This document shows positions 1-64,000 of a stretch of 64,000 bases of DNA, piece after piece; the first letter of the stretch is position 1, and each line of letters starts with the position of its first letter. Position numbers and translations under genes: made by a program. The notes under the pieces were generated by a model. It had not been told where the DNA came from and made no database searches. It worked only from the letters and a program-made list of their open reading frames with translations. Source of the DNA: Thermodesulfobacteriota bacterium (GTDB lineage: Bacteria; Desulfobacterota; Desulfobacteria; Desulfobacterales; Desulfosudaceae); assembly GCA_040753795.1 (NCBI GenBank), contig JBFMDX010000002.1, positions 124,001 through 188,000 of the forward strand, read 5' to 3'.

Positions 1-660
1 GTGAGGCCGATTCTGGATGAATTCCAGCCGGACATCGTTGTCAATTCCGCCGGCCAGGACAACCACTATACTGATCCCCTGACGGATATGAATTTTTCCG
101 CCCAGGGTTACGCCCAGCTGACGGAAATTTTGAGGCCCGACATCGCCGTTCTGGAAGGCGGATATTCCATAGAGGGCGCGCTGCCGTATGTGAATCTCGG
201 CATTATTCTGGCCATGGCCGGAATGGATTACAGCAAGATCAGCGAACCGGGCTTTGATCCGGACAAAATCCGTCAGACCGAGCAGGTTACCCGCCAGGTG
301 GAGAGAATCGGAGAAACCGTCTTGAAAATCTGGAAACAGCGGGATGAACTGACGGAAAAGCGCCGGGCGGGAAAGGCGTTCGAGGAGCGGACCAACCAGA
401 TTTATTACGATACGGATGGAATCTATGAAACGCAGCAGGAGAAGGTGCGGATCTGCTCCGACTGCGCCGGGGCCCTGCGCATTGATTCTTCCTCCGACCG
501 GGGTGCACGGATTCTGGCCGTTCATATTCCCCTTCATGCCTGCGAAAAATGCAGAGAAATCGGCCGGCAGTGGTACGATGAGGCCGATCCCCGGAGTTAT
601 TTGAGAGTGTTCCTGCAGAACCGGCCGGACGATGAGTATCTGACAAAGGGACTTCCATAA
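1..660 (+). CDS. Histone deacetylase family protein, 3' part only
   Basis: This is the C-terminal part of a deacetylase of the HDAC/AcuC/acetylpolyamine amidohydrolase superfamily; the gene starts upstream of the window. The fragment keeps the metal-site region (SAGQDNHYTDPL, matching the family AGxDxxxxDPL signature) and the LEGGY motif with the catalytic tyrosine. These Zn enzymes remove acetyl groups from lysine or small amines; the substrate here cannot be read. After the deacetylase fold ends (about residue 85) there is a linker rich in charged residues and then two CxxC pairs (CSDC and CEKC, about residues 151-183), which look like an added zinc ribbon. The first codon in the window is GTG but is probably an internal valine. 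It is followed by epmA 65 bases downstream on the same strand. Confidence 0.85.
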   Translation: MRPILDEFQPDIVVNSAGQDNHYTDPLTDMNFSAQGYAQLTEILRPDIAVLEGGYSIEGALPYVNLGIILAMAGMDYSKISEPGFDPDKIRQTEQVTRQVERIGETVLKIWKQRDELTEKRRAGKAFEERTNQIYYDTDGIYETQQEKVRICSDCAGALRIDSSSDRGARILAVHIPLHACEKCREIGRQWYDEADPRSYLRVFLQNRPDDEYLTKGLP

Positions 661-725
661 ATATTCGCTCCCGGCCATTTTGCCGGGTTTTCAACAGGGA
701 AGTCCGGAACAGCCGGGTCACAGTG

Positions 726-1634
726 ATGTCCTTATCCAAACTCGCCAATCTGACCACCCGGGCACGAATGATGGAAGCCATTCGTGCTTTTTTTTCCGGA
801 CGAGGTTATCTGGAGGTGGAAACACCCTGCCGGATTCCGGCGCCGATTCCCGAGGCCACCATCGTTCCTTTCTCTTCGGACTCCTGGTTTCTTCAGACAT
901 CACCGGAGGTTTGCATGAAGCGGCTTCTGGCCCGTGGTCTCCCGAAAATTTTTCAGATATGCAAGGCTTTCCGCCGGGGTGAACGCGGTCAAAAACATCT
1001 GCCGGAATTTACCATTCTGGAATGGTACCGGGCGGGTGCCGATTATATCGACCTGATGATCGAAACCGAAGAAATGATCCGGTTCGTGGCAACCGATCTG
1101 GGTTCCGGCGGAACCCTTCGTTATCAGGGCCGCGTCATTGATTTGAACGCCGGCTGGCCGCGGATAAGCGTCAGCGAAGCGCTGGCGCGTTATGCCGGGG
1201 TCCGGCTGGAAGAGGGCCTTTCCCAGGACCGGTTTGACGAACTGGTCGTCGACGTCATTGAGCCGGCCCTGGCCGCACTGGGCCGTGTTTTTCTGTACGA
1301 TTATCCGGCCGCCATCGGCGCTTCCCTGGCGAGACTGAAGTCGGCCGACCCCCGCTTCGCGGAACGGTTTGAATTGTATATAGCCGGCATGGAGTTGTGT
1401 AACGGGTTTTCGGAGCTGACCGGCGAACAAGATTACCGTCAGCGTTTTGAACACGCCCGCAGCCAACAGAAGACAACGGCCAGTGATTATCCTGTTCCCG
1501 GCGCTTTTCTTTCTGAAATCAACGAAATGCCGCCGGCCGCGGGAAACGCCCTGGGGCTTGACAGGCTGGCCATGATATTCTGTGACGAGGATGATATTAC
1601 CGCCGTGACCACCTTTTCCCCCGAAGATTTATAG
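726..1634 (+). CDS. epmA: EF-P--lysine lysyltransferase EpmA (GenX/PoxA family)
   Basis: A 302-residue class II lysyl-tRNA-synthetase-like protein without the N-terminal anticodon-binding domain, which is the architecture of EpmA (about 325 residues in E. coli). Motif 2 region (FRRGERGQKHLPEFTILEWYR) and the motif 3 region near the end (GNALGLDRLAMIF) are visible. EpmA attaches (R)-beta-lysine to a lysine of elongation factor P to help ribosomes through polyproline stretches. Neither efp nor the lysine 2,3-aminomutase epmB is in the window. A GTG directly precedes the ATG (GTGATG), so the start could be one codon earlier; no strong ribosome binding site decides between them. Sits 65 bases after the deacetylase gene and is probably co-transcribed with it. 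Confidence 0.9.
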   Translation: MSLSKLANLTTRARMMEAIRAFFSGRGYLEVETPCRIPAPIPEATIVPFSSDSWFLQTSPEVCMKRLLARGLPKIFQICKAFRRGERGQKHLPEFTILEWYRAGADYIDLMIETEEMIRFVATDLGSGGTLRYQGRVIDLNAGWPRISVSEALARYAGVRLEEGLSQDRFDELVVDVIEPALAALGRVFLYDYPAAIGASLARLKSADPRFAERFELYIAGMELCNGFSELTGEQDYRQRFEHARSQQKTTASDYPVPGAFLSEINEMPPAAGNALGLDRLAMIFCDEDDITAVTTFSPEDL

Positions 1635-1701
1635 CTGAAGCGCTTATTTTTTCACGGCAACCGTTTTTGTTTTCCCCCGGTAGCCGCAGGAGTTAAAAAG
1701 A

Positions 1702-1730
1702 TTGACATTTATACGGGGAAAAGAAATATT
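1702..1730 (+). promoter_or_regulatory. Candidate sigma-70 promoter for the 115-residue unknown
   Basis: A perfect -35 TTGACA at 1702-1707 is followed after 17 bases by AATATT at 1725-1730, in an AT-rich leader ahead of the gene at 1780. The -10 match is only partial. Confidence 0.4.
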
Positions 1731-1779
1731 GATTATTTTTTATCCAGGGATAAACGGTAGTTCAAAAAGGAGATAAGTT

Positions 1780-2127
1780 ATGGATCAGGATCATCGGATC
1801 AGTTTTGAAGTGGACTGCGGGAATTTGTATCGGGAGGAATCATTGACGGATCTGAAGGTGGCCGTTATCCGCAAGCTGGTGCCAATTAAAACGGACGGAT
1901 CCGATGATACAGCCAGAGCATCTGTTTTTGTCGGACATTCCCAGGTCATGTCTCCGGAAGGCCCGATTCCTCTTCAGGCGGAATTGCCCGGCAATACCCT
2001 GGAGGAGGCCATGAAGGCATTTCCCCGGGCGATGGAACAGGCCATGGAGGAAATGGTTGAACACATCCGGCAGCTGCAGCGGGAGCAGCAGCGCCAGGAA
2101 TCCCGGATTATTACCCCGGGCAGGTAA
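1780..2127 (+). CDS. Hypothetical protein, 115 residues
   Basis: A small soluble acidic protein with no family I recognise. The start is convincing: an AAAAAGGAGATAAG ribosome binding site lies just upstream of the ATG. The N-terminal two thirds read like a beta-rich domain (alternating hydrophobic residues, SFEVDCGNL, VAVIRKLVPIK), and the last 40 residues form an amphipathic helix rich in Met, Glu and Gln (EEAMKAFPRAMEQAMEEMVE), which may be a coiled coil or oligomerisation helix. There is no signal peptide or membrane segment. It stands alone between epmA and pncB with its own candidate promoter, so it is likely a separate transcription unit. Function unknown. Confidence 0.75.
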   Translation: MDQDHRISFEVDCGNLYREESLTDLKVAVIRKLVPIKTDGSDDTARASVFVGHSQVMSPEGPIPLQAELPGNTLEEAMKAFPRAMEQAMEEMVEHIRQLQREQQRQESRIITPGR

Positions 2128-2177
2128 TATGTGGAATCGGCTTGCAATTTTTTTATGACCTGTTATTATATGATAAT

Positions 2178-2206
2178 TTGACAAAGTCTAAATTTGTGTT
2201 TAAATT
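2178..2206 (+). promoter_or_regulatory. Candidate sigma-70 promoter for pncB
   Basis: TTGACA at 2178-2183, a 17-base spacer and TAAATT at 2201-2206, in an AT-rich stretch about 90 bases before the pncB start. Confidence 0.5.
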
Positions 2207-2298
2207 ATTCCTTTAAAAAGTTTGTAAAATATTTTCGGCCGGTATTTTGCATAAGAAAAACAGCAAGAAACGCTCAGCGTTAATCGGGGAGGGGTTTA

Positions 2299-3501
2299 AT
2301 GGCGGTTATTAACAGCCTTCTGGATACGGATTTATCAAAGCTGACGACGGCTCAAATCGTTTTGCATATGCACCCCGATGCAAATGTCCGTTATACATTC
2401 GAATGCAAAAATAAAAAGAAAATAGGCCATATTCAGGAAATCAATCAGGAGATCGATAACCTCTGCCGGCTTCGTTTTACGGACAAGGAACTGGCGTTTC
2501 TAAATACCTTCTCCTGCTTCAAAAAAGATTTTGTGGAATATCTGCGGCTTTTCCAGCTGAATCGAAAATATATCAATGCTTATCTGGATAATGACCGGCG
2601 CCTTCAGATTGACATCGAGGGGCCATGGATTTCAGCGGTCTTGTTTACGGTCCCCGTGCTGGCCATCGTCAACGAAATCTATTCGAAATATCAAAGCATC
2701 AACGCCATGGGCTTCCACAGCGTCGAAGACACGCTGGACGCGGGCGAGGGGAGGTTGGCCAAGAAGGTGGAGCACCTGACCACTTTGTTAAAGACAGGTC
2801 AGTTGTCCAACTTCAAATTCGCCGATTTCGGCACCTGCCATCGCTATTCCCACTATTGGCACAACACGGTTATCGAGACACTGAAAAAATCACTGCGTTC
2901 CTACCTGTTTATCGGTACCAGCAATGTGTATTTCGCCATGAAGCACAAGCTCAATCCGATCGGAACGATGGGACATGAGTGGCTACAGGCGTACCAACAG
3001 CTGGGACCGAGGCTTGAACAGTGCCAGAAGGCGGCTTTAAAGGACTGGATACAGGAATTTAACGGCGAGCCGGGCATCGCGGTTTCCGACGTGCTGGGGT
3101 TTAATACCTTTCTGAAAGATTTTGACCTTTATCTGGCGAAACTGTTTGACGGCTGCCAGCATGACAGCGGGGATCCCACTTCATGGTGCGTAAAACTGAT
3201 TGAGCATTACGATAAACTCGGCATTGATCCCAAGACAAAATCCGTCATGTTCTGTGATAATCTTGATTTTGAAACCGCCATTGATCTGCATGAAACTCTC
3301 AGCGATATGATCAATATCACCTTTGGTATCGGCAGAGACCTGACCCATGACGTGGGAATTGTCCCGCTGCAGATGCGGTTTAATATGGTCGAGTGCAATG
3401 GCGGGCCGGTCGCCAGGATTTCCGATGACGTCAACCAGTTGTCCTGCCCGGATTCAAGATATTTAACTACTCTGAAAGAAGTGTTCGGCATTGAAGACTG
3501 A
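2299..3501 (+). CDS. pncB: Nicotinate phosphoribosyltransferase
   Basis: At 400 residues this has the length of the E. coli PncB type. It makes nicotinate mononucleotide from nicotinate and PRPP with ATP, in NAD salvage. Visible family features are the substrate-site region FGTCHRYS around residue 175, the GTSNVYFAMKHKLNPIGTMGHEW stretch with the autophosphorylated histidine region, and the HDSGDP motif near residue 290 that contributes to phosphate binding. The start is supported by GGGGAGGGG eight bases upstream. It appears monocistronic: a promoter precedes it and the next gene begins about 95 bases later. Nothing unusual. Confidence 0.93.
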   Translation: MAVINSLLDTDLSKLTTAQIVLHMHPDANVRYTFECKNKKKIGHIQEINQEIDNLCRLRFTDKELAFLNTFSCFKKDFVEYLRLFQLNRKYINAYLDNDRRLQIDIEGPWISAVLFTVPVLAIVNEIYSKYQSINAMGFHSVEDTLDAGEGRLAKKVEHLTTLLKTGQLSNFKFADFGTCHRYSHYWHNTVIETLKKSLRSYLFIGTSNVYFAMKHKLNPIGTMGHEWLQAYQQLGPRLEQCQKAALKDWIQEFNGEPGIAVSDVLGFNTFLKDFDLYLAKLFDGCQHDSGDPTSWCVKLIEHYDKLGIDPKTKSVMFCDNLDFETAIDLHETLSDMINITFGIGRDLTHDVGIVPLQMRFNMVECNGGPVARISDDVNQLSCPDSRYLTTLKEVFGIED

Positions 3502-3596
3502 TCCTGGTTGCGCCGAAACACCGCGGGTCCCGGAACACCCCTTTCCGGGTCACCTGTCTCTTTAATCATGTGGCCGAAAAATTTTCTTTATTGCTT

Positions 3597-4508
3597 ATGT
3601 TAAAACATTGCCTTGCCCAGCGCCTGTCCCGATGGACAAAAATCAATTTTCTGTGCGTCTTGATGACGGTGCTTTTTCCCCCGCTGCTGTTTTCATGCCT
3701 TCAGGCCGCGGAGCAACCACCCGATGCTTTTGCCGCGCTGCGTCAGCATCTTGTAAAAGACGGCTTTACCCGGGAGGCGCTCAATCAGTGTTATGAAAAT
3801 CCCCGCGTTGTATTTGAAACAACGGCTGTCGGCCGGTTTTTTCTCCACCAGGAATCAACGCTGAATTACGGTCAATTCCTCACCCCGGAGTCAATCCAGA
3901 AAGCCCGGCAGTACATGGCCCAGCAGAGAGAATGGCTGGACAAGGCCGAAGCGGAGTATCAGGTTGACAAAGAGATCATCACGGCGATTCTGCTGGTTGA
4001 AACCAAGCTGGGCACGTTTGTCGGCAGGATTTCCACCCTGAATATCCTTTCATCGATGGCGGCGCTTTCCGACCCGGATGTCCGTGAAATGCTGTGGCAG
4101 TCTTTGTCTGACAAGACGAACATGACCCGGGAGGACTACCAGAAAAAGGCCGATCAGAAATCCAGATGGGCTTACGCGGAGCTGACGGCATTCCTCACCT
4201 ATGTGGATCGGGAGAAGATCGCTGATCCGGTAGATGTCCCCGGTTCCTATGCCGGCGCCATGGGGATTTCACAGTTTATGCCGAGCAACATTCTGAAGCT
4301 GGGAGTTGACGGGGATAAGGATGGGCGGATCAATCTGTTTACCCATGCCGATGCCATTTTCAGCGTGGCCAATTATCTACGCCATTATGGCTGGAAGCCG
4401 GGCATTTCCCCGGCGGACGCCCGGAAAGCCCTGTTTGCTTACAATCACAGCACCTATTACGTTGATACGCTCATGCAAATATTCAACGCGCTGAAACCGC
4501 AACCATGA
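3597..4508 (+). CDS. Lytic murein transglycosylase, MltB type
   Basis: A 303-residue periplasmic peptidoglycan lyase that cleaves the MurNAc-GlcNAc bond with formation of the 1,6-anhydro product. The N-terminus has basic residues, then a long hydrophobic stretch ending LLFSCLQAAEQ, so it is exported and may be a lipoprotein with the cysteine as acylation site. The SLT-2 core shows the catalytic glutamate region (ITAILLVETKLGTFVG, around residue 140) and the GSYAGAMGISQFMPSN motif (around 215) typical of MltB. An in-frame GTG at 3570 would give a longer N-terminus; neither start has a clear ribosome binding site. The next gene overlaps its stop by four bases. Confidence 0.88.
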   Translation: MLKHCLAQRLSRWTKINFLCVLMTVLFPPLLFSCLQAAEQPPDAFAALRQHLVKDGFTREALNQCYENPRVVFETTAVGRFFLHQESTLNYGQFLTPESIQKARQYMAQQREWLDKAEAEYQVDKEIITAILLVETKLGTFVGRISTLNILSSMAALSDPDVREMLWQSLSDKTNMTREDYQKKADQKSRWAYAELTAFLTYVDREKIADPVDVPGSYAGAMGISQFMPSNILKLGVDGDKDGRINLFTHADAIFSVANYLRHYGWKPGISPADARKALFAYNHSTYYVDTLMQIFNALKPQP

Positions 4509-4726
4509 CCTCAACCGCTGTTCTCATTGTCGTCGGATCGGTCATCGCGTCCTATCTCATGACCTGCTGGGCGCTGGTGGACGTGGCCGGGAGGGACTTC
4601 GGCGCGGTGGAAAAAAAGGCCGCCTGGGGGGCGGTAGCATTTGTCCCGTTTATCGGCTGGGCGGTTTATCTGGTGTGGGGGCGGAAAAGAGGAAAGCGCC
4701 GTGAGGACGCGGAGGCGGGGCGTTAA
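4505..4726 (+). CDS. Small two-helix membrane protein, PLDc_N-like
   Basis: A 73-residue protein translationally coupled to the transglycosylase gene through ATGA overlap. It has two predicted membrane helices (about residues 4-26 and 38-56) with the pattern WALVDVAGRDFGAVEKKAAWGAVAFVPFIGWAVYLVWGRKR, which matches the small domain found at the N-terminus of cardiolipin synthases and as a stand-alone protein (phospholipase D nuclease N-terminal type). The tail is basic and then charged. Likely an inner-membrane accessory protein; no catalytic motif is present, and the functional link to peptidoglycan turnover is only by position. Confidence 0.7.
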   Translation: MTSTAVLIVVGSVIASYLMTCWALVDVAGRDFGAVEKKAAWGAVAFVPFIGWAVYLVWGRKRGKRREDAEAGR

Positions 4727-4744
4727 AACGGTCCGGCTTTCCTG

Positions 4745-4773
4745 TTGACATTGTCCCGTTTTTTACGTAATCA
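4745..4773 (+). promoter_or_regulatory. Candidate sigma-70 promoter for metK
   Basis: TTGACA at 4745-4750, 17-base spacer, TAATCA at 4768-4773. A TTACGTAA palindrome overlaps the -10 region. No SAM riboswitch fold is evident in the short leader. Confidence 0.5.
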
Positions 4774-4817
4774 TAACCTTCCTTTTTATAACGCATATAC
4801 CATAAAGGAGTTTTTTT

Positions 4818-5990
4818 ATGAGCAGACGCTACTTCTTCACTTCCGAATCCGTCACTTCAGGCCATCCCGACAAGCTGGCCGATTGCATTTCAGACGCCAT
4901 TCTGGACGCCCTGCTGACTCAGGACAAGGATTCCCGGGTGGCGTGTGAGACGCTGGTGACCACCGGAATGGCGGTGGTGGCCGGTGAAATCACGACCAAG
5001 GCCTCTATTAATTACGCCGATATCGTCCGGGAGACTATCCGGAACATCGGCTACAATTCTTCCGCCATGGGATTTGACTGGCAGTCCTGTGCCGTCTTGA
5101 CCAGTATCGACAGACAGTCCCCTGATATCGCCCAGGGCGTCAATGAAGGGGACGGCCTTTTTAAGGAGCAGGGCGCCGGTGATCAGGGGTTGATGTTCGG
5201 ATATGCCTGTGACGAGACGCCCGAACTGATGCCGACGCCAATCATGTACGCCCACAAACTCGCCCGCCAGCTCAATATTGTCCGTGACAGCGGCGTTCTG
5301 AATTTTTTGCGACCTGATGGAAAATCCCAGGTGACCGTTGAATATGATGAAACCGGCCGACCCCGGCGCATTGATACCGTGGTTATATCCAGCCAGCACT
5401 CGCCGGACGTCAGCTATGACGACTTAAGGGGCGCGATTATCGAGAAGATTATTACCCCTGTTCTCCCGGCTGAACTGCTGGACGCGAAAACCCGGTATTT
5501 TATCAATCCCACCGGAAAATTCGTGGTGGGCGGGCCCATGGGGGATTGCGGTCTTACCGGCCGGAAAATTATTGTCGATACCTACGGCGGTCGGGGAAGA
5601 CACGGCGGCGGCTGTTTTTCGGGCAAGGATCCGTCAAAAGTGGACCGGAGCGCTGCTTACATGGGACGGCATGTGGCCAAAAATCTTGTGGCCGCGGGCC
5701 TGGCCAGGGAGTGTGAAGTTCAAATCGCCTATGCCATCGGCGTGGCGGAACCCGTTTCCATCATGGTTGATTTCAAGGGGACCGGTGTGGTCGATGAGGT
5801 GAAGGCGGAGGAAATCGTCAGGGAGGTGTTTGACTTAAGACCGGCAGCCATCATCAGTTATCTTGACTTGAAGCGCCCGATTTACCGCGCCACAGCCGCA
5901 TACGGCCATTTCGGCCGCACGGATGGCGCTGGCTTCTCCTGGGAGGCGACCAGCCGGACCGATGAGATTAGAAAGAAAGCGGGCATATAA
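4818..5990 (+). CDS. metK: S-adenosylmethionine synthase
   Basis: At 390 residues this is a standard-length MetK. It makes SAM from methionine and ATP, which matters here given the number of radical SAM enzymes in the window. The N-terminal [22 protein letters not shown] stretch, the [12 protein letters not shown] hexapeptide region (around 115), and the [29 protein letters not shown]-loop-like stretch (around 260) are all present. Start supported by AAAGGAG upstream. Flanked by its own promoter and a strong terminator, so it is a single-gene unit. Confidence 0.96.
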
Positions 5991-6014
5991 ACCGTTTTTA
6001 TATCGAACAGCCAT

Positions 6015-6048
6015 AAAACCCGGGTGAAAATTGCTCCCCGGGTTTTTT
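6015..6048 (+). terminator. Rho-independent terminator after metK
   Basis: Stem AAAACCCGGG / CCCGGGTTTT with a 12-base loop, ending in a run of T, 25 bases after the metK stop. Confidence 0.9.
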
Positions 6049-6089
6049 GTTCCGCCCAAATACTGAGAAGGGGGGAGGGCCGGTCCGTG

Positions 6090-6407
6090 ATGAAGAAATC
6101 TCTGCTGGAAGGGATTCCCGAGACGCTGTCACAAGAGCTTTGTGATGTATTATGTTCGTCGGACAATATCAGGATAGAAAGAATCGTTTCCCGGGGCCAG
6201 GCATCCCCGGAAGGTTACTGGTACGATCAGGAGAAAAATGAGTTTGTACTGGTTGTGAAAGGGTGTGCCGGCCTTATGTTTGAAAACGAGGGGGGTATTC
6301 TTGTTTTGAACCCGGGCGACTATATCAACATCGGCGCCCATGTGAAGCATCGGGTGGAGTGGACGGACCCTGCCAGCGAAACCATCTGGCTCACCGTTTA
6401 TTATTAG
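6090..6407 (+). CDS. Small cupin-domain protein
   Basis: A 105-residue single-domain cupin. The second half shows the beta-barrel pattern FVLVVKGCAGLMFENEGGILVLNPGDYINIGAHVKHRVEWT, with the GDYxxIxxxxxHRV metal-site motif of the family. The start is taken at ATG 6090, preceded by GGGGGGAGGG; an adjacent GTG at 6087 is an alternative, and reading further upstream would run into the metK terminator. Proteins of this kind are often annotated as cupins of unknown role and occur in anaerobes; the substrate is not readable. The next gene, another cupin of a different family, starts 63 bases later on the same strand. Confidence 0.8.
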   Translation: MKKSLLEGIPETLSQELCDVLCSSDNIRIERIVSRGQASPEGYWYDQEKNEFVLVVKGCAGLMFENEGGILVLNPGDYINIGAHVKHRVEWTDPASETIWLTVYY

Positions 6408-6470
6408 CGCCTCACCATTTAATCTGCTGATCGGGCAGCTGGTTTTGATATGGCTCCTGAATAGGATAAA

Positions 6471-6965
6471 ATGAAACCGATGAATACACGTGCGTCCGCA
6501 CTGATTGACTTGCTGGAATTGAAGCCCCATCCGGAAGGCGGATACTTTCGGGAGGTTTTCCGTTCTTCCCGACTTGTGCGGGAGATTGACAGCGGCAAGG
6601 AGAGAAACGCCGTCACCGAAATATACTTTCTGCTGACGGCTGATAACCACAGCCGCTGGCACCGGGTAGACTGGGATGAAACCTTCCATTACTACGAAGG
6701 GGCGGCGATGGAGCTTTTCTGGATCGAGAAAAACGGGGGCGAGTGCAGGCAACGTCTGTTGGGAGAAGCCGCGGACATGCGCAGGCCGCTGGAGGTGGTG
6801 CCCGCCGGCTGCTGGCAGGCTGCCAGAACGACGGGAGTGTATACGCTGGTCGGCTGCACGGTAGCCCCCGGTTTTGACTTTGCCGACTTCCGTCTGCTCA
6901 AGGGCCACCCTGAAGAGGCGGGAAAAATAAGCACCCGCTTCCCCGAATTGGCGGCGCTGATATAA
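6471..6965 (+). CDS. Cupin protein, DUF985 family
   Basis: A 164-residue protein of the DUF985 cupin family. The family signature LELKPHPEGGYFREVFRS near residue 15 and the central RWHRVDWDETFHYYEGAAMELF segment are present, followed by VPAGCWQAAR and VGCTVAPGFDFADFRL. Members are widespread and structurally known cupins, but a reaction has not been generally assigned. It lies downstream of another, unrelated small cupin gene and is convergent with the response regulator gene, whose stop is 37 bases away. Full length and apparently intact. Confidence 0.88.
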   Translation: MKPMNTRASALIDLLELKPHPEGGYFREVFRSSRLVREIDSGKERNAVTEIYFLLTADNHSRWHRVDWDETFHYYEGAAMELFWIEKNGGECRQRLLGEAADMRRPLEVVPAGCWQAARTTGVYTLVGCTVAPGFDFADFRLLKGHPEEAGKISTRFPELAALI

Positions 6966-7002
6966 GGATGCCCTTTTTTCGGCTTTCGGCGGGCCTCTTT
7001 TG

Positions 7003-7797
7003 TCAATCCCATTCGTACAGGGTGGAAGGGTCGATCTTTTTTGCGGCGGGGGGAGTTTTTGCGTCCGGCTTTTGCTCTTTTGTGACCGGCTTTGGTTTGG
7101 GTGCTTCTTTTTCCTCTTTTTTCGCGGCCTGTTTCTCATCCATCCGGCGTGATGCTTCCATCAGGATATTCATCAGCGGTTTCTTTATCTCTTTTTCTTT
7201 TTGCTTGTTGAATTTTAAGATTTCGATAACCGCCGCATCCCAGGTAATCATTTCGATTACCGCTTCTTCCCCCTTGAGATTTCCCGTCTCGGCCGCAATC
7301 AGTTGCCCCTGTAAACAGTATAGCTCCCCGATCAGTTTTCCCGATTTGATCCGCAGGGTGCAGCTTTTGTTTTCCATACCGACCAGTTGAAGAAAAGAAG
7401 CCAGGCTGATTCCGTTCACCTTGCCTTGAGCGCTGGAGTCCAGTGTTTCCCGGATGGAAGCCACCAATGCCTCCAGATCCATGGGCTTTTCAAAGTATTT
7501 GAGGGAGCCCAGGGCATCGATCCGTTGTTCTATTTCCGGGGAGCCCTTGGCCGTCATGACAAAAACCGGTATCTGGGGGTATTTGTTGTTCAGGTTGGCC
7601 AGCAGTTCGAAACCATCCATTACCGGCATTTCAATATCCGTTATCACCAGATCGATCTTGACGGTCTGGGCCAGATCCAGTGCCTCCTGACCGTTCCCGG
7701 CCGTAAGAACGGAAAATTCATCCGCGAACGGCTCCAGTTTTTTGGCTATGAAGCTGCGCGCCAGTTTTGTGTCGTCGACGATCAATATCGTTTTCAT
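7003..7797 (-). CDS. Response regulator with PATAN (DUF4388) output domain
   Basis: A 264-residue protein. Residues 1-120 are a CheY-like receiver with the acidic pocket (VDD at 8-9), the phospho-acceptor Asp54 in LVITDIEMP and the conserved KP near residue 103. Residues 127-205 match the DUF4388/PATAN domain (SLASFLQLVGMENKSCTLRIKSGKLIGELYCLQGQLIAAE), known from cyanobacterial PatA and from many Desulfobacterota regulators in two-component and motility control. The C-terminal 60 residues are a Lys/Pro/Ala-rich low-complexity tail ending STLYEWD. No sensor kinase is adjacent. It is an orphan regulator, probably acting by protein contact since no DNA-binding domain is present. Confidence 0.88.
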   Translation of the reverse strand: MKTILIVDDTKLARSFIAKKLEPFADEFSVLTAGNGQEALDLAQTVKIDLVITDIEMPVMDGFELLANLNNKYPQIPVFVMTAKGSPEIEQRIDALGSLKYFEKPMDLEALVASIRETLDSSAQGKVNGISLASFLQLVGMENKSCTLRIKSGKLIGELYCLQGQLIAAETGNLKGEEAVIEMITWDAAVIEILKFNKQKEKEIKKPLMNILMEASRRMDEKQAAKKEEKEAPKPKPVTKEQKPDAKTPPAAKKIDPSTLYEWD

Positions 7798-7951
7798 GAA
7801 GCTATCCAGACTGATTCCAAAAGGTTAGCACGTGCCCTCCGACACACTCCGGTCACGTGACGGCAATTACAGTCGAGCATGGCGTATATGTTCGATTTCC
7901 TTCAAATTGTTTTTAAAATAACATTCTTTATAAAAAAAATCAAATCCGATG

Positions 7952-8779
7952 TCACCCAACATCCACTATTTCTGAAATTCGCTCAATGGCGTGAATGATA
8001 TATTTTTCATCATCGATCACCACCCGGATGGCCTTTTGCGGACAAACCGACTCACAGCGGCCGCACCCCCGGCATTCCTCCTGGTCGATTACCGCCCGGC
8101 CACCCTCCATGGTAATGGCCTTCACGAAACAGATGTCCCGCGCGCAGGCACCGCACCCGACGCACCGGTCGGTCACTTCCAGGTGCAGGCCCGGTATTCG
8201 GGATACTTTGGAACTGATGGCCGGTGTAATGACCGGCAGAATCTTCCACAGGCAGCAGCAGGGGCAGCAGTTGCAGATGGTCATCAACTTGTCGGGAGGA
8301 CCGATATTCAGCCAGACGGTGTCCAGTTTGTTGCGCCCGATCAAATGGATCAGTCCGGCCTCCCGGCACCGACGAGCATGAGCCAGGGCCTCTTCCATGG
8401 TTACCAGGCGGCCAAAAGCGGGGTTGATGCCTCTGGCCGCTTCTCCCAGGAAAATACATCCGTAATTAATGGGATAGCTCTGGCACCGGGATGAATCCCG
8501 GCAGATGCAGAAGTCCATGATCCAGTGGGTGCCGGCTTTACGGATAAAATATTCCACCACCTGAGACGGCAGGGCCAGGCTTTCCGATTCATTGACCGTC
8601 TTGTCGACGGGGACGATCTGGTCACCGGGCAGATAAATTATATCATCGTTTTTAAAAAGCAGATGATCCACGATCCGGCCAATTGCTCGAAAACGGGTCA
8701 GTCGGGCGAGAAGATAGCGCGAGGAAAATGTCTTGTTGATCAGCGTTCTGATCCAGTAAGGACTGCCCATGGGCACCAC
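7952..8779 (-). CDS. 4Fe-4S dicluster protein of unknown role
   Basis: A 275-residue cytoplasmic protein. The C-terminal 75 residues form a bacterial two-[4Fe-4S] ferredoxin domain (CVGCGACARDICFVKA and CRGCGRCESVCPQKA). In front of it are more cysteines: CICRDSSRCQSYPINYGCIFLG (around residue 95) and CNCCPCCC (around 175), likely additional metal sites. This kind of 4Fe-4S protein is common next to housekeeping genes in sulfate reducers but I do not know an assigned reaction. It starts 30 bases after the asnS stop on the same strand and is probably co-transcribed. A second methionine three codons in is an alternative start. Confidence 0.8.
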   Translation of the reverse strand: MVPMGSPYWIRTLINKTFSSRYLLARLTRFRAIGRIVDHLLFKNDDIIYLPGDQIVPVDKTVNESESLALPSQVVEYFIRKAGTHWIMDFCICRDSSRCQSYPINYGCIFLGEAARGINPAFGRLVTMEEALAHARRCREAGLIHLIGRNKLDTVWLNIGPPDKLMTICNCCPCCCLWKILPVITPAISSKVSRIPGLHLEVTDRCVGCGACARDICFVKAITMEGGRAVIDQEECRGCGRCESVCPQKAIRVVIDDEKYIIHAIERISEIVDVG

Positions 8780-8808
8780 CGGTTATGGGTAAAAGGGTTT
8801 TGCTCGGG

Positions 8809-10194
8809 CTAAAACTCGATATTCCCGGGTGTCCGGGGAAAGGGGATGACGTCCCGGATATTGGTTATGCCGGTCAGCAGCATCAGCAGGCGCTCGAAAC
8901 CAAGGCCGAAGCCGCTGTGGGGAACGCTGCCGAAACGGCGTGAATCCAGATACCACCAGTAGTCTTCCGGAGAAAGTCCCATGGACGTCATTCGTGACTT
9001 CAGGACATCCAGCCGTTCTTCCCGCTGGCTGCCGCCGATAATTTCTCCGATGCGGGGTGCCAGAACGTCCATGGCCGCCACGGTCCGGCCGTCATCGTTG
9101 ACGCGCATGTAAAACGGTTTTAGCCGCGCGGGATAGTTAAAGACGATCACCGGTTTTTTAAAGTGGCGCTCCGTCAGGTATCGCTCATGTTCGGACTGGA
9201 GATCATGCCCCCAGACGGGAGGGAACTCGAATGTCGTACCCGATGTTGTCAATATGTCGACGGCCTCGTCGTAAGGAATCCGGACAAAATCATGATTCAC
9301 TATATTATCCAGGGTCTCCCCCAAATTTTTGTCCACAAAATTTTTAAACAGCTCAATATCTTCAGCGCAGTTCCGGGCCACTGTCGATATCAGGTGCTTG
9401 AGAAAAGACTCGGCCAGATCCATGTTCGCGGTCAGGTCGCAGAAAGCCATCTCCGGCTCCACCATCCAGAATTCAGCCGCGTGCCGGGAAGTGTTGGAAT
9501 TTTCCGCCCGGAAGGTGGGGCCGAAGGTATAGACCCGGCCCAGGGCCAGGGCGAACATTTCCGCCTCCAACTGCCCGGAAACCGTCATCCCGGCGGCTTT
9601 TCCGAAAAAATCCCCCGTGTAGTCCGGTTGACCGCTGGCGCGGGGGAGGTTGGCCATGTCCAGGGTGGTGACCTGGAACAGCTTACCCGCTCCTTCGCAG
9701 TCCGAGGCGGTCAGAATGGGCGTATGAATATAATAGAAACCGCTATCCCTGAAAAACTGATGGATGGCGTAAGACAACTCGGAACGGACGCGGAAGACGG
9801 CGCCGTACTTGTTGGTCCGGGGCCGGAGATGGGCGATGGTCCGCAGGAACTCGTCCGTGTGGCGTTTTTTCTGAAGAGGGTAATCTTCCGGGGCTGGACT
9901 GACGATGTCGATTCGCCCGGCCTGGAGTTCCCATTTCTGGCCTTTGCCGGGGGACGCCTGCAGCGAACCGGATACGGTTATCGCTGACCCGGTGTTCAGA
10001 CGGTTCACCTCATCGTAATTAGGCAGAGACCGGTCGGCGATCACCTGGAGATTTTTCAGGCAGGATCCATCGTTTATTTCCAGAAAGGAAAAATCCTTTG
10101 CGTCCCGCCGGGTGCGCACCCAGCCGCTGACAACGATATCGTCTTCCGGCCGGTTGCTGCTCAATATCTGCTGAATCCGTAATCGTTCCGTCAT
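8809..10194 (-). CDS. asnS: Asparagine--tRNA ligase
   Basis: A 461-residue class IIb synthetase that charges tRNA-Asn. The N-terminal OB-fold anticodon-binding domain ([24 protein letters not shown]) is followed by the class II core: motif 2 region [29 protein letters not shown] and motif 3 [30 protein letters not shown] at the C-terminus. The NTSRH sequence and the overall length separate it from AspS, which carries a long insertion. A direct AsnRS means the organism does not depend solely on amidotransferase for Asn-tRNA. Downstream on the same strand is the 4Fe-4S protein. Confidence 0.95.
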
Positions 10195-10233
10195 GGTCAG
10201 TTCCCCAGTTTTTTGGCGGGATCATAGCACAAG

Positions 10234-10289
10234 AAAAAGCCGTTCTCAAATCCGCGGAACGACAACCCGCGCCGCGGATTTGAAACGGT
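10234..10289 (-). terminator. Rho-independent terminator after the first radical SAM gene
   Basis: On the minus strand a long stem (CCGTT TCAAATCCGCGG paired with CCGCGGATTTGA G AACGG, one bulge, about 17 pairs) is followed by CTTTTTC. It lies just past the stop of the radical SAM gene ending at 10341 and separates it from asnS. Confidence 0.85.
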
Positions 10290-10340
10290 ATTGGCTTATC
10301 TGACGGATATGGGGAAACCGCGGAAAAAGGAGGTCACGGT

Positions 10341-12128
10341 TTACAGAAACTGCCTGACGTAATCCTGAAACATGCTTTTGATTTCCGGGTTTGCCTCCCG
10401 GTTGTATAAGCGCTCAAACACGCCGACAAATCCTGTCTGTTTGTTGGAATAGGCCATGGAGGCGACATGATCCAGGTGGGCACTGACACCGAGGTGAGCG
10501 CCGGTAGCCGACATCCAGTCCGTGAACCGTTCCTTGAGACTGCTTTCGCCGTTCCGGGAGGGTTTTTTCAAGGCTTTCCAGCCGGCGGCCAGGCCGATGC
10601 GAAGGGCCGTTTGTGTGGAGCAGACCCGTTGAAGCGTGTCGAACATCATGAAAAAGGTTACCAGCGGGCTGCTTTTCAGCGATTCCGGAATGGCCCGGTT
10701 GGATTCCATCAAGTCCGAGGTGGTCAGGGAGCAGAAGTAGGGAGTCGTTCCTTTGCGCCCGTAAAGATAGGTGCCGTTTTCCTGTGAGTCGGTAAAGTTT
10801 TTCGAACCCGGCAAATCATTGAGAACAGTGGCCTGCAGGGTAATTTTGTTCTCCAGGCAGAATCTGGCCACCTCTACTCCGGAATGATCGTCCAGGGAAT
10901 GAAAATAATCGTGCGGCAGTCCGGTAATAAAAGCGCCATGAAGCGAGATCCCCTGATCCTGGATTTTTTTTATCTGGCGGGAGTAATATTCCGGAACGGT
11001 CAGATGCTGTTCTTCAATGGCCCTGGCGGCCGGTTTGCAGATGGCTTTCAGGTTGTCGAGGTTGAGCGATTCCAGACCCACAAAAAAATGGGCGCAGCCG
11101 GAACGCCTCATCTTTTCCATCAGGCGTGGATCGTCGGCAATCTCTATGGAAATCTGGGTCAGATAATTGATTTTGATGTTTCTCCTGACCAGTTCCTCGA
11201 TAATCTCTTCCAGATTTTTCCGGCTGAGCAGCATGTTGTCAGGAAGGAAGACATAAAACCGGTTTTTATAGCTGGGCCCTTCTTTTTGCATAAATTCGAT
11301 TTCATTCACAAAGTCGCTGGGGGTGCGGCACATGAATTTGCGCTGGTGCCTGGGCAGGGCCGCGATGGAACAGAAACTGCAGGAGTATGGGCAGCCCAGA
11401 TAGGGGGCAGCCACTTTGGCCCGGCAGGTGTGATAAAAAAAGTGGCCGATAACCGGTATTTTTTTGATGTAAGGCGCTTTCATTTCCGGCAGGAGGCGGA
11501 TGTTTTCGCTTCCCCAGACGCCGTCTTCAAGGGTGATTTGGCCGACATATTCGGGTTTCAAGGTGTTGCTTTTCAGATCGGATATGATCTCGCTGATAAC
11601 GATCGAATCACCCGGTCCGAGGACACGCGCCACCAGTTCCGGATGGGGAAGATGCGGCTTGAGTAGAATATCAATGTCTTCCGGAACGGAAGAAACATGA
11701 ATCCCGCCGATGATAACCGGGATTTTCGCCTGGTTCAGGGCCAGGGTAACCATGGCCGCCACCGGAAAGTTGGCGCTGATGGAGGTGATCAGCACGGCCA
11801 GAGGTTTGCGGCCCTCTTTTTTTATGATGTCGGCGATTTTTCTCCGGCGGCCGTCAGCGATGTGAATAAAAACGTCTTTTTCGATTCTGGCCACCTGGTT
11901 GGCGATGTAGTAAGTGGCATAATTTTCAAAACCGAAAAATTCGTTTAATCCATGACGAACTTTGGCCTGATCAAAGTCAAGGAAATCCAAATAATTGTCT
12001 TTGTTTAACCGACCGGCGTCCCGGCCGGTGAGATAGGTCAGGGCGTCGACAATGGTGGCCGCGGGGTTATCAAGAAGGCCCATAAAATCATAGGTAATTG
12101 GATTGTATATGATATAATACCCATTCAT
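10341..12128 (-). CDS. B12-binding-type radical SAM protein, paralog 1
   Basis: A 595-residue protein. An N-terminal Rossmann-like domain of the cobalamin-binding radical SAM type (VPLAVLITSISANFPVA-like stretch and VIIGGIHVSS, residues about 95-150) is followed by a radical SAM domain with CPYSCSFC (CxxxCxxC cluster motif, around residue 247) and GLESLNLDNLKAI. The classic DxHxxG cobalamin-ligand motif is not evident, so B12 binding is uncertain. The C-terminal 150 residues (SSPLVTFFMMFDTLQRVC...) have no recognised family. The start is set at ATG 12128 by alignment with its paralog at 12959-14752; a TTG two codons earlier is possible. Radical SAM chemistry, substrate unknown. Confidence 0.85.
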   Translation of the reverse strand: MNGYYIIYNPITYDFMGLLDNPAATIVDALTYLTGRDAGRLNKDNYLDFLDFDQAKVRHGLNEFFGFENYATYYIANQVARIEKDVFIHIADGRRRKIADIIKKEGRKPLAVLITSISANFPVAAMVTLALNQAKIPVIIGGIHVSSVPEDIDILLKPHLPHPELVARVLGPGDSIVISEIISDLKSNTLKPEYVGQITLEDGVWGSENIRLLPEMKAPYIKKIPVIGHFFYHTCRAKVAAPYLGCPYSCSFCSIAALPRHQRKFMCRTPSDFVNEIEFMQKEGPSYKNRFYVFLPDNMLLSRKNLEEIIEELVRRNIKINYLTQISIEIADDPRLMEKMRRSGCAHFFVGLESLNLDNLKAICKPAARAIEEQHLTVPEYYSRQIKKIQDQGISLHGAFITGLPHDYFHSLDDHSGVEVARFCLENKITLQATVLNDLPGSKNFTDSQENGTYLYGRKGTTPYFCSLTTSDLMESNRAIPESLKSSPLVTFFMMFDTLQRVCSTQTALRIGLAAGWKALKKPSRNGESSLKERFTDWMSATGAHLGVSAHLDHVASMAYSNKQTGFVGVFERLYNREANPEIKSMFQDYVRQFL

Positions 12129-12306
12129 ATTCAAGAGCCTACCCGAATGGCGTTATGCATTAGTGGAAACAAACCCCCAAAAATTTAATACCAGAAAAAC
12201 GGATAAAGGCAACAAAAAAATGAGGTTATAAAAATTAAGGATGATTTTCCAAGCCGGTTGCGCCATGATCGGAAACCGGGAACGACCGGCAGGGGAGAAT
12301 TTAAGG

Positions 12307-12969
12307 ATGATTATTATCGGTTTGACGGATATTCACGGGCAACTGGCGGCTGTCGACGGGATGGCGGCTGTATTGCGAAAGGCCGATATGGTGTTGCTGG
12401 CCGGGGATATTACTCACTTCGGCCGGGAGGATGCGGCCGGACAGGTGCTTTTTAAAATCCGGAAATACGCTTCGGTCGTTCTGGCTGTCTGCGGCAATTG
12501 TGATTACGCCGGGGTGGAAAAGGTGCTGACCCGGGAAAAAGTAAGTTGCCATGGCGTTCGCGTCCTGGCTGACGGCGTGGCGTTTGTCGGGCTGGGCGGG
12601 TCGTTGACGACGCCGTTTCATACGCCCGGAGAGTACACGGAAGATGAACTGGCGGGGTTCCTGGATGCCGCCGCCACGGACCTCAATAGCGAATTGCCGC
12701 TGGTGCTGATTTCCCATCAGCCGCCGCTGCATACCGCCTGTGACCGTTTGAGCGACGGCACTCATGTGGGCAGCCGCGCCGTCAGGCAATTTATTGAAAG
12801 GTACCAGCCATTGCTATGCCTCACCGGGCATATTCACGAAGCAGCGGGAATGGACCGGATCGGCCGGACCGTGATCGTGAATCCCGGTCCGATAGGCCGG
12901 GGAGGGTTTATGCGCGCTGAAATCACCGGCCGGCAGGCGGCCGTTACGCTGGAAAGGGTCAGCGAATAA
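12307..12969 (+). CDS. Metallophosphoesterase
   Basis: A 220-residue calcineurin-like phosphoesterase. Metal-site motifs are in order: LTDIHGQ (DxH, residue about 6-8), [10 protein letters not shown] (GD, about 33), CGNCD (GN-D, about 63), and ISHQPPLH and [10 protein letters not shown] for the later histidines. The start is chosen for its AGGGGAG ribosome binding site at 12292-12298; an in-frame ATG at 12241 is upstream but lacks one. The gene lies between, and opposite to, two paralogous radical SAM genes: divergent from the first and overlapping the second tail to tail by 11 bases. A functional link with them is inferred from position only. Confidence 0.85.
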
Positions 12970-14752
12970 ACGGTTTGACATACTCCCGGAATAGGTTTCT
13001 CACTTCCGGACGGGTTTCCGCGTTGAAAAGCCTTTCAAAACAACCGGTATAACCGGTTTTCCGGTTGGAGTAGGCGATGGCTTCAATGTGCTCCTTGTGG
13101 GAGCTGACGCCCAGTTGGGAACCCACCGCTCCCATCACGTCGTAGTATCGTTCCACCAGGCTGCGGCGGCCCTTGGCAGTGGGGTGCTGCCAGGCTTTCG
13201 CGGCGGAATGGAGAGATATTTTCAGCGCGTTTTTCCGGGCGCAGACTCGCTGCACTATATCATAGGTCATGTAAAAGCTGACCAGGGGGCTGTTGTAAAG
13301 GGAGTCCGGCATGGGCCGGTTGGATTCCATCAGGTCGGAGGTGGACAGCGCGCAGAAGTAAGGGACGCTGCCCTGCCGGCCGTACCGGTAGGCGCCGCTT
13401 TCCTGGCTTTCCCTGAAGTTTTTCGATCCCGGCAGATCATTTAAAACCGTGGCTTGAATGGTAATGTTGTTGGCCAGGCAGAAGTCGGCCACGGCAATGC
13501 CGGAATGATCGTCCAGGCCTTTGAAATAGTCGTAGGGCATGCCGGTGATAAAGGCACCATGGATGGAAATGCCGTGATTCTGAATTTTTTTGATCTGCCG
13601 GGCATAGTAATCGGCCACGGACAGACCGCTTTTCTCAATTTCTTTTACCGCCGGTTTATTGATGGATTTGAGGTTGTCCAGGCTCAGGGATTCAAACCCG
13701 ATAAAGAAATGCGAGGCGCCGGACTGCCGCAGCTTTTCCATGAGCTCCGGACAATCCGCTATTTCGATGGAAATCTGGGAGATGTAATTGATTTTTATCC
13801 GGCGGGCGATCATCTCATCCAGAAATGATTCCAGCTTCTTTCTGCTCAACAGCAGGTTATCCGGCAGAAACACATAAAACCGGTTTTTAAAACTGGCGCC
13901 CCCCTGCTGGCGGCTTTCGATTTCATCCACAAAGTCCTTTGGCGTCCGGGCCATGAATTTGCGCTGGGCCATGGGCAGAGAGGAGATTGAGCAGAAATTG
14001 CATGAATAGGGACAGCCAAGGTATGGCGCGGCCACGTTGCCACGGGTGATGCGGCTCAGGTAATTGCCGATCAGGGGGAGCTTTTTCAGGTAGGGCGGTT
14101 CGATGCCGGGCAGCACGGCGATATTTTTTTTCCCCCAGACGCCGTCTTCCAGGGTGATGGACCCGGTGTATTCAGGCTTCAGGGCCATGGCGTTCAAGTC
14201 GTTCAGGATTTCGGCGATGACCCTGGAGTCCCCCGGCCCTTTGACCAGGGATACCAGTTCCGGGTGAGGGACATTCCGGCGGATCAGCGTATCGACATCA
14301 TCGGCCGAAGACGAGACATGGATGCCGCCGAAAATAACCGGGACCCTTCCGTAGTTAAGAGCCATGGCGGACAGGGCCGCGGTCGGGAAGTTGGCGCTGA
14401 TGCAGGTCATGAAAACGGCCGCGGGTCTGCCGGTTTCCCGGTTGATGATGGTATCAATTTTTTCCCGTTTGCCGTCGGCAATATAAATTCTGGCGGAAGG
14501 ATTGACCCGGGCCACCTGGTTGGCAATATAGTATGTGGCGTAATTATCGATGCCGTAGAAGGCATTGATGCCGGTTCGCTCTCTGCTGGCGTCAAATTGC
14601 AGAAAACGGGTGTAGCTGGTTTCATTCAAGGCGCGGTAATCCTGACGGGTCAGATAGGAAAGAACGTCCATCATCGTGGCGGACGGGTTGGACAGCATGC
14701 CCATCAGATCATAAGCAATGGGATTGTATACAATGTAATACTGGTCACTCAT
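12959..14752 (-). CDS. B12-binding-type radical SAM protein, paralog 2
   Basis: A 597-residue protein clearly paralogous over its whole length to the one at 10341-12128: both begin with a YYIxYNPI/ADYDxMGxL-type start, share [27 protein letters not shown], [17 protein letters not shown], [11 protein letters not shown], [14 protein letters not shown], [10 protein letters not shown] and TSDLMESNR. The CxxxCxxC cluster motif is intact. Upstream of the chosen ATG is GGGGG at good spacing; an earlier in-frame ATG at 14839 would add 29 residues with no match in the paralog. Its stop overlaps the phosphoesterase stop. Two retained full-length paralogs suggest different substrates or partners in one pathway. 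Confidence 0.85.
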
Positions 14753-15077
14753 TAAGATACCCCCGCCGGTGAAATTACCGCTGCCGACCGGGCAGCCGAC
14801 TTTGCGTAAAATAACACACATGAATATTTGTTCAAGCACGAAAAGCGTTGCCCGCCGGATAACCGCGGACCGACGGCCGGGTGTTTTGTACGGCTGAACA
14901 ATGTTCCGTAACCTTTCTGCTAACCGCTTTATTGAGTTGCTTTTTTTCTTGACGGCTTCCGTCCGATAATATAGAAAATGAATTTTCTTCAGGCTTCAGG
15001 TTTGGTGGTCGTTCATGAATCATGAATAATGTAACTGGTTTTTAACATTTTAAAATAAGAGAAAAGAAGAGGTCGTG
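14753..15077. other. 325-base divergent intergenic region
   Basis: This gap separates the minus-strand radical SAM gene from the ETF-oxidoreductase operon. It contains a TTGACG (14949-14954) followed 15 bases on by TATAGA, a possible but imperfect promoter for the downstream operon, and a GA-rich leader (AAGAGAAAAGAAGAGG) directly before the start codon. No RNA gene or coding region is apparent. Confidence 0.4.
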
Positions 15078-17132
15078 ATGGAAAACTTAATCGTTGGTCC
15101 TGCTGATTTTTCGTTTTTAGGCATCCCCACGGTGATTTTTTCGTTTCTGATCCCCGTCGTGGGGGTGGGGTGTTTTGCCTATATTATTGCCAAGCGGCTG
15201 GCGCCGATTGTCAAGGCCGCGCCTGACAACCGGTTTGACCGCATTCCGGAGCGCCTGATCCAGTTTATTCAGATCTGGCTGCTGCAGTGGCGGCAACCCC
15301 GTTACATGATGGCCGGTGTTCTGCACATCATGATCTTTCTCGGTTTTCTGGTGCTGTCTATCCGCTCCACGGAACTGGTCGTGGTCGGTATTTCCAGTGA
15401 TTTTTCCATGCCCGGGCTCGGCGGTGTGCTGGGATCGATTTACGGTTTTTTCAAGGATTACGCCGCCACCATGGTGCTGATCGCCTGTATTTTCGCCGCC
15501 ATTCGAAGAGTGCGTAAATCGGAAAAGCGTTTCAACGTCCCTGAAAAATATGATCATACGGGGGAAGCCGTTTTCGTGCTGGGCCTGATCTCCACCCTGA
15601 TGATCGCTGAAAGTCTGTACGAAGCCAGCGAATTGGCGGCCACCGGCCACAAGGCCTATGCCATCTTTTCTCTGGTCTGGTTCCAGCGCCTGATCCTCTC
15701 CTTCGCCTCTCCCAAAATGCTTCAGGCCATTCATATCATTTCTTACTATGTCCATGATCTGGTCTTTTTCTTCTTCCTCTGCTTTCTGCCTCAAGGCAAG
15801 CACTTTCACGTTCTTACCTCTTTCTTCAACGTTCTTTTCATGCGTGTCGACCGGGGCAATATCAAACCGGTGCGTTACGATGTTCCGGACGACAAGCTGG
15901 ATGATCTGGAATCCCTCGGCGTCAAGAAGATGGAGGATTTCACCTGGAAGCATATCCTTGATTTCTATTCCTGCGCGGATTGCGGCCGCTGTTCGGACCA
16001 GTGCCCGGCCAACCTGGTGGGCCGTCCCCTGTCTCCCCGGTTTATCAGTATCAAGGCCCGCACCAAGATTTTTGAGAACTATCCCCTGCGGGGCGATTTT
16101 CTGGAAAGCAAGCCGCTGATCGGGGATGTTTTCGAAGAGGATGAAATCTGGTCCTGCACCACCTGCGGCGCCTGTGAACAGGAATGCCCGCTGGGGATTG
16201 AATATATCGACAAGATCGTTGATCTGCGGCGGGGCATGGTCGATGAAGGCATGGTTCCCCAGTCCCTTCAGAAACCCTTGAGCGCCCTGGAGAAGAGGGG
16301 CAACGCCTGGGGCAAGATGGAGAAAAAGAGAGCGGACTGGGCCAAGGTTGAGGATTTTGCCGCTGATTGTCAGGTGAAACTGCTGGAAGAGGGAGACACG
16401 GCTGATACCCTTTATTTTGTCGACAGCATTTCTTCCTATGACGACCGCATGCAGGAACTGGCCCGGGCCACCGCCCGGATCCTGGCCGCCGGAGGGACAG
16501 ATTTCTGTATCCTCGGAAAGGACGAAAAAGACAGCGGCAACGAAGTCAGACGGTTCGGTGAAGAGATGCTGTTCCAGAGTCTTCGCTCCCACAACATTGA
16601 CATGATTATGGAATCCGGCGTCAAGCATATCGTTACCGCCGACCCCCACGCCTTCAATGCCATTAAAAATGATTATCATGACGACAGGCTTCCGTCGATC
16701 GAGCATCTGTCCCAGTACGTTGCCAGAAAAATAAAATCCGGCGAGATTCGTCTTAAATCCGTTGAAGACCCCAGCCGGGTTTATACTTATCATGATCCCT
16801 GCTATCTGGGGCGTCACAACAGCGTGTATGACGACCCCCGGTATGCCATGGACGCCATTCCCGGGCTGCGCCGGGTGGAAATGGCCAAGTTCAGGGACCG
16901 GTCACTGTGCTGCAGCGGCGGCGGGCTGATGCTGTTTTATGAGCCGGAAGAAGAAGAGCGCATGGGCGTGGTCCGGGTAAAGATGGCGGCCGAAGCGGGC
17001 GCGAACGTGATTGTCACCGCCTGCCCCTTCTGCCTGGTGAACATCGAGGACGCCATCAAGGTCGCCAAGATGGACGACACGATGCAGGCCATTGATTTCT
17101 CCGAACTGATCGCGCGCCATTTGGAAAGATAG
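15078..17132 (+). CDS. Membrane Fe-S oxidoreductase, ETF:quinone oxidoreductase type (EMO-like)
   Basis: A 684-residue protein. The N-terminal 260 residues contain about six membrane helices resembling the haem b subunit of nitrate reductase (NarI). Then follow two [4Fe-4S] motifs (CADCGRCSDQCPANLVG, about 301; CTTCGACEQECPLGI, about 361) and two CCG-type cysteine modules of the HdrD/GlpC family (YHDPCYLGRHN, about 573; CCSGGGLM then TACPFCLVN, about 612-655). This domain order next to etfB and etfA is that of the proposed ETF:(methyl)menaquinone oxidoreductase used by anaerobes that oxidise acyl-CoA. It would carry electrons from reduced ETF to menaquinone in the inner membrane. Start by GAAGAGGTC ribosome binding site; GTG one codon earlier is possible. 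Confidence 0.88.
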   Translation: MENLIVGPADFSFLGIPTVIFSFLIPVVGVGCFAYIIAKRLAPIVKAAPDNRFDRIPERLIQFIQIWLLQWRQPRYMMAGVLHIMIFLGFLVLSIRSTELVVVGISSDFSMPGLGGVLGSIYGFFKDYAATMVLIACIFAAIRRVRKSEKRFNVPEKYDHTGEAVFVLGLISTLMIAESLYEASELAATGHKAYAIFSLVWFQRLILSFASPKMLQAIHIISYYVHDLVFFFFLCFLPQGKHFHVLTSFFNVLFMRVDRGNIKPVRYDVPDDKLDDLESLGVKKMEDFTWKHILDFYSCADCGRCSDQCPANLVGRPLSPRFISIKARTKIFENYPLRGDFLESKPLIGDVFEEDEIWSCTTCGACEQECPLGIEYIDKIVDLRRGMVDEGMVPQSLQKPLSALEKRGNAWGKMEKKRADWAKVEDFAADCQVKLLEEGDTADTLYFVDSISSYDDRMQELARATARILAAGGTDFCILGKDEKDSGNEVRRFGEEMLFQSLRSHNIDMIMESGVKHIVTADPHAFNAIKNDYHDDRLPSIEHLSQYVARKIKSGEIRLKSVEDPSRVYTYHDPCYLGRHNSVYDDPRYAMDAIPGLRRVEMAKFRDRSLCCSGGGLMLFYEPEEEERMGVVRVKMAAEAGANVIVTACPFCLVNIEDAIKVAKMDDTMQAIDFSELIARHLER

Positions 17133-17135
17133 CGT

Positions 17136-17162
17136 TTCCCGGGACGAAGCCGGGCCCGGGAA
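17136..17162 (+). other. Intergenic hairpin between the Fe-S oxidoreductase and etfB
   Basis: TTCCCGGG at 17136-17143 pairs with CCCGGGAA at 17155-17162. No T-run follows, so it is more likely an RNA-processing or stability element that sets different expression of etfBA than a terminator. Confidence 0.5.
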
Positions 17163-17225
17163 GCAGAGAAAACCGTTGGGTTAATGTATGTATGGTAATC
17201 GGAAATAACAGTCGGGAGGACAAAA

Positions 17226-18005
17226 ATGGAAATTTTAGTATGCGTGAAGAGAGTGCCGGATACCGAGGAGAACGAAATCCGGTTAAACAGCGCTGGAAAC
17301 GACATCGAGCGCGATGATCTTGTCTATTCGGTCAACGAATGGGACAACTACGCGGTGGAAGAGGCCATTCAGATCATTGACCGCGTCGGCGGCTGCGTGA
17401 CCGTGGTCACCGTCGGCAATGAAGAGGCCGAAGAGGTTCTTCGCCGGGAAATGGCCATGGGCGCTGAAAAGGGCATTCTGCTCAAGGATGCCGCCTTTGA
17501 AAGCTGCGATGGAAAAGGGATCGCGACCATTCTGGCCGGCCTGGTGAAGAAGGGTAAATATGATCTGATTCTGACCGGCGCCCAGGCGGATGACGGTGCC
17601 GCCCAGGTCGGCGGCATGCTGGCGGCCATGTTGGACCTGCCCTACGCCTCGCTGGTGAACAAGATCGAAGTCCAGGACAATAAGTTGAAGGTCGGACGTG
17701 AAATTGAAGGCGGCAACCAGGAGATGAATGAAATCGAGCTGCCCTGCGTTCTGTCCATTCAGACCGGTATTAACGAACCCCGCTATGTGGGTATTCGTGG
17801 TATCCGCAAGGTCGCTTCGGTGGAGATTCCCGCTTACGGCGCTTCGGATCTCGGTGTTGACGCCGGTTCCATCGGGGCGGTGGTCAAACGGACCGATTAT
17901 TTCGTACCGGCCATGGGCGAGGGCGCGGAAATGATTACCGGCAGCCTGGATGAGATCGTGGCCAAACTGGTTGAAATCTTAAAAGCCAAAGGAGGGATCA
18001 AGTAA
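17226..18005 (+). CDS. etfB: Electron transfer flavoprotein, beta subunit
   Basis: A 259-residue EtfB. It begins ILVCVKRVPDTEEN and contains the expected VNEWDNYAVEEAI, GADDGAAQVGGMLA-type (AQADDGAAQVGGMLAAMLDLPYASLV) and EIELPCVLSIQTGINEPRYVGIRGI stretches; the last is the ETF beta signature region. With EtfA it binds FAD plus AMP or a second FAD and shuttles electrons from acyl-CoA dehydrogenases. AGTCGGGAGGAC is the ribosome binding site. The gene is downstream of the membrane Fe-S oxidoreductase and shares one base with the etfA start (TAATG). Confidence 0.94.
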   Translation: MEILVCVKRVPDTEENEIRLNSAGNDIERDDLVYSVNEWDNYAVEEAIQIIDRVGGCVTVVTVGNEEAEEVLRREMAMGAEKGILLKDAAFESCDGKGIATILAGLVKKGKYDLILTGAQADDGAAQVGGMLAAMLDLPYASLVNKIEVQDNKLKVGREIEGGNQEMNEIELPCVLSIQTGINEPRYVGIRGIRKVASVEIPAYGASDLGVDAGSIGAVVKRTDYFVPAMGEGAEMITGSLDEIVAKLVEILKAKGGIK

Positions 18006-18964
18006 TGGCTCAGATCTTTGCATATATCACCCATAAGAATGGTAAAGCGGATGATACCGCTCTGGAACTGGCCGCCGCGGCTAAAAAAATCAATGCCGGC
18101 GCCGATATCAAGGCCGTTGTCGTGGGCTCGGGCGTGGACGCGGTCTGTCAGGAAGCGGCCGCTTCCTTCAAGGAAGTCTGGAAGATCGACAAGGCGGAGG
18201 TAGCCTACCCCAACGCCGAAATTATCCGGGGCCTGCTGGTCAACGCCCTGCCCAAGGATGCCATTGTTCTGCTGGCCCATGACACCTTTGCCATGGATCT
18301 TGGCCCCGGCCTGTCCATCAAGAAGGGCGTGCCGTATGTGGCCGACGTCGTCGGCATTGACGCCGTGGAAGGGTCGACCCTGAAAGCCGTTCGCCAGGAA
18401 TTCGGCGGTCAGATCAGCACCCATGTCAGCTGCGATATCGCCTCCGGCGCCGTCATCACCCTTCGGCCCGGGGCCTTTGAAGCGGATGAGAGCAAGAGCG
18501 CCGGCGGCAGCGTGGTGGACAAGACCGGCGATGCCGGAACCGTGGCGGCCAAGCGTAAGTTCCTTGAAGTCGTTCAGGCCGAGGCCGGTGAAGTCGACAT
18601 CACCAAAGCCGATGTTCTGGTGTCCATCGGCCGCGGCATTGAAGATCAGGAAAACATCCCTATCGCTCAGGAACTGGCCGAGGCCATGGGCGCGGTCGTT
18701 TCCTGCTCCAGGCCGATTGTTGACGCCAAGTGGCTGGAAAAGGCCCGGCAGGTGGGTACTTCCGGCCAGACCGTCAAGCCGAACATTTACATGGCCATGG
18801 GCATCAGCGGTTCCTTCCAGCACCTGGGCGGTATCAAGGGCGGCTATATCATCGCCGTCAACAAAAATTCCAAGGCGCCGATTTTTCAGGTGGCCGACAT
18901 CGGTGTCGTGGCCAACATCCTGGAGGTCATGCCCGCTCTGACCGAAAAGATCAAAGAGGGTTAA
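18005..18964 (+). CDS. etfA: Electron transfer flavoprotein, alpha subunit
   Basis: A 319-residue EtfA. The C-terminal FAD-binding domain shows LVSIGRGIEDQENIPIAQELAEAMGA-like sequence, then GTSGQTVKPNIYMAMGISGSFQHLGGIKG and IFQVADIGVVANI, the standard EtfA signature. Translationally coupled to etfB. With the upstream membrane oxidoreductase it forms an acyl-CoA to quinone electron path; an acyl-CoA dehydrogenase that could feed it is encoded at 28485-29708. A strong terminator follows. Confidence 0.95.
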   Translation: MAQIFAYITHKNGKADDTALELAAAAKKINAGADIKAVVVGSGVDAVCQEAAASFKEVWKIDKAEVAYPNAEIIRGLLVNALPKDAIVLLAHDTFAMDLGPGLSIKKGVPYVADVVGIDAVEGSTLKAVRQEFGGQISTHVSCDIASGAVITLRPGAFEADESKSAGGSVVDKTGDAGTVAAKRKFLEVVQAEAGEVDITKADVLVSIGRGIEDQENIPIAQELAEAMGAVVSCSRPIVDAKWLEKARQVGTSGQTVKPNIYMAMGISGSFQHLGGIKGGYIIAVNKNSKAPIFQVADIGVVANILEVMPALTEKIKEG

Positions 18965-18988
18965 CCCCAGCCCGATATGTTTATAAAA

Positions 18989-19027
18989 ACCGCCGACGGC
19001 CTGAAAAGGTCGCCGGCGGTTTTTTTA
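18989..19027 (+). terminator. Rho-independent terminator after etfA
   Basis: ACCGCCGACGGCCT gaaa AGGTCGCCGGCGGT stem with a T-run (TTTTTTATTTT), 25 bases past the etfA stop. Confidence 0.92.
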
Positions 19028-19070
19028 TTTTATGGAGGTGGCAGCGAAGCATTCTTTCTTTATTGTTGAC

Positions 19071-19099
19071 TTGACAGCCGGCGGGTTCCAAACTATTTT
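19071..19099 (+). promoter_or_regulatory. Sigma-70 promoter for the DnaJ-family gene
   Basis: TTGACA at 19071-19076, 17-base spacer, TATTTT at 19094-19099, about 90 bases before the start codon. No heat-shock sigma-32 or CIRCE element is seen. Confidence 0.6.
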
Positions 19100-19186
19100 A
19101 TTGGAGAAAACGATAACATTTTGAAAGTAGAGGGGGTTTGCCTGAAATTCAGGCGGATTTCAAATTAACGGTAAAAGGGATGAAGA

Positions 19187-20116
19187 ATGGCGGAAAACGA
19201 TTATTACCAGATACTCGGGGTAGACAAAAAAGCCTCGGATGAAGATATAAAAAAGGCCTATCGGAAGCTGGCCATGAAATACCATCCTGACCACTATCAG
19301 GGGAACGACAAGGCCCAGGCCGAGGAAAAGTTTAAAAAGATAAGCGAGGCTTACGCGGTTTTAAAAGACAAGGAAAAACGGAAACAGTATGACGCCTTTG
19401 GTGAACAAGGATTCCATCAGCGCTATTCCCAGGAGGATATTTTCAGGGGGTTTGATTTTGGTGACATATTCAAGGAATTCGGTTTCGGCGGGGGCGGTGG
19501 GTTTTTTGGCGGCGGGGGGCGTGGCGGCCGTGCCCGGTTTTCGTTTGACGGCGGAGGTTCCCCCTTCGGCGGTGCCAGGCAGCAACCGCAGTTGAAGGGA
19601 GAAGACCTGGTTTATGAAATACCGTTGACGCTCAGGGAGGTCGTTTCCGGTACAACCAAATCAGTGTCTCTGGGGCAGGGTAGCCAGACAGAAAGAATCA
19701 ATGTCAAAATTCCCAAAGGCATGACCACCGGGAAAAAAATACGCCTGGCCGGCAAAGGGTCGCCCGGCAGTTATGGCGGACCGTCCGGCGATTTATACAT
19801 TCAGGCCCGGGTAGTGGGCGATTCGGATTTTGTGATCGATGGCTATGATCTTTATATGAAGAAGGAGATCCGGCTGACCGAGGCGTTGCTCGGCACAACC
19901 CTCACCATCCCGGCCGTCACCGAGGGCGATCTCACCCTAAAGGTCCCTCCCGGCACTAAACATAAGAGCAAGTTGCGGCTGACGGGGCAGGGGATTCCTC
20001 ATATGAAGGGAAGCGGTCGCGGGCATCTGTTCGTGGAGATACTGGTTGACTTGCCGTCCAAACTGACCAAAAGGCAGAAAGAACTGGTCAGGGAACTGGC
20101 CGGAACCGGCTTGTAG
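19187..20116 (+). CDS. DnaJ-family co-chaperone, CbpA type
   Basis: A 309-residue Hsp40. Residues 1-70 are a J domain with the HPD motif (YHPDHYQG) that stimulates DnaK. A Gly/Phe-rich linker follows (about 85-135). The two beta-barrel substrate-binding domains follow directly ([24 protein letters not shown]; then [29 protein letters not shown] and [20 protein letters not shown]). The zinc-finger CxxCxGxG repeats of DnaJ are absent, which makes it the CbpA class (type II). No DnaK or CbpM modulator lies next to it. Own promoter upstream. Confidence 0.92.
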
Positions 20117-20442
20117 GGCTCATCCATATTGACAAATCAATGTGTTGTGTGCGATAAAAAAAGAAGATGCCGCAAGGGGACACCAGACGCGGGAACGGAT
20201 CCGGTGTGGAAAGGACCGCATGAATGTTGAGCGGCTGATCGTCACTTGTAAATATTCGGTTCACAGAAAAAAACAATTTTGATATAAGAATATATGCGGG
20301 TTATAATATAAAGATAAAAAATAGAAAGATGGGAGCGGTTGTGTCCCGTTTGTTTTATTATTGGTAGTGTTGAATCGGGTTAAAGCCTGCGGGGGAGCAT
20401 AAGGGGTTTGTTGCCTTCAATAATTACTGAAGAGGGAATGTG
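20117..20442. other. 326-base intergenic region
   Basis: No gene is recognisable. Around 20166-20223 two short complementary pairs (ATGC/GCAT outside, ACACC/GGTGT inside) could make a weak hairpin, but no known riboswitch consensus is matched. The last 130 bases are AT-rich and probably carry the promoter of the next gene; a GAGGGA ribosome binding site precedes its ATG. Confidence 0.4.
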
Positions 20443-22266
20443 ATGATCATTACCTGTGAAAAATGCGGGGGAAGCTTTAAGCTGGATGAAAAGTTGATAA
20501 AACCCGGCGGTACCAAGATGCAGTGTTCGAAATGCCGGCATATCTTTCGTGCTTATCCTCCCGGCGGGACTTCACCATCAAAGGGTCCGTCAGATATTGA
20601 ACTGATCACCTGTGAGAAATGCGGTGCCGGTTTTAAAATGAAAAGTTCCCTTTTGAAACCGGATGGCTCCAAAGTCCGCTGTTCAAAATGCCAGCATATT
20701 TTTCTCGCTTATTCCTCTTCAGCAACACCCGGGGCAGTAAAACCGGAAGCAGAAACAGCCAAACCGGCGGCGCCGGCAAAGCCCAAAAAAGTCGCTCCCG
20801 CCCCTTCCTTTGAGCCGGAGTCGGTTGATGATACGGCGGTTTTTGCCGACGAGATGGACCTGGACCTTGAGGAAAAGCCGAAGAAGGCGGAATCCAAGGC
20901 GTCTGATGCTATGGATCTGGAGCTGGAATTGGACGAGGACGAAGCTGGCGGCGATTTGGATCTGGACTTGGAGGAGAAGCCGAAGAAGGCGGAATCCAAG
21001 GCGTCTGATGATATGGATCTGGAACTGGAATTGGACGAGGACGAAGCTGGCGGCGATTTGGATCTGGACTTGGAGGAGAAGCCGAAGAAAGCGGAATCCG
21101 AGGCGTCTGATGATATGGATCTGGAACTGGATCTGGACGAGGAGGATTCAGGCGAGGACCTCGAGCTTGATCTTGAGGAAAAGCCGAAGAAGGAAAAAGG
21201 CAAGGCAGCCGGGGCGCCTAAAAAATCTTCGGGTGACGAGGAAATTGACTTTTCCGAGGTGGACGACCTGCTCGAATCCGAGGACGTTTCCGTAGCTGAT
21301 ACGGTCGAGGTTTCGTCCCATGACCTGGGGCTTTCGCTGGATGAAGACGATGACTCTGGTGGGGGAGTTGAACAGCAGGAGATCGATCTGGCGGATCTGG
21401 AACAGACCATAGAAATGGAGCTTCTGGAACCGGAAGAGGAAAGCGACAGGGAAGAGGCTGAAGATGTTGAGCTTGCGCTCGCGGATGATGACGAGGAGGA
21501 AGACGAGGAGGAAGAATCTCTGAGTGAAGGGGACGGGGATGACTTCTCTGATATAGAGGAAATGCTTTCCTCCGGTGATGATGAGGAAACGATAGAGCTT
21601 GACCTGGAAGGGGAAGAAGACAAGGAAAAAGAGGAAGCGGGAAAAGCCGAAGAAGCGGAAGAATCCGCTGCCAAGGGGAAAAAGGCGAAAGCGGCCAAGA
21701 AAGTCAAAGAGAAAAAGGTAAAAGCGGAGAAAGAGCCGGGAGAAAAGAAATCGCTCAAGAAGGTGATCATACTGGCGCTGGTGATCCTGCTGGTGCTGAT
21801 CGGCCTGGGCGTCGGTTTTGTCTTTAAAGACCAGATTCTTCCGCTGATCGGAATGGGCCAGAAGGCTCCTGCCGGTAGCGGCACCCCCGTTGTTATGGAT
21901 AATACCATGACCGATTTTGTTGATAACGCTAAAAGCGGTAAGCTGTTTATCATAAAGGGCAGCGTCAAGAATGAATCCGCGGAGTCCAAACGGTTCATCA
22001 GGGTCGTGGCGAACCTGTACTCGGCCGGACGCAAGTTGGAGATGACTTCGTCTGCTTACTGCGGTAATATTCTGACCAATGAAGAACTGGCGACGGCTGA
22101 ACTGGCGGCTATCAATAACCGTCTGGCGGTTCAGGCCGGAGATAACAACAGGAATGCCGACGTTAAACCGGGGATGACCATTCCTTTCATGATCGTTATC
22201 AACCAAATGCCCGGTAATCTTGAGGAATATGAAGTCAAGGTGTCTGAATCCGCGCCGGTGAAGTAG
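20443..22266 (+). CDS. Double zinc-ribbon, acidic-repeat membrane protein with DUF3426 domain
   Basis: A 607-residue protein. Two tandem MJ0042-type zinc ribbons open it (CEKCGGSFKL...CSKCRHIF and CEKCGAGFKM...CSKCQHIF, residues 4-35 and 54-86). Residues about 125-430 are extremely acidic low complexity with a 34-residue repeat (LDLDLEEKPKKAESKASDDM-type), followed by a Lys/Ala/Glu-rich coiled segment. One membrane helix (VIILALVILLVLIGLGVGFVF, about 440-460) leads to a C-terminal DUF3426 domain, presumably periplasmic, ending SESAPVK. Zinc-ribbon plus DUF3426 proteins are common in Desulfobacterota and of unknown role. Start at ATG 20443 with AGAGGG upstream; a GTG precedes it directly. Confidence 0.85.
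   Translation: MIITCEKCGGSFKLDEKLIKPGGTKMQCSKCRHIFRAYPPGGTSPSKGPSDIELITCEKCGAGFKMKSSLLKPDGSKVRCSKCQHIFLAYSSSATPGAVKPEAETAKPAAPAKPKKVAPAPSFEPESVDDTAVFADEMDLDLEEKPKKAESKASDAMDLELELDEDEAGGDLDLDLEEKPKKAESKASDDMDLELELDEDEAGGDLDLDLEEKPKKAESEASDDMDLELDLDEEDSGEDLELDLEEKPKKEKGKAAGAPKKSSGDEEIDFSEVDDLLESEDVSVADTVEVSSHDLGLSLDEDDDSGGGVEQQEIDLADLEQTIEMELLEPEEESDREEAEDVELALADDDEEEDEEEESLSEGDGDDFSDIEEMLSSGDDEETIELDLEGEEDKEKEEAGKAEEAEESAAKGKKAKAAKKVKEKKVKAEKEPGEKKSLKKVIILALVILLVLIGLGVGFVFKDQILPLIGMGQKAPAGSGTPVVMDNTMTDFVDNAKSGKLFIIKGSVKNESAESKRFIRVVANLYSAGRKLEMTSSAYCGNILTNEELATAELAAINNRLAVQAGDNNRNADVKPGMTIPFMIVINQMPGNLEEYEVKVSESAPVK
20869..21174 (+). repeat. Three tandem 102-base coding repeats
   Basis: Units begin at 20869, 20971 and 21073 (GAGGARAAGCCGAAGAA each time), with a partial fourth at 21175. 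The second and third are nearly identical at DNA level. They encode 34-residue units EEKPKKAESKASDDMDLELELDEDEAGGDLDLDL-like in the acidic region. Confidence 0.9.
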
Positions 22267-22344
22267 CCCGGATCTTCGGCGTTCCGGCCGGATGACAGAA
22301 GGGGCCGGGTCGGCGATGCCCGTCTGGAAATATGAAGCGCCTGT

Positions 22345-22374
22345 TTGATATATCCTTGACTAACGCCATATAAG
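22345..22374 (+). promoter_or_regulatory. Candidate promoter for tRNA-Met
   Basis: TTGATA at 22345-22350, 18-base spacer, TATAAG at 22369-22374. A second -35-like TTGACT lies inside at 22356. Confidence 0.45.
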
Positions 22375-22455
22375 CTGGTATTGGGTTTTTTCGTTTATCG
22401 ACGGTGGCTCTGTTTTCCCGGATCATTCCGGCAGTAATCGACAGACAGCATAGAT

Positions 22456-22532
22456 GGCGATGTAGCTCAGCTGGTTAGAGCATGCGGCTCATATCCGCAG
22501 TGTCCGGGGTTCAAGTCCCTGCATCGCCACCA
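22456..22532 (+). tRNA. tRNA-Met (CAT), elongator type
   Basis: A 77-base cloverleaf including encoded CCA. Acceptor arms GGCGATG / CATCGCC pair fully, the anticodon stem TGCGG / CCGCA encloses the loop CTCATAT with anticodon CAT, and the T arm has GGTTCAAGTCC. The fully paired first position argues against an initiator tRNA. A CAT tRNA read as Ile after lysidine modification is the alternative, but the sequence resembles elongator Met. Confidence 0.93.
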
Positions 22533-22606
22533 GCTTTCTGGATACAGTCAAGGCTCTTTTGGATTTTTCCGAAGGGCCTGTTGTTTTTAGACGGAAGGCA
22601 GGAAAT

Positions 22607-22987
22607 ATGCTGGCCGGCTTTTCCAGGATTGTGGAACAACGGATCGAACAGGCGAGAAAAGAAGGCGCCTTTGACAATCTTCCCGGCGCCGGCAAACCCC
22701 TGGACCTTCCCGATGACAGCCATATCCCGGAAGACCTTCGTCTGGCCTATAAAATATTGAGAAACGCTGACTGCCTGCCGCCGGAAATCGAGTTGCGCAG
22801 AGAAATTCAACGCACCGAAGACCTTCTGGCTGGAGAAAAGGACGTCCAGAAGCAATATCGACTGACAAAAAAACTGAATTTTCTTATCACCCGGTTGAAT
22901 ATGGCTCGCCCCACCAGAATTGCCCTGGAAGTGCCGCAGAAATATTACGGCAAACTCTGTGATAGAATCTCGGGAGACGCCAGATAA
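22607..22987 (+). CDS. DUF1992 (DnaJC28-like) protein
   Basis: A 126-residue protein of the DUF1992 family, named for a conserved domain also found in the eukaryotic DNAJC28. The family signature RIEQARKEGAFDNLPGAGKPLDLPDDSHIPEDLRLAYKILRNA is present from residue 11, followed by a helical charged C-terminus. No J domain is attached. Function is not established. The ATG is preceded by a GGAAGGCAGG stretch. It begins 75 bases after tRNA-Met and probably starts the operon that continues with ddl, purD-purE and tsaC. Confidence 0.85.
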   Translation: MLAGFSRIVEQRIEQARKEGAFDNLPGAGKPLDLPDDSHIPEDLRLAYKILRNADCLPPEIELRREIQRTEDLLAGEKDVQKQYRLTKKLNFLITRLNMARPTRIALEVPQKYYGKLCDRISGDAR

Positions 22988-23017
22988 GCTTTTCAACAAT
23001 CTGACAGCGGGTTAATC

Positions 23018-23962
23018 ATGTCCACAATTGTTGTCGCCCTGATTGCCGGCGGTGCCTCTTCGGAAAGAGAAATATCTTTAAAGGGGGGGGATCAGATCTT
23101 TGCCGCCCTGGATAAAAGTCGATATACGATTTTACGTTACGACCCCAGGGATGATATCGGCCGCCTGGTCCAGGACGCCGGGCGAATTGATACCGCTTTC
23201 ATCAATCTTCACGGCCGGAACGGAGAGGATGGAACGGTTCAGGGGCTGCTGGATCTGTTGGGGATCCCCTACCAGTGTTCGGGCGTTCTGGGCAGCGCCC
23301 TGGCGACCAATAAGCTGGCTTCAAAACGGATTTATGAGCAGGCCGGCCTGCCGGTATCCCCTTATCTTGCGGTCCGCAAGAGGCAGCAGCCGGACGCGGG
23401 ACTGTTAAGGACCCATCTTTTTTTCCCGGACAGGCCCCTGGTGGTCAAGCCGGTCAGCGGCGGCTCAAGTATCGGGATGTCCATCATATCGGAAGAAGCG
23501 GAGTTGCCGGCGGCGCTGGAGAAGGCCTGGGCGGATGATGATGAGGTGCTGCTGGAGTCTTTTGTAGACGGCCGGGAACTGACCGTGGGGATTATCGGCA
23601 ACGATATCCCGGAAGCGCTGCCGGTGGTGGAGATCATTCCCGGGGAAGAATATGAATTTTTTGATTACGAGGCCAAGTATAAAGCCGGCGCCACCCGGGA
23701 AATTTGCCCGGCTGAAATTAACGAAGCGCTGGCCCGAAAGGCTCAAGAGTTCGGGCGCCGGGCCCACACGGCCCTGTTCTGCAAAGGCTACAGCCGCACC
23801 GACATGATCGCCAGGGGGGACGAGGTGTTTGTGCTGGAAACCAACACCATCCCGGGCATGGTTCCCACCAGTCTTCTGCCCCTGGCGGCCAGGGCGGCCG
23901 GGATGCCGTTTTCCGGTTTGCTGGACCGGTTAATCTCTTTGAGTCTGGAGAAAAGAGGCTGA
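23018..23962 (+). CDS. ddl: D-alanine--D-alanine ligase
   Basis: A 314-residue ATP-grasp enzyme that joins two D-alanines for peptidoglycan precursor synthesis. Visible motifs are the N-terminal AGGASSEREISLKGG, the NLHGRNGEDGTVQGLLDLLGIPYQCSGVLGSALATNKLASK region for substrate and ATP binding, VVKPVSGGSSIGM (glycine-rich loop), EYEFFDYEAKYK, and the metal ligand region ETNTIPGMVPTSLLP. The usual HGxxGEDG is HGRNGEDG here. Lies 30 bases after the DUF1992 gene and 40 bases before purD-purE, probably co-transcribed. Confidence 0.92.
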   Translation: MSTIVVALIAGGASSEREISLKGGDQIFAALDKSRYTILRYDPRDDIGRLVQDAGRIDTAFINLHGRNGEDGTVQGLLDLLGIPYQCSGVLGSALATNKLASKRIYEQAGLPVSPYLAVRKRQQPDAGLLRTHLFFPDRPLVVKPVSGGSSIGMSIISEEAELPAALEKAWADDDEVLLESFVDGRELTVGIIGNDIPEALPVVEIIPGEEYEFFDYEAKYKAGATREICPAEINEALARKAQEFGRRAHTALFCKGYSRTDMIARGDEVFVLETNTIPGMVPTSLLPLAARAAGMPFSGLLDRLISLSLEKRG

Positions 23963-24002
23963 ACCCGCTTCGTGTAAAGAAGGGGACGCTAAAGGAGGAT
24001 CC

Positions 24003-25778
24003 ATGAAAATACTGGTCATCGGCGGTGGCGGCAGGGAGCACGCCCTGGTATGGAAGATCGCCCAGAGCCCCCGGGTCAAAAAAATTTACTGCGCCCCCGG
24101 TAACGCGGGAATTGCCAGGCTGGCGACAAATGTTCCCATTGCCGCGGATGATGTTGACCGGCTGTTTGCTTTTGCCGTTGAAAAGGCCGTGGACCTGACG
24201 GTGGTGGGGCCGGAAGCGCCGCTGGAAAAAGGCATTGTCGACCGCTTTGAAAAAAAAGGGTTGCGTATATTCGGCGCCACTTCCCGCGCGGCCCAGCTGG
24301 AAACCAGCAAGGCCTTTGCCAAGAACATCATGAAAAAATACGGCATCCCCACGGCCCGGGGCCGCTCCTTTGACGTGTTTGAGGAGGCCTGCGCCTATAT
24401 AAGCGAAAAGGGCCCCCGGGTGGTGGTCAAGGCCGACGGCCTGGCCGCCGGCAAGGGCGTGTTTGTCTGCGGCTCGGAAAAAGAGGCCGTTGATGCCTTA
24501 AAGCAGATCATGAAGGACAAAGTATTCGGTGAGGCCGGCAGCCGGGTGGTTATTGAGGAACGTTTGAGCGGGGAAGAGGTTTCCTTCCTGGCCTTTACCG
24601 ACGGTTACACCGTTCTCCCGCTGCCCTGCTCACAGGACCACAAGACGATTTTTGACGGGGATCAGGGGCCGAATACCGGCGGCATGGGCGCCTATTCTCC
24701 GGCGCCCGTCGTGGATAAGTATCTTCACCGGAAAATCATGGAGACGGTCATGCGGCCCACGGTGCGCGCTATGGCCGCCGAAGGCATCCCCTACAAGGGG
24801 GTTCTATATGCCGGACTGATGGTGGCCGGAGGCAGGATTAACGTTCTGGAATTCAATGCCCGGTTCGGCGATCCTGAAACCCAGCCCCTGATGATGCGGA
24901 TGAAAAGCGATATGGTGCCGGTCATGGAGGCGGTGTGCAACGGCACCCTTCATGAATGTTCCCTTGATATCGACGAACGCGCCGCTGTTTGCGTGGTTAT
25001 GACGGCTGGCGGCTATCCCGGGCGCTACGACAAGGGTTTGCCCATCTCCGGGCTGGGAAGCGTCAGCCGAATGAAAGATGTCGTGGTTTTTCATGCCGGC
25101 ACCCGCGCCAAAGGAAAACAGATCGTCACCGACGGAGGACGGGTCCTGGGGGTTACCGCCCTGGGCAGCACGGTGGAACAGGCGATCACGAGGGCCTATG
25201 GGGCGGTATCCAGAATTTCCTGGAAGGACTCCTATCACCGTACGGATATCGGCGGCCGGGCATTAAAGCGGGAAGGTGTCAGGCCGCTGGTTTCGATTGT
25301 CATGGGAAGCGACAGCGACCTGCCGGTCATGGAGGAGGTGGCCGGGGTGCTCAAGCGGTTTGATGTCGCCTATGAGATCAAGATCGCCTCCGCTCACCGG
25401 ACTCCGGAAAAAGCGGCCATCCTGGCCGAATCGGCGCGGAGACGGGGCATACGGGTGATCATCGCCGGAGCCGGTATGGCGGCCGCCCTGCCCGGGTCCC
25501 TGGCGGCCCATACGACCCTGCCGGTCATCGGCGTTCCCATCAACGCATCGCCCGTTAACGGGCTGGACGCCCTGCTGTCCATGGCGCAGATGCCGCCCGG
25601 CGTGCCCGTGGCGACGGTGGCCATTGGCAAACCGGGCGCGAAAAACGCCGGGTTGCTGGCGGTTCAAATTCTGGCCGTTGCCGATGAACAGCTGGCCGAA
25701 AAATTGAGCGATTATAAAAAAGAAATGGCCGACGAGGTGGAGCGGAAAGAAAAGGCGCTCAATGAAAAACGCACCTGA
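24003..25778 (+). CDS. purD-purE: PurD-PurE fusion: GAR synthetase plus N5-CAIR mutase
   Basis: A 591-residue bifunctional purine enzyme in a single frame. Residues 1-422 are phosphoribosylamine--glycine ligase, an ATP-grasp enzyme: KILVIGGGGREHALVWKIAQSP at the start, VVKADGLAAGKGV, DHKTIFDGDQGPNTGGMGAYSPAP and EFNARFGDPETQPLM. Residues 426-591 are a full PurE class I domain: VSIVMGSDSDLPVMEE, IASAHRTPEK, IAGAGMAAALPGSLAAHTTLPVIGVPI and the C-terminal helix. PurD catalyses step 2 and PurE step 6 of IMP synthesis. The two are normally separate genes; no stop or restart sequence is visible between them. AAAGGAGG upstream. The last 17 bases overlap the tsaC start. Confidence 0.92.
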   Translation: MKILVIGGGGREHALVWKIAQSPRVKKIYCAPGNAGIARLATNVPIAADDVDRLFAFAVEKAVDLTVVGPEAPLEKGIVDRFEKKGLRIFGATSRAAQLETSKAFAKNIMKKYGIPTARGRSFDVFEEACAYISEKGPRVVVKADGLAAGKGVFVCGSEKEAVDALKQIMKDKVFGEAGSRVVIEERLSGEEVSFLAFTDGYTVLPLPCSQDHKTIFDGDQGPNTGGMGAYSPAPVVDKYLHRKIMETVMRPTVRAMAAEGIPYKGVLYAGLMVAGGRINVLEFNARFGDPETQPLMMRMKSDMVPVMEAVCNGTLHECSLDIDERAAVCVVMTAGGYPGRYDKGLPISGLGSVSRMKDVVVFHAGTRAKGKQIVTDGGRVLGVTALGSTVEQAITRAYGAVSRISWKDSYHRTDIGGRALKREGVRPLVSIVMGSDSDLPVMEEVAGVLKRFDVAYEIKIASAHRTPEKAAILAESARRRGIRVIIAGAGMAAALPGSLAAHTTLPVIGVPINASPVNGLDALLSMAQMPPGVPVATVAIGKPGAKNAGLLAVQILAVADEQLAEKLSDYKKEMADEVERKEKALNEKRT

Positions 25779-26415
25779 AATCCGGAAAACGGATGCCCTG
25801 CATCCGGACCCGGATTTAATCGAGGCCGCCTGCCGGGTCATTCGAGCCGGTGGCGTGGTGGCCTTTCCCGCGTCATCTCTTTACGGCCTCGCGGCCGATG
25901 CTTTCAACCGGCTGGCCGTGGACAGAGTCTTCCGGATGAAGAAACGTCCGGCCGATAAACCCATTCTGTTGTTGATCAGGGATCGCGAAGCACTGTCAAC
26001 ACTGGCGGCGGATATCCCGCCGTCGGCCATTCGACTGATGGACGCCTTCTGGCCGGGAAACGTTACCCTGGTTTTTTCCGCCGCGAAAGAAGTTTCCGGC
26101 TACCTGACATCCGGAACCGGCAGGATCGGCGTCCGCGTGCCGGCCCAGCCGGTGGCCCGTGCCCTGGTCAACGGCCTGGACAACCCGATCACCGGAACCA
26201 GCGCAAACCTGTCCGGACATCCCGGAGTCGACGTGGCTTCGGAGTTGAGCGAAATTCTGGCGGAGCCCCCGGAGCTGATCCTGGATGCCGGAAAACTCAA
26301 GGGAGGAAAAGGTTCGACGGTGGTGGATGTTTCCGTTAATCCACCGATTGTTTTGCGGGAGGGGGCGGTCCCGGCCGGAGAGATCTTTGCGGCGCTGAAT
26401 TTGTATAGATCCTGA
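25762..26415 (+). CDS. tsaC: L-threonylcarbamoyladenylate synthase (TsaC/Sua5/YrdC family)
   Basis: A 217-residue YrdC-fold protein that makes threonylcarbamoyl-AMP for the t6A37 modification of tRNAs reading ANN codons. Motifs: AGGVVAFPASSLYGLAADAF (the usual TDTVYGL is SSLYGL here), KKRPADKPILLLI, PGNVTLVFSA, GRIGVRVPAQPVARAL, NPITGTSANLSG and GKGSTVVDVS. The start overlaps the end of purD-purE by 17 bases, so it is translationally coupled. There is no C-terminal Sua5 domain. tRNA-Leu follows with its own promoter. Confidence 0.9.
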   Translation: MKNAPEIRKTDALHPDPDLIEAACRVIRAGGVVAFPASSLYGLAADAFNRLAVDRVFRMKKRPADKPILLLIRDREALSTLAADIPPSAIRLMDAFWPGNVTLVFSAAKEVSGYLTSGTGRIGVRVPAQPVARALVNGLDNPITGTSANLSGHPGVDVASELSEILAEPPELILDAGKLKGGKGSTVVDVSVNPPIVLREGAVPAGEIFAALNLYRS

Positions 26416-26437
26416 CAGATTTTTTTGCGGCGGTTTG

Positions 26438-26466
26438 TTGACAAGAATGCCGGAATTTTTTATAAG
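26438..26466 (+). promoter_or_regulatory. Sigma-70 promoter for tRNA-Leu
   Basis: TTGACA at 26438-26443, exactly 17 bases, TATAAG at 26461-26466, ending 14 bases before the tRNA: a near-consensus promoter. Confidence 0.8.
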
Positions 26467-26480
26467 TGCAGGCTGATACT

Positions 26481-26567
26481 GCCGGAGTGGTGAAACTGGT
26501 AGACGCAGAGGACTCAAAATCCTCCGATGGCAACATCGTGTCGGTTCGATTCCGACCTCCGGCACCA
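26481..26567 (+). tRNA. tRNA-Leu (CAA)
   Basis: An 87-base class II tRNA with encoded CCA. Acceptor arms GCCGGAG / CTCCGGC pair fully; the anticodon stem GAGGA / TCCTC holds loop CTCAAAA with anticodon CAA; a long variable arm (GATGGCAACATC) and GGTTCGATTCC T loop are present. Confidence 0.96.
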
Positions 26568-26576
26568 GAACAAATG

Positions 26577-26626
26577 AAAAGGGGTTGCGGCGATTCAGGA
26601 TAAAGCCGCATCCCCTTTTATTTTTG
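26577..26626 (+). terminator. Terminator after tRNA-Leu, possibly bidirectional
   Basis: AAAAGGGGTTGCGGC pairs with GCCGCATCCCCTTTT around a 13-base loop, with ATTTTTG after it. On the minus strand it also ends in CCCCTTTTC and lies 61 bases beyond the pit stop, so it may serve both units. Confidence 0.85.
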
Positions 26627-26686
26627 GGTTCAGGTGGTGGGTTGACCACACGGTGAGAAGAGAGACCTGGAGCCGGCTATCCCGGG

Positions 26687-27718
26687 CTAAAGCAGGCCGT
26701 GCAGGCTTTTCCCGATCATAAAACAGCCGGCCGCCACCAGGGCTGAAAACGGGATGGTGACTACCCAGGCCCAGACGATCCGCTGGGCCACGCCCCACTT
26801 GATCCCCGACAGTTTGTTGACGGCACCCACGCCGATGATGGAACCGGTGATGGTGTGGGTGGTGGAAACCGGCACGCCCATGTGGGTGGCCAGAAACAGG
26901 GTAATGGCGCCGGAGGTCTCGGCGCAGAATCCGCCGATGGGCTTGAGGGTGGTGATTCTCATGCCCATGGTTTTGACGATGCGCCAGCCGCCGAAAGCCG
27001 TTCCCACGGCCATGGCCAGGTGGCAGGACAGGATAATCCAGGCGGTTTTCATGTCCAGCAGGGAGAGCTGGGTGTCGGCCGGCATCATGCCGGCGGCAAA
27101 CAGCAGGGCCATGATGATGCCCATGGTTTTCTGGGCGTCGTTGCCGCCATGGCCCAGGGAATAAAGGGCCGCGGAAACCAGCTGGCCTTTGCGGAACAGT
27201 TTGTCCAGCGAATAGGGCCGCCATTTGCGGAAGACCCAGATAACGGTGAACATGATGAACATGCCGATGACCAGGCCCAGCAGAGGGGCCAGGGGAATAA
27301 ACTTGACGGTAATCCAGATCTTGTCCCAGCGGATGATGTCCCATCCGGCATAGGCGATGCCGGCTCCGGTAAAGCCGCCGACCAGGGCATGGGAGGAACT
27401 GGTGGGCAGGCCCCACCACCAGGTCAGCAGGTCCCAGACAATGGCGCCGATCAGACCGGTCAAAACCACATAGACAAAATGCGGGTCGGTAGGATCGATA
27501 CGGACGATTTTGGAAATCGTGCTGGCAACCTTGGGGGCGAAAAAAAACATGGCGATAAAGTTAAAGAATGCGGCCCACCATACGGCCACTCCGGGACTCA
27601 GCACCCGGGTGGAGACCACGGTGGCGATGGAGTTGGCCGAATCATGAAACCCGTTGATGACGTCGAAGATCAGGGCGACCGCAACGGTGAAAATGACGAC
27701 TATCAGAGCCCAGTCCAT
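26687..27718 (-). CDS. pit: Inorganic phosphate transporter, Pit family
   Basis: A 343-residue inner-membrane protein with about ten hydrophobic helices. Both PHO-4 family signatures are present: GFHDSANSIATVVSTRVLSP near residue 25 and GVPVSTTHTITGSIIGVG near residue 275; GHGGNDAQKTMGIIMALL around 190 is the third hallmark. It moves metal-phosphate with protons at low affinity. The start is one base after the stop of the DUF47 gene, so the two form an operon; pairing of Pit with a DUF47 (PhoU-like) protein is a known arrangement. Confidence 0.94.
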   Translation of the reverse strand: MDWALIVVIFTVAVALIFDVINGFHDSANSIATVVSTRVLSPGVAVWWAAFFNFIAMFFFAPKVASTISKIVRIDPTDPHFVYVVLTGLIGAIVWDLLTWWWGLPTSSSHALVGGFTGAGIAYAGWDIIRWDKIWITVKFIPLAPLLGLVIGMFIMFTVIWVFRKWRPYSLDKLFRKGQLVSAALYSLGHGGNDAQKTMGIIMALLFAAGMMPADTQLSLLDMKTAWIILSCHLAMAVGTAFGGWRIVKTMGMRITTLKPIGGFCAETSGAITLFLATHMGVPVSTTHTITGSIIGVGAVNKLSGIKWGVAQRIVWAWVVTIPFSALVAAGCFMIGKSLHGLL

Positions 27719-27719
27719 A

Positions 27720-28346
27720 TTAAGAAGCCTCGATCACAATGCCTTCGATGGTTTTGGTCACGTCATGACATTTGTCCGTGGCCTTTTCCAGCAGTTCAAA
27801 GACCTCTTTCCACTTGATCAGCGTGAACGGGTCCTTTTCCTCTTTAAACAGCCTGGCCATGGCGGAATGAAGTATGAAATCGCCTTCCTGCTCCATCTTG
27901 GAGACAAACTTGCATTTTTCGCTGATGGCCGGGGGATCGGTGATCTTGCGCATCAGCTTCATGATATCGCCGAGGGTTCGGGAGGCGTTTCTCAGGATAA
28001 TGGCAAAGGCCAGCATTTCCGGTTTTATTTCTTTTATTTCATATAGTTTGATGCAGGTGGCGGCCTCCTCGATCAGGTCGAGAATATCGTCCAGCCGGCT
28101 GATCAGCCGGCGGATTTCATTGCGGTCAAAGGGCGTGATGAAGGTCTGGTGAAGGGCCGACATGCATTCATGGGTGATGTGGTCGGCACGGGTTTCGATC
28201 TCTTTGATCCTGGCGCAGATGGCCACGACATCGACGTTCCCCTCCGCCAGCTTGATCAGGTACTCGCAGGCCTCGCTGATCAGGGCGTTATGCGCTTCAA
28301 AATAGTCAAAGAAACTCGTTGTCTTGGGCAAAAATTTTTTTAACAT
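27720..28346 (-). CDS. DUF47 family (PhoU-like) partner of Pit
   Basis: A 208-residue all-helical protein of the DUF47/TIGR00153 family. It has the acidic metal-binding pattern of PhoU-like proteins (CEYLIKLAEGNVD, EIETRADHITHECMSALHQTFITPFDRNEIRRLISRLDDILDLIEEAA). These proteins are thought to gate or modulate the adjacent Pit transporter. First gene of the pit operon. A TTACGTAA palindrome lies about 60 bases upstream. Confidence 0.92.
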   Translation of the reverse strand: MLKKFLPKTTSFFDYFEAHNALISEACEYLIKLAEGNVDVVAICARIKEIETRADHITHECMSALHQTFITPFDRNEIRRLISRLDDILDLIEEAATCIKLYEIKEIKPEMLAFAIILRNASRTLGDIMKLMRKITDPPAISEKCKFVSKMEQEGDFILHSAMARLFKEEKDPFTLIKWKEVFELLEKATDKCHDVTKTIEGIVIEAS

Positions 28347-28484
28347 GACCGGGCCGTCCTTTTTTCGATTATCGGTTTTTAAGGCCGTCGCTAATCATTA
28401 CGTAACGGTTTTTTTACAATTCACATGGGGGTTTCATATAACAGGTTTTTTCAGAAGGCAACACCGGATTTTATAGGCGGCTTT

Positions 28485-29708
28485 TCATTTGATTCCCAGC
28501 TCCAGCCGGGCGGCCGTCAGCAGGTTGATATGGGTGGTGCCGGCGCCGATTTCCAGCAGTTTGGCGTCCCGCATGAGTTTTTCGATGTGGTATTCCTCCA
28601 TGTACCCGTACCCGCCGTGGATCTGGATGGCGTCCAGGGCCACCTCCACGGCCGCCCGGGCGGCGTAGGCTTTAGTGGCGCAGACATAGGCCATGTCCGG
28701 CTTGCCGGCCCGGGCCATGTCGGCCAGGCGGAGAACGATGGACCAGCAGTTCTGCAGGTGGATGTACATGTTGGCGATCTGGAGCTGAACGGCCTGGAAT
28801 TCGCCGATGGGCCGGCCGAACTGGCGGCGTTTTTTAGCGTATTTCACCGACTGTTCGTAGCATTTTTCGATAATGCCCAGGCACATGGGGCAGATGCCGG
28901 TCCGTTCCGAGCCCAGGGAATCCCGGACCTCCCGGCGGCCGCCCTGCTTCTCTTTCCCGCCCAGGAGGTTTTCCGCGGGCACGGCCACATCATCCAGAAA
29001 AATCTCGCCGGTGGGCGAGTCCTTCATGCCCATCTTTTTTAAAGGGCTGCCGGTGGACAGGCCCTTCATGGCGCGCTCCAGGATAAAGGCGTGGGGGATC
29101 TGCTCGGCGGCGGGCTGGCCCTGGTCCAGCTTGGCATAGACCACAAAGATATCCGCGTACGGCGCGTTGGTGATAAAGGTCTTGCTGCCGCTGATCCGGT
29201 AATGATCCCCGTCTTTTCGGGCGGTGGTCTTCATGGCGCCCAGGGCGTCGGAACCGGCCTCGGGCTCGGTCAGGGCCCAGGCCCCGATTTTTTCAAATGT
29301 GATGGCCGGCACGGCGTACTTTCTGATCTGCGCCGGCGTGCCTTTATCCAGGATGTTGCCGCCGCACAGGCCCACGCCGGCGCCCCAGGACATGCAGAAC
29401 CCCGGGCTGACCCGGGACATCTCCTTGACCACCACCGAGACCAGCAGCGGGTCCATGCCTTCCATGACGTCCATGGCGCCCTTTGACCGGGAGGCGTCCC
29501 ACTGGCCGCTTTCCATCTTGTCCGCCCGCCGGTTCAGGGAATCCCTGATCCAGCTTGCGCCCATGACGTCGGTCATCATCCGCCGCATTAAATCATAAGG
29601 CAGCTCCCGGCCGCTTTCAAACTCCGGAATTTTCGGCAGGATCTCCTTTTCGGCATAGTCGCGGATGGCCTGTTCAATCATGCGGTGTTCCTGTTTGAGC
29701 TCGATCAT
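28485..29708 (-). CDS. Acyl-CoA dehydrogenase
   Basis: A 407-residue FAD enzyme that oxidises an acyl-CoA to the 2-enoyl-CoA and passes electrons to ETF. Signatures: GAWALTEPEAGSDALGAMKTTA (first ACAD signature), ISGSKTFITNAPYADIFVVYAK and QIHGGYGYMEEYHIEKLMRDAK (second). The position of the catalytic Glu in medium-chain enzymes (E-G-T) is Ala here (EIGAGTTHI), as in isovaleryl- and long-chain-type enzymes whose base lies on helix G; SERTGICPMCLG offers such a Glu. Substrate therefore not certain, perhaps branched or long chain. Monocistronic by appearance; its natural acceptor may be the etfBA pair at 17-19 kb. Confidence 0.9.
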   Translation of the reverse strand: MIELKQEHRMIEQAIRDYAEKEILPKIPEFESGRELPYDLMRRMMTDVMGASWIRDSLNRRADKMESGQWDASRSKGAMDVMEGMDPLLVSVVVKEMSRVSPGFCMSWGAGVGLCGGNILDKGTPAQIRKYAVPAITFEKIGAWALTEPEAGSDALGAMKTTARKDGDHYRISGSKTFITNAPYADIFVVYAKLDQGQPAAEQIPHAFILERAMKGLSTGSPLKKMGMKDSPTGEIFLDDVAVPAENLLGGKEKQGGRREVRDSLGSERTGICPMCLGIIEKCYEQSVKYAKKRRQFGRPIGEFQAVQLQIANMYIHLQNCWSIVLRLADMARAGKPDMAYVCATKAYAARAAVEVALDAIQIHGGYGYMEEYHIEKLMRDAKLLEIGAGTTHINLLTAARLELGIK

Positions 29709-29846
29709 GGCGGATCCTCCCCAAAGGCACGGCGGTTTATTTGTTTGTGGCGTTTAGTTGTTTATAGCCGCTTATATCATTATATATAGGGGGATTCAAA
29801 CCTCATAAAGTCTTCGGCAACAGGCAGCGTGTGGCATAACCGGCTA

Positions 29847-29874
29847 TTGATATTGATTAACAGTATGATATAGT
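29847..29874 (+). promoter_or_regulatory. Candidate promoter for the membrane zinc-ribbon gene
   Basis: TTGATA at 29847-29852, 16-base spacer, TATAGT at 29869-29874, in AT-rich sequence just before the gene at 29905. Confidence 0.5.
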
Positions 29875-29904
29875 TAAAATATAATTATATGTTAGGCACT
29901 CCAT

Positions 29905-30165
29905 ATGAATGTGCGCGCTAAATTCTGGCTTTTAAATGCATTCTGGATGATTGGAGGAAGTGCTCTTCTGCTGATGTGGGCGTCAAACTTATTAGGTAAT
30001 GAAGCAGTCATATATCTCTTCTTCTGGATGATCATAATTTCGTTGATAAATTTTCTGGTTATTCGGTGCCCCCAATGCGGAACCTCGGCATACTTCGTCC
30101 GCAAATTTATTTACAGGGGTTGGCCGAATCGAAACTGCCGAAAGTGCGGGAGTAGAATAATATGA
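29905..30165 (+). CDS. Small membrane protein with C-terminal zinc ribbon
   Basis: An 86-residue protein of no family I recognise. Two hydrophobic helices (about residues 8-28 and 33-53) are followed by a zinc ribbon (CPQCG near 56 and CRKCG near 79) that would face the cytoplasm. It sits in a visibly AT-richer stretch together with a hicBA pair, between two GC-rich housekeeping blocks, suggesting acquisition by transfer. A candidate promoter precedes it. The ATG has only a weak ribosome binding site. Confidence 0.6.
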   Translation: MNVRAKFWLLNAFWMIGGSALLLMWASNLLGNEAVIYLFFWMIIISLINFLVIRCPQCGTSAYFVRKFIYRGWPNRNCRKCGSRII

Positions 30166-30256
30166 GACAAACCAAACTTATAACCATCTTTAAAGACAGT
30201 CGGAGAAAGCTCTGGCTGTCTCTGGCTTCCGCGGTTCGGCCATAAAAGAATGGGGG

Positions 30257-30481
30257 ATGATTATGAAAGCAGAGTTTACGGCAATAATTGAACCGGCGCC
30301 TGAAGGCGGCTTCTGGGCGATTTGTCCGGAAGTTCCAGGCGCCAATGGTCAGGGAGAAACAATAGAGGAAGCAAAAAATAATCTTCGTGACGCTATAGAG
30401 TTGATTGTAGAAGACCGAAAGGCTGACATTCTCCGAGGGCTTCCCGATGACGCCATTCAGGAAAAGGTTCTGGTCGGATGA
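30257..30481 (+). CDS. hicB: HicB-type antitoxin
   Basis: A 74-residue HicB family protein with the degraded RNase H fold: FTAIIEPAPEGGFWAICPEVPGANGQGETIEEAKNNLRDAIELIVED. It would bind and neutralise HicA and repress the operon. The gene precedes hicA and overlaps it by four bases (ATGA), the hicB-first order common in this family. An internal ATG two codons later (30263) is an alternative start; GGGGGATGATT precedes. Intact. Confidence 0.88.
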   Translation: MIMKAEFTAIIEPAPEGGFWAICPEVPGANGQGETIEEAKNNLRDAIELIVEDRKADILRGLPDDAIQEKVLVG

Positions 30482-30657
30482 AGCGACGAGACTTGGAAAG
30501 AAGGTTAAGAATCGCGGGATGATACATGAAACGAGAAGGTGCCTCTCATTCTCTTTGGATAAATCCAAAGAACGGTACGATTGAAGCAGTGCCCAGACAC
30601 ACCGAGATAAAGGAACCATTAGCCAAAAGAATTCTGAAGAACCTCAATGCGGAGTAA
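30478..30657 (+). pseudogene. hicA: hicA toxin gene with an in-frame TGA at codon 15
   Basis: Read from the ATG that overlaps the hicB stop, the frame gives MKRRDLERRLRIAG, then TGA (30520-30522), then YMKREGASHSLWINPKNG and EAVPRHTEIKEPLAKRILKNL to a TAA at 30655. The whole is a 59-codon HicA mRNA interferase with the catalytic histidine (GASHSLW) intact and no other lesion. The TGA replaces a residue that is often Cys in HicA. Most likely a recent inactivating mutation (a toxin loss that leaves hicB), or a sequencing error; reinitiation at the ATG two codons later would give a truncated 44-residue product. Selenocysteine is conceivable but not supported by a clear SECIS. Confidence 0.75.
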
Positions 30658-30724
30658 ATGACCGAACATATTGCAGCATTAACGCTAGCGTGTACTCATC
30701 TCAACTGTTTTGGAAAAATCAATT

Positions 30725-31888
30725 ATGCCGGGGAAAAAAAAGAACGAGATCTACCATGGCTTTGAACAGGGGCCTATCCGACCGCCCAGCGAAGCCGCCA
30801 GCCTGCTGATCCGGGTGACCAGAAACTGTCCCTGGAACCGCTGCACCTTCTGCCCGGTTTACAAGGGGAGCCGCTTTTCCCTGCGGGATCCCGAGCATGT
30901 CAAGGCCGATATCGACTCGGTCTATCACAGCATCGGACGGCTCATGGCGGCTGCCGACGACCAGGGCATGATTTCCAGGGAGGACTTCTACCGTATCGCC
31001 GAAGAGCTGCCGGCCATTGAACAGCCGGCCCTGCACGCGGCCGTTAACTGGGTTTCCGCCGGCATGCGTTCGGTCTTTCTCCAGGACGCCAACAGCCTCA
31101 TCATCAAGCCGGAAGACCTGATCGATATCCTGGAGCATCTCATGAAGCGGTTCCCCCGTATCGAGCGGGTCACTTCTTACGCCCGGTCCCATACCATCTG
31201 CCGAATCCCCCAGGACAAACTGGAGGGGATCCGGCGGGCCGGTTTAAGCCGCATCCACATCGGCCTTGAGTCCGGCTCCGACCGGGTCCTGGAGATGGTC
31301 AAAAAAGGGGTGACCAAGGCCGAACACATTGCCGCCGGCAGGAAGGTCAAGGCCGCCGGGTTTGAGCTGTCCGAATACGTCATGCCGGGCCTGGGCGGCC
31401 GGGAACTGTCCGACGAGCATGCCCGGGAAACCGCCGACGCGCTGAACCAGATTAATCCGGATTTTATCCGCCTGCGGACCCTGGCCGTGCCGCCGGGCCT
31501 GGCCCTGCATGATGAATACAAGGCCGGGCGTTTTACAAAATGCACGGATATCCAGATGGCCGAGGAGTTGCTGGCTTTTCTGGGCTCTCTGGAGGGCATC
31601 GGCTCCGCGGTAAAAAGCGATCACGTGCTCAATCTGTTTGAGGAGGTGGACGGGATTCTGCCCCAGGACAAGGAAAAGATGCTGGCGCCGATCAGGCGGT
31701 TTCTGGCCATGTCGCCGGAGCAGCAGACCCTGTATCAGGTCGGCCGGCGCCTGTCGTTTTTTCATACCCTGGATGACATGAATGATTCGGAGCGGCTGGA
31801 GCGGGCCCGGGCCCTTTGCGCCAAGATGGGGATAACGCCGGAGAATGTGGAATCAGTGATAGAAGAGGCGATGAATCGATTCATCTGA
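30725..31888 (+). CDS. Radical SAM protein with CX4CX2C motif
   Basis: A 387-residue radical SAM enzyme. The cluster motif reads CPWNRCTFC, with four rather than three residues between the first two cysteines. Later core motifs are present (RIHIGLESGSDRVLEMVKKG, GFELSEYVMPGLGG). The insert between residues 40 and 110 is helical. The gene overlaps the ferredoxin subunit korD (TGATG) and so opens the operon that ends with hemW; a role in tetrapyrrole or in oxidoreductase maturation is only guilt by association. Start ATG 30725; a TTG at 30710 is the alternative. Confidence 0.85.
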   Translation: MPGKKKNEIYHGFEQGPIRPPSEAASLLIRVTRNCPWNRCTFCPVYKGSRFSLRDPEHVKADIDSVYHSIGRLMAAADDQGMISREDFYRIAEELPAIEQPALHAAVNWVSAGMRSVFLQDANSLIIKPEDLIDILEHLMKRFPRIERVTSYARSHTICRIPQDKLEGIRRAGLSRIHIGLESGSDRVLEMVKKGVTKAEHIAAGRKVKAAGFELSEYVMPGLGGRELSDEHARETADALNQINPDFIRLRTLAVPPGLALHDEYKAGRFTKCTDIQMAEELLAFLGSLEGIGSAVKSDHVLNLFEEVDGILPQDKEKMLAPIRRFLAMSPEQQTLYQVGRRLSFFHTLDDMNDSERLERARALCAKMGITPENVESVIEEAMNRFI

Positions 31889-32106
31889 TGACAATGACGG
31901 AACGACGTTACGAACATATTATCGAACGGGACTGGTGCAAGGGCTGCGGCATCTGCGCGCGCTTCTGCCCCAAGGGCGTGCTGGCCCTGGACGCCGGCGG
32001 CAAGGCGGTTGCCGAGCATCCGGACCAATGCATCGGCTGCCGGATGTGCGAGTACCGGTGCCCGGACATGGCCATTTTTGTTCGGGAGGGACAGGGCGGC
32101 AAATGA
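31888..32106 (+). CDS. korD: 2-oxoacid:acceptor oxidoreductase, delta (ferredoxin) subunit
   Basis: A 72-residue ferredoxin with two [4Fe-4S] motifs: CKGCGICARFCPKG and CIGCRMCEYRCPD. It passes electrons from the thiamine-diphosphate subunit to external ferredoxin. The start overlaps the preceding radical SAM stop; an ATG two codons later is also possible. The stop overlaps korA by four bases. The operon order delta-alpha-beta-gamma is the usual KorDABC one. Confidence 0.9.
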   Translation: MTMTERRYEHIIERDWCKGCGICARFCPKGVLALDAGGKAVAEHPDQCIGCRMCEYRCPDMAIFVREGQGGK

Positions 32107-33251
32107 ACGGAAACATTCAATTCCTTCAGGGCAATGAAGCCTGCGCCCAGGCGGCGCTGTATGCCGGACTGGCGTTTTTCGCCGGGTATCCGATCACGCC
32201 CTCCACGGAGATCGCCGAGTATCTGGCCGCGGCCCTGCCGAAAATCAGCGGCAAGTTCGTGCAGATGGAGGACGAAATCGCCTCCCTGTGCGCCGTCATC
32301 GGCGCCTCCCTGACCGGCCGCAAGGCCATGACCGCCACCAGCGGCCCGGGATTTTCGCTCATGCAGGAAGCCCTGGGTTATGCCGTCATGGCGGAAATCC
32401 CCTGTGTCATCGTCAATGTCCAGCGGGGCGGGCCGTCCACCGGGCTGCCGACCCATGCCATGCAGGGGGACGTGTGCCAGGCCCGCTGGGGCACCCACGG
32501 CGATCATGCCATGGTCGCCCTGACCGCCTCCGGCAACCAGGACGTGTTTTCCATGACGGTGGAGGCCTTTAACCTCGCCGAAACCTTTCGCACCCCCGTT
32601 ATCCTGCTGCTGGACGAGGTGACCGGCCATACCCGGGAAAAGGTGATCATTCCGGAAAAGGGAGAGCTGGCCGTAGCCGACCGGCTGCGGACCACCGTCA
32701 AACAGGGTGTGGATTTCCATCCCTATCTGCCCCGGGAAGACGGGCGCCTGCCCATGTCCGATTTCGGCGGGGTTCACCGCCACAATGTGACCGGGCTGTT
32801 TCATGACATGTGGGGCTTTCCCTCGGAAGACCCCGGCGTGGTGCACAGCCTGATGCGCCACCTGGTCGACAAAATCGAAAACAACGTTGCCGCCATGGCC
32901 CACTACAAGACCTTTTACCTGGACGACGCCGATCTGGTTCTGGTTTCCTACGGTTCCTCGGCCCGCTCCGCCCTTCACCTGGTGGAAAACCGCCGCCGCC
33001 GGGGGGAGCGTTACGGCCTGCTGGAGTTGCAGACCCTGTGGCCGTTCCCAACGGAGGTCGTCCGGCGCCTGTGCGCGGCCGCGGATTACATCGCCGTGGT
33101 GGAGATGAACATGGGGCAGATCGCCAGGGAGGTGAGGGCGGCCGTGGACCATCCGGAGCGGGTCTACCTGGTCAACCGGATCGACGGGGCTTTCATCACG
33201 CCGACCGATATCCGCAACATGCTGCGGGTGATTCAGGGAAGGGGGGTATAG
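32103..33251 (+). CDS. korA: 2-oxoacid:acceptor oxidoreductase, alpha subunit
   Basis: A 382-residue alpha subunit of a ferredoxin-dependent 2-oxoacid oxidoreductase, most like 2-oxoglutarate oxidoreductase (KGOR). The pyrimidine-binding half shows GNEACAQAALYAGLAFFAGYPITPSTEIAEYL, MEDEIASLCAVIGASLTGRKAMTATSGPGFSLMQEALGYA and VNVQRGGPSTGLPT; a C-terminal transketolase-like domain follows. It would work in the reductive or oxidative TCA direction, making or consuming 2-oxoglutarate with CoA and ferredoxin. Overlaps korD by four bases; korB follows two bases later. Confidence 0.92.
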   Translation: MNGNIQFLQGNEACAQAALYAGLAFFAGYPITPSTEIAEYLAAALPKISGKFVQMEDEIASLCAVIGASLTGRKAMTATSGPGFSLMQEALGYAVMAEIPCVIVNVQRGGPSTGLPTHAMQGDVCQARWGTHGDHAMVALTASGNQDVFSMTVEAFNLAETFRTPVILLLDEVTGHTREKVIIPEKGELAVADRLRTTVKQGVDFHPYLPREDGRLPMSDFGGVHRHNVTGLFHDMWGFPSEDPGVVHSLMRHLVDKIENNVAAMAHYKTFYLDDADLVLVSYGSSARSALHLVENRRRRGERYGLLELQTLWPFPTEVVRRLCAAADYIAVVEMNMGQIAREVRAAVDHPERVYLVNRIDGAFITPTDIRNMLRVIQGRGV

Positions 33252-33253
33252 AC

Positions 33254-34054
33254 ATGGCGGCACGGGACTATATCCGGGAGCGGTTTTTCCCCCATCTCTG
33301 GTGCCCGGGGTGCGGCCACGGCACGGTCTTAAACGCCCTCCTTCGGGCCATCGACGAGATGACCTTGAATAAAAACGATATCGTCATGGTGTCGGGCATC
33401 GGCTGCTCCTCCCGGATCACCGGCTATGTCGATTTTCACACCCTGCACACCATTCACGGCCGGGCCCTGGCCTTTGCCGCGGGCGTGAAAATGAGCCGGC
33501 CGGAACTGACCTGCATCGTGCCCATGGGCGACGGCGACGCCCTGGCCATCGGCGGCAATCATTTTATTCACGCCTGCCGCCGCAATATCGACATGACCGC
33601 CGTGGTCATGAACAACCGTATTTACGGCATGACCGGCGGGCAGTTTTCCCCTCTTTCCGGCGCCGGCATCAAAGCCACGACCGCGCCATACGGCACTATA
33701 GATCATGATTTTAACGTGGCGGATCTGGCCAGAGCCGCCGGCGCCACCTTTGTGGCGCGAACCACCACCTATCACGTCCAGGAAATGAAAGACATTTTTA
33801 TCAAGGCGATCCGGCATAAGGGGTTTTCGGTGGTGGAGGTCCTGTCCCAGTGTCCGACCTATTTCGGTCGCCGGAACAAGGCCGGCGAAGCACCGGATAT
33901 GATGAATTATTATAAGGAAAACACGGTGCCCGCTGGCCGGGAAAAAGAAGCTGATGCCGGCAAGATTTTGCGCGGGGTGTTTGTGGAAGAGGCGAGGCCT
34001 GAATATTGCAGTGAATATGAAAAAACAATCGAGAAAGCCAGGAAGGGAAAATAA
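33254..34054 (+). CDS. korB: 2-oxoacid:acceptor oxidoreductase, beta subunit
   Basis: A 266-residue thiamine-diphosphate-binding subunit. It has the N-terminal WCPGCGHGT motif, GIGCSSRITGYVDFHTLHTIHGRALAFAAGVK, and the ThDP/Mg motif GDGDALAIGGNHFIHACRRNIDMTAVVMNN. The later VEVLSQCPTYFGRRN is typical of the 2-oxoglutarate type. The site of decarboxylation and acyl transfer to CoA together with KorA. Two bases after korA and three before korC. Confidence 0.93.
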   Translation: MAARDYIRERFFPHLWCPGCGHGTVLNALLRAIDEMTLNKNDIVMVSGIGCSSRITGYVDFHTLHTIHGRALAFAAGVKMSRPELTCIVPMGDGDALAIGGNHFIHACRRNIDMTAVVMNNRIYGMTGGQFSPLSGAGIKATTAPYGTIDHDFNVADLARAAGATFVARTTTYHVQEMKDIFIKAIRHKGFSVVEVLSQCPTYFGRRNKAGEAPDMMNYYKENTVPAGREKEADAGKILRGVFVEEARPEYCSEYEKTIEKARKGK

Positions 34055-34057
34055 ATC

Positions 34058-34603
34058 ATGTCCAGAATCCGATTTATCTTTTCCGGCTCCGGCGGTCAGG
34101 GGGTCATCACGGCGGCGGTGATCCTGGGAGAAGCCGCGGTGGTTCACGAAGGGCTCAACGCGGTTCAGGCCCAGTCCTACGGGCCTGAAGCCAGGGGCGG
34201 GGCTTCCCGGGCCGAAGTGATCATCTCGGACGCGCCCATCAATTTTCCCCGGGTGAACAACGCCAATGTGCTGGTCTGCCTCAACCAGGCGGCCTATAAT
34301 AAATACGCTACGGCCATCCGGCCCGGCGGGCTGGTGGTGACCGACTCCCGTAACGTCAAGCTGTTCAAGAAGGTCGACGCCCGTCAGATCGAGCTGCCCC
34401 TTTACGATACGGCCGCTGAAAAAGCCGGCAATCCCCTGGTCATGAATATCTGCATGCTGGGCGCGGTGGTCGGCTTGACCAGTGCGGTCAACCGGGAGTC
34501 GGTGCTCAAAACCCTGGCGGACCGGATCCCGTCCGATTTCCTGGGAGTCAACCGGAAGGCTTTTGAAATGGGCCTCACCCTGGCCCAGCCCCACCTCCGC
34601 TGA
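34058..34603 (+). CDS. korC: 2-oxoacid:acceptor oxidoreductase, gamma subunit
   Basis: A 181-residue gamma subunit: FSGSGGQGVITAAVILGEAAVVHEGLNAVQAQSYGPEARGGASRAEVIIS is the family signature. It completes the KorDABC complex and contributes to CoA binding. Its stop overlaps the hemW start (TGATG). Confidence 0.93.
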   Translation: MSRIRFIFSGSGGQGVITAAVILGEAAVVHEGLNAVQAQSYGPEARGGASRAEVIISDAPINFPRVNNANVLVCLNQAAYNKYATAIRPGGLVVTDSRNVKLFKKVDARQIELPLYDTAAEKAGNPLVMNICMLGAVVGLTSAVNRESVLKTLADRIPSDFLGVNRKAFEMGLTLAQPHLR

Positions 34604-35763
34604 TGTCCTCATCCTTTATTCATCAACCCGCCGGCATTTACATCCATGTTCCCTTCTGCCGGAAGAAATGCGCTTATTGTGATTTTTATTCCCTCACCGA
34701 TCAATCGCTGATCGACGCTTATGTAACAGCGCTGAAAAAAGAGGCGGCCATGGTTTTGTCGGAAAAGGCCATGGCCGTTGACACTATTTACTTCGGGGGC
34801 GGTACCCCGTCTGTTCTAAATTTAAATCAAATAACTGAAATAATAAGTTTAATAAACTTATTATCAAATATTTACACTGATAGTGAAATAACAGTCGAAG
34901 TCAATCCGGAATCAGCCGGGCGGGAGTGGTTGAAGGCCGTCCGGGAGGCCGGGGTCAATCGCGTCAGCATCGGCATTCAGTCTTTTGACGATAATGCCCT
35001 GGCTTTTCTGGGAAGAATCCATTCGGCGGGCCGGGGTCTGGAAGCAGTGGCCGCGGCCCGATCCGCCGGGTTTGACAATATCGGTCTGGATATCATCTAT
35101 GGCCTTCCCGGCCAGACCCGGACCGACCTTGAGGCTGATTTAAGCCGGGCCATCGCCCTGGCGCCGGAGCATATTTCCTGCTACCTGCTGACCATGGAAA
35201 CCGGCACACCCCTGGAGGGGGCGTTGCGCCGGAAGGCGTTTGTTCCCCTGTCCGATGCCCGTCAGAGCGACCTGTTTCTGGCCGCGGCCGAAGTGCTGAC
35301 CGCAAACGGTTATCTTCATTATGAGATATCCAATTTCGCCTGCCGGCCGGAGACCCGTTCACGCCATAACACCAAATACTGGCAGCGGGTTCCCTACGCC
35401 GGTCTGGGCCCGGCGGCCCATTCCTATACCGGATCGGTCCGGTACTGGAACGTCAGGGACGTGTCCGACTATGTGGAAAGGCTGTCCGCCGATCGCTCCC
35501 CGCGGCAGGCCGACGAGTTGCTGACCGCCCGTCAGAAGATGATGGAATCTCTCTACCTGGGGCTGCGGCTGGCCGAAGGGCTTGAGATAGACGCCTTTAA
35601 CCGGGAGTTCTCAACCGACTTTCAAATTTTGTTCGCCCCCGTGCTGGCAGAACACCGGTCAACCGGAATGCTGGAGATGGCCCAGGGCCGCTGCCGGCTT
35701 TCCACCCGGGGCATGCTGTTTCATGAAACCATTGCCGCTGAACTGGCCGGGTTGCTGGAATAA
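34603..35763 (+). CDS. hemW: Radical SAM haem chaperone HemW
   Basis: A 386-residue HemN-like protein. GIYIHVPFCRKKCAYCDFYS carries the CxxxCxxC cluster motif with the following aromatic typical of HemN/HemW; FGGGTPS and the ITVEVNPES and RVSIGIQSFDD stretches complete the radical SAM core, and a C-terminal HemW domain follows. HemW delivers haem to respiratory proteins rather than acting as a coproporphyrinogen dehydrogenase; no separate hemN residue set was checked. Coupled to korC by overlap. Bases 34810-34900 are unusually AT-rich for this genome and contain a perfect palindrome. Confidence 0.88.
   Translation: MSSSFIHQPAGIYIHVPFCRKKCAYCDFYSLTDQSLIDAYVTALKKEAAMVLSEKAMAVDTIYFGGGTPSVLNLNQITEIISLINLLSNIYTDSEITVEVNPESAGREWLKAVREAGVNRVSIGIQSFDDNALAFLGRIHSAGRGLEAVAAARSAGFDNIGLDIIYGLPGQTRTDLEADLSRAIALAPEHISCYLLTMETGTPLEGALRRKAFVPLSDARQSDLFLAAAEVLTANGYLHYEISNFACRPETRSRHNTKYWQRVPYAGLGPAAHSYTGSVRYWNVRDVSDYVERLSADRSPRQADELLTARQKMMESLYLGLRLAEGLEIDAFNREFSTDFQILFAPVLAEHRSTGMLEMAQGRCRLSTRGMLFHETIAAELAGLLE
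34840..34864 (+). repeat. 25-base perfect palindrome inside hemW
   Basis: ATAATAAGTTTA / TAAACTTATTAT-type arms of 12 bases around one central base, in a locally AT-rich part of the hemW reading frame. It could form an mRNA hairpin or be a protein-binding site; it also encodes EIISLINLLSN. Confidence 0.6.
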
Positions 35764-35770
35764 AACAAGA

Positions 35771-36277
35771 TTACTGTTCCAGAATATACGCGGCCAGAGG
35801 CGTCGATTGCAGGTATGGGTTGCCCGGATCGGCGAAAAAGGCTTTGAGCAGCAGCAGGCTTTTTTCCCGCAGCACTCCGGGAATAATGGTCACATTCTGT
35901 TTGCGGTATAAACCGGGCATCACCGACAGGTCGCAGCCGGTGCCGCCGCCCATGGCGTCTTCACAGGCATAGACGATGGTGTGAAGGCCGTGGATAAGGA
36001 TGGCGCCAAAGCACATCAGACACGGCTCCAGGGTGGAATAGAGGGTCAGGCGGCCGCGGTCAAGCGGGTACCCGGAGGCGGTCAGCGCCCGTAAAGCGGT
36101 CATTTCAGCGTGGGCGGTTTCATCCGGAAAGGCCGAACGGGACCCGGTTCGGGCGCCGGTAGCTACAATGGTCTTGCCGTCGGCAATGACGCAGCCGACG
36201 GGAAATTCGCCGTTGTCCAGGGCTGTTTTCGCCTGTTCCAGGGCGATAGCCATCAATTGCTCATGAACTGTCATCAT
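35771..36277 (-). CDS. Zinc nucleoside/tRNA deaminase family protein
   Basis: A 168-residue cytidine-deaminase-fold protein. Zinc motifs are ETAHAEMTAL (His and catalytic Glu) and STLEPCLMCFGAIL (two Cys). This is the TadA/guanine-deaminase group. The ending (ILEQ) and the region DAMGGGTGCDLSVMPGL differ from the usual TadA, so a free nucleobase deaminase is possible. Convergent with hemW, seven bases apart. Two adjacent methionines begin the protein. Confidence 0.85.
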   Translation of the reverse strand: MMTVHEQLMAIALEQAKTALDNGEFPVGCVIADGKTIVATGARTGSRSAFPDETAHAEMTALRALTASGYPLDRGRLTLYSTLEPCLMCFGAILIHGLHTIVYACEDAMGGGTGCDLSVMPGLYRKQNVTIIPGVLREKSLLLLKAFFADPGNPYLQSTPLAAYILEQ

Positions 36278-36427
36278 CAGAAGCCGCCATTATATCTTGA
36301 TAAATGATATCAGCTAAAGGGCATAGCCAGCTAAATTCGTCTTGTCAAAATGATCTTTTTATTTGAATATATCCTTTTTTTTATTTAAATCGAAATATGT
36401 TTTTCAATATATAAAAGGGAACAGGGA

Positions 36428-37483
36428 TTGAAAGTCCGCCGAGAGATTGAAGAAAGAGAGCCCTTCTTTATTTCCCCCCACGGGTGCTTAAGTTCCCGGA
36501 TCCGGCAGCGCGACCGGGAAGAACCGGAGGAGCCGGTCTGCACCGCCTTTCAGCAGGACCGGGACCGCATTGTTTTTTCCAATGCTTTCCGCCGTCTTAA
36601 CCATAAAACCCAGGTGTTTCTTTCGCCCCTGGGGGATCAGTACCGGACCCGCCTGACCCACACTCTGGAAGTGGCGCAGATTTCCCGGACTCTGGCCCGG
36701 GCCATGAAGTTGAACGAGGATCTGGCCGAAGCCGTGGCGTTAGGGCATGATCTGGGGCATACCCCTTTCGGGCACAGCGGCGAGACGGTTCTCAAGGAAA
36801 TATCACCGTGCGGTTTTTCCCACAACGAACAGAGCCTGCGGGTGGTGGAAAAACTGGAAAACAACGGGCTCGGTCTTAACCTGACCGTGGAGGTGCGGGA
36901 CGGCATCCTGAAACATTCCAAGGGATACGGCAATATCATTCATGATGATCCGGCGGAAATGGCCATCACTCTGGAGGGGCAGATCGTGCGCGTGGCCGAT
37001 ATCATGGCCTACCTGAATCATGACCTGGATGACGCCATCCGCAGCAAGGTCATCACGCCGGCCCAGGTCCCCGAAAGTTGCGTGCGGGTTCTGGGCAAAG
37101 ATCATTCGCAGCGGGGCTCCACCATGATTCAGGATGTGATCCATTCCAGCACCGCGGTTCCGGGGAAAATCACCCTGCGGATCAGCGATGAGGTGTTTGA
37201 GGCCATGACGGAACTGCGGCAGTTTCTTTACGAAAACGTGTACCGCTCACCCCAGGTCCATAATGAATTCGTCAAGGCCCGCCGGATATTATCCGAACTG
37301 TACGAGTTTTTCGTGAAGAACACGGATGTGCTGCACAAGGAAATGCAGCGCATGGATATGGGCGCCTGCATGGAGGCCGAAGAGGGGCTGCACCGGGTGG
37401 TGTGCGACTTTATCGCCAGCATTACCGATGAATACGCCATTCATCTGTATACCCGTCTCTTTTTCCCGTCACCGTACGTGTAG
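36428..37483 (+). CDS. dgt: Deoxyguanosinetriphosphate triphosphohydrolase-like protein
   Basis: A 351-residue HD-domain dNTPase that releases triphosphate from dNTPs. HD ligands are visible in order: RLTHTLEVAQI, LGHDLGHTPFGHSGE and ADIMAYLNHDLDDA. The N-terminal region DRDRIVFSNAFRRLNHKTQVF is the family's substrate segment. The start is a TTG with AAGGGAACAGGG just upstream. An AT-rich leader of 150 bases precedes it. Ends directly at the next gene (shared TAG/GTG region). Confidence 0.9.
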   Translation: MKVRREIEEREPFFISPHGCLSSRIRQRDREEPEEPVCTAFQQDRDRIVFSNAFRRLNHKTQVFLSPLGDQYRTRLTHTLEVAQISRTLARAMKLNEDLAEAVALGHDLGHTPFGHSGETVLKEISPCGFSHNEQSLRVVEKLENNGLGLNLTVEVRDGILKHSKGYGNIIHDDPAEMAITLEGQIVRVADIMAYLNHDLDDAIRSKVITPAQVPESCVRVLGKDHSQRGSTMIQDVIHSSTAVPGKITLRISDEVFEAMTELRQFLYENVYRSPQVHNEFVKARRILSELYEFFVKNTDVLHKEMQRMDMGACMEAEEGLHRVVCDFIASITDEYAIHLYTRLFFPSPYV

Positions 37484-37488
37484 TGCCA

Positions 37489-38124
37489 ATGCCAACCGAT
37501 TATCGGGATGATCACAGGATGGACCTGCCGACGCTGGATATCACCCGGGACTATCCCGGTTTTTCTGAACGGTTGGCCTCGATTTATGCCGCCATGGACG
37601 ATGCCTATAACGCGATCGCCGACCGTTACGGCTTTACCTGCGATGGTTGCCAGGACAACTGCTGCCGGACCCGGTTTTATAATCACACTTATCTTGAATA
37701 TTATTTTCTGATGGCCGGAATGGCGCATCTGCCCGAAGACCGGCGCCGGGAGATCGGCCGGGACGCGCTGACTGTTTGCCGGCAGGTGGCGGAAGATGAA
37801 GCCTGCGGGCGGACGCCCCGGCGGATGTGCCCCCTGAACACGGCGGGCCGGTGCGGTCTCCACAGCCACCGGTTGATGATCTGCCGGCTGCACGGTGTTC
37901 CCCATGAACTCCGTTTTCCCGACGGCACGGTTTCCCGCGGCCAGGGATGCCCGGTCTTTACCGGCCGGTTCCCGGACCGGGACTACATTCCCTTTGACCG
38001 GACGCCGTTTTACCGGAAGCTGTCCGCTCTGGAACAGGAATTCCGGAAGGCGGCCGGCCTGGACAGGAAATTTAAAATGACCATCGCCCAGATGATCGCC
38101 CATGACCCGGACATTCAGCCATGA
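37489..38124 (+). CDS. YkgJ-type cysteine-cluster protein 1
   Basis: A 211-residue protein with the YkgJ zinc- or iron-cluster cysteine pattern: CDGCQDNCC near residue 45, then CPLNTAGRCGLHSHRLMICRLHG around 108-130. Proteins of this group bind a metal centre of unsettled type; function unknown. The start is set at ATG 37489; a GTG at 37483 overlaps the dgt stop, and ATG 37519 (preceded by ACAGG) is the other choice. Its stop overlaps the start of a second protein of the same type. Confidence 0.8.
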   Translation: MPTDYRDDHRMDLPTLDITRDYPGFSERLASIYAAMDDAYNAIADRYGFTCDGCQDNCCRTRFYNHTYLEYYFLMAGMAHLPEDRRREIGRDALTVCRQVAEDEACGRTPRRMCPLNTAGRCGLHSHRLMICRLHGVPHELRFPDGTVSRGQGCPVFTGRFPDRDYIPFDRTPFYRKLSALEQEFRKAAGLDRKFKMTIAQMIAHDPDIQP

Positions 38125-38915
38125 AGATCATCCCCGCCGCCGCCCTTTCCTCCTGCCCCGGACAGCGCCTGTCCGAATCCGATCAATTCCGTTTTGCCTG
38201 CCATGGCGGCCTGTCCTGCTTCAATCAGTGCTGCCGGAACCTCAACCTGTTTCTCTATCCCTACGACGTCCTGCGCCTGAAAAACCGGCTGGGCATTTCC
38301 GCGGCCGAATTTCTCGACCGGTATGTGGACGTCGTCATGCGGGCCGGGAATTATTTTCCGGATGTGCTCCTGTCCATGTCCGAGACAACGGAGAAAATCT
38401 GCCCCTTTCTGACGGAAGAGGGGTGTGCGGTCTACCCGGACCGGACCTACTCCTGCCGGCTGTTTCCCATTGAACAGGGCCTGCATTATGACGGTTCCGA
38501 CCGGGAAGGGCACATGGTCTATTTTTTCCGGCCCCCGGATTTCTGCCGCGGACAGGATGAGGAGCGGCCGTTGACGGTAAAGCAGTGGATAGCCGACCAG
38601 GAGGCGGAAACCTATATCCGGATGACCCGTCGCTGGGCCGAAGTCAAGGCACTGTTTACAACCGACCCCTGGGGCGCGGAAGGGCCGTCCGGTCCGCGGG
38701 CGAAAATGGCTTTCATGGCGGCCTACAACATGGATTCCTTCCGGGACTTCCTGTTCAACAGCACGTTTCTGAATCGGTATTGGGTCAGAGGAGATATCCT
38801 TGAGAATATTCGGAAAAGCGAAACGGAACGGTTGCTGTTCGGGTTCGAATGGATCCGGTATTTTGTCTGGGGCTCAACCAGCGACCGGTTACGAGTGAAA
38901 AACGGGAAACATTAG
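38121..38915 (+). CDS. YkgJ-type cysteine-cluster protein 2
   Basis: A 264-residue protein of the same broad family: CHGGLSCFNQCCRNLN near residue 27, and CPFLTEEGCAVYPDRTYSCRLFP around 93-115. The C-terminal 140 residues are unlike the first protein. Both would bind one metal cluster through these cysteines. Coupled to the first by ATGA overlap, so they are made together and may form a pair. No hint of a substrate. Confidence 0.8.
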   Translation: MKIIPAAALSSCPGQRLSESDQFRFACHGGLSCFNQCCRNLNLFLYPYDVLRLKNRLGISAAEFLDRYVDVVMRAGNYFPDVLLSMSETTEKICPFLTEEGCAVYPDRTYSCRLFPIEQGLHYDGSDREGHMVYFFRPPDFCRGQDEERPLTVKQWIADQEAETYIRMTRRWAEVKALFTTDPWGAEGPSGPRAKMAFMAAYNMDSFRDFLFNSTFLNRYWVRGDILENIRKSETERLLFGFEWIRYFVWGSTSDRLRVKNGKH

Positions 38916-39070
38916 AAACAGACGCCATAAAACCGTCTGCAACGGTGCCGGAATCAATTGACAAACAATGACGGGTATGGAAAATATAAAACTTCCAAAG
39001 ATACTTACGATTGTGAAGTACGGGTTCAGACGGGAGAGACAAGGTAACCGATAATAATAACGGGGTTTTC

Positions 39071-39751
39071 ATGGACACAACAGACGACAAATGCAAATGT
39101 GACGCTGGTGAGGCCGCCGGCGGTGAGGAGACGGGTGTAAGCAAGGTGTCCCAGGACAAAGGCCTCCTGGCGGTGATCCTGGCGTTCCTGGCGGGGCTGG
39201 GGATTGCCCTGGCCGTCGGCTGGGTGGTTTATCCGGCGCTGCTTTATTCCGAGCAGGAACAGCCGGTTCAGTTTAATCATGAACTTCACATGGCCGAAGT
39301 GCCGGACGGGTGCGAGTCCTGTCATTTCTTCCGTGAGGACGGCACCTTTTCCGGTGTTCCCACCCTGGATCAATGCCGGGACTGCCACGAGTCGGCCATC
39401 GGCGAAAGCGAAGAAGAACTGAAGTTCGTGGAGGAGTATATGGAGAAGGACCAGGAGGTGCCCTGGCTGATCTATTCCCGTCAGCCGGATTGTGTTTTCT
39501 TCTCCCACGCCGCCCATGTGCTCAAAGCGGGCATGAGCTGCGAAGCGTGCCACGGTCCCATCGGGGAATCCACCAGCCTGAAAACCTACCAGGAAAACCG
39601 GATCACCGGTTACAGCCGGGATATCTGGGGCGAGGACCTGACCGGTATTTTCAAGAAGAATCCCTGGGACAGCATGAAGATGGATGACTGTGCCCGCTGC
39701 CATGATAAAGAGACCGGCAGCAAGGGCGCCTGTTTTCAGTGCCATAAATAA
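39071..39751 (+). CDS. qrcA: Qrc complex multihaem cytochrome c subunit
   Basis: A 226-residue membrane-anchored periplasmic cytochrome. One helix (LLAVILAFLAGLGIALAVGWVVYPALLY, residues 31-58) is an uncleaved anchor. Five CxxCH haem motifs follow: CESCH, CRDCH, CEACH, CARCH and CFQCH. The protein starts the four-gene order cytochrome - molybdopterin-like - ferredoxin-like - NrfD-like that defines the quinone reductase complex Qrc of sulfate reducers, which passes electrons from periplasmic cytochrome c3 to menaquinone. QrcA of Desulfovibrio is described as having six haems; a sixth motif is not visible here. Confidence 0.88.
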   Translation: MDTTDDKCKCDAGEAAGGEETGVSKVSQDKGLLAVILAFLAGLGIALAVGWVVYPALLYSEQEQPVQFNHELHMAEVPDGCESCHFFREDGTFSGVPTLDQCRDCHESAIGESEEELKFVEEYMEKDQEVPWLIYSRQPDCVFFSHAAHVLKAGMSCEACHGPIGESTSLKTYQENRITGYSRDIWGEDLTGIFKKNPWDSMKMDDCARCHDKETGSKGACFQCHK

Positions 39752-39810
39752 CCGCGTTTTGAGGAAGAAAAACAGAACGGATTTGTTCTTATGAATAAGG
39801 GGAACAGTAT

Positions 39811-41952
39811 ATGAAAATTGACAGACGAAGTTTTCTATCACTGGCGGCCGGAGTCGCGGCGGGGACGGCATTGACGCCGCTGCCGCTGAAACTGACGGAT
39901 GATCTCTCCATCTGGACCCAGACCTTCCGGTACATGCCCAATGAGGTGCCGGTTCCGCCGGACGGCGCGGTTTCCGTGGCGACCTCCGTCTGCTCTCTCT
40001 GCCCGGGCGGGTGCGGCATCTCCGTTCGGAAGATCGACAACCGGGCGGTGAAGATTGAGGGGCGCCAGGGATATCCGGTCAATAACGGCGGCATCTGCAC
40101 CCTGGGGTTGGCGGGCCTGCAGCTCCTGTATGGCCCCTGGCGGGTTCAGGAACCGTTGAAAAAGAAAGAGGGGGGATTTGAAAAGATCAGCTGGGATCAG
40201 GCCCTTTCGGAAATCAGCGGCCGGCTCAATGATTTGCGCCGGAACGGCAAGTCGCCATCCGTAGCCGCGATCACCGGCGCCGGTCAAAATACCACCGGCC
40301 GGTTGCTGCAGCGGTTTCTGACTGTTTTCGGATCGCCCCATTTTATTCGAATTCCCGCGGTTGACGACTCCCTGGCTTTTGCCGCCGGCAGGATGCTGGG
40401 AACCGCCGGCGTCCCGGCGTTTGATTTTGAAAACAGTTCGTATGTTTTAAGTTTCGGCAGCGGTCTTCTGGACGGCTGGGGGTCGCCGGTGAGAATGTTT
40501 CAGGCCCACAGCCGCTGGAAAGAAAACGGAGCGACCCTGGTCCAGGTGGAGGCCAGGCTGTCCAACACCGCCGCCAAGGCCGATGTCTGGGTTCCCGTCA
40601 AGCCGGGAACGGAGGCGACCCTGGCCCTGGGGCTGGCGCATGTCATCGTCCGTGACGGACTTCATGATCCAGCCATCGAAGCGGCCGGCAAGGCCTTTGA
40701 TGCCTTCCGGGAACTGCTCAAAAGCCGTTACGCCCCGGGCGCCGTGGCCAGGCAGACCGGCGTGGAAGAGCCGAAAATCGAAAAGCTGGCCCGGGATTTT
40801 GCCCGATCGCCCCGGCCGGTGGCGGTCTGCGGCAAAGGCGCCGGCCAGGATCCCGTGGAAAGCCTGGAGGCCATGGCTGTGCTGGCCCTCAACGCCCTGG
40901 CCGGCGGCTTCAACCGGTCCGGCGGTGTCCGGATAAACGCCGCTCCGGATTATATCCACTGGCCGGAGCCGGAAGGTTCGGCGGCTCAGAAATCAAACGG
41001 AACGCGTCTGGATGTCCACCGGCTGCCGGAGCTGATCAATGGCGGTGCGCAGCCGCCTGTTCAGGCCCTTTTTGTTATGGAAGCCAATCCCCTGTTTACC
41101 CTTCATGGCGCCCCGGCCCTTGCCGGCGCCGTTGACAAGATTCCGCTGGTTGTCAGTCTTTCTTCTTATATGGATGAAACCGCCGCGGCGGCGGATTATG
41201 TCCTGCCGGTACACGCCTATCTGGAACGGTATGAAGATGTCCTGATCACGGCCGGTTTAAAGGAGCCGCTGGTGGGGTTGTCCCGACCGGTGGTCAAACC
41301 GAAATTCGGCAGCCGGCATGCCGGTGATGTGCTGATCGATCTGGCCCGGGCCATGGGGGATGACGTGGCGGCGGCTTTCCCCTGGGAAAACTTTGAGGAT
41401 TGCCTGAAACAGACCATGGCGGACAAATGGGATGTCCTGTCCGACCAGGGATATCTGGCTGAAACCGGACCGGAGATCCCGGCCGGCGGAATGAACTTTG
41501 CGGCGCTGGTGGAATCGGCCGAGCTTCAGCCGCCGGGGCAAGGCGAGAACGGCGCCTGGCCGCTGACGCTGATTCCTTATGATTCCATGAGACTCTGGGG
41601 AGGGCATATCGGAACGCCTCCCTTTGTCCTGAAAACGGTTGCCGACACGGTTCTCAAACAGGCGGATGTTTTTGTGGAAGTCAATCCCGTTACCGCTGAA
41701 CGGTATCATCTGGCTGACGGCCGGCCGGCCTTTTTGGAAACCCCGGCCGGCAAGGCGCGGGTCAGAGTCCATGTCACCGATGGCATCGCGCCGGATGTGA
41801 TCGCCATGCCCAGGGGGCTGGGGCACGCCGCCTATGACGACTATCTGGCTGAAAAAGGCGTCAATATCAACGCCCTGATCGGACCGGTGGAAGATCCGGT
41901 TTCCGGCCTTGACGTGGCCTGGGGCGTAAAAGCGAAACTCACCACAGCCTAA
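39811..41952 (+). CDS. qrcB: Qrc complex molybdopterin-oxidoreductase-like subunit
   Basis: A 713-residue protein of the molybdopterin oxidoreductase fold. A twin-arginine signal (DRRSFLSLAAG) starts it. One [4Fe-4S] site is visible: CSLCPGGCGISVR and then GGICTLG. In Qrc this subunit carries no molybdenum cofactor and serves as an Fe-S scaffold in the periplasm; here too no Cys/Ser/SeCys Mo ligand stands at the usual place after the cluster. C-terminal dinucleotide-binding-like domain ends KAKLTTA. Ribosome binding site AAGGGGAAC. Follows qrcA by 59 bases. Confidence 0.9.
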   Translation: MKIDRRSFLSLAAGVAAGTALTPLPLKLTDDLSIWTQTFRYMPNEVPVPPDGAVSVATSVCSLCPGGCGISVRKIDNRAVKIEGRQGYPVNNGGICTLGLAGLQLLYGPWRVQEPLKKKEGGFEKISWDQALSEISGRLNDLRRNGKSPSVAAITGAGQNTTGRLLQRFLTVFGSPHFIRIPAVDDSLAFAAGRMLGTAGVPAFDFENSSYVLSFGSGLLDGWGSPVRMFQAHSRWKENGATLVQVEARLSNTAAKADVWVPVKPGTEATLALGLAHVIVRDGLHDPAIEAAGKAFDAFRELLKSRYAPGAVARQTGVEEPKIEKLARDFARSPRPVAVCGKGAGQDPVESLEAMAVLALNALAGGFNRSGGVRINAAPDYIHWPEPEGSAAQKSNGTRLDVHRLPELINGGAQPPVQALFVMEANPLFTLHGAPALAGAVDKIPLVVSLSSYMDETAAAADYVLPVHAYLERYEDVLITAGLKEPLVGLSRPVVKPKFGSRHAGDVLIDLARAMGDDVAAAFPWENFEDCLKQTMADKWDVLSDQGYLAETGPEIPAGGMNFAALVESAELQPPGQGENGAWPLTLIPYDSMRLWGGHIGTPPFVLKTVADTVLKQADVFVEVNPVTAERYHLADGRPAFLETPAGKARVRVHVTDGIAPDVIAMPRGLGHAAYDDYLAEKGVNINALIGPVEDPVSGLDVAWGVKAKLTTA

Positions 41953-41971
41953 TTTATAGAAGAGGTTTTTA

Positions 41972-42772
41972 ATGAGTAACCACGGTAAAAAATACGGCAT
42001 GCTCATCGACCTGGACAAGTGCACGGGGTGCGGGTCCTGCATGGTGGCCTGCATGGCGGAAAACAACGTGCCTTTTAAAAAGGATGAGTCCAACAAACTG
42101 GTCAGCATCACCTGGATGCGGGTGTACCGACTGACCAACGGCAAGCCTTTTCCGGATACGGAGATCTGCTACCTGCCCCGACCCTGCATGCAGTGCGAAG
42201 GCGAGCATGGCCATTCCCCGTGCGTTTCCGTCTGCCCGGCGGTGGCCACGGACTACGATTTTTCCACCGGTATCGTCAGCCAGATCCCGACCCGCTGTTT
42301 CGGCTGCCGGTACTGCATGGCGGCCTGCCCTTACCATGCCCGGTATTTCAACTGGTATGATCCGATCTGGCCAAAAGGGATGAAGGAATCGTTGAGCCCG
42401 CATGTTTCTCCCCGCATGCGGGGGGTGGTGGAAAAATGTACCTTCTGTTTCCACCGGTATCAGCAGGCCATGGAAAAGGCGTACTATGAAAGCCGGGAGG
42501 AACTGGAAGAAAATGAATATCAGACCGCCTGTACGCAGGCCTGCCCCGCCGGAGCCATCATTTTTGGTGACCTGAACAACCCGGATCATACCGTTACACG
42601 GGTGGTCGGTCCGGATGATGCGCATGGCGGCAGGCCGAAGAACCCGGCTGTATTCCGCCTGCTGGAACGTCTCGGCACCAATCCCAAGGTATATTACACC
42701 TCCACCAGGGAATGGGTGCGCCGCCAGGCGGATAATGATGCCGCCAGGGGGGAGAACGCCGGAAGGCATTAA
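41972..42772 (+). CDS. qrcC: Qrc complex ferredoxin-like Fe-S subunit
   Basis: A 266-residue NrfC/DmsB-type subunit with four [4Fe-4S] sites: CTGCGSCMVACMAEN (near 16), CMQCEGEHGHSPCVSVCP (near 73), CFGCRYCMAACPYHARY (near 110) and CTFCFHRYQ...CTQACPAG (155-195). It links QrcB to the quinone-binding membrane subunit. No signal peptide; probably exported by hitch-hiking with the Tat signal of QrcB. Confidence 0.93.
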   Translation: MSNHGKKYGMLIDLDKCTGCGSCMVACMAENNVPFKKDESNKLVSITWMRVYRLTNGKPFPDTEICYLPRPCMQCEGEHGHSPCVSVCPAVATDYDFSTGIVSQIPTRCFGCRYCMAACPYHARYFNWYDPIWPKGMKESLSPHVSPRMRGVVEKCTFCFHRYQQAMEKAYYESREELEENEYQTACTQACPAGAIIFGDLNNPDHTVTRVVGPDDAHGGRPKNPAVFRLLERLGTNPKVYYTSTREWVRRQADNDAARGENAGRH

Positions 42773-42816
42773 AAACGCGATTCGTTTTATAACATATTTT
42801 TCAGGAGCAAGTGTTT

Positions 42817-44049
42817 ATGGATTCCGCATTGATACCCGAGGGAGTGAAACGCTGTCCGCTGCCGCTGTTTATTCTCGGCGTGCTGGCCGTGGGGGCGGTG
42901 CTGCTGTGGGGCGTCTACGCCATGCTGCTGTGCTGGATCAAGGGCCTGAACCAGACCAACATGAACGACTATTACGGGTTCGCCTTGTGGATCTGGGCCG
43001 ATCTGGCCGTCATCGCCTTAGGCGGCGGCGCCTTCTTCACCGGCCTGCTGCGGTACCTGGTGGGCAAAGACGAACTGAAGAATATCATCAACTTCGCCGT
43101 GGTCATCGGGTTTATCTGCTACAGTTCGGCACTGCTCATCCTGGCCATTGATATCGGTCAGCCCCTGCGGGGCTGGTTCATCTTCTGGCACGCCAACGTC
43201 CACTCCATGCTGACGGAAGTGGCCTTCTGCCTGTCCTGTTATTTTGCCGTGCTGACCATTGAATTTGTGCCCCTTGTCCTGGAACAGCGCCAACTGAACA
43301 AGGTAACGTTTTTCCACCATCTCGGCCACAACATGCATGAGATCATGGCGGTGTTCGCGGCCACCGGCGCGTTCCTGTCTTTTTTCCATCAGGGTTCTTT
43401 GGGCGGCGTGGCCGGCGTGCTTTACGGCCGTCCTTTTGCCTTCCGTGAAAGCCTGCTGGTCTGGCCGTCCACGTTCTTCCTTTTTACCTGGTCGGCGGCG
43501 GCCTGCGGCCCCTGCTTCACCATCCTGGTCACCAAAATAACCGAGGCCATCACCCGCAAGAAACTGGTCGGCGATCCGGCCATCCACACCCTGGCCAAAA
43601 TATCCGGCTGGATGATTCTGACCTATATTATGGCTAAAACCATTGATACCGTTTACTGGGCCCTGGTGACGGCGCCGGAAGGCGGGTTTACCCTGGGGCA
43701 GTTTTACAGCCACAACGCTTTTTACGGGTACTGGATCCTGATCGCGGAAGTGATCGTCGGCGGTCTGATCCCGGCCCTGATCCTGATCAGCGAAAAAGGA
43801 CGCAACAACCCCCGGATGCTGGTGTTGGCGGCCGTACTGGCCTGTGTCGGCATATCCATCAACCGCTGGGTCATGGTGCTTCAGGTCATGGCGGTGCCGG
43901 TCATGCCCTTTGACACCTGGCAGCTCTATATTCCCAGCTGGCAGGAAGTGGCCACCACCATTCTGCCGGTGGCCTATGGCGTGCTGCTGATCGCCTTCGC
44001 TCACCGCTACCTGCCCGTTTTCCCGCAGGAGAAGGAACTGAATCCGTAG
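42817..44049 (+). CDS. qrcD: Qrc complex NrfD-like integral membrane subunit
   Basis: A 410-residue polytopic NrfD/PsrC-family protein with about ten helices. It forms the menaquinone site of Qrc. Hallmarks are LCWIKGLNQTNMNDYYGFALWIWADLAVIALGGGAFFTGLLRYL and the later FFHHLGHNMHEIMAVFAATGAFLSFFHQGSLG. The ATG is chosen for an AGGAG eight to ten bases before; a GTG at 42811 is closer to it and less likely. Confidence 0.92.
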   Translation: MDSALIPEGVKRCPLPLFILGVLAVGAVLLWGVYAMLLCWIKGLNQTNMNDYYGFALWIWADLAVIALGGGAFFTGLLRYLVGKDELKNIINFAVVIGFICYSSALLILAIDIGQPLRGWFIFWHANVHSMLTEVAFCLSCYFAVLTIEFVPLVLEQRQLNKVTFFHHLGHNMHEIMAVFAATGAFLSFFHQGSLGGVAGVLYGRPFAFRESLLVWPSTFFLFTWSAAACGPCFTILVTKITEAITRKKLVGDPAIHTLAKISGWMILTYIMAKTIDTVYWALVTAPEGGFTLGQFYSHNAFYGYWILIAEVIVGGLIPALILISEKGRNNPRMLVLAAVLACVGISINRWVMVLQVMAVPVMPFDTWQLYIPSWQEVATTILPVAYGVLLIAFAHRYLPVFPQEKELNP

Positions 44050-44090
44050 ATCCGGTAACCCCGCCGGCGCATAGAACAAGGAGAGAGCAT

Positions 44091-44264
44091 ATGTTTCCGT
44101 TTGTCTTTGAATGGCACTGGGATACGGCCCATCTGGTGTTTCACGGCGGCCTCTGGTACGCGCTGTCGATCCTGGGACTGGGCGTGGGATACTGCGTGGC
44201 CAAGGCCCTCTATGACACGTTTTTGAATCATGACGACCATCATGACCATGGCGGTCATCACTGA
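44091..44264 (+). CDS. Small His-rich membrane protein downstream of qrcD
   Basis: A 57-residue product not long enough for most gene callers. AAGGAGAG sits six bases before the ATG. It has an aromatic N-terminus (FPFVFEWHWDTAHLVFH), one membrane helix (LWYALSILGLGVGYCVAKALY) and a tail HDDHHDHGGHH rich in histidine. Only 41 bases separate it from qrcD and a terminator follows, so it is the last gene of the qrc operon. A small accessory subunit or metal-binding chaperone is my inference; no family recognised. Confidence 0.8.
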   Translation: MFPFVFEWHWDTAHLVFHGGLWYALSILGLGVGYCVAKALYDTFLNHDDHHDHGGHH

Positions 44265-44322
44265 TCCGGGCCGGTGATTCCGGCGCGGACGTTTGCCGTG
44301 GTTCTGTGACAAGAGGTTTTAC

Positions 44323-44357
44323 AAAACGCCTTGCCAGTTTCTGTCAAGGCGTTTTTT
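44323..44357 (+). terminator. Terminator of the qrc operon
   Basis: AAAACGCCTTG pairs with CAAGGCGTTTT around an 11-base loop, ending in TTTTTT, 59 bases after the small His-rich gene. Confidence 0.92.
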
Positions 44358-44379
44358 CTGGGAATAGAAGGAATGACTA

Positions 44380-45630
44380 ATGGACAGAATTGTCGTTGAT
44401 GGGGGACGAAGGCTTTCCGGACAAGTCAGGATCAGTGGCGCCAAGAACGCGGCTCTGCCCATTCTGGCCGCGTCGATTCTGACCGACGGCGTCTGTGTTT
44501 TTGAAAATGTGCCCGACCTCCAGGACGTGCACAGCTTTCTGGACCTGCTGATTCAGCTGGGCGCCATGGCGGGGTTTTCCGACCATACCGCCCGGGTCGA
44601 CGCTTCCGGAATCCGTAACCATGAAGCATCCTATGACCTGGTCCGTAAAATGAGGGCTTCCGTGCTGGTCCTCGGCCCCCTGGTGGCACGGCTGGGCAAG
44701 GCCCGGGTATCCATGCCCGGCGGTTGCGCCATCGGCGCCCGGCCCATCAATTTTCATTTAAAAGGACTGGAAGCCCTGGGCGCTAAAATTCACCTGGAAC
44801 ACGGCTATGTCGATGTCATTGCCGACCGGTTGACCGGGGCCACCATCTATTTTGATATTCCCACGGTAACCGGCACCGAGAACCTGATGATGGCGGCAGC
44901 CCTGGCCGAAGGCACCACCGTCCTGCGCAATGCCGCCCGGGAGCCGGAGGTCAAGGCACTGGCGGATGTGCTTATCCGCATGGGCGCCCGCATCGACGGC
45001 GCCGGCACCTCGGATATCACCATTATTGGCGTGCCGCGCCTGTCACCGGTTACGGCCGCGATCATTCCCGACCGCATCGAAGCCGGCACCTTCATGGCGG
45101 CGGCGGCCCTGACCGGCGGTGATTTGACGCTGACCCATTGCCGGCCGGACCACATGGAAGCACAAATTGAAAAATTCCGCCAGATCGGCGCCGATGTAAC
45201 CGTTCAGGACTCCTCCATCCGGGTGGCGGGCGCCGATATCATTACCAGCGTGGATGTCAAGACGCTGCCTTACCCGGGTTTCCCCACCGACATGCAGGCC
45301 CAGTTCATGGTACTCATGGCGGTGGCCGGCGGCCTGTCGGTCATCACCGAAACCATTTTTGAAAACCGGTTTATTCACGTCAGCGAACTGCAGCGCATGG
45401 GCGCGGATATCGCCATTACCGGCAATTCGGCCGTGGTCACCGGCGTTCCCCACCTGTCCGGCGCGCCGGTCATGGCCTCGGACCTGCGGGCCAGCGCCTG
45501 CCTGGTGCTGGCCGGGCTGGTGGCCGCCGGCAGGACCTCGATCAACCGGGTTTACCATCTGGACCGGGGCTATGAGACCCTGGAAAAGAAGTTCGCCGAA
45601 CTGGGCGCCGCCATCTGGCGGGAAAAATAG
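44380..45630 (+). CDS. murA: UDP-N-acetylglucosamine 1-carboxyvinyltransferase
   Basis: A 416-residue MurA, the first committed peptidoglycan enzyme, which transfers enolpyruvate from PEP to UDP-GlcNAc. [23 protein letters not shown] is the N-terminal signature. The active-site loop [14 protein letters not shown] carries the catalytic cysteine (fosfomycin target), so the enzyme is expected to be sensitive. C-terminal [15 protein letters not shown] is standard. AAGGA upstream. Its start is 22 bases after the qrc terminator. Confidence 0.96.
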
Positions 45631-45742
45631 TCTTTTCCTTTCTCTCCCCGGTATTCCAAATTTTTGCCCGCCATTTTCTCCAGATTTCGGGCTGCCCGCT
45701 TCCGACCCTGAAATTTAATCAGCCGCTCGTAATTGCCTAATA

Positions 45743-45782
45743 CTTGTCATGGTAAAAGACAGCTTTGTCTAATGACAAGGAG
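45743..45782 (+). promoter_or_regulatory. Leader hairpin covering the ribosome binding site of the first chemoreceptor
   Basis: CTTGTCAT (45743-45750) is complementary to ATGACAAG (45772-45779); inside, AGACA pairs with TGTCT around GCTT. The right arm overlaps AAGGAG (45777-45782), the ribosome binding site, so folding would block translation of the receptor gene. Confidence 0.5.
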
Positions 45783-45790
45783 AGCAGGCA

Positions 45791-47488
45791 ATGAAAATCG
45801 GAACCAAAATAGGTCTGTTGACGGTTCTCACCGTACTGGTCATCACCGTCATGTCCATGCTGGCGAATTTCATGTCGCTGAGAACCAACCATGAGCATCA
45901 CCTGCGGGATCTGCGGACGCTTCTCTCCAACGAACGTAAGGCTCAAATCAGGGATTTGTTGTCCAACGCCTTTTCGGTTGCCTCCAAGGCGAGTTTTTAT
46001 ACGGACGCGGTTGAGGCATTGCGGGATATGCGCTTCGGAGAAGATCATAAAAACAGTTTTCTGGTTTTTGACAAGGACTTCTACTGTTATGTCTATCCGG
46101 AGAAGCCCGACCTGGAAAACAAGATTATAAAAGAAAACCGTGACGCGGACGGAAACTATTTGTTTCAGGTGATATTGAAAACCGCACTGGAAACGGGCGA
46201 AGGGTATCTTGAGTTCCGGGAAAAGGGGGAAGAAACGGCCGAGCCGGTTAAAAAATTGATGTGTTTTAAATATTTTCCGGAATGGCACTGGGCCATATGC
46301 ACCAGCGTGAATATTTCGGATATTGATATGGTAGTGGCGAAACAGGAAAAGATCATGGCCGAGGAGCTTAACGACCAACTCATCCGCTCAACAATTATCT
46401 CCCTGACGGTTCTGATACTGGCCTCTTTCGTAGGGCTGCTGATATCCCGGCGGATCGCCGCCCCTTTGAAAAAAACGTCCGAAATGTTCCAGCAGATCGC
46501 TCAGGGCAGCGGCGACCTGACCGCCCGGCTGCGTGTCAACGGCAGCTATGAAACCGGTCGCTTGTCCCAAAACTTTAATATGTTTCTCGAGAATCAGCAG
46601 GCCATGATCCGGGATATTCTGGTCAACGCCGAAGTCCTGAATACGTCCTCGTCGAGCCTGCTGACCTCATCCTCCAAAGTATCCTTTGAAACCAGTGAGA
46701 CCAAACGACAATCCATGGAGGTTTCCCGGAACACGGATCAGGTGAAGAGCACCGTGCACACCGTGGCCGCATCCATGGAGCAGGCGCTGACCAGTATCCA
46801 GCGGATCAGGGAGGTGTCGGCGGAGATGAACGCCGGCATCGGTCATGTCGTCCGGGAAACGGAAAAGGCCCTTGTGGTCACCAAAGCGGCGGTGCGGCAT
46901 TCGGAGGAGATTTCAGACACCGTCATCAGCCTGGGAAAAGCGGCCGATGAAATCAACAGCATTACCGAACTGATTACCGATATTTCCGAGCAGACCAATC
47001 TGCTGTCCCTGAACGCCACCATCGAAGCGGCCAGGGCCGGGGACACCGGCCGGGGATTCGGGGTAGTTGCCCACGAGATCAAGGGGCTGGCCAGTAAATC
47101 CAATGAGGCCGCCGGCGTTATCAGCGAACGCATTCATGATATTCAGAAGATCAGTGCCAGTACCGTCAATCGCATTAATGAAATTATCCGCAACATCGAA
47201 TCGGTTGACCCGATCATATCCCATATTTCTCAATCTTCCGAAAAACAGGCCATGATATCATCGGAAATCCTGGCCGGAATTTCGCAGATTTCATCGGCCA
47301 TGCAGTCCCTAACGCAAAGCGTGGCCCACAGCAGCCTGGCACTGGAAGAAATCGACCGGGAAGTGGAGAAGATTGCAGGCTCCTCCGGAACCATCCATGC
47401 CGAAAGCATGTCCGTCGAAAGCAAAGCCAATGAACTCCACGGCATATCGGAAAAACTCCGTTCCGGGCTGACGCGATTCCGGATTTGA
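45791..47488 (+). CDS. Methyl-accepting chemotaxis protein 1
   Basis: A 565-residue transmembrane receptor. Helix 1 (IGLLTVLTVLVITVMSMLANF) and helix 2 (STIISLTVLILASFVGLLIS, about 200-220) enclose a single-Cache-type periplasmic domain with FLVFDKDFYCYVYPEKPD and [20 protein letters not shown] domain follows (RRIAAPLKKTSEMFQQIAQGSGDL), then the signalling region with the hairpin tip EQTNLLSLNATIEAARAGDTGRGFGVVAHEIKGLA. Ligand unknown. A leader hairpin covers its ribosome binding site. Its sensor closely resembles the chemoreceptor at 55926-57551. Confidence 0.92.
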   Translation: MKIGTKIGLLTVLTVLVITVMSMLANFMSLRTNHEHHLRDLRTLLSNERKAQIRDLLSNAFSVASKASFYTDAVEALRDMRFGEDHKNSFLVFDKDFYCYVYPEKPDLENKIIKENRDADGNYLFQVILKTALETGEGYLEFREKGEETAEPVKKLMCFKYFPEWHWAICTSVNISDIDMVVAKQEKIMAEELNDQLIRSTIISLTVLILASFVGLLISRRIAAPLKKTSEMFQQIAQGSGDLTARLRVNGSYETGRLSQNFNMFLENQQAMIRDILVNAEVLNTSSSSLLTSSSKVSFETSETKRQSMEVSRNTDQVKSTVHTVAASMEQALTSIQRIREVSAEMNAGIGHVVRETEKALVVTKAAVRHSEEISDTVISLGKAADEINSITELITDISEQTNLLSLNATIEAARAGDTGRGFGVVAHEIKGLASKSNEAAGVISERIHDIQKISASTVNRINEIIRNIESVDPIISHISQSSEKQAMISSEILAGISQISSAMQSLTQSVAHSSLALEEIDREVEKIAGSSGTIHAESMSVESKANELHGISEKLRSGLTRFRI

Positions 47489-47613
47489 CAGCAGCCCACC
47501 GACCAAGCTGACGACCACCCCTAAAAATTAACAAAACCCTAACATCAGTCCAATAAAAGCCTGCTAATTAATTTTTAAAATATCAATTTTTCCGATGGTA
47601 TCAGACAGGTCAG

Positions 47614-48774
47614 ATGATGGATCAACAGACGCCCCTTCCTATCCAAACATCCGCCGGAGTTCCGGTGGTGGGCGATGAGATTACCGAAGCGGATGAGGCG
47701 ATTTTCCGGCAGATCATATCCGTCGGATTGACATCCGGGCAGATCAGCGAGATTGTCTCCCCACCGGTTTCCTATCCCCGTCAGCGCCATGTCCTGGCTG
47801 TCCACTGGCATCCCGAATATGTCCCCATGGAACTGGTCATTCGCCGATTGGGGGTCATGTTTCCGTCCCTGGAAACATCTCTGATTATTCCCACCCAGCA
47901 CAATGAGATCATGTGCCATTGCGGCTATGCCGGAGTGGAGGTGGACTGTTATTCCAAAGGATTCAATCAGAAGGTGCAGCTTCTGCTTCACTTCCGCCAG
48001 GAGAAGATCGTCAATGCGCATATCTTGAAAAACATGCTGCGCCATACCTATCAGTATCGCTCCTCGCAGCTGCTTGATTTTATCCACACCCTGGTCACAC
48101 CCAACGAGCACCGCCTGCGGCTTGCCGCACGCAACACCGGCGCCGGATCCGACATCATCGCCTTCGTCAGGGCCATAGTAAAGAAGGTCGGGACACTGCT
48201 CGACCGTCACGAAACCGAGATACCCGGCATCATGATCCGAAACAAGCTGCTGCGGAATTTTTTTGACAGGCTCCGGCCGGTTTACGGAGATACGGTGATT
48301 GACCGGGCCCAGGCGTTTCTTCAGGCCGTCAAGGTGATCGTCAAGGCCGATTTTTCCCTCAAGCATTTTTATCGTGCCTCGGAGATTATCGAAGAAGCCC
48401 GCCTGCACGGGGCCGGCATCGTCGTGCCTCATCCCGAACAATACTGGCCCATTCTGCTGGCGGATTACGATGTGGACGGTTATGAAGTCTGGAATCCCCA
48501 GTCCCGCCGGTACACGGAATTTCTGATCTCGGTTCTGGACAAAAAGAACCGATGCGCCGGACCGTCCGCAAGACGGCTGATGATTTTCATGGGGGATGAT
48601 ACCCATATGGGAGAGAAGACCCTTCCGGCAAACGAACGCAACCGGGAAAAAGCGGAACGGGAGGTCGGGTATCAGCCCGCCTGGGAGGACTTAAACATTC
48701 ATAACGCCCTGGTCGCGGCGGGCTGGAATCGCCAGTCCGTGATCCGGGAATACGCTCTCCGTATCGGAGGATAA
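47614..48774 (+). CDS. PHP-like metal-dependent hydrolase, first gene of the GAK-type locus
   Basis: A 386-residue protein. The metal motifs resemble the PHP (polymerase and histidinol phosphatase) fold: HWHPEYVP near residue 65, HGAGIVVPHPEQYW near 270, DGYEVWNP near 290 and MGDDTHMGE near 330. The N-terminus has no signal. I infer a phosphoesterase or related hydrolase; the middle 100 residues are alpha-helical with no known match. It starts a run of seven same-strand genes with short gaps that includes an amphi-Trp protein, an ATP-grasp enzyme, a kinase and a CofD-like protein. Two ATG codons stand at the start. Confidence 0.65.
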   Translation: MMDQQTPLPIQTSAGVPVVGDEITEADEAIFRQIISVGLTSGQISEIVSPPVSYPRQRHVLAVHWHPEYVPMELVIRRLGVMFPSLETSLIIPTQHNEIMCHCGYAGVEVDCYSKGFNQKVQLLLHFRQEKIVNAHILKNMLRHTYQYRSSQLLDFIHTLVTPNEHRLRLAARNTGAGSDIIAFVRAIVKKVGTLLDRHETEIPGIMIRNKLLRNFFDRLRPVYGDTVIDRAQAFLQAVKVIVKADFSLKHFYRASEIIEEARLHGAGIVVPHPEQYWPILLADYDVDGYEVWNPQSRRYTEFLISVLDKKNRCAGPSARRLMIFMGDDTHMGEKTLPANERNREKAEREVGYQPAWEDLNIHNALVAAGWNRQSVIREYALRIGG

Positions 48775-48798
48775 CACCCAGGCAAAGGAGACGAGAAG

Positions 48799-49065
48799 TT
48801 GGCCAAGGACAATCAGTTTGAATTTGAATCCTATGAGGATACAGAGTCGGTGCAGAGATATCTCCAGTCCCTGCTCGACGGGTTCCGTAACGGTCGGATT
48901 ACCCTGAATTCAGACAAGGAGTGCGTGGTGCTGAGTCCCAGGGGCCTGATCCAGTTCCAGGTCAAGGTGGAGAAGAAATCCCGGCAGAACAAACTGAGCC
49001 TCAAACTGTACTGGAAGGAAGCGGAACGGGATGCCGGCGGCAGAAACATCAACATCATTGCCTGA
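48799..49065 (+). CDS. Amphi-Trp domain protein 1
   Basis: An 88-residue protein matching the amphi-Trp domain: SVQRYLQSLLDGFRNGRITL followed by VLSPRGLIQFQVKVEKKSRQNKLSLKLYWKEAE, with the conserved aromatic and Trp in the last strand. Amphi-Trp proteins are small alpha/beta proteins often found with GAK-system genes. Function unknown. Start is a TTG? rather GTG-like codon: the gene opens with TTG at 48799 after AAGGAGACGAGAAG. The stop is five bases before the next gene. Confidence 0.85.
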   Translation: MAKDNQFEFESYEDTESVQRYLQSLLDGFRNGRITLNSDKECVVLSPRGLIQFQVKVEKKSRQNKLSLKLYWKEAERDAGGRNINIIA

Positions 49066-49070
49066 CGCTT

Positions 49071-50708
49071 ATGCTCACTGAGATTGTCGAAAATACCCGC
49101 TTTATGATCGCCGAGGTGGAAAATCTGGTCCATATGACCCACCGCCTGCTGGTCTCGTATAATCAGGACCAATTTGAAGAGATCAACGACAAGGATGATT
49201 ATGTGGACAATCTCAAGACCGTCATCGAAAACCAGTGCTTTTCAAGGCTCCAGACCATGGAGGAGAGCCGCGGCGAAAAAATCAACGCTATCCGGTCGCT
49301 TCATGTTAACTGCGTCAATCTGGAGCGGATCGCCGATTTTTGTGTCAATATCGCCCGCCAGATGACTTATCTTAACAATTACGATTTCATCAGCCAATAT
49401 GATTACAAGGCCATGTTCGATGAGATCACGGCGGCTCTTTCCAGGATCGTTCCGGTATTTCTTGACCGGGACCTGGCCGGCGCCCTGGCCATATGCCGGG
49501 CGGAGTTTTGTCTTGACCGGATATACAAAACCAACTTTGACCGGGTCATGAGCGAACTCCAGGACAAGAGGGAGGATGTCCGGAACCTCATCACGGTCAT
49601 TTTCATTTTCCGCTACCTGGAACGGATCGGCGACGCTCTGCTGAATGTCGGGGAGGCCATGATATTTGCCATCACCGGCGACCGCATTAAAATCCGGCAG
49701 GTCGAAGCGCTGGAAAAGACGCTTTCCAACTCCGATATCCGCGGGTCCTTTCAGAATATTCATACCCAGTCCATATGGGGATCCCGTTCCGGCTGCCGCA
49801 TCAGCCGGGTGGATACAGGCAAGGAGCAGCGGGACAATCCTCAGGCGATATTCAAGGAAGGGGTGCTCCGGAAAATAAAGACGGAGCGGGACAATATTCT
49901 CCAGTGGGACCGTCTTATGCCCGGCATCGCCCCCAGGGTCTTTGCCTACCATGAAAAGGGTAAAAAAGCCTCTCTGCTGGTGGAGTGCCTGATGGGCTGC
50001 AATTTTGAAGAGGTGATTCTGACCTGCGACGGAGAGTTGTTGGAAAAGGCGCTGTCCGCCCTGGAAAAGACGCTTCAAACGATCTGGGAAAAAACCCGAA
50101 CCGTTGAAGACCATCAGACCGGTTACATGGGTCAGCTGCGTGATCGCCTGACCGCCACCAGGCGCATTCATCCCGATTTTATCCGGGCCGGCAGCCGTAT
50201 TGACGCGTTGCGGATTCCGTCCACCGCGGAGATTATCGATACCTGCGCCGGCGTCGAAGAGAAATTTCCGGCGCCTTTTACGGTTTTTATTCACGGTGAT
50301 TTTAATGTCAACAATATTATCTATGACGCCAGGCGGCAACAGGTGAACTTTATTGACCTGCATCGGTCGCGGCAGGGGGATTTTATTCAGGACGCCTCGG
50401 TTTTTCTGGTATCCAATTTCCGCCTGCCGGTCTTTGAGAGCCCGCTGCGGGACCGGCTGAACCGGGTCATTGACCGTTTCTGGCGTTTTTCCGCGGATTT
50501 TGCCGGAAGGCACGATGATGCGACATTCGGCGCCCGCATGGCCCTGGCCCTGGCCCGATCGTTCTATACCTCGACCCGGTTTGAGCTGAACAAGGATTTC
50601 GCCCGGGAAATGTTCCTGCGGTCCCATTTTCTTCTGGAACAGGTCGCCGCAAGGGCCGCGGCCGGGCCGCGGGATTTTACCTTTCCTATGGAAATTCTGT
50701 TCTACTGA
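49071..50708 (+). CDS. PhoU-like domain fused to a phosphotransferase (APH-type kinase)
   Basis: A 545-residue fusion. Residues 1-215 are helical with the PhoU/DUF47 pattern (EIVENTRFMIAEVENLVHMTHRLLVSYN, NLITVIFIFRYLERIGDALLNVGEAMIFAI). Residues about 255-530 are an aminoglycoside phosphotransferase-like kinase: KEGVLRKIKTERDNILQWDRLMP, catalytic loop VFIHGDFNVNNIIYDARRQQV near 404, metal site FIDLHRSRQGDFIQD near 425. It would phosphorylate a small molecule or protein with phosphate-sensing as a plausible control. Follows the amphi-Trp gene by five bases, so co-transcribed. This fusion is characteristic of GAK-type loci. Confidence 0.8.
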   Translation: MLTEIVENTRFMIAEVENLVHMTHRLLVSYNQDQFEEINDKDDYVDNLKTVIENQCFSRLQTMEESRGEKINAIRSLHVNCVNLERIADFCVNIARQMTYLNNYDFISQYDYKAMFDEITAALSRIVPVFLDRDLAGALAICRAEFCLDRIYKTNFDRVMSELQDKREDVRNLITVIFIFRYLERIGDALLNVGEAMIFAITGDRIKIRQVEALEKTLSNSDIRGSFQNIHTQSIWGSRSGCRISRVDTGKEQRDNPQAIFKEGVLRKIKTERDNILQWDRLMPGIAPRVFAYHEKGKKASLLVECLMGCNFEEVILTCDGELLEKALSALEKTLQTIWEKTRTVEDHQTGYMGQLRDRLTATRRIHPDFIRAGSRIDALRIPSTAEIIDTCAGVEEKFPAPFTVFIHGDFNVNNIIYDARRQQVNFIDLHRSRQGDFIQDASVFLVSNFRLPVFESPLRDRLNRVIDRFWRFSADFAGRHDDATFGARMALALARSFYTSTRFELNKDFAREMFLRSHFLLEQVAARAAAGPRDFTFPMEILFY

Positions 50709-50754
50709 CAATTTGACCGCGGCTGATCGGATCGGCCGCCGGATGGAGATGCGT

Positions 50755-51636
50755 ATGCACAAGATAGGCGTCGTGGGCGTGGCCGGAGGATGGTCCACCG
50801 AAAGGCTGGCCGATGCGACGGAAGCGATGACCGGATTCAGGCTGCTGGTGGAAATGGATCGCGTCCGCGCCGATCTGTGTACCGGCAGTGTCTGTTTCGA
50901 GGACGTTGACCTGGGGGACCTGGATGCCATCATCATCAAGAAAATCGGATCCCGGTATTCCCCCGGTCTGCTGGACCGCCTGGAAATTCTCCGCTACCTG
51001 TCCGCCAGGGGGGTGCGGATTTTTTCCCCGCCGCTCCGCATCATGCGGGTTATCGACCGCCTCAGCTGCACCATGACGCTGCGGTTGAACATGATCCCCA
51101 TGCCGCCGACCACGATTACGGAAGACATTGAAACCGCTCTGGAAATCGTCCGGACTTACGACCGGGCCGTGTTCAAGCCCCTTTACAGCTCCAAGGCCAA
51201 GGGCATGGTGGTGGTAGAAAACAACCGGGAGGCCCGGGGAAAAATCGAACGGTTCAAAAAAGCCAATTCGCTGATGTATATTCAGAAGCTCATCAATCAT
51301 CGCGGCCGGGACCTGGGCGTCACTTTTCTGGGCGGTGAATATTTGACGACCTATGCCCGGAACAACCGCTCATCGTCCTCCTGGAATACCACCACCCGTT
51401 CCGGCGGCGCTTATGAAGCCTGCCGGCCGGATCCGGCGATTATCGAACTGGCCCGCCGGGCCCAGGATCCGTTCGGCCTGGATTTTACCTGCGTGGATAT
51501 CGCCGAGACCCCGGAAGGTCCGGTGGTCTTTGAAGTGTCCGCCTTCGGCGGGTTCCGGGGCATTCAGACGGCCGAGGGCATCGATGTGGCCCCGCTGCTG
51601 GTGGAATACGTCATCAAGTGCCTGGAGGCGGAATGA
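50755..51636 (+). CDS. ATP-grasp enzyme, GAK system type
   Basis: A 293-residue RimK-like ATP-grasp ligase. Motifs: GVVGVAGGWSTERLADATEA at the start, VFKPLYSSKAKGMVVVENN (ATP loop), YIQKLINHRGRDLGVTFLGGEYLTTYARNN and VVFEVSAFGGFRGIQTAEG with the metal-site Glu. It would join a carboxylate to an amine through an acyl-phosphate. The start uses the GGAG at 50745-50748; upstream ATG codons at 50743 and 50749 and a TTG at 50713 are in frame. Its stop overlaps the kinase gene by four bases. Confidence 0.88.
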   Translation: MHKIGVVGVAGGWSTERLADATEAMTGFRLLVEMDRVRADLCTGSVCFEDVDLGDLDAIIIKKIGSRYSPGLLDRLEILRYLSARGVRIFSPPLRIMRVIDRLSCTMTLRLNMIPMPPTTITEDIETALEIVRTYDRAVFKPLYSSKAKGMVVVENNREARGKIERFKKANSLMYIQKLINHRGRDLGVTFLGGEYLTTYARNNRSSSSWNTTTRSGGAYEACRPDPAIIELARRAQDPFGLDFTCVDIAETPEGPVVFEVSAFGGFRGIQTAEGIDVAPLLVEYVIKCLEAE

Positions 51637-52727
51637 CCGGACGGCTCGATCGGCGGTTAGTGACCGGAAACCTCCGTCTGTCGAATCCCGCCGGACACAC
51701 CCTTGGCCTTGTTTTCGGTGGATGCCGTTTTTCAATCGAGTCCAACCGCGGTGAAATCATCGAGGCCCTGGGCGCTTACTTCAGCCCCTTCCCGGGCGAC
51801 AAGGGCACGGCCACCGTAACGGTAACGGTGATCGAAGCCCCGCCACCGGATTTCGCCGAACCCTTTGTCCTCAAGGAACCTGAGCCGGGTAAAAGCCGGA
51901 TCAAGGAGGAGTATCTCGACCTTGAAAACGGACGCATCGTGCGGAAACGGTTGACCGGCATGGTTTTCGTTTTCGGTGAGGGGGATAACCTGGCCGTCGG
52001 CCCCTGCCGGGAAAATCTCAATCAGGTGGTGAATTTCATCAACAACCGCTATATCGAATGGAAGCTGTGCCGGGGAGCGCTGCTGGGTCATGCCGCCGGC
52101 GTCGGGCTGAACGGCAATGGTCTGGCCCTGGCGGGGTTTTCCGGCGCCGGCAAGTCCACCCTGGCGCTGCATATCATGAGCCGGGGGGCGACTTTTGTCA
52201 GCAACGACCGGCTCATGGTAGAAAAGACGGACACCGGACTGGTCATGCATGGCGTCGCCAAGCTCCCCCGGATCAACCCCGGAACGATCGTCCATAACCC
52301 CGATCTCCAGGCTATTCTCGACGCCGACGACCACCGCAAGTTCAAGGAACTCCCTCCCGACGAACTGCGTCAACTGGAGCTGAAATACGACGCCTCCATC
52401 GATGAATGTTTCGGGCCGGGTCGATTCCATCTCCATGCCGACATGGCGGGCCTGGTCGTCCTGAACTGGAAACAGCAAGGCGGCCCCCTGTCCATCCGCC
52501 GGGTCGATCCGCTGGTCCGTACGGATTTGCTGCCCGCCTTCATGAAACCCACCGGCCTCTTCTTTTATCCCGGCAGTGAGTGTCGGATGACGGATCCGAC
52601 GCCGGAGGCATACGCCCGGTTGCTGAATCACGGCTGCCTATGGGAAGTCAGCGGCGGGGTGGATTTTCATAAGGCGGCCGACGCCTGCGCGCGGTTTTTG
52701 CGTTACGGCATCATGCCGGAAATATGA
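51633..52727 (+). CDS. HprK-related kinase B (GAK system)
   Basis: A 364-residue protein related to HPr kinase. The P-loop GFSGAGKST lies at about 168-176, followed by ATFVSNDRLMVEK. It lacks the HprK N-terminal domain, and the substrate is unknown. The C-terminal 90 residues (GRFHLHADMAGLVVLNWKQQ...) are unassigned. Coupled to the ATP-grasp gene by ATGA. The partner for phosphorylation in GAK loci has not been established; the small amphi-Trp proteins are candidates only by proximity. Confidence 0.88.
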   Translation: MTGRLDRRLVTGNLRLSNPAGHTLGLVFGGCRFSIESNRGEIIEALGAYFSPFPGDKGTATVTVTVIEAPPPDFAEPFVLKEPEPGKSRIKEEYLDLENGRIVRKRLTGMVFVFGEGDNLAVGPCRENLNQVVNFINNRYIEWKLCRGALLGHAAGVGLNGNGLALAGFSGAGKSTLALHIMSRGATFVSNDRLMVEKTDTGLVMHGVAKLPRINPGTIVHNPDLQAILDADDHRKFKELPPDELRQLELKYDASIDECFGPGRFHLHADMAGLVVLNWKQQGGPLSIRRVDPLVRTDLLPAFMKPTGLFFYPGSECRMTDPTPEAYARLLNHGCLWEVSGGVDFHKAADACARFLRYGIMPEI

Positions 52728-52740
52728 GGGCCCGTTAACC

Positions 52741-53931
52741 ATGCCGATCAAACTCACCCGCACGATCAGGATGCCGGATCCGTTCAAAATGGCCCTTTAT
52801 GAACGCTCACCCGATCTCGGCCCGCGCGTTCTGTTTTTCAGCGGCGGCAGCGCCCTGCGCGAGGTCAGCCAGTCGCTGATTCGTTATACGCACAATTCCA
52901 TTCATCTGATCACGCCGTTTGATTCCGGGGGCAGTTCCGCTCGTCTCCGGGACGCGTTCCGCATGCCTGCCGTCGGCGATGTCCGGAACCGGCTGCTGGC
53001 CCTGGCCGATACCAGCCTGCTCGGCCACCCGGAAATTCTGGATCTGTTTTCCCACCGTCTATCCGAGAAACGAAGTCCGTCGGAACTGGCCGCTGAACTG
53101 GACCGGCTGATCGCCGGCCATCATTATTTGATCGCGCCCATCCCGGATCCGATGCGGAAAATCATCCGCAATCACCTGTTCTGGTTCAGACGGCAGATGC
53201 CGCCGGATTTCGATCTGCGCAAAGCCAGCATCGGCAATCTGATCCTGACCGCGGGATACCTCCAGAACCGCAAGCACCTGGACCCGGTGATTTATATTTT
53301 TTCCAAACTGGTGGAGGTCAGGGGCGTGGTCCGTCCCGTGGTCAACACGCATCTCCACCTGGTTTCCGAGTTGGAGGACGGCCAGACCCTGGTGGGGCAG
53401 CATCTTCTGACCGCCAAGGGGTTACCGCCCATTTCGGCCCGGGTCCGCCGGATATACCTCAGCTCCCGCAAACGGTCCCCCCGCCCCGCTGGCATCGGCA
53501 TACGCAGCAAGACCCGGGCGCTGATTGAAAGCGCCGATCTGATCTGTTATCCCTTCGGCAGTTTTTACTCCAGCCTCGTCGCGAATCTGCTACCGGAAGG
53601 TGTCGGGGCCGCCATCGCCCGGGTTGATTGCCCCAAGGTTTTTGTCCCCAACACCTTTGAAGACCCGGAGCAGCTTGGGATGAGTCTTGAAGATCAGGTG
53701 AATTGTCTGGTCGAGTATCTGCGCCGGGATGATCCGGGTACGATCAAACCGGAAAATGTCCTGAATTTTGTGTTGCTGGACCGGAAAAATGCCGCCTATC
53801 CCGGAACCGCGAAAACCAGTTCTTTTTTCAGACGTGCCGTTCAGGTGATCGACACGCAACTGGTTACGGACCGGACCAGACCGAAAGTGGATCCGCTGCT
53901 GCTGATCGAAAGACTGTTGTCTTTCACGTAG
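52741..53931 (+). CDS. CofD-like protein, GAK system type
   Basis: A 396-residue CofD/YvcK-fold protein: FFSGGSALREVSQSLIRYTHNSIHLITPFDSGGSSARLRDAFRMPAVGDVRNRLLAL is the nucleotide-binding start. ADLICYPFGSFYSSLVANLLPEGVG and KVFVPNTFEDPEQLGM follow. CofD proteins transfer a phospholactyl unit to F420 precursor; YvcK homologues are regulators. The GAK branch is uncharacterised. Thirteen bases after the kinase gene. Confidence 0.88.
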   Translation: MPIKLTRTIRMPDPFKMALYERSPDLGPRVLFFSGGSALREVSQSLIRYTHNSIHLITPFDSGGSSARLRDAFRMPAVGDVRNRLLALADTSLLGHPEILDLFSHRLSEKRSPSELAAELDRLIAGHHYLIAPIPDPMRKIIRNHLFWFRRQMPPDFDLRKASIGNLILTAGYLQNRKHLDPVIYIFSKLVEVRGVVRPVVNTHLHLVSELEDGQTLVGQHLLTAKGLPPISARVRRIYLSSRKRSPRPAGIGIRSKTRALIESADLICYPFGSFYSSLVANLLPEGVGAAIARVDCPKVFVPNTFEDPEQLGMSLEDQVNCLVEYLRRDDPGTIKPENVLNFVLLDRKNAAYPGTAKTSSFFRRAVQVIDTQLVTDRTRPKVDPLLLIERLLSFT

Positions 53932-53980
53932 GAAGCTGCGGGAGATGGGCCAACTTCAATTACGCCAAGGAGGATGTGTG

Positions 53981-54451
53981 ATGCAGAAAAAACCCGCCGG
54001 CCTGAAAAAAGCAGCGCCGGCAAAGGCAAAGAGCAGAAGAAGCGTGGAACCTGTTCGCAAGAACAAAACCGCGAATCCGAAAAAAACCGTCGCGGTGGAA
54101 AAGCGCGACAATTCTGGTGCGGAGGATGTAATGAAGAAAAAGTCTGTCAGCATGGAAAAAGTCATGGCCCTGAAGGATGTAATCCAGTTTCTGGAAAAGC
54201 TGACCGCCGGATTTGTGGCGGGCAGGGTCGTCGTTGAGGATGATTCCCAGCAGGTATGCCTGAACCCGCTGGAACCGGTCAAGGTGGAAGTCGAGGCCAA
54301 GCAGAAGAAAGACAAGGGCAAAATCTCCATCGAAATCGGATGGCGACTGCCGAAACCCATCATGGAAGATACCGGCCGGGAGGAGCTTTCACCGGAACCG
54401 GCCGAAACCAAGGGGGATACCGGATCGGGCAAATCTTCCGGCCAGCCGTAG
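53981..54451 (+). CDS. Amphi-Trp domain protein 2
   Basis: A 156-residue protein. The first 65 residues are Lys/Ala/Pro/Ser-rich and disordered. Residues about 68-130 form an amphi-Trp domain: ALKDVIQFLEKLTAGFVAGRVVVE, LNPLEPVKVEVEAKQKKDKGKISIEIGWRLP. A Glu/Gly-rich tail ends it. AAGGAGG stands seven bases before the ATG. The same domain as in the protein at 48799, so the operon has two members that differ by tail. Function unknown. Confidence 0.82.
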   Translation: MQKKPAGLKKAAPAKAKSRRSVEPVRKNKTANPKKTVAVEKRDNSGAEDVMKKKSVSMEKVMALKDVIQFLEKLTAGFVAGRVVVEDDSQQVCLNPLEPVKVEVEAKQKKDKGKISIEIGWRLPKPIMEDTGREELSPEPAETKGDTGSGKSSGQP

Positions 54452-54558
54452 GCCGTAGATCGTGTCCATCAGAAACTCGAGCAGACCCGCCCTTATGCCA
54501 TGGGAAGACCCACCGGCGTGTGCCATGTGACGTGCAAGTAGTGAAGGGGGAAGCTGAC

Positions 54559-55908
54559 ATGATTCAACATCTGATCATCGGCGGTAGCGACGCCGGCATC
54601 AGCGCGGCATTGCGGATGAAGGAGATCGACCCGAAGGCTGCGGTTACGTTGATGGTTGCCGACGCTTTTCCCAACTTCAGCATTTGCGGGTTACCGTTTT
54701 ACCTGAGTGGTGAGGTGCCGGATTGGAGCACTCTGGCCCATCGCACCGTGGAGGAGATTACAAAGCACAATATCGACCTGCTGCTCGATCACCAGGCGCT
54801 TATCATCGATCCGCGAGCCAAGCTGGTGCAAGTTCGTTCGTCCAATGGAAACCATCGTCTGATCGGCTACGACAAACTCCTGATCGCCACCGGTGCGGAA
54901 TCAATCAAGCCGCCCATCGAAGGATTGGAAAATCCCGGCGTCTTTTTCCTGCGCTGGGTCGATGACAGCTTCGCAATCAAACGGTTCATGGACCAACAGC
55001 ACCCCAAACAGGCCGTGATCATCGGCGGCGGCTACATTGGCCTGGAAATGGCCGATGCCCTGACCCACCAAGGGATGACGGTCACCCTGTTGGAATTCGC
55101 TCCCGAACTGCTGACGACGCTGGACCCGGCCCTTGGGGGGTTAGTCAGGGCCGAGCTGAAATCCAAGGGGGTGCGGGTGATCACGGGGCAAGCGGTTCAG
55201 CGCATCTCGCGAAATGATAAAAAGCTGATGGTTCATGCCGCGTCCGGCGAGACCGAATCAGCCGATATGGTGCTGGTGGCGGCTGGTGCCAGGCCCTCAA
55301 CCGAACTGGCCCAAACAGCCGGCATCGGTCTTGGGGTCGGAAAAGCAATCCAGGTGGACAGGAACATGGCCACACCAGAGGAGGATATCTGGGCCGCTGG
55401 AGATTGCGTCCAGACCTGGCACCGTGTGCTGGAACGTTATGTCTATATGCCGCTGGGCACCACGGCTCACAAGCAAGGCCGGGTGGCCGGGGAGAACATG
55501 CTGGGTGGCGTTTGCCAATTTCAGGGCAGCCTAGGCACCCAGGTGGTTAAAGTCCTTGACCGGGTGGCGGCAAGAACCGGTCTGCGAGATAAGGAAGCGG
55601 CCGAAGCCGGTTTTAAACCGTTGACCGTGTCGCTGACCTCCTGGGACCATAAGGTGTACTATCCCGGGGCAAAGGAACTGCACATCCGCCTGACCGGGGA
55701 TCGTTCCACCGGGCGTCTTCTCGGCGCCCAACTGGTGGGCCATCGGGTATCCGAGGTCTCCAAGCGGCTCGACATCGTTGCCGCCGCCCTTTATAACGGC
55801 ATGGCCGTAAAAGAGATTTGCGACCTGGATCTTTCCTACACGCCGCCGCTGTCGTCTCCTTGGGACCCGGTACAAATGGCGGCTATGGAATGGTGTTTGA
55901 AACGTTAA
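54559..55908 (+). CDS. FAD-dependent pyridine nucleotide-disulfide oxidoreductase, CoA-disulfide-reductase type
   Basis: A 449-residue flavoprotein. The FAD motif HLIIGGSDAGISAALRMKEIDP starts it. Cys43 in NFSICGLPFYLSGEV matches the active-site Cys of CoA-disulfide reductase and NADH oxidase/peroxidase. VIIGGGYIGLEMADALTHQGMTVTLLE binds NAD(P)H and IWAAGDCVQ the second FAD site; a dimerisation domain ends it. It reduces a thiol-disulfide or persulfide substrate. AAGGGGG upstream at 54544. An in-frame ATG far upstream overlaps the previous gene and is not used. It lies 107 bases after the second amphi-Trp gene and converges with the second chemoreceptor. Confidence 0.88.
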   Translation: MIQHLIIGGSDAGISAALRMKEIDPKAAVTLMVADAFPNFSICGLPFYLSGEVPDWSTLAHRTVEEITKHNIDLLLDHQALIIDPRAKLVQVRSSNGNHRLIGYDKLLIATGAESIKPPIEGLENPGVFFLRWVDDSFAIKRFMDQQHPKQAVIIGGGYIGLEMADALTHQGMTVTLLEFAPELLTTLDPALGGLVRAELKSKGVRVITGQAVQRISRNDKKLMVHAASGETESADMVLVAAGARPSTELAQTAGIGLGVGKAIQVDRNMATPEEDIWAAGDCVQTWHRVLERYVYMPLGTTAHKQGRVAGENMLGGVCQFQGSLGTQVVKVLDRVAARTGLRDKEAAEAGFKPLTVSLTSWDHKVYYPGAKELHIRLTGDRSTGRLLGAQLVGHRVSEVSKRLDIVAAALYNGMAVKEICDLDLSYTPPLSSPWDPVQMAAMEWCLKR

Positions 55909-55925
55909 GGACCATATCGTGGCGC

Positions 55926-57551
55926 TTACAATGGAAAGATATTGAGACTGGTCGACTGTTTGATAGGTTTCCCCTGGCCTGCGGTCCAACCGGGTTGCAT
56001 CTGCCGGTTTATGGCACCTGAGGATTTGGCAACGCAGAAAATACTAATGCTGCTCTGAAGCTGCTGGGCCTGACCCGATAAATCCTCGGCTGTTGATGAA
56101 ACCTCTTCGGCTAAAGCAGCGTTCTGCTGCACAACATGGTCAAGCTGAGCAATCGCCTGGTTGATCTGGGCCGCACCGGCGGTTTGTTCGTGACATGCCG
56201 CGCTGATTTCCTGGATCAGTTCCGCCGTCCGGTGAATATCCGGAACCATTTTCTCAAGCATTCGGCCAGCCTTTTCCGCCACATCCACGCTGCCGGCCGA
56301 GAGCGCACCAATTTCCTTGGCCGCTTCACCACTGTGTTCGGCCAGCTTGCGCACCTCTGCCGCCACTACGGCGAAACCCTTGCCAGCCTCACCGGCCCGG
56401 GCCGCTTCGATGGCTGCGTTCAATGCCAGCAGGTTGGTCTGCCGGGCGATTTCCTCAATGATGGAAATTTTAGCGGCGATATCCCTCATGGCTTGTACCG
56501 TGTCCCCAACCTGCCTGGCTCCGGCTTGCGCGTCCCTGGAGGCCTGAAGTGCGGTTTTTTCGGTTTCAGAGGCATTGTCAGCGTTATGGACGATCTTTGC
56601 GTTCATCTCCTCCATGCTTGAAGAAATCTCTTCGAGATGGGATGTCTGTTCAGTGGAACGGTGAGACAGTATTTCGAAAGAAGAGCTTAGCTCCTCGCTG
56701 CCCGATGCCACATTGCCCGAAGCAGTTTGGACCTGAGCCACCACGTCTTTCAACCGGGCCACCATGTTTTTCATGTCATCGGCCAGCATGCCGATTTCGT
56801 CCCGTCGATTAATATCCAAGGAAACGGCCAGATCCCCCCCGGCGATCCGCCTTGACATCTCCGATATCGTTTTCAGAGGGGCGATAATTTTTCGAGATAT
56901 CAACAGACTGATAAACGAGGCCATCAACAAAACGACGATTGATAGCGATGTCGTCTGAACAAGGCGGGTATTAATCTCTTTGGTCATGATCGCTTTGTTT
57001 TCGGACACGATCTGATCGATATCAGAGATGTTGACGCTGGTACAGATGATCCAGTTCCAGTCTTTGAAATAACGGAAAAACATCAGCTTTCTGTTCAGGG
57101 GAGCCTCTTTGCCCTCCTGCGAACGATACTCCAGATATCCCTGGCCGTTTTTCTGTGCCAGCTGCAGGATATTCTGGAACACAAAGCGACCGTCCGCGTC
57201 CTGCAGCTCTTTTACGATGGTTTTTTCATACTGCTGTCGGGTCGGGTACACATAGCAGTAATAGTCCTTATCAAAAACGATGAAGCTATTCTGATCGCCT
57301 TCGCCGAAACGCATAGCTTTCAGAGCGTTAACCGCGTCCTCGTAAAATCTGGCGTTGGAGACGATGGCATAAGCATTGGAGAGAAGGTCCCGGATCTGCG
57401 CCTGGCGTTCTTTGTGCATCAGGCTTTCCAGGTTGTGAACATGATAAGCATTGTTTTTCCCGAGTGAATAGCAGTGGGAAAAGATAAAGATAGCAGAAAC
57501 GATAAAAACCGTAGCCGCATTGAGCAAACTGATTTTTGCGCTGACTTTCAT
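55926..57551 (-). CDS. Methyl-accepting chemotaxis protein 2
   Basis: A 541-residue receptor with the same plan as the one at 45791-47488: helix 1 ([20 protein letters not shown]), a Cache-type sensor with [18 protein letters not shown] and [15 protein letters not shown], helix 2, HAMP ([26 protein letters not shown]) and a signalling domain with [38 protein letters not shown]. The sensor halves are clearly homologous, while the cytoplasmic halves differ more. Start at 57551 fits a GGAG nine bases before it and the paralog; an ATG at 57566 is upstream. Confidence 0.92.
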
Positions 57552-57694
57552 CCGTTCAGGCTCCATGAAAAGCCGGTTAAAAAAGCATTTCTATACTGTC
57601 CGGATTCAATAGCTATTCGGTTTATGTTGTTTTTTGATGAGTCGTTGCCGGAACCGGTTAATCTTTTCGGATGATACCGAAATCACTACTAGTA

Positions 57695-58744
57695 TTATAT
57701 CCGGTCCTGGTGGAAGAAGAAGGACATGCGGCTGCCGGTCACCATGCTGCGGCCGGTCTGCAGGAATATCAGTAACCACAAAAGCTGCACGGACAGGAGG
57801 ACGCCGGGGCGCCACAGGGCCTTAAGACCGGCCGCGATATCCGGATGAAAGGGCGCCGGGGCGCCGAAGATCAGGGCTACCGCTCCGGCATAGGGAATGG
57901 TCGCTAGGGCCATGATCTGATAGGCGGTCAGCCGGCGCTCCTCTCCCCGGAAGTCCGCCCGTAGAAATTCGGACAACACCCGCCAGAGCTGGGTTGTCAT
58001 CAGCGGTATCAGGAAAGCCGGAGCGGCCAGCCCGTTCAGAAAGAACGCAATACCGGTCAACCCCGCGGCAATATAAAGCACCGATGTGATGAGTTGAACG
58101 GGGATTACCGGTTGTCCGTCCCATCCGTGGGCGTAAGCGATTTTTTTTGTCTGGCCGGTGAAGGTAAAATGGAACCGGCGGAAAATTTTTTGCCAGAAGG
58201 GAGAAAGATCCGCCACCCGTCGGCCGTAACAGCAGCCGAAACTGATGCAGGCCAGTCGGCCGAAGCCTTCTCCGAAGGCATAGGCAATGGCCAGGGCCGC
58301 CATGGAAACGGTGACGGTCGTTCCTGAGCCGGTCTGTTCCCGGATGGCGTACCATATCCAGGGAGCGACGATCATGCCGACAAAGGACGCGCCGCCGACG
58401 GTGAACGTGTGTCGTTTCTTTTCCACCACTATGGCCAGCAGCTTGGACGCCGGCACGCACACAACCAGAACCAGTCCCGTCATGATCAGGATGGCGGTCA
58501 TCGACGCCCCGGTCGAGCTCATCAGCAGCAGAAAGATAGAAACCGATACGGTATAGGCGCTGGCGACAATGACGCCGTAATAGGTCAGATTTCGTCCCGC
58601 CCAGGTTCCGTCATCGCGCTTGTTCCCCGGAACAGCGGCCAGGATCTGCCATTTTTCGGCCGGGAGAACCCGGGCGCCCCACCCGATCACGGCGGCGGAG
58701 GTCAGGGAAATAATCGTCATAAAGAGAATGTCCACGGTGGTCAT
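57695..58744 (-). CDS. Lgt-like membrane protein (prolipoprotein diacylglyceryl transferase family)
   Basis: A 349-residue polytopic membrane protein with about eight helices. It has the region YAFGEGFGRLACISFGCCYGR near 160, analogous to the GRxGNFxNxE signature of Lgt, and SEFLRADFRGEERRLTAYQIM near 270, analogous to the C-terminal RxxExxR motif. The true signature residues are only partly kept (no N-x-E), so it is likely a relative that uses phospholipid head-group chemistry on another acceptor. It closes a minus-strand cluster and starts 14 bases after the PSD-like gene. Confidence 0.7.
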   Translation of the reverse strand: MTTVDILFMTIISLTSAAVIGWGARVLPAEKWQILAAVPGNKRDDGTWAGRNLTYYGVIVASAYTVSVSIFLLLMSSTGASMTAILIMTGLVLVVCVPASKLLAIVVEKKRHTFTVGGASFVGMIVAPWIWYAIREQTGSGTTVTVSMAALAIAYAFGEGFGRLACISFGCCYGRRVADLSPFWQKIFRRFHFTFTGQTKKIAYAHGWDGQPVIPVQLITSVLYIAAGLTGIAFFLNGLAAPAFLIPLMTTQLWRVLSEFLRADFRGEERRLTAYQIMALATIPYAGAVALIFGAPAPFHPDIAAGLKALWRPGVLLSVQLLWLLIFLQTGRSMVTGSRMSFFFHQDRI

Positions 58745-58757
58745 TATTAACTCCTTG

Positions 58758-59822
58758 TTATTCTGATGCCTTCTGATTATCTGTCGGACCGTTTGGCCGA
58801 CGCCCGTCCGGAAAAGGAATCGCCCGGGCGATCAGGGATCGCACCCGGACGTCGGTTTCCACCAGAGGCCGGCCGAATCCGACGGAATAGCGGCTGGTGA
58901 CATCCGAACGGTCCCGGTTTTGAATCAGATCTTCGCAGAAGCCGATTCGTCCTTTTTGAAACAGCAGCACGTCGGTGGAACTTCCGGGGTAATAAAGACT
59001 TTTCGGCCGGCCCCGTTTCAGGAACATGCCCGGGCATACGTCCACCGGATGGTCATACCGCTCCTCGCTGTAGCACTGCTCCACGCGGCCGATCATCATG
59101 GCCACGACTTCCACCATGGCCACCAGTCCGATTCCGCTGCCGTCCGCCACATCCGTGTCAATGATGGTCACCACCCGTCTGTTCTTGGAGTGGGACGTGA
59201 CCAGCTTCACCACCGCGCCGGGATTACAGGAGCAGCAGTAACCGTCAACGGCGTAACGGTCCAGCACTATCCCGGATACGGGCACGTGATTGTAGTGATA
59301 TTTGTCCGGGGTCAGGCGGAAGAGGGCGTATGTGCCGCCGGCAAAAGCCGCTCGCCACGATCCCCGGTCACCGATCAATTCATCGGCGTTAAAAAATTTT
59401 TCTTTGATGGGTAGTCCCAAGGCGGCCGGCATATCCCCGATGATAACCCGTGCATCCGCGGGAGAAACGACCGTCCGGGGATCCGGGTCCATGGGGCGGT
59501 AAATCCAGTAGCGGATTTTTCTCTGAAAAAGATTCCGCATGGAGGACAGGGCCTCCGCCGGTTCCAGGCATTCGGATAGATTCACGCCCATTCTTTCCGC
59601 CGCCCGGCGGACCCGCCGTCCGCTGCCCGGCGGGCAAACGTCATAGACCAGGAACCCGATAGCGTCCGTAAGCCGGGGCGATGTCAACAGGCGAAACATG
59701 TGGCCGGGGGTCTCGTTGGTCAGACCGTAGACGGCGTTGATCAGACGGTCGCCGAATATTTTCTCGGTAACCACCCGGCGGGTGGGCCGCTCAACATACT
59801 GGTGCGGTATCAAGCGAGTCAT
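58758..59822 (-). CDS. Phosphatidylserine-decarboxylase-like protein
   Basis: A 354-residue PSD-family protein. The Asp of the triad is in VVSPADARV (Asp123; usual SPADG), the His in FRLTPDKYHYNHVPVSG (His179 or 176), and the self-cleaving serine region is YPGSSTDVLLF (280-286), where LGST is usual. Such enzymes carry a pyruvoyl group and decarboxylate amino-acid-like head groups. It would normally make phosphatidylethanolamine; the long N-terminus (about 110 residues) and the altered cleavage site suggest a different substrate. Overlaps the next upstream gene by 32 bases. Confidence 0.8.
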   Translation of the reverse strand: MTRLIPHQYVERPTRRVVTEKIFGDRLINAVYGLTNETPGHMFRLLTSPRLTDAIGFLVYDVCPPGSGRRVRRAAERMGVNLSECLEPAEALSSMRNLFQRKIRYWIYRPMDPDPRTVVSPADARVIIGDMPAALGLPIKEKFFNADELIGDRGSWRAAFAGGTYALFRLTPDKYHYNHVPVSGIVLDRYAVDGYCCSCNPGAVVKLVTSHSKNRRVVTIIDTDVADGSGIGLVAMVEVVAMMIGRVEQCYSEERYDHPVDVCPGMFLKRGRPKSLYYPGSSTDVLLFQKGRIGFCEDLIQNRDRSDVTSRYSVGFGRPLVETDVRVRSLIARAIPFPDGRRPNGPTDNQKASE

Positions 59823-62232
59823 ATCTGTTTCGGGTCTGCCTTGTTTCAGCCGCGGCGATGGACATCAGCAGCAGATGGATCAGCCGCAGCAGCCGGTCAT
59901 CGTCAAGCCGGTTCTCCATAAGATCGCTTTTGGAGCCCGCCAGGAATCCGGGCATATCCTGCCCATCGAGAATGGCGGTCAGGATTGGCCGGAGATGTTC
60001 ATCCCTTTCCCAGCCGGCGGTAAGGGCGTCGAATTCCAGCCGGTCATAAGCTTCGGTCATGTTTTTCTCTCTCAGGGTCTCCCGGTAATAGGATTCCGCC
60101 AGGCGGTTGAACGATCCGGCGTCTAACTTAAGCGCTGAACGGGCATGGGGCTTTCCCAGAATGCCGCCCATGAGTTTTTCATAAGCCGTATGCCGCGGGG
60201 AGTCGATCCGTTGGCGGAGATCGGAGACGGTATCGCGCATGTGATTCATTTCGATAAGGTCGGCGGCGTCTTCTTCCAGAATGTCCACCAGGGCCCGGCA
60301 ATATTCCGCATGGTAAACCCGGACATATCCCGGATAGCGGCGGCTTAACCGGGTCCGCCGGACACGGCTGAGGATCTTTTTTAAAAACCGGTTGGCCGTG
60401 CCGGCGTTGACGAAGAAAGTGGGAATACCAATGGCCCGGCCGAAGAATATCTGGCGACGTTCGCTTTCCACCGTCGGATCATCCGGGATGTCGTCGTGGG
60501 TCACCGCGTCCGTGATCATATATTTCCAGGCCAGGGCGGTGAGCAGGGCCTGCAGGTTCGTTCCATTGCCCATGTCGTCGCGGATGTTTTCAAACAGGCT
60601 GTAATACCGGCCTTCAAAACCGGTGAAGCCCATATCGGCAAAAACCCGGTTCCGATAAATTTGATAAAGGGACATATGCGTGTCAAACACGCCCATGTCG
60701 GCGAGGTCCTTTTTCAACCGCAGATCATTCCCCATGCGGCCGTCCAGGGACGGGCTCTGGTCAGTGCTCATGATGGACACCAGGTAATCGATCAGCCGGA
60801 AATCGGGAACGATGTCTCCCTTCAACCGCAGCAGCCGGCTGATAATGCGGTCCAGCCATTCCGGACCAAAAGGGGTAAGGGGCTGGCCTATTACCCGCAG
60901 GCTGGCTTTTTTCTTCCAGCGCCGCCAGATCATGCGCAGGTGCGTGTAGTCCAGTTCGTGCGGCAGAAATCCCAGCACTTTTTCCGGATGAAAATCCTGA
61001 AAGTCGAGGCGGTAGGGCGCGGCGCTGTATGTGCCGACGACCAGCGGCAGAAAGTGCTCCACGATCTTAATGGCCAGGTCACCCAGATATTTTTCATCGG
61101 CCGCGCCGTATCCCGATCCGTTATCCGACAGCAGGCGTGTCAATGTCCGACTGCCGAGGCTGATATGGGTTCCGTTGTTGGCCAGGCAGATGTTCGATAT
61201 GTTGGGCAGGACGACCAGATTGCGCGTGATGATGCCGGCGTCCTTGAGCTTGCGCACGGCATTCATCTGGCTGCGGGAAAGAACCTGGTGGCATAACCCC
61301 ATATATTCATATTTTTTTTCGCCGCGGGCCCAGCCGGACAGGCAGGGACTCATGAACAGTTCCCGATAGAAGGAATCGGAGATGCATTCGTTGAGCTGCT
61401 TCTGCCGGACCGGGGGATGAGGCGCAAAATAGACAACCGCCTCCTGCCCCGACGCTTTCAGGCCGAATTTGTTATTGGCATAGTAGGCCAGCAATTGCAC
61501 CAGCAGAAACCGCTGAAGGGTTTCGTCGGCCAGGGCCGCTCCCCTCGCGGCGGGATTATCCAGGCGGACGGTATAAAACGAAAAGATTTCCGGGGAGGTG
61601 TTGTCGTTGAGAAAATGGTGGAGCAGTTTTTCACCCTGCGCTCTGATCGCCGGGTGGGCGCCGCTTTCCTGACTGACGGCGTCGGCCAGCGCCAGCTTGA
61701 GTAGGTAGCTGACCGGAAGCCTGAGGTGCTCTTCTCCGTCATGCCGCACGAAAAAACGGTCGGCGTCGCCGCGCAGCGGGCTCCCGGAATCGGATTTGTC
61801 CCGCAGCAGATCATGCCGGAAGACGTCATCGGCGAAACGGCTCAATGCCTTTCGCGGGAATCGCACCCAGCTGTTCTCCCAGATTTGGTCGGCGTTACCG
61901 TCGATGTAGGCCGTCAGATCCGCCACCTGCCGGAGGGAAAGCTCTCCGGACCGGGAGCGCCGGTTGATGTTCTTGTAATAGTTGGACTCCCGGATGACCA
62001 GTGGCAGATCGACGGTGACGCCGGAACCCTTGACCACGGTCTGAAATTCGTTCTCCGCGCCGGCGGTAATGTCGTCCGCGAGAAAGGGCAGGCGGTGGAG
62101 CTGGGGATCCGCCGGGGAAGGCTTAATTCCCAGAATTTCGCGGATTCGGCGCAGATAAAGCTTGCTGGGGGTACCGTGAGGAAAGAATACGGTTGGTTGG
62201 TTTTCAGCGGCCAGAGACATATCCCTATCCAT
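59791..62232 (-). CDS. Large conserved hypothetical protein, 813 residues
   Basis: No family recognised. About 813 residues from ATG 62232 (an in-frame ATG at 62295 adds 21; ATG 62220 is also possible). No signal or membrane helix. It contains NISNICLANNGTHISLGSRTL near 340, TYSAAPYRLDFQDFHPEKVLGFLPHELDYTHLRMIWRRWKKKA near 400, and ITDAVTHDDIPDDPTVESERRQIFFGRAIG near 580, then a basic helical C-terminus. The run of His, Asp and Glu in these stretches could be a metal or ATP site. It lies between a SPASM radical SAM gene and the PSD-like gene on the minus strand and overlaps the latter, so it belongs to the same pathway. Confidence 0.75.
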   Translation of the reverse strand: MDRDMSLAAENQPTVFFPHGTPSKLYLRRIREILGIKPSPADPQLHRLPFLADDITAGAENEFQTVVKGSGVTVDLPLVIRESNYYKNINRRSRSGELSLRQVADLTAYIDGNADQIWENSWVRFPRKALSRFADDVFRHDLLRDKSDSGSPLRGDADRFFVRHDGEEHLRLPVSYLLKLALADAVSQESGAHPAIRAQGEKLLHHFLNDNTSPEIFSFYTVRLDNPAARGAALADETLQRFLLVQLLAYYANNKFGLKASGQEAVVYFAPHPPVRQKQLNECISDSFYRELFMSPCLSGWARGEKKYEYMGLCHQVLSRSQMNAVRKLKDAGIITRNLVVLPNISNICLANNGTHISLGSRTLTRLLSDNGSGYGAADEKYLGDLAIKIVEHFLPLVVGTYSAAPYRLDFQDFHPEKVLGFLPHELDYTHLRMIWRRWKKKASLRVIGQPLTPFGPEWLDRIISRLLRLKGDIVPDFRLIDYLVSIMSTDQSPSLDGRMGNDLRLKKDLADMGVFDTHMSLYQIYRNRVFADMGFTGFEGRYYSLFENIRDDMGNGTNLQALLTALAWKYMITDAVTHDDIPDDPTVESERRQIFFGRAIGIPTFFVNAGTANRFLKKILSRVRRTRLSRRYPGYVRVYHAEYCRALVDILEEDAADLIEMNHMRDTVSDLRQRIDSPRHTAYEKLMGGILGKPHARSALKLDAGSFNRLAESYYRETLREKNMTEAYDRLEFDALTAGWERDEHLRPILTAILDGQDMPGFLAGSKSDLMENRLDDDRLLRLIHLLLMSIAAAETRQTRNRYDSLDTAPVC

Positions 62233-62354
62233 TCGTTTTCGGGTTGCGTCGCCGGTTTCCGATAGGCACGGAAAAGCCAGCGTTGACGTGGCCATTATGT
62301 CCGGTCAGCGTGAGCGGATAATGAGAATTCTGTTTTATTATTCCAAGGCGGTCT

Positions 62355-63740
62355 TCAAGGGTCGAATAAATCTTGTTCAGAAAAACGGGTAATCCGGCCG
62401 GGGGCCGCGCCCGGCCCGCTTGCTTCTGTGGGGAAGAGGGATAGGTTGAGACGCCGCCACCGGGAAAGTTTTTCGGCCCCCGGGGGCTGGCGACCGTCAA
62501 AGAAATCGCAGGTCCGGTAATAGGCCATGTCCGAAAACCAGCAATGCCGATAGGTTTTATCATGCAGCAGATTGCCGCTAAACCTTCTAAAACCGGTCAA
62601 GGCGGAGAACTGTTCGGACGGATCCCGGAAACATTCCCAGTCACAGCGGCGGCATTCGGATTTTCCGCTGAAGCGGTCCGGGTTCATGCCCCAGTATTTG
62701 CCCAGGTTTTCATGACCCCGGTAGCCGCAGGGGTAGGTATCGCCTTCCCTGGCGTCGATAAAGAAGAAATCCCTTCCGCCGCGGCATCCGGCGGGCGTCA
62801 TCGCGGTCGTTTCTTCACCGGCGTAATGGCGGTAGAGTGCATAGAGGGATGTCAGGGGAGAAAAAACACGAATGCGGGAACGGAATTCCCGCACGGTCTC
62901 CATCAGGATCCGAAACAGCAGTTCTTTCTCATCCCGGTCAAAGGAGACGATCCGGTCGGCGGCGGTGGCGGCGTAAACGGCGGCCAGATTCCCGGGCGAA
63001 CCGTTTTCCACGCTCATGGGATAGCAGGTGTTGAGCATGGTAAAGCCCATGTCGATCACCCGATGATAGAAGCGTTGCAGGCCGACGGTATAACGGCGGT
63101 AAAATTCTTCCAGATAATCGGAGCGGCGGATAAAGTCTCTTGGCTCCAGGCCGGCGGTGAAGTCGCCGCCGAGGTTGCGATTGACGCCCAGGTTGGCCGC
63201 CGGGAAGATGCCGTGTTCGTGAAAAACGGGCAGGGCCGCTTCGATGCCCGACATAAGGCCGGGAAAACCCCGCATGCGGTCGTGGGTTTCAGGATCGCAG
63301 GAGTCCACGCTGATCCAGAAATTGCGCAGCGGGGTGGCGGCCAGTTTTTCCGCCACGGCGGACACCCGGGCCGTGTCCCGCTCCCGGCCCCCGGCGCCCG
63401 GCCGCATGAAAAAACCATTGGTGCCGGTACGAATGAACGGGATGCCGACGGCCCCCGCGTGCGAAATCATTTCCGCCAGATCATCCAGGCGCAGCAGGGG
63501 CTCGCCTCCGGTAAAAGAGACGGCCGCCACACGGTTGGCCGCGGCGGCATCAAGAACGCGCCGGATGGTATCCATGGACAGGCCGGTGCGCGGGAAGGCG
63601 CTGGAAACCCGCATGCCGCAATTGGGACAGCGGGCGTTGCATCGGTCGGTGATCTGAATGATGACCTGACCGGGCAGACGGCGGGTCCATATCGACTTTA
63701 CCGCTGCCGGCAGCAAATTTGACAACTCGGCGATTCCCAT
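62355..63740 (-). CDS. Radical SAM / SPASM-type protein
   Basis: A 461-residue enzyme. QITDRCNARCPNCGMRV gives CxxxCxxC near residue 33, and SFTGGEPLLRLDD the SAM-binding GGEP. In the C-terminal half CRGGRDFFFIDAREGDTYPCGYRGHENLG and SECRRCDWECFRDP supply the cysteines of SPASM-type auxiliary clusters. This combination modifies peptides, proteins or carbohydrates. It is preceded by a glycosyltransferase gene and followed by the 813-residue unknown, all minus strand. The start ATG is at 63740. Confidence 0.85.
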   Translation of the reverse strand: MGIAELSNLLPAAVKSIWTRRLPGQVIIQITDRCNARCPNCGMRVSSAFPRTGLSMDTIRRVLDAAAANRVAAVSFTGGEPLLRLDDLAEMISHAGAVGIPFIRTGTNGFFMRPGAGGRERDTARVSAVAEKLAATPLRNFWISVDSCDPETHDRMRGFPGLMSGIEAALPVFHEHGIFPAANLGVNRNLGGDFTAGLEPRDFIRRSDYLEEFYRRYTVGLQRFYHRVIDMGFTMLNTCYPMSVENGSPGNLAAVYAATAADRIVSFDRDEKELLFRILMETVREFRSRIRVFSPLTSLYALYRHYAGEETTAMTPAGCRGGRDFFFIDAREGDTYPCGYRGHENLGKYWGMNPDRFSGKSECRRCDWECFRDPSEQFSALTGFRRFSGNLLHDKTYRHCWFSDMAYYRTCDFFDGRQPPGAEKLSRWRRLNLSLFPTEASGPGAAPGRITRFSEQDLFDP

Positions 63741-63757
63741 GCTCGGTTTCCGGGCCG

Positions 63758-64000
63758 CTAATTGTTAAAATAGGCGGCTTTCAATCCATCGCAACCGGGA
63801 ACCGGTTCATGATACAGGTTCCACTGCTGCTCAAAAGCCGATTCAAATGACCGGGTTTCCATATAGGACCGGGCGTTTTTTTTCATTCGCGCCAGCAGGG
63901 CCGGGTCATCAGCCAGGCGGATGATCTTTTCCAGAAAGGCGGCGATGTCCCCGGCGGGAACGATAAAGCCGGTTTCACCGTCGATCATGTTCTCTCCGGG
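63758..64000 (-). CDS. Glycosyltransferase (GT4-like), 3' part only
   Basis: The final 80 codons of a gene that begins beyond the right edge. PGENMIDGETGFIVPAGDIAAFLEKIIRLADDPALLARM is the typical end of a GT-B family 4 glycosyltransferase, where the first Glu region binds the donor nucleotide. It ends 18 bases before the radical SAM gene, so it likely heads the part of the operon seen here. Acceptor unknown. Confidence 0.85.
   Translation of the reverse strand, partial: PGENMIDGETGFIVPAGDIAAFLEKIIRLADDPALLARMKKNARSYMETRSFESAFEQQWNLYHEPVPGCDGLKAAYFNN

Follow-up and report, generated by a model that had tools for sequence, protein, structure and literature searches.

Seven genes follow one another on the + strand between positions 47614 and 54451 of the window, the 64,000-nucleotide stretch of DNA that was analysed, just as a first-pass annotation of this DNA had described. 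Five of the seven products exceeded curated NCBIfam cut-offs in a profile search. These are the two amphi-Trp proteins (48799..49065, 88 aa, and 53981..54451; TIGR04354, 64.3 and 65.7 bits, respectively, against a cut-off of 31), the ATP-grasp ligase grasp_GAK (50713..51636; TIGR04356, 432.8 against 300 bits), the HprK-related kinase B, HprK_rel_B (51633..52727; TIGR04355, 501.8 against 200 bits), and CofD_rel_GAK (52741..53931; TIGR04357, 544.7 against 340 bits). Four of the families that NCBIfam groups as the GAK system (TIGR04354 to TIGR04358) therefore lie together in one locus, each above its cut-off, whereas the two remaining products, a protein of predicted PHP fold (47614..48774) and a fusion of a PhoU domain with an APH-fold kinase (49071..50708), match no GAK-named model. 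The earlier assignment to GAK, a system with no established function, was right, and the locus is a complete copy of the named enzyme set. The GAK families are named and occur in many phyla, but no function is given in the searchable literature and full-text searches returned no paper on the system.

Several ATGA overlaps had been claimed, which was overstated, as a single one was found, at the ligase/HprK-B junction (51633); the other five junctions are short gaps. Judged by eye, the HprK-B start is likely the ATG at 51633, overlapping the ligase stop, the ligase probably starts at an ATG within 50743-50755, and the second amphi-Trp gene likely starts at the ATG at 53981, which is preceded by a Shine-Dalgarno-like AAGGAGG. 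A promoter and terminator scan gave a number of sites that was not above that of shuffled sequences (within 1.3 sd).

Conservation of the operon

Among 198 genomes of the phylum, a single draw that included the window's own genome, HprK_rel_B scored above cut-off in 15 and grasp_GAK in 15, with both present in 14 (hypergeometric p = 2e-19). Loci from relatives were compared using the best 80 of at least 124 confirmed, and neighbours were identified by Pfam on one example per family and by phmmer similarity for the remainder. Within these 80, the core of PhoU-APH kinase, ATP-grasp ligase and HprK-B is kept, with the ligase preceding HprK-B in 72 of the 76 loci where this is visible and PhoU-APH preceding it in 65 of 69. 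The ligase and kinase frames lie no more than 50 bp apart in 73 of 74 loci; this count was used instead of overlaps, which are overcounted because the frames run from the first possible start codon. The genes are thus kept together, and their order is kept, in relatives.

The first gene and the hydrolase half

The first gene (47614..48774) gave no NCBIfam match at E<=0.01 and no Pfam match at E<=0.1, and a search of PDB sequences returned nothing credible (one match, a ribosomal protein, at E = 0.54). Its AlphaFold2 model (mean pLDDT 92) was closest in Foldseek to 3e0f, RNase AM and 3o0f (about 1e-5). Structural comparison with VIA gave Z scores of 15.9 for 3e0f (243 residues aligned, rmsd 3.4), 14.9 for RNase AM and 14.0 for 2yb1. 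Candidate metal motifs assigned by eye (H64-W-H66, H96, H273 and D329-T-H331) are invariant in 27 aligned sequences. The product is therefore alike in predicted fold, and in its HxH and DxH motifs, to the PHP phosphoesterases RNase AM/YciV, 2yb1 and 3e0f, but differs from them in lacking a family match and in containing an extended helical segment around residues 136-245. The proposal of a PHP-like hydrolase, a putative phosphoesterase, is upheld by the modelled fold, from which metal-dependent hydrolysis is predicted.

In the best 80 of at least 124 relatives, this gene is one of two alternatives. A PHP gene was found in 34 loci and a cassette of Nudix, SixA, histidine-phosphatase or metallophosphatase genes in 33, with no locus carrying both. 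The choice between PHP and cassette follows phylogeny, so the exchange does not represent many independent events. These two interchangeable hydrolase halves, including a proteobacterial form with the phosphatase cassette, are newly described here.

Kinases, ligase and CofD-like protein

The fusion of PhoU to a kinase (49071..50708) had been recognised correctly. Both domains passed Pfam cut-offs (PhoU, 79.5 against 23.5 bits, 2.5e-22; APH, 31.9 against 23.2 bits, 1.4e-7), and PDB searches matched PhoU 4q25 (1.3e-21) as well as APH(3'). The kinase motifs HGDFN and IDLHR are present, and H408, G409, D410, N415 and D429 (numbering from 49071) are invariant in 35 aligned sequences. One kinase of the operon is itself half PhoU, an observation in keeping with a link to phosphate.

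In the case of HprK-B (51633..52727), the Walker A motif GFSGAGKS, H158 and D197 (numbering from 51618) are invariant in 41 aligned sequences. HprK-B resembles HprK of the HprK/HPr pair in its kinase core and Walker A motif and in that the gene of a single small partner protein lies next to its own. However, the match to HprK in the PDB (4e-5) spans the kinase core alone, and the score against the full-length HprK equivalog was 28.8 bits, below the cut-off of 240.

The ligase (50713..51636) is RimK/LysX/MptN-like. It matches RimK over its full length in the PDB (4iwx, 7e-23), as well as LysX and the alpha-L-glutamate ligase 7qyr, contains the RimK ATP-grasp domain PF08443 (47.2 against 21 bits), and keeps the metal-binding Asp and Glu. 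Outside grasp_GAK, its best NCBIfam match is MptN at 158 bits (cut-off 350), and CofF matches weakly at 28 bits. The Asn of the E-V-N motif has a metal-motif role in RimK-like ligases. The GAK ligase differs in reading E-V-S there, and the aligned Ser276 (numbering from 50713) is invariant in 34 aligned sequences. A role as an inositol-pyrophosphate kinase was also considered and set aside: the 13 PDB sequences matched at E<=0.001 were RimK, LysX, other ligases of this kind or ATP-grasp enzymes, with no ITPK or PPIP5K named among them.

CofD_rel_GAK (52741..53931) passes PF01933, and its PDB profile matches are all of the UPF0052/YvcK type (2ppv at 4e-34, 2o2z, 2hzb, 2p0y and 2q7x), with no other chain at E<=0.01. 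The protein is thus similar to YvcK/GlmR but scores below the cut-off of the YvcK subfamily TIGR01826 (107.3 against 196 bits).

Two kinds of amphi-Trp protein

The two amphi-Trp proteins are of different kinds. The type I protein (48799..49065) carries FEFESYED, a variant of an FxHESLQD motif, and comprises a helix, four strands and Trp72; its model (pLDDT 86) had no Foldseek match at E<=0.001 in the PDB or in the viral models of BFVD. Type I proteins, chosen by motif positions 7 and 14, numbered 78 in 78 of 93 GAK loci, exactly one each and never two, and none with FxHESLQD was found in 14 other loci examined. Position 11 is Ser in 76 of the 78, Thr in one and Ala in one (locus L067). The invariance of Ser/Thr11 in alignment A2 is no evidence in itself because the selection pattern required Ser or Thr there. 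The type II protein (53981..54451) has an N-terminal tail rich in Lys, Ala and Pro and an acidic C-terminal tail. The distinction of two kinds, with a candidate phosphosite in type I, is newly recognised here.

The C-terminus of type I as an acceptor of the RimK/LysW type is disfavoured. In the 78 proteins, a few of which may have been clipped at contig ends, 13 different last residues occur, and with such variation these C-termini are poor ligation sites. XXXCH-type proteins are the better ligation candidates where present, because the ten examined end in CHxxxK (eight) or CHxxxD (two). TIGR04358 (XXXCH) scored above cut-off in relatives L038, L045 and L048, and the window's own genome gave no TIGR04358 match in a search whose control was silent too.

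Homology of amphi-Trp proteins to HPr was likewise dropped. By eye, the gammaproteobacterial type I proteins bear a resemblance to the region of HPr around Ser46. A PDB search with a profile of 52 sequences brought up no HPr chain at E<=10, however, and since the model also lacks a PDB match at E<=0.001, a homologous relation between HPr and the substrate is unsupported.

Phosphate genes near the operon

Genes of the pst/phoU group lie near 8 of the 80 loci (best 80 of at least 124) and 2 of 12 further loci, as compared to 1 of 60 background windows of 20 kb (Fisher p = 0.028; the background comes from seven genomes of one phylum, and the 80 GAK loci span many phyla). Measured as density, with the 12 further loci added to those whose flanks were complete, the difference gave p = 0.06, and within the fetched flanks 72 of the best 80 relatives had no pst/phoU gene. 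In five loci (L038, L041, L047, L100 and L106) such genes directly adjoin the operon or lie inside it on the same strand. The rough Poisson p for five loci with pst within 1 kb is 1e-8, or 3e-5 at a fivefold background rate, on the assumption that a pst operon occurs once per 1.2 Mb, a rate taken from the single pst in the 60 windows. In the case of L060, the operon is followed by phoBR, with phoB less than 1 kb away, and then by pstSCAB-phoU, with pst 4 kb away. A lone CofD_rel_GAK gene, without other GAK genes, sits behind pstSCAB-phoU in L122; beyond this locus's pst genes, solitary CofD_rel_GAK is also seen next to Pit genes.

Upstream of the first GAK gene, Pho-box-like sites scoring at least 12 of 14 were present in 5 of 67 loci (L058, L079 from Marinobacter xestospongiae, L096, L099 and L107) and in none of 183 control genes (p = 0.001); with at least 11 of 14, the counts were 9 of 67 and 8 of 183 (p = 0.016), the score threshold not having been set in advance. 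The best such site upstream of 47614 in the window scored 9 of 14 against the consensus used, which is the enterobacterial one. The only other phosphate gene found in the window by the queries is a Pit transporter 20 kb from the operon. Magnesium transporters occurred in 7 of the best 80 of at least 124 loci and, in the subset tested, were not enriched (4 of 61 loci as compared to 2 of 60 background windows, p = 0.35). Together, these observations give moderate support to a link between GAK and phosphate, one that rests on relatives rather than on the window. The adjacency of pst in some relatives is a first testable clue to the job of GAK. The first-pass annotation had overlooked both this connection and the split of the amphi-Trp proteins into two kinds.

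Discussion

The reading that we tentatively prefer, and regard as possible but short of probable, is that the GAK operon encodes a reversible modification cycle linked to phosphate status, with HprK-B phosphorylating the type I amphi-Trp protein. The PhoU-APH kinase would sense phosphate status through its PhoU half. HprK-B, like HPr kinase, would phosphorylate type I, with Ser11 of FxHESLQD as the most likely site. The RimK-like enzyme may ligate an amino acid to a partner carboxylate other than the type I C-terminus; the amino acid is probably glutamate, and the partner would be the XXXCH protein where one is present. Phosphorylation would be reversed by the PHP phosphoesterase or, in Proteobacteria, by the Nudix/SixA/metallophosphatase cassette, and the YvcK-like CofD relative might report a nucleotide-sugar signal. 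A cycle in which a modification is made, phosphorylated and taken off again had been suggested previously; it fits the anatomy of the locus, and is strengthened because relatives exchange the hydrolase half for other phosphatases, with its substrate and chemistry still conjectural. Of the suggestion that amphi-Trp proteins are its target, indirect support was found for type I and none for type II.

It is somewhat unlikely, but worth weighing, that the operon instead builds and breaks down a small molecule bearing phosphate, such as a pyrophosphorylated or glutamylated messenger or cofactor, for which amphi-Trp proteins serve as receptors or carriers. The best match of the ligase outside its own family, MptN, is a small-molecule glutamate ligase, the substrates of APH kinases are mostly small molecules, and the variable type I C-termini would suit this reading. 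The hydrolases that stand in for one another are Nudix, SixA-Nudix, ApaH-like and PHP proteins, and small molecules are the usual substrates of Nudix and Ap4A-hydrolase-like enzymes; the PHP model is also structurally near 2yb1, which was solved with AMP and phosphate. However, a mere receptor would need neither the conserved serine motif nor the presence of one type I protein per locus, and HPr kinase itself phosphorylates a protein.

A role in handling a phosphate store, with amphi-Trp proteins coating or positioning polyphosphate granules and the kinases and hydrolases tuning them, is unlikely. In L076, L080, L089 and L099 the operon has CHAD and ParA-like genes in its neighbourhood, joined by PPK1 in L076 and L080, CYTH in L089 and L099, and Pit and DUF47 in L080. 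CHAD domains bind polyphosphate (PMC6537752), and the Lys/Ala/Pro-rich type II tails of the window, L063 and L068 recall AlgP, a protein of polyphosphate granules (PMC9239181). Desulfovibrio alaskensis G20 is reported to form such granules with ample phosphate and to have none when it is limited (PMC5193443). Against this, the four supporting loci are all gammaproteobacterial, two of them closely alike, and coupling of PPK or CHAD to GAK was not found within the phylum: in the 198-genome draw, 0 of 15 genomes with HprK_rel_B had any of PPK1, PPK2 and CHAD, as compared to at least one of them in 25 of 198 (p = 0.12, so the two are neither linked nor clearly exclusive).

Control of carbon use or the envelope, parallel to HprK/Crh/YvcK of Firmicutes and with incidental phosphate neighbours, is likewise unlikely: an HprK-like kinase and a YvcK-like protein do share the operon and MurA lies 2 kb upstream in the window, but MurA has no counterpart in the other loci (neighbour clustering, best 80 of at least 124), and the PhoU fusion, the pst adjacency and the lone CofD_rel_GAK beside pst and Pit genes are left unexplained.

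The phosphate-linked cycle can be extended, improbable as the whole may be, to a so far unrecognised phosphate-status relay apart from PhoR/PhoB and SPX-inositol pyrophosphate signalling. The PhoU-domain kinase and the HprK-type kinase, possibly reading Pi/PPi, would set the phosphorylation of the partners and the RimK-type ligase their acylation, and these partners, above all type I amphi-Trp, would control phosphate storage in sulfate reducers without PPK1/PPK2. The phosphate link, the single partner with a candidate phosphosite and the two hydrolase halves make specific tests possible in marine bacteria that can be cultivated and in sulfate reducers. If the phosphate link is true, GAK would represent a new kind of control of the phosphate economy of anoxic and marine habitats.

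Organization of the GAK operon

Seven genes, all on the plus strand, occupy positions 47614-54451, as the first-pass annotation had placed them. The HMM search it proposed brought five of their products above curated NCBIfam cut-offs: amphi-Trp twice, grasp_GAK (the ligase), HprK_rel_B (HprK-B) and CofD_rel_GAK. The third gene (49071..50708) encodes the annotated PhoU-APH fusion, borne out by Pfam and by a PDB profile search. Several ATGA overlaps had been reported; only one was found, at 51633 between the ligase and HprK genes, and short gaps separate the other genes. Methyl-accepting chemotaxis proteins are encoded on each side in opposite orientation (45791-47488, plus; 55926-57566, minus) and share 38.6% identity over nearly their full length.

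Core gene order is kept in relatives. A scan of genome contigs confirmed at least 124 HprK-B relatives, and all of the best 80 loci were analyzed. Among them, HprK-B is preceded by the ligase gene in 72 of the 76 loci where the ligase is visible and by PhoU-APH in 65 of 69, and the ligase and kinase frames are at most 50 bp apart in 73 of 74. In a tubeworm endosymbiont (L087:7131-9052) and in Marinomonas (L078:7428-9097) the PhoU-APH gene is broken into two reading frames, reflecting either decay or assembly error; it is intact in L083, which is related to L087.

Predicted enzymes

In the case of the first gene (47614..48774), neither a family (NCBIfam, Pfam) nor a credible PDB match was found by sequence. 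Its AlphaFold2 model is confident (pLDDT 92) and has the predicted fold of a PHP phosphoesterase, which upholds its earlier description as a PHP-like hydrolase and putative phosphoesterase. Foldseek ranked 3e0f, RNase AM and 3o0f highest (E about 1e-5), with VIA Z values of 15.9 for 3e0f, 14.9 for RNase AM and 14.0 for 2yb1. Residues H64, H66, H96, H273, D329 and H331 are invariant in an alignment of 27 sequences.

PHP is present in 34 of the best 80 of at least 124 loci (33 of the 65 with sufficient upstream sequence). A further 33, mostly from Proteobacteria, have no PHP but carry one or more of four different gene clusters, exemplified by a Nudix hydrolase (L079), a SixA-Nudix fusion, a histidine phosphatase and a calcineurin-like phosphoesterase (L082). 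No locus of the 80 has both, and 13 have neither, in several owing to a contig end. The pattern tracks phylogeny, so the exchange does not represent many independent events.

The ligase, which matches RimK, LysX and other alpha-L-glutamate ligases, retains the metal-binding Asp and Glu and carries an invariant Ser where RimK/LysX-type enzymes have Asn. HprK-B has only the kinase core in common with HPr kinase; its P-loop residues, His158 and Asp197 are invariant. PDB matches to the CofD-like protein were UPF0052/YvcK-type chains only, and the kinase part of PhoU-APH retains HGD, two Asn and a later Asp. Judged by motif, all four proteins look competent.

Amphi-Trp proteins

Type I amphi-Trp proteins (48799..49065 in the window) are about 90 aa long with an FxHESLQD-like motif at the N-terminus. 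Selection by positions 7 and 14 across 93 GAK loci (the best 80 of at least 124, 12 further loci and the window) yielded 78, one apiece in 78 loci. Position 11 is Ser in 76, Thr in one and Ala in one, and the last residue is of 13 kinds. None occurred in 14 loci outside GAK, a small comparison set of ten with an amphi-Trp match and four with CofD_rel_GAK alone. In the type I model (pLDDT 86) one helix precedes four strands; it had no match at E<=0.001 in PDB or BFVD. Type II proteins (53981..54451) number 0-3 per locus among the best 80 of at least 124 and have low-complexity tails, which are rich in Lys, Ala and Pro in the window, L063 and L068. A third kind, with an XXXCH domain, comprises nine cluster members and one look-alike in L127; the two members scanned (L038, L045) exceed the TIGR04358 cut-off, and L048 combines amphi-Trp and XXXCH within a single protein.

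Distribution

A single draw of 198 genomes from the phylum, the window's own genome among them, contained 15 genomes with HprK_rel_B above cut-off, 15 with grasp_GAK above cut-off and 14 with both. At E<=1e-80, CofD_rel_GAK matched 18 genomes, of which 12 also have HprK_rel_B. The 34 genomes with an amphi-Trp match at E<=1e-6 take in each of the 15 with HprK_rel_B; amphi-Trp is thus found also without the remaining GAK genes. Judged by record title, the best 80 of at least 124 loci represent Desulfobacterota, Proteobacteria, Planctomycetes, Myxococcota and other groups. Two diverged GAK operons (L045, L070) occur in one uncultured genome, AM4_bin-625; a CofD-like gene was not found within the L070 stretch. 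In L113 and L114, from genomes with no HprK_rel_B above cut-off, a solitary 68-69 aa amphi-Trp gene adjoins genes that resemble QueD/QueE by eye.

Phosphate genes near the operon

Standalone pst/phoU genes were found in 8 of the best 80 of at least 124 loci (L038, L041, L047, L060, L076, L080, L100, L106) and in 2 of the 12 further loci (L132, L136). These 10 of 92 GAK loci compare with 1 of 60 evenly spaced 20-kb background windows from seven related genomes (Fisher p 0.028; p 0.06 with full-flank loci and the 12 further loci only). For a phosphate link, gene placement is a stronger point than density. All or part of pstSCAB-phoU leads straight into the GAK operon in L038, L041, L047 and L100, and in the first two an XXXCH gene stands first. 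An additional phoU lies within the operon in L106; in L060 the operon is followed by phoBR and then pstSCAB-phoU; in L076 and L080 pstS is on the opposite strand, roughly 10 kb away from HprK-B. CofD_rel_GAK without other GAK genes lies behind pstSCAB-phoU in L122; in three other loci (L123:5941-7188, minus; L124:6024-7370, plus; L125:5796-6980, minus) a Pit transporter gene is about 2 kb away from it. In these three, the lone gene adjoins a conserved protein resembling a 3'-5' exonuclease by eye. Of 67 loci, 5 have a Pho-box-like site of at least 12/14 upstream of the first GAK gene; among 183 control genes, 0 have one.

PolyP-type genes (PPK1, CHAD, CYTH) are near the operon in four loci. 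In each, a CHAD protein adjoins a ParA-like ATPase (L076:1397-3785, L080:1589-3911, L089:7705-10478, L099:4300-7094), joined by CYTH in L089 and L099; this is perhaps a set for partitioning polyP granules. Members of a family-4 glycosyltransferase cluster, possibly for phosphate-starvation glycolipid synthesis, are near the operon in L036, L037, L045, L060, L072 and L086. By eye, the L036 protein (828 aa) begins with LHVHS, a PHP-like stretch; Pfam recognises the transferase only.

Against the phosphate link stand several results. The best Pho-box-like site of the window operon scores 9/14, with none of at least 12/14, and the only other phosphate gene that searches found in the window, for a Pit-type phosphate transporter (26687-28346, minus; 110 bits to the L080 Pit), is 20 kb upstream. 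Pst/phoU genes were not found in 72 of the best 80 of at least 124 loci, and PPK1, PPK2 and CHAD occur in 0 of the 15 HprK_rel_B genomes of the phylum draw, which is not significant (p 0.12). A DUF47/PhoU-like gene adjoins the window Pit gene, by eye only.

Possible function

Full-text searches of a literature set with few subscription journals and no bioRxiv preprints returned no paper for the family names, accessions or system name. On balance, a link to phosphate as such is somewhat probable. That the operon yields a small-molecule product is unlikely; that it is a phosphate-store module is more doubtful still. Least probable is a carbon or envelope module with incidental phosphate neighbours. 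The reading we favour, tentatively, is a phosphate-linked modification cycle, within which HprK-B would act on type I amphi-Trp as its substrate.
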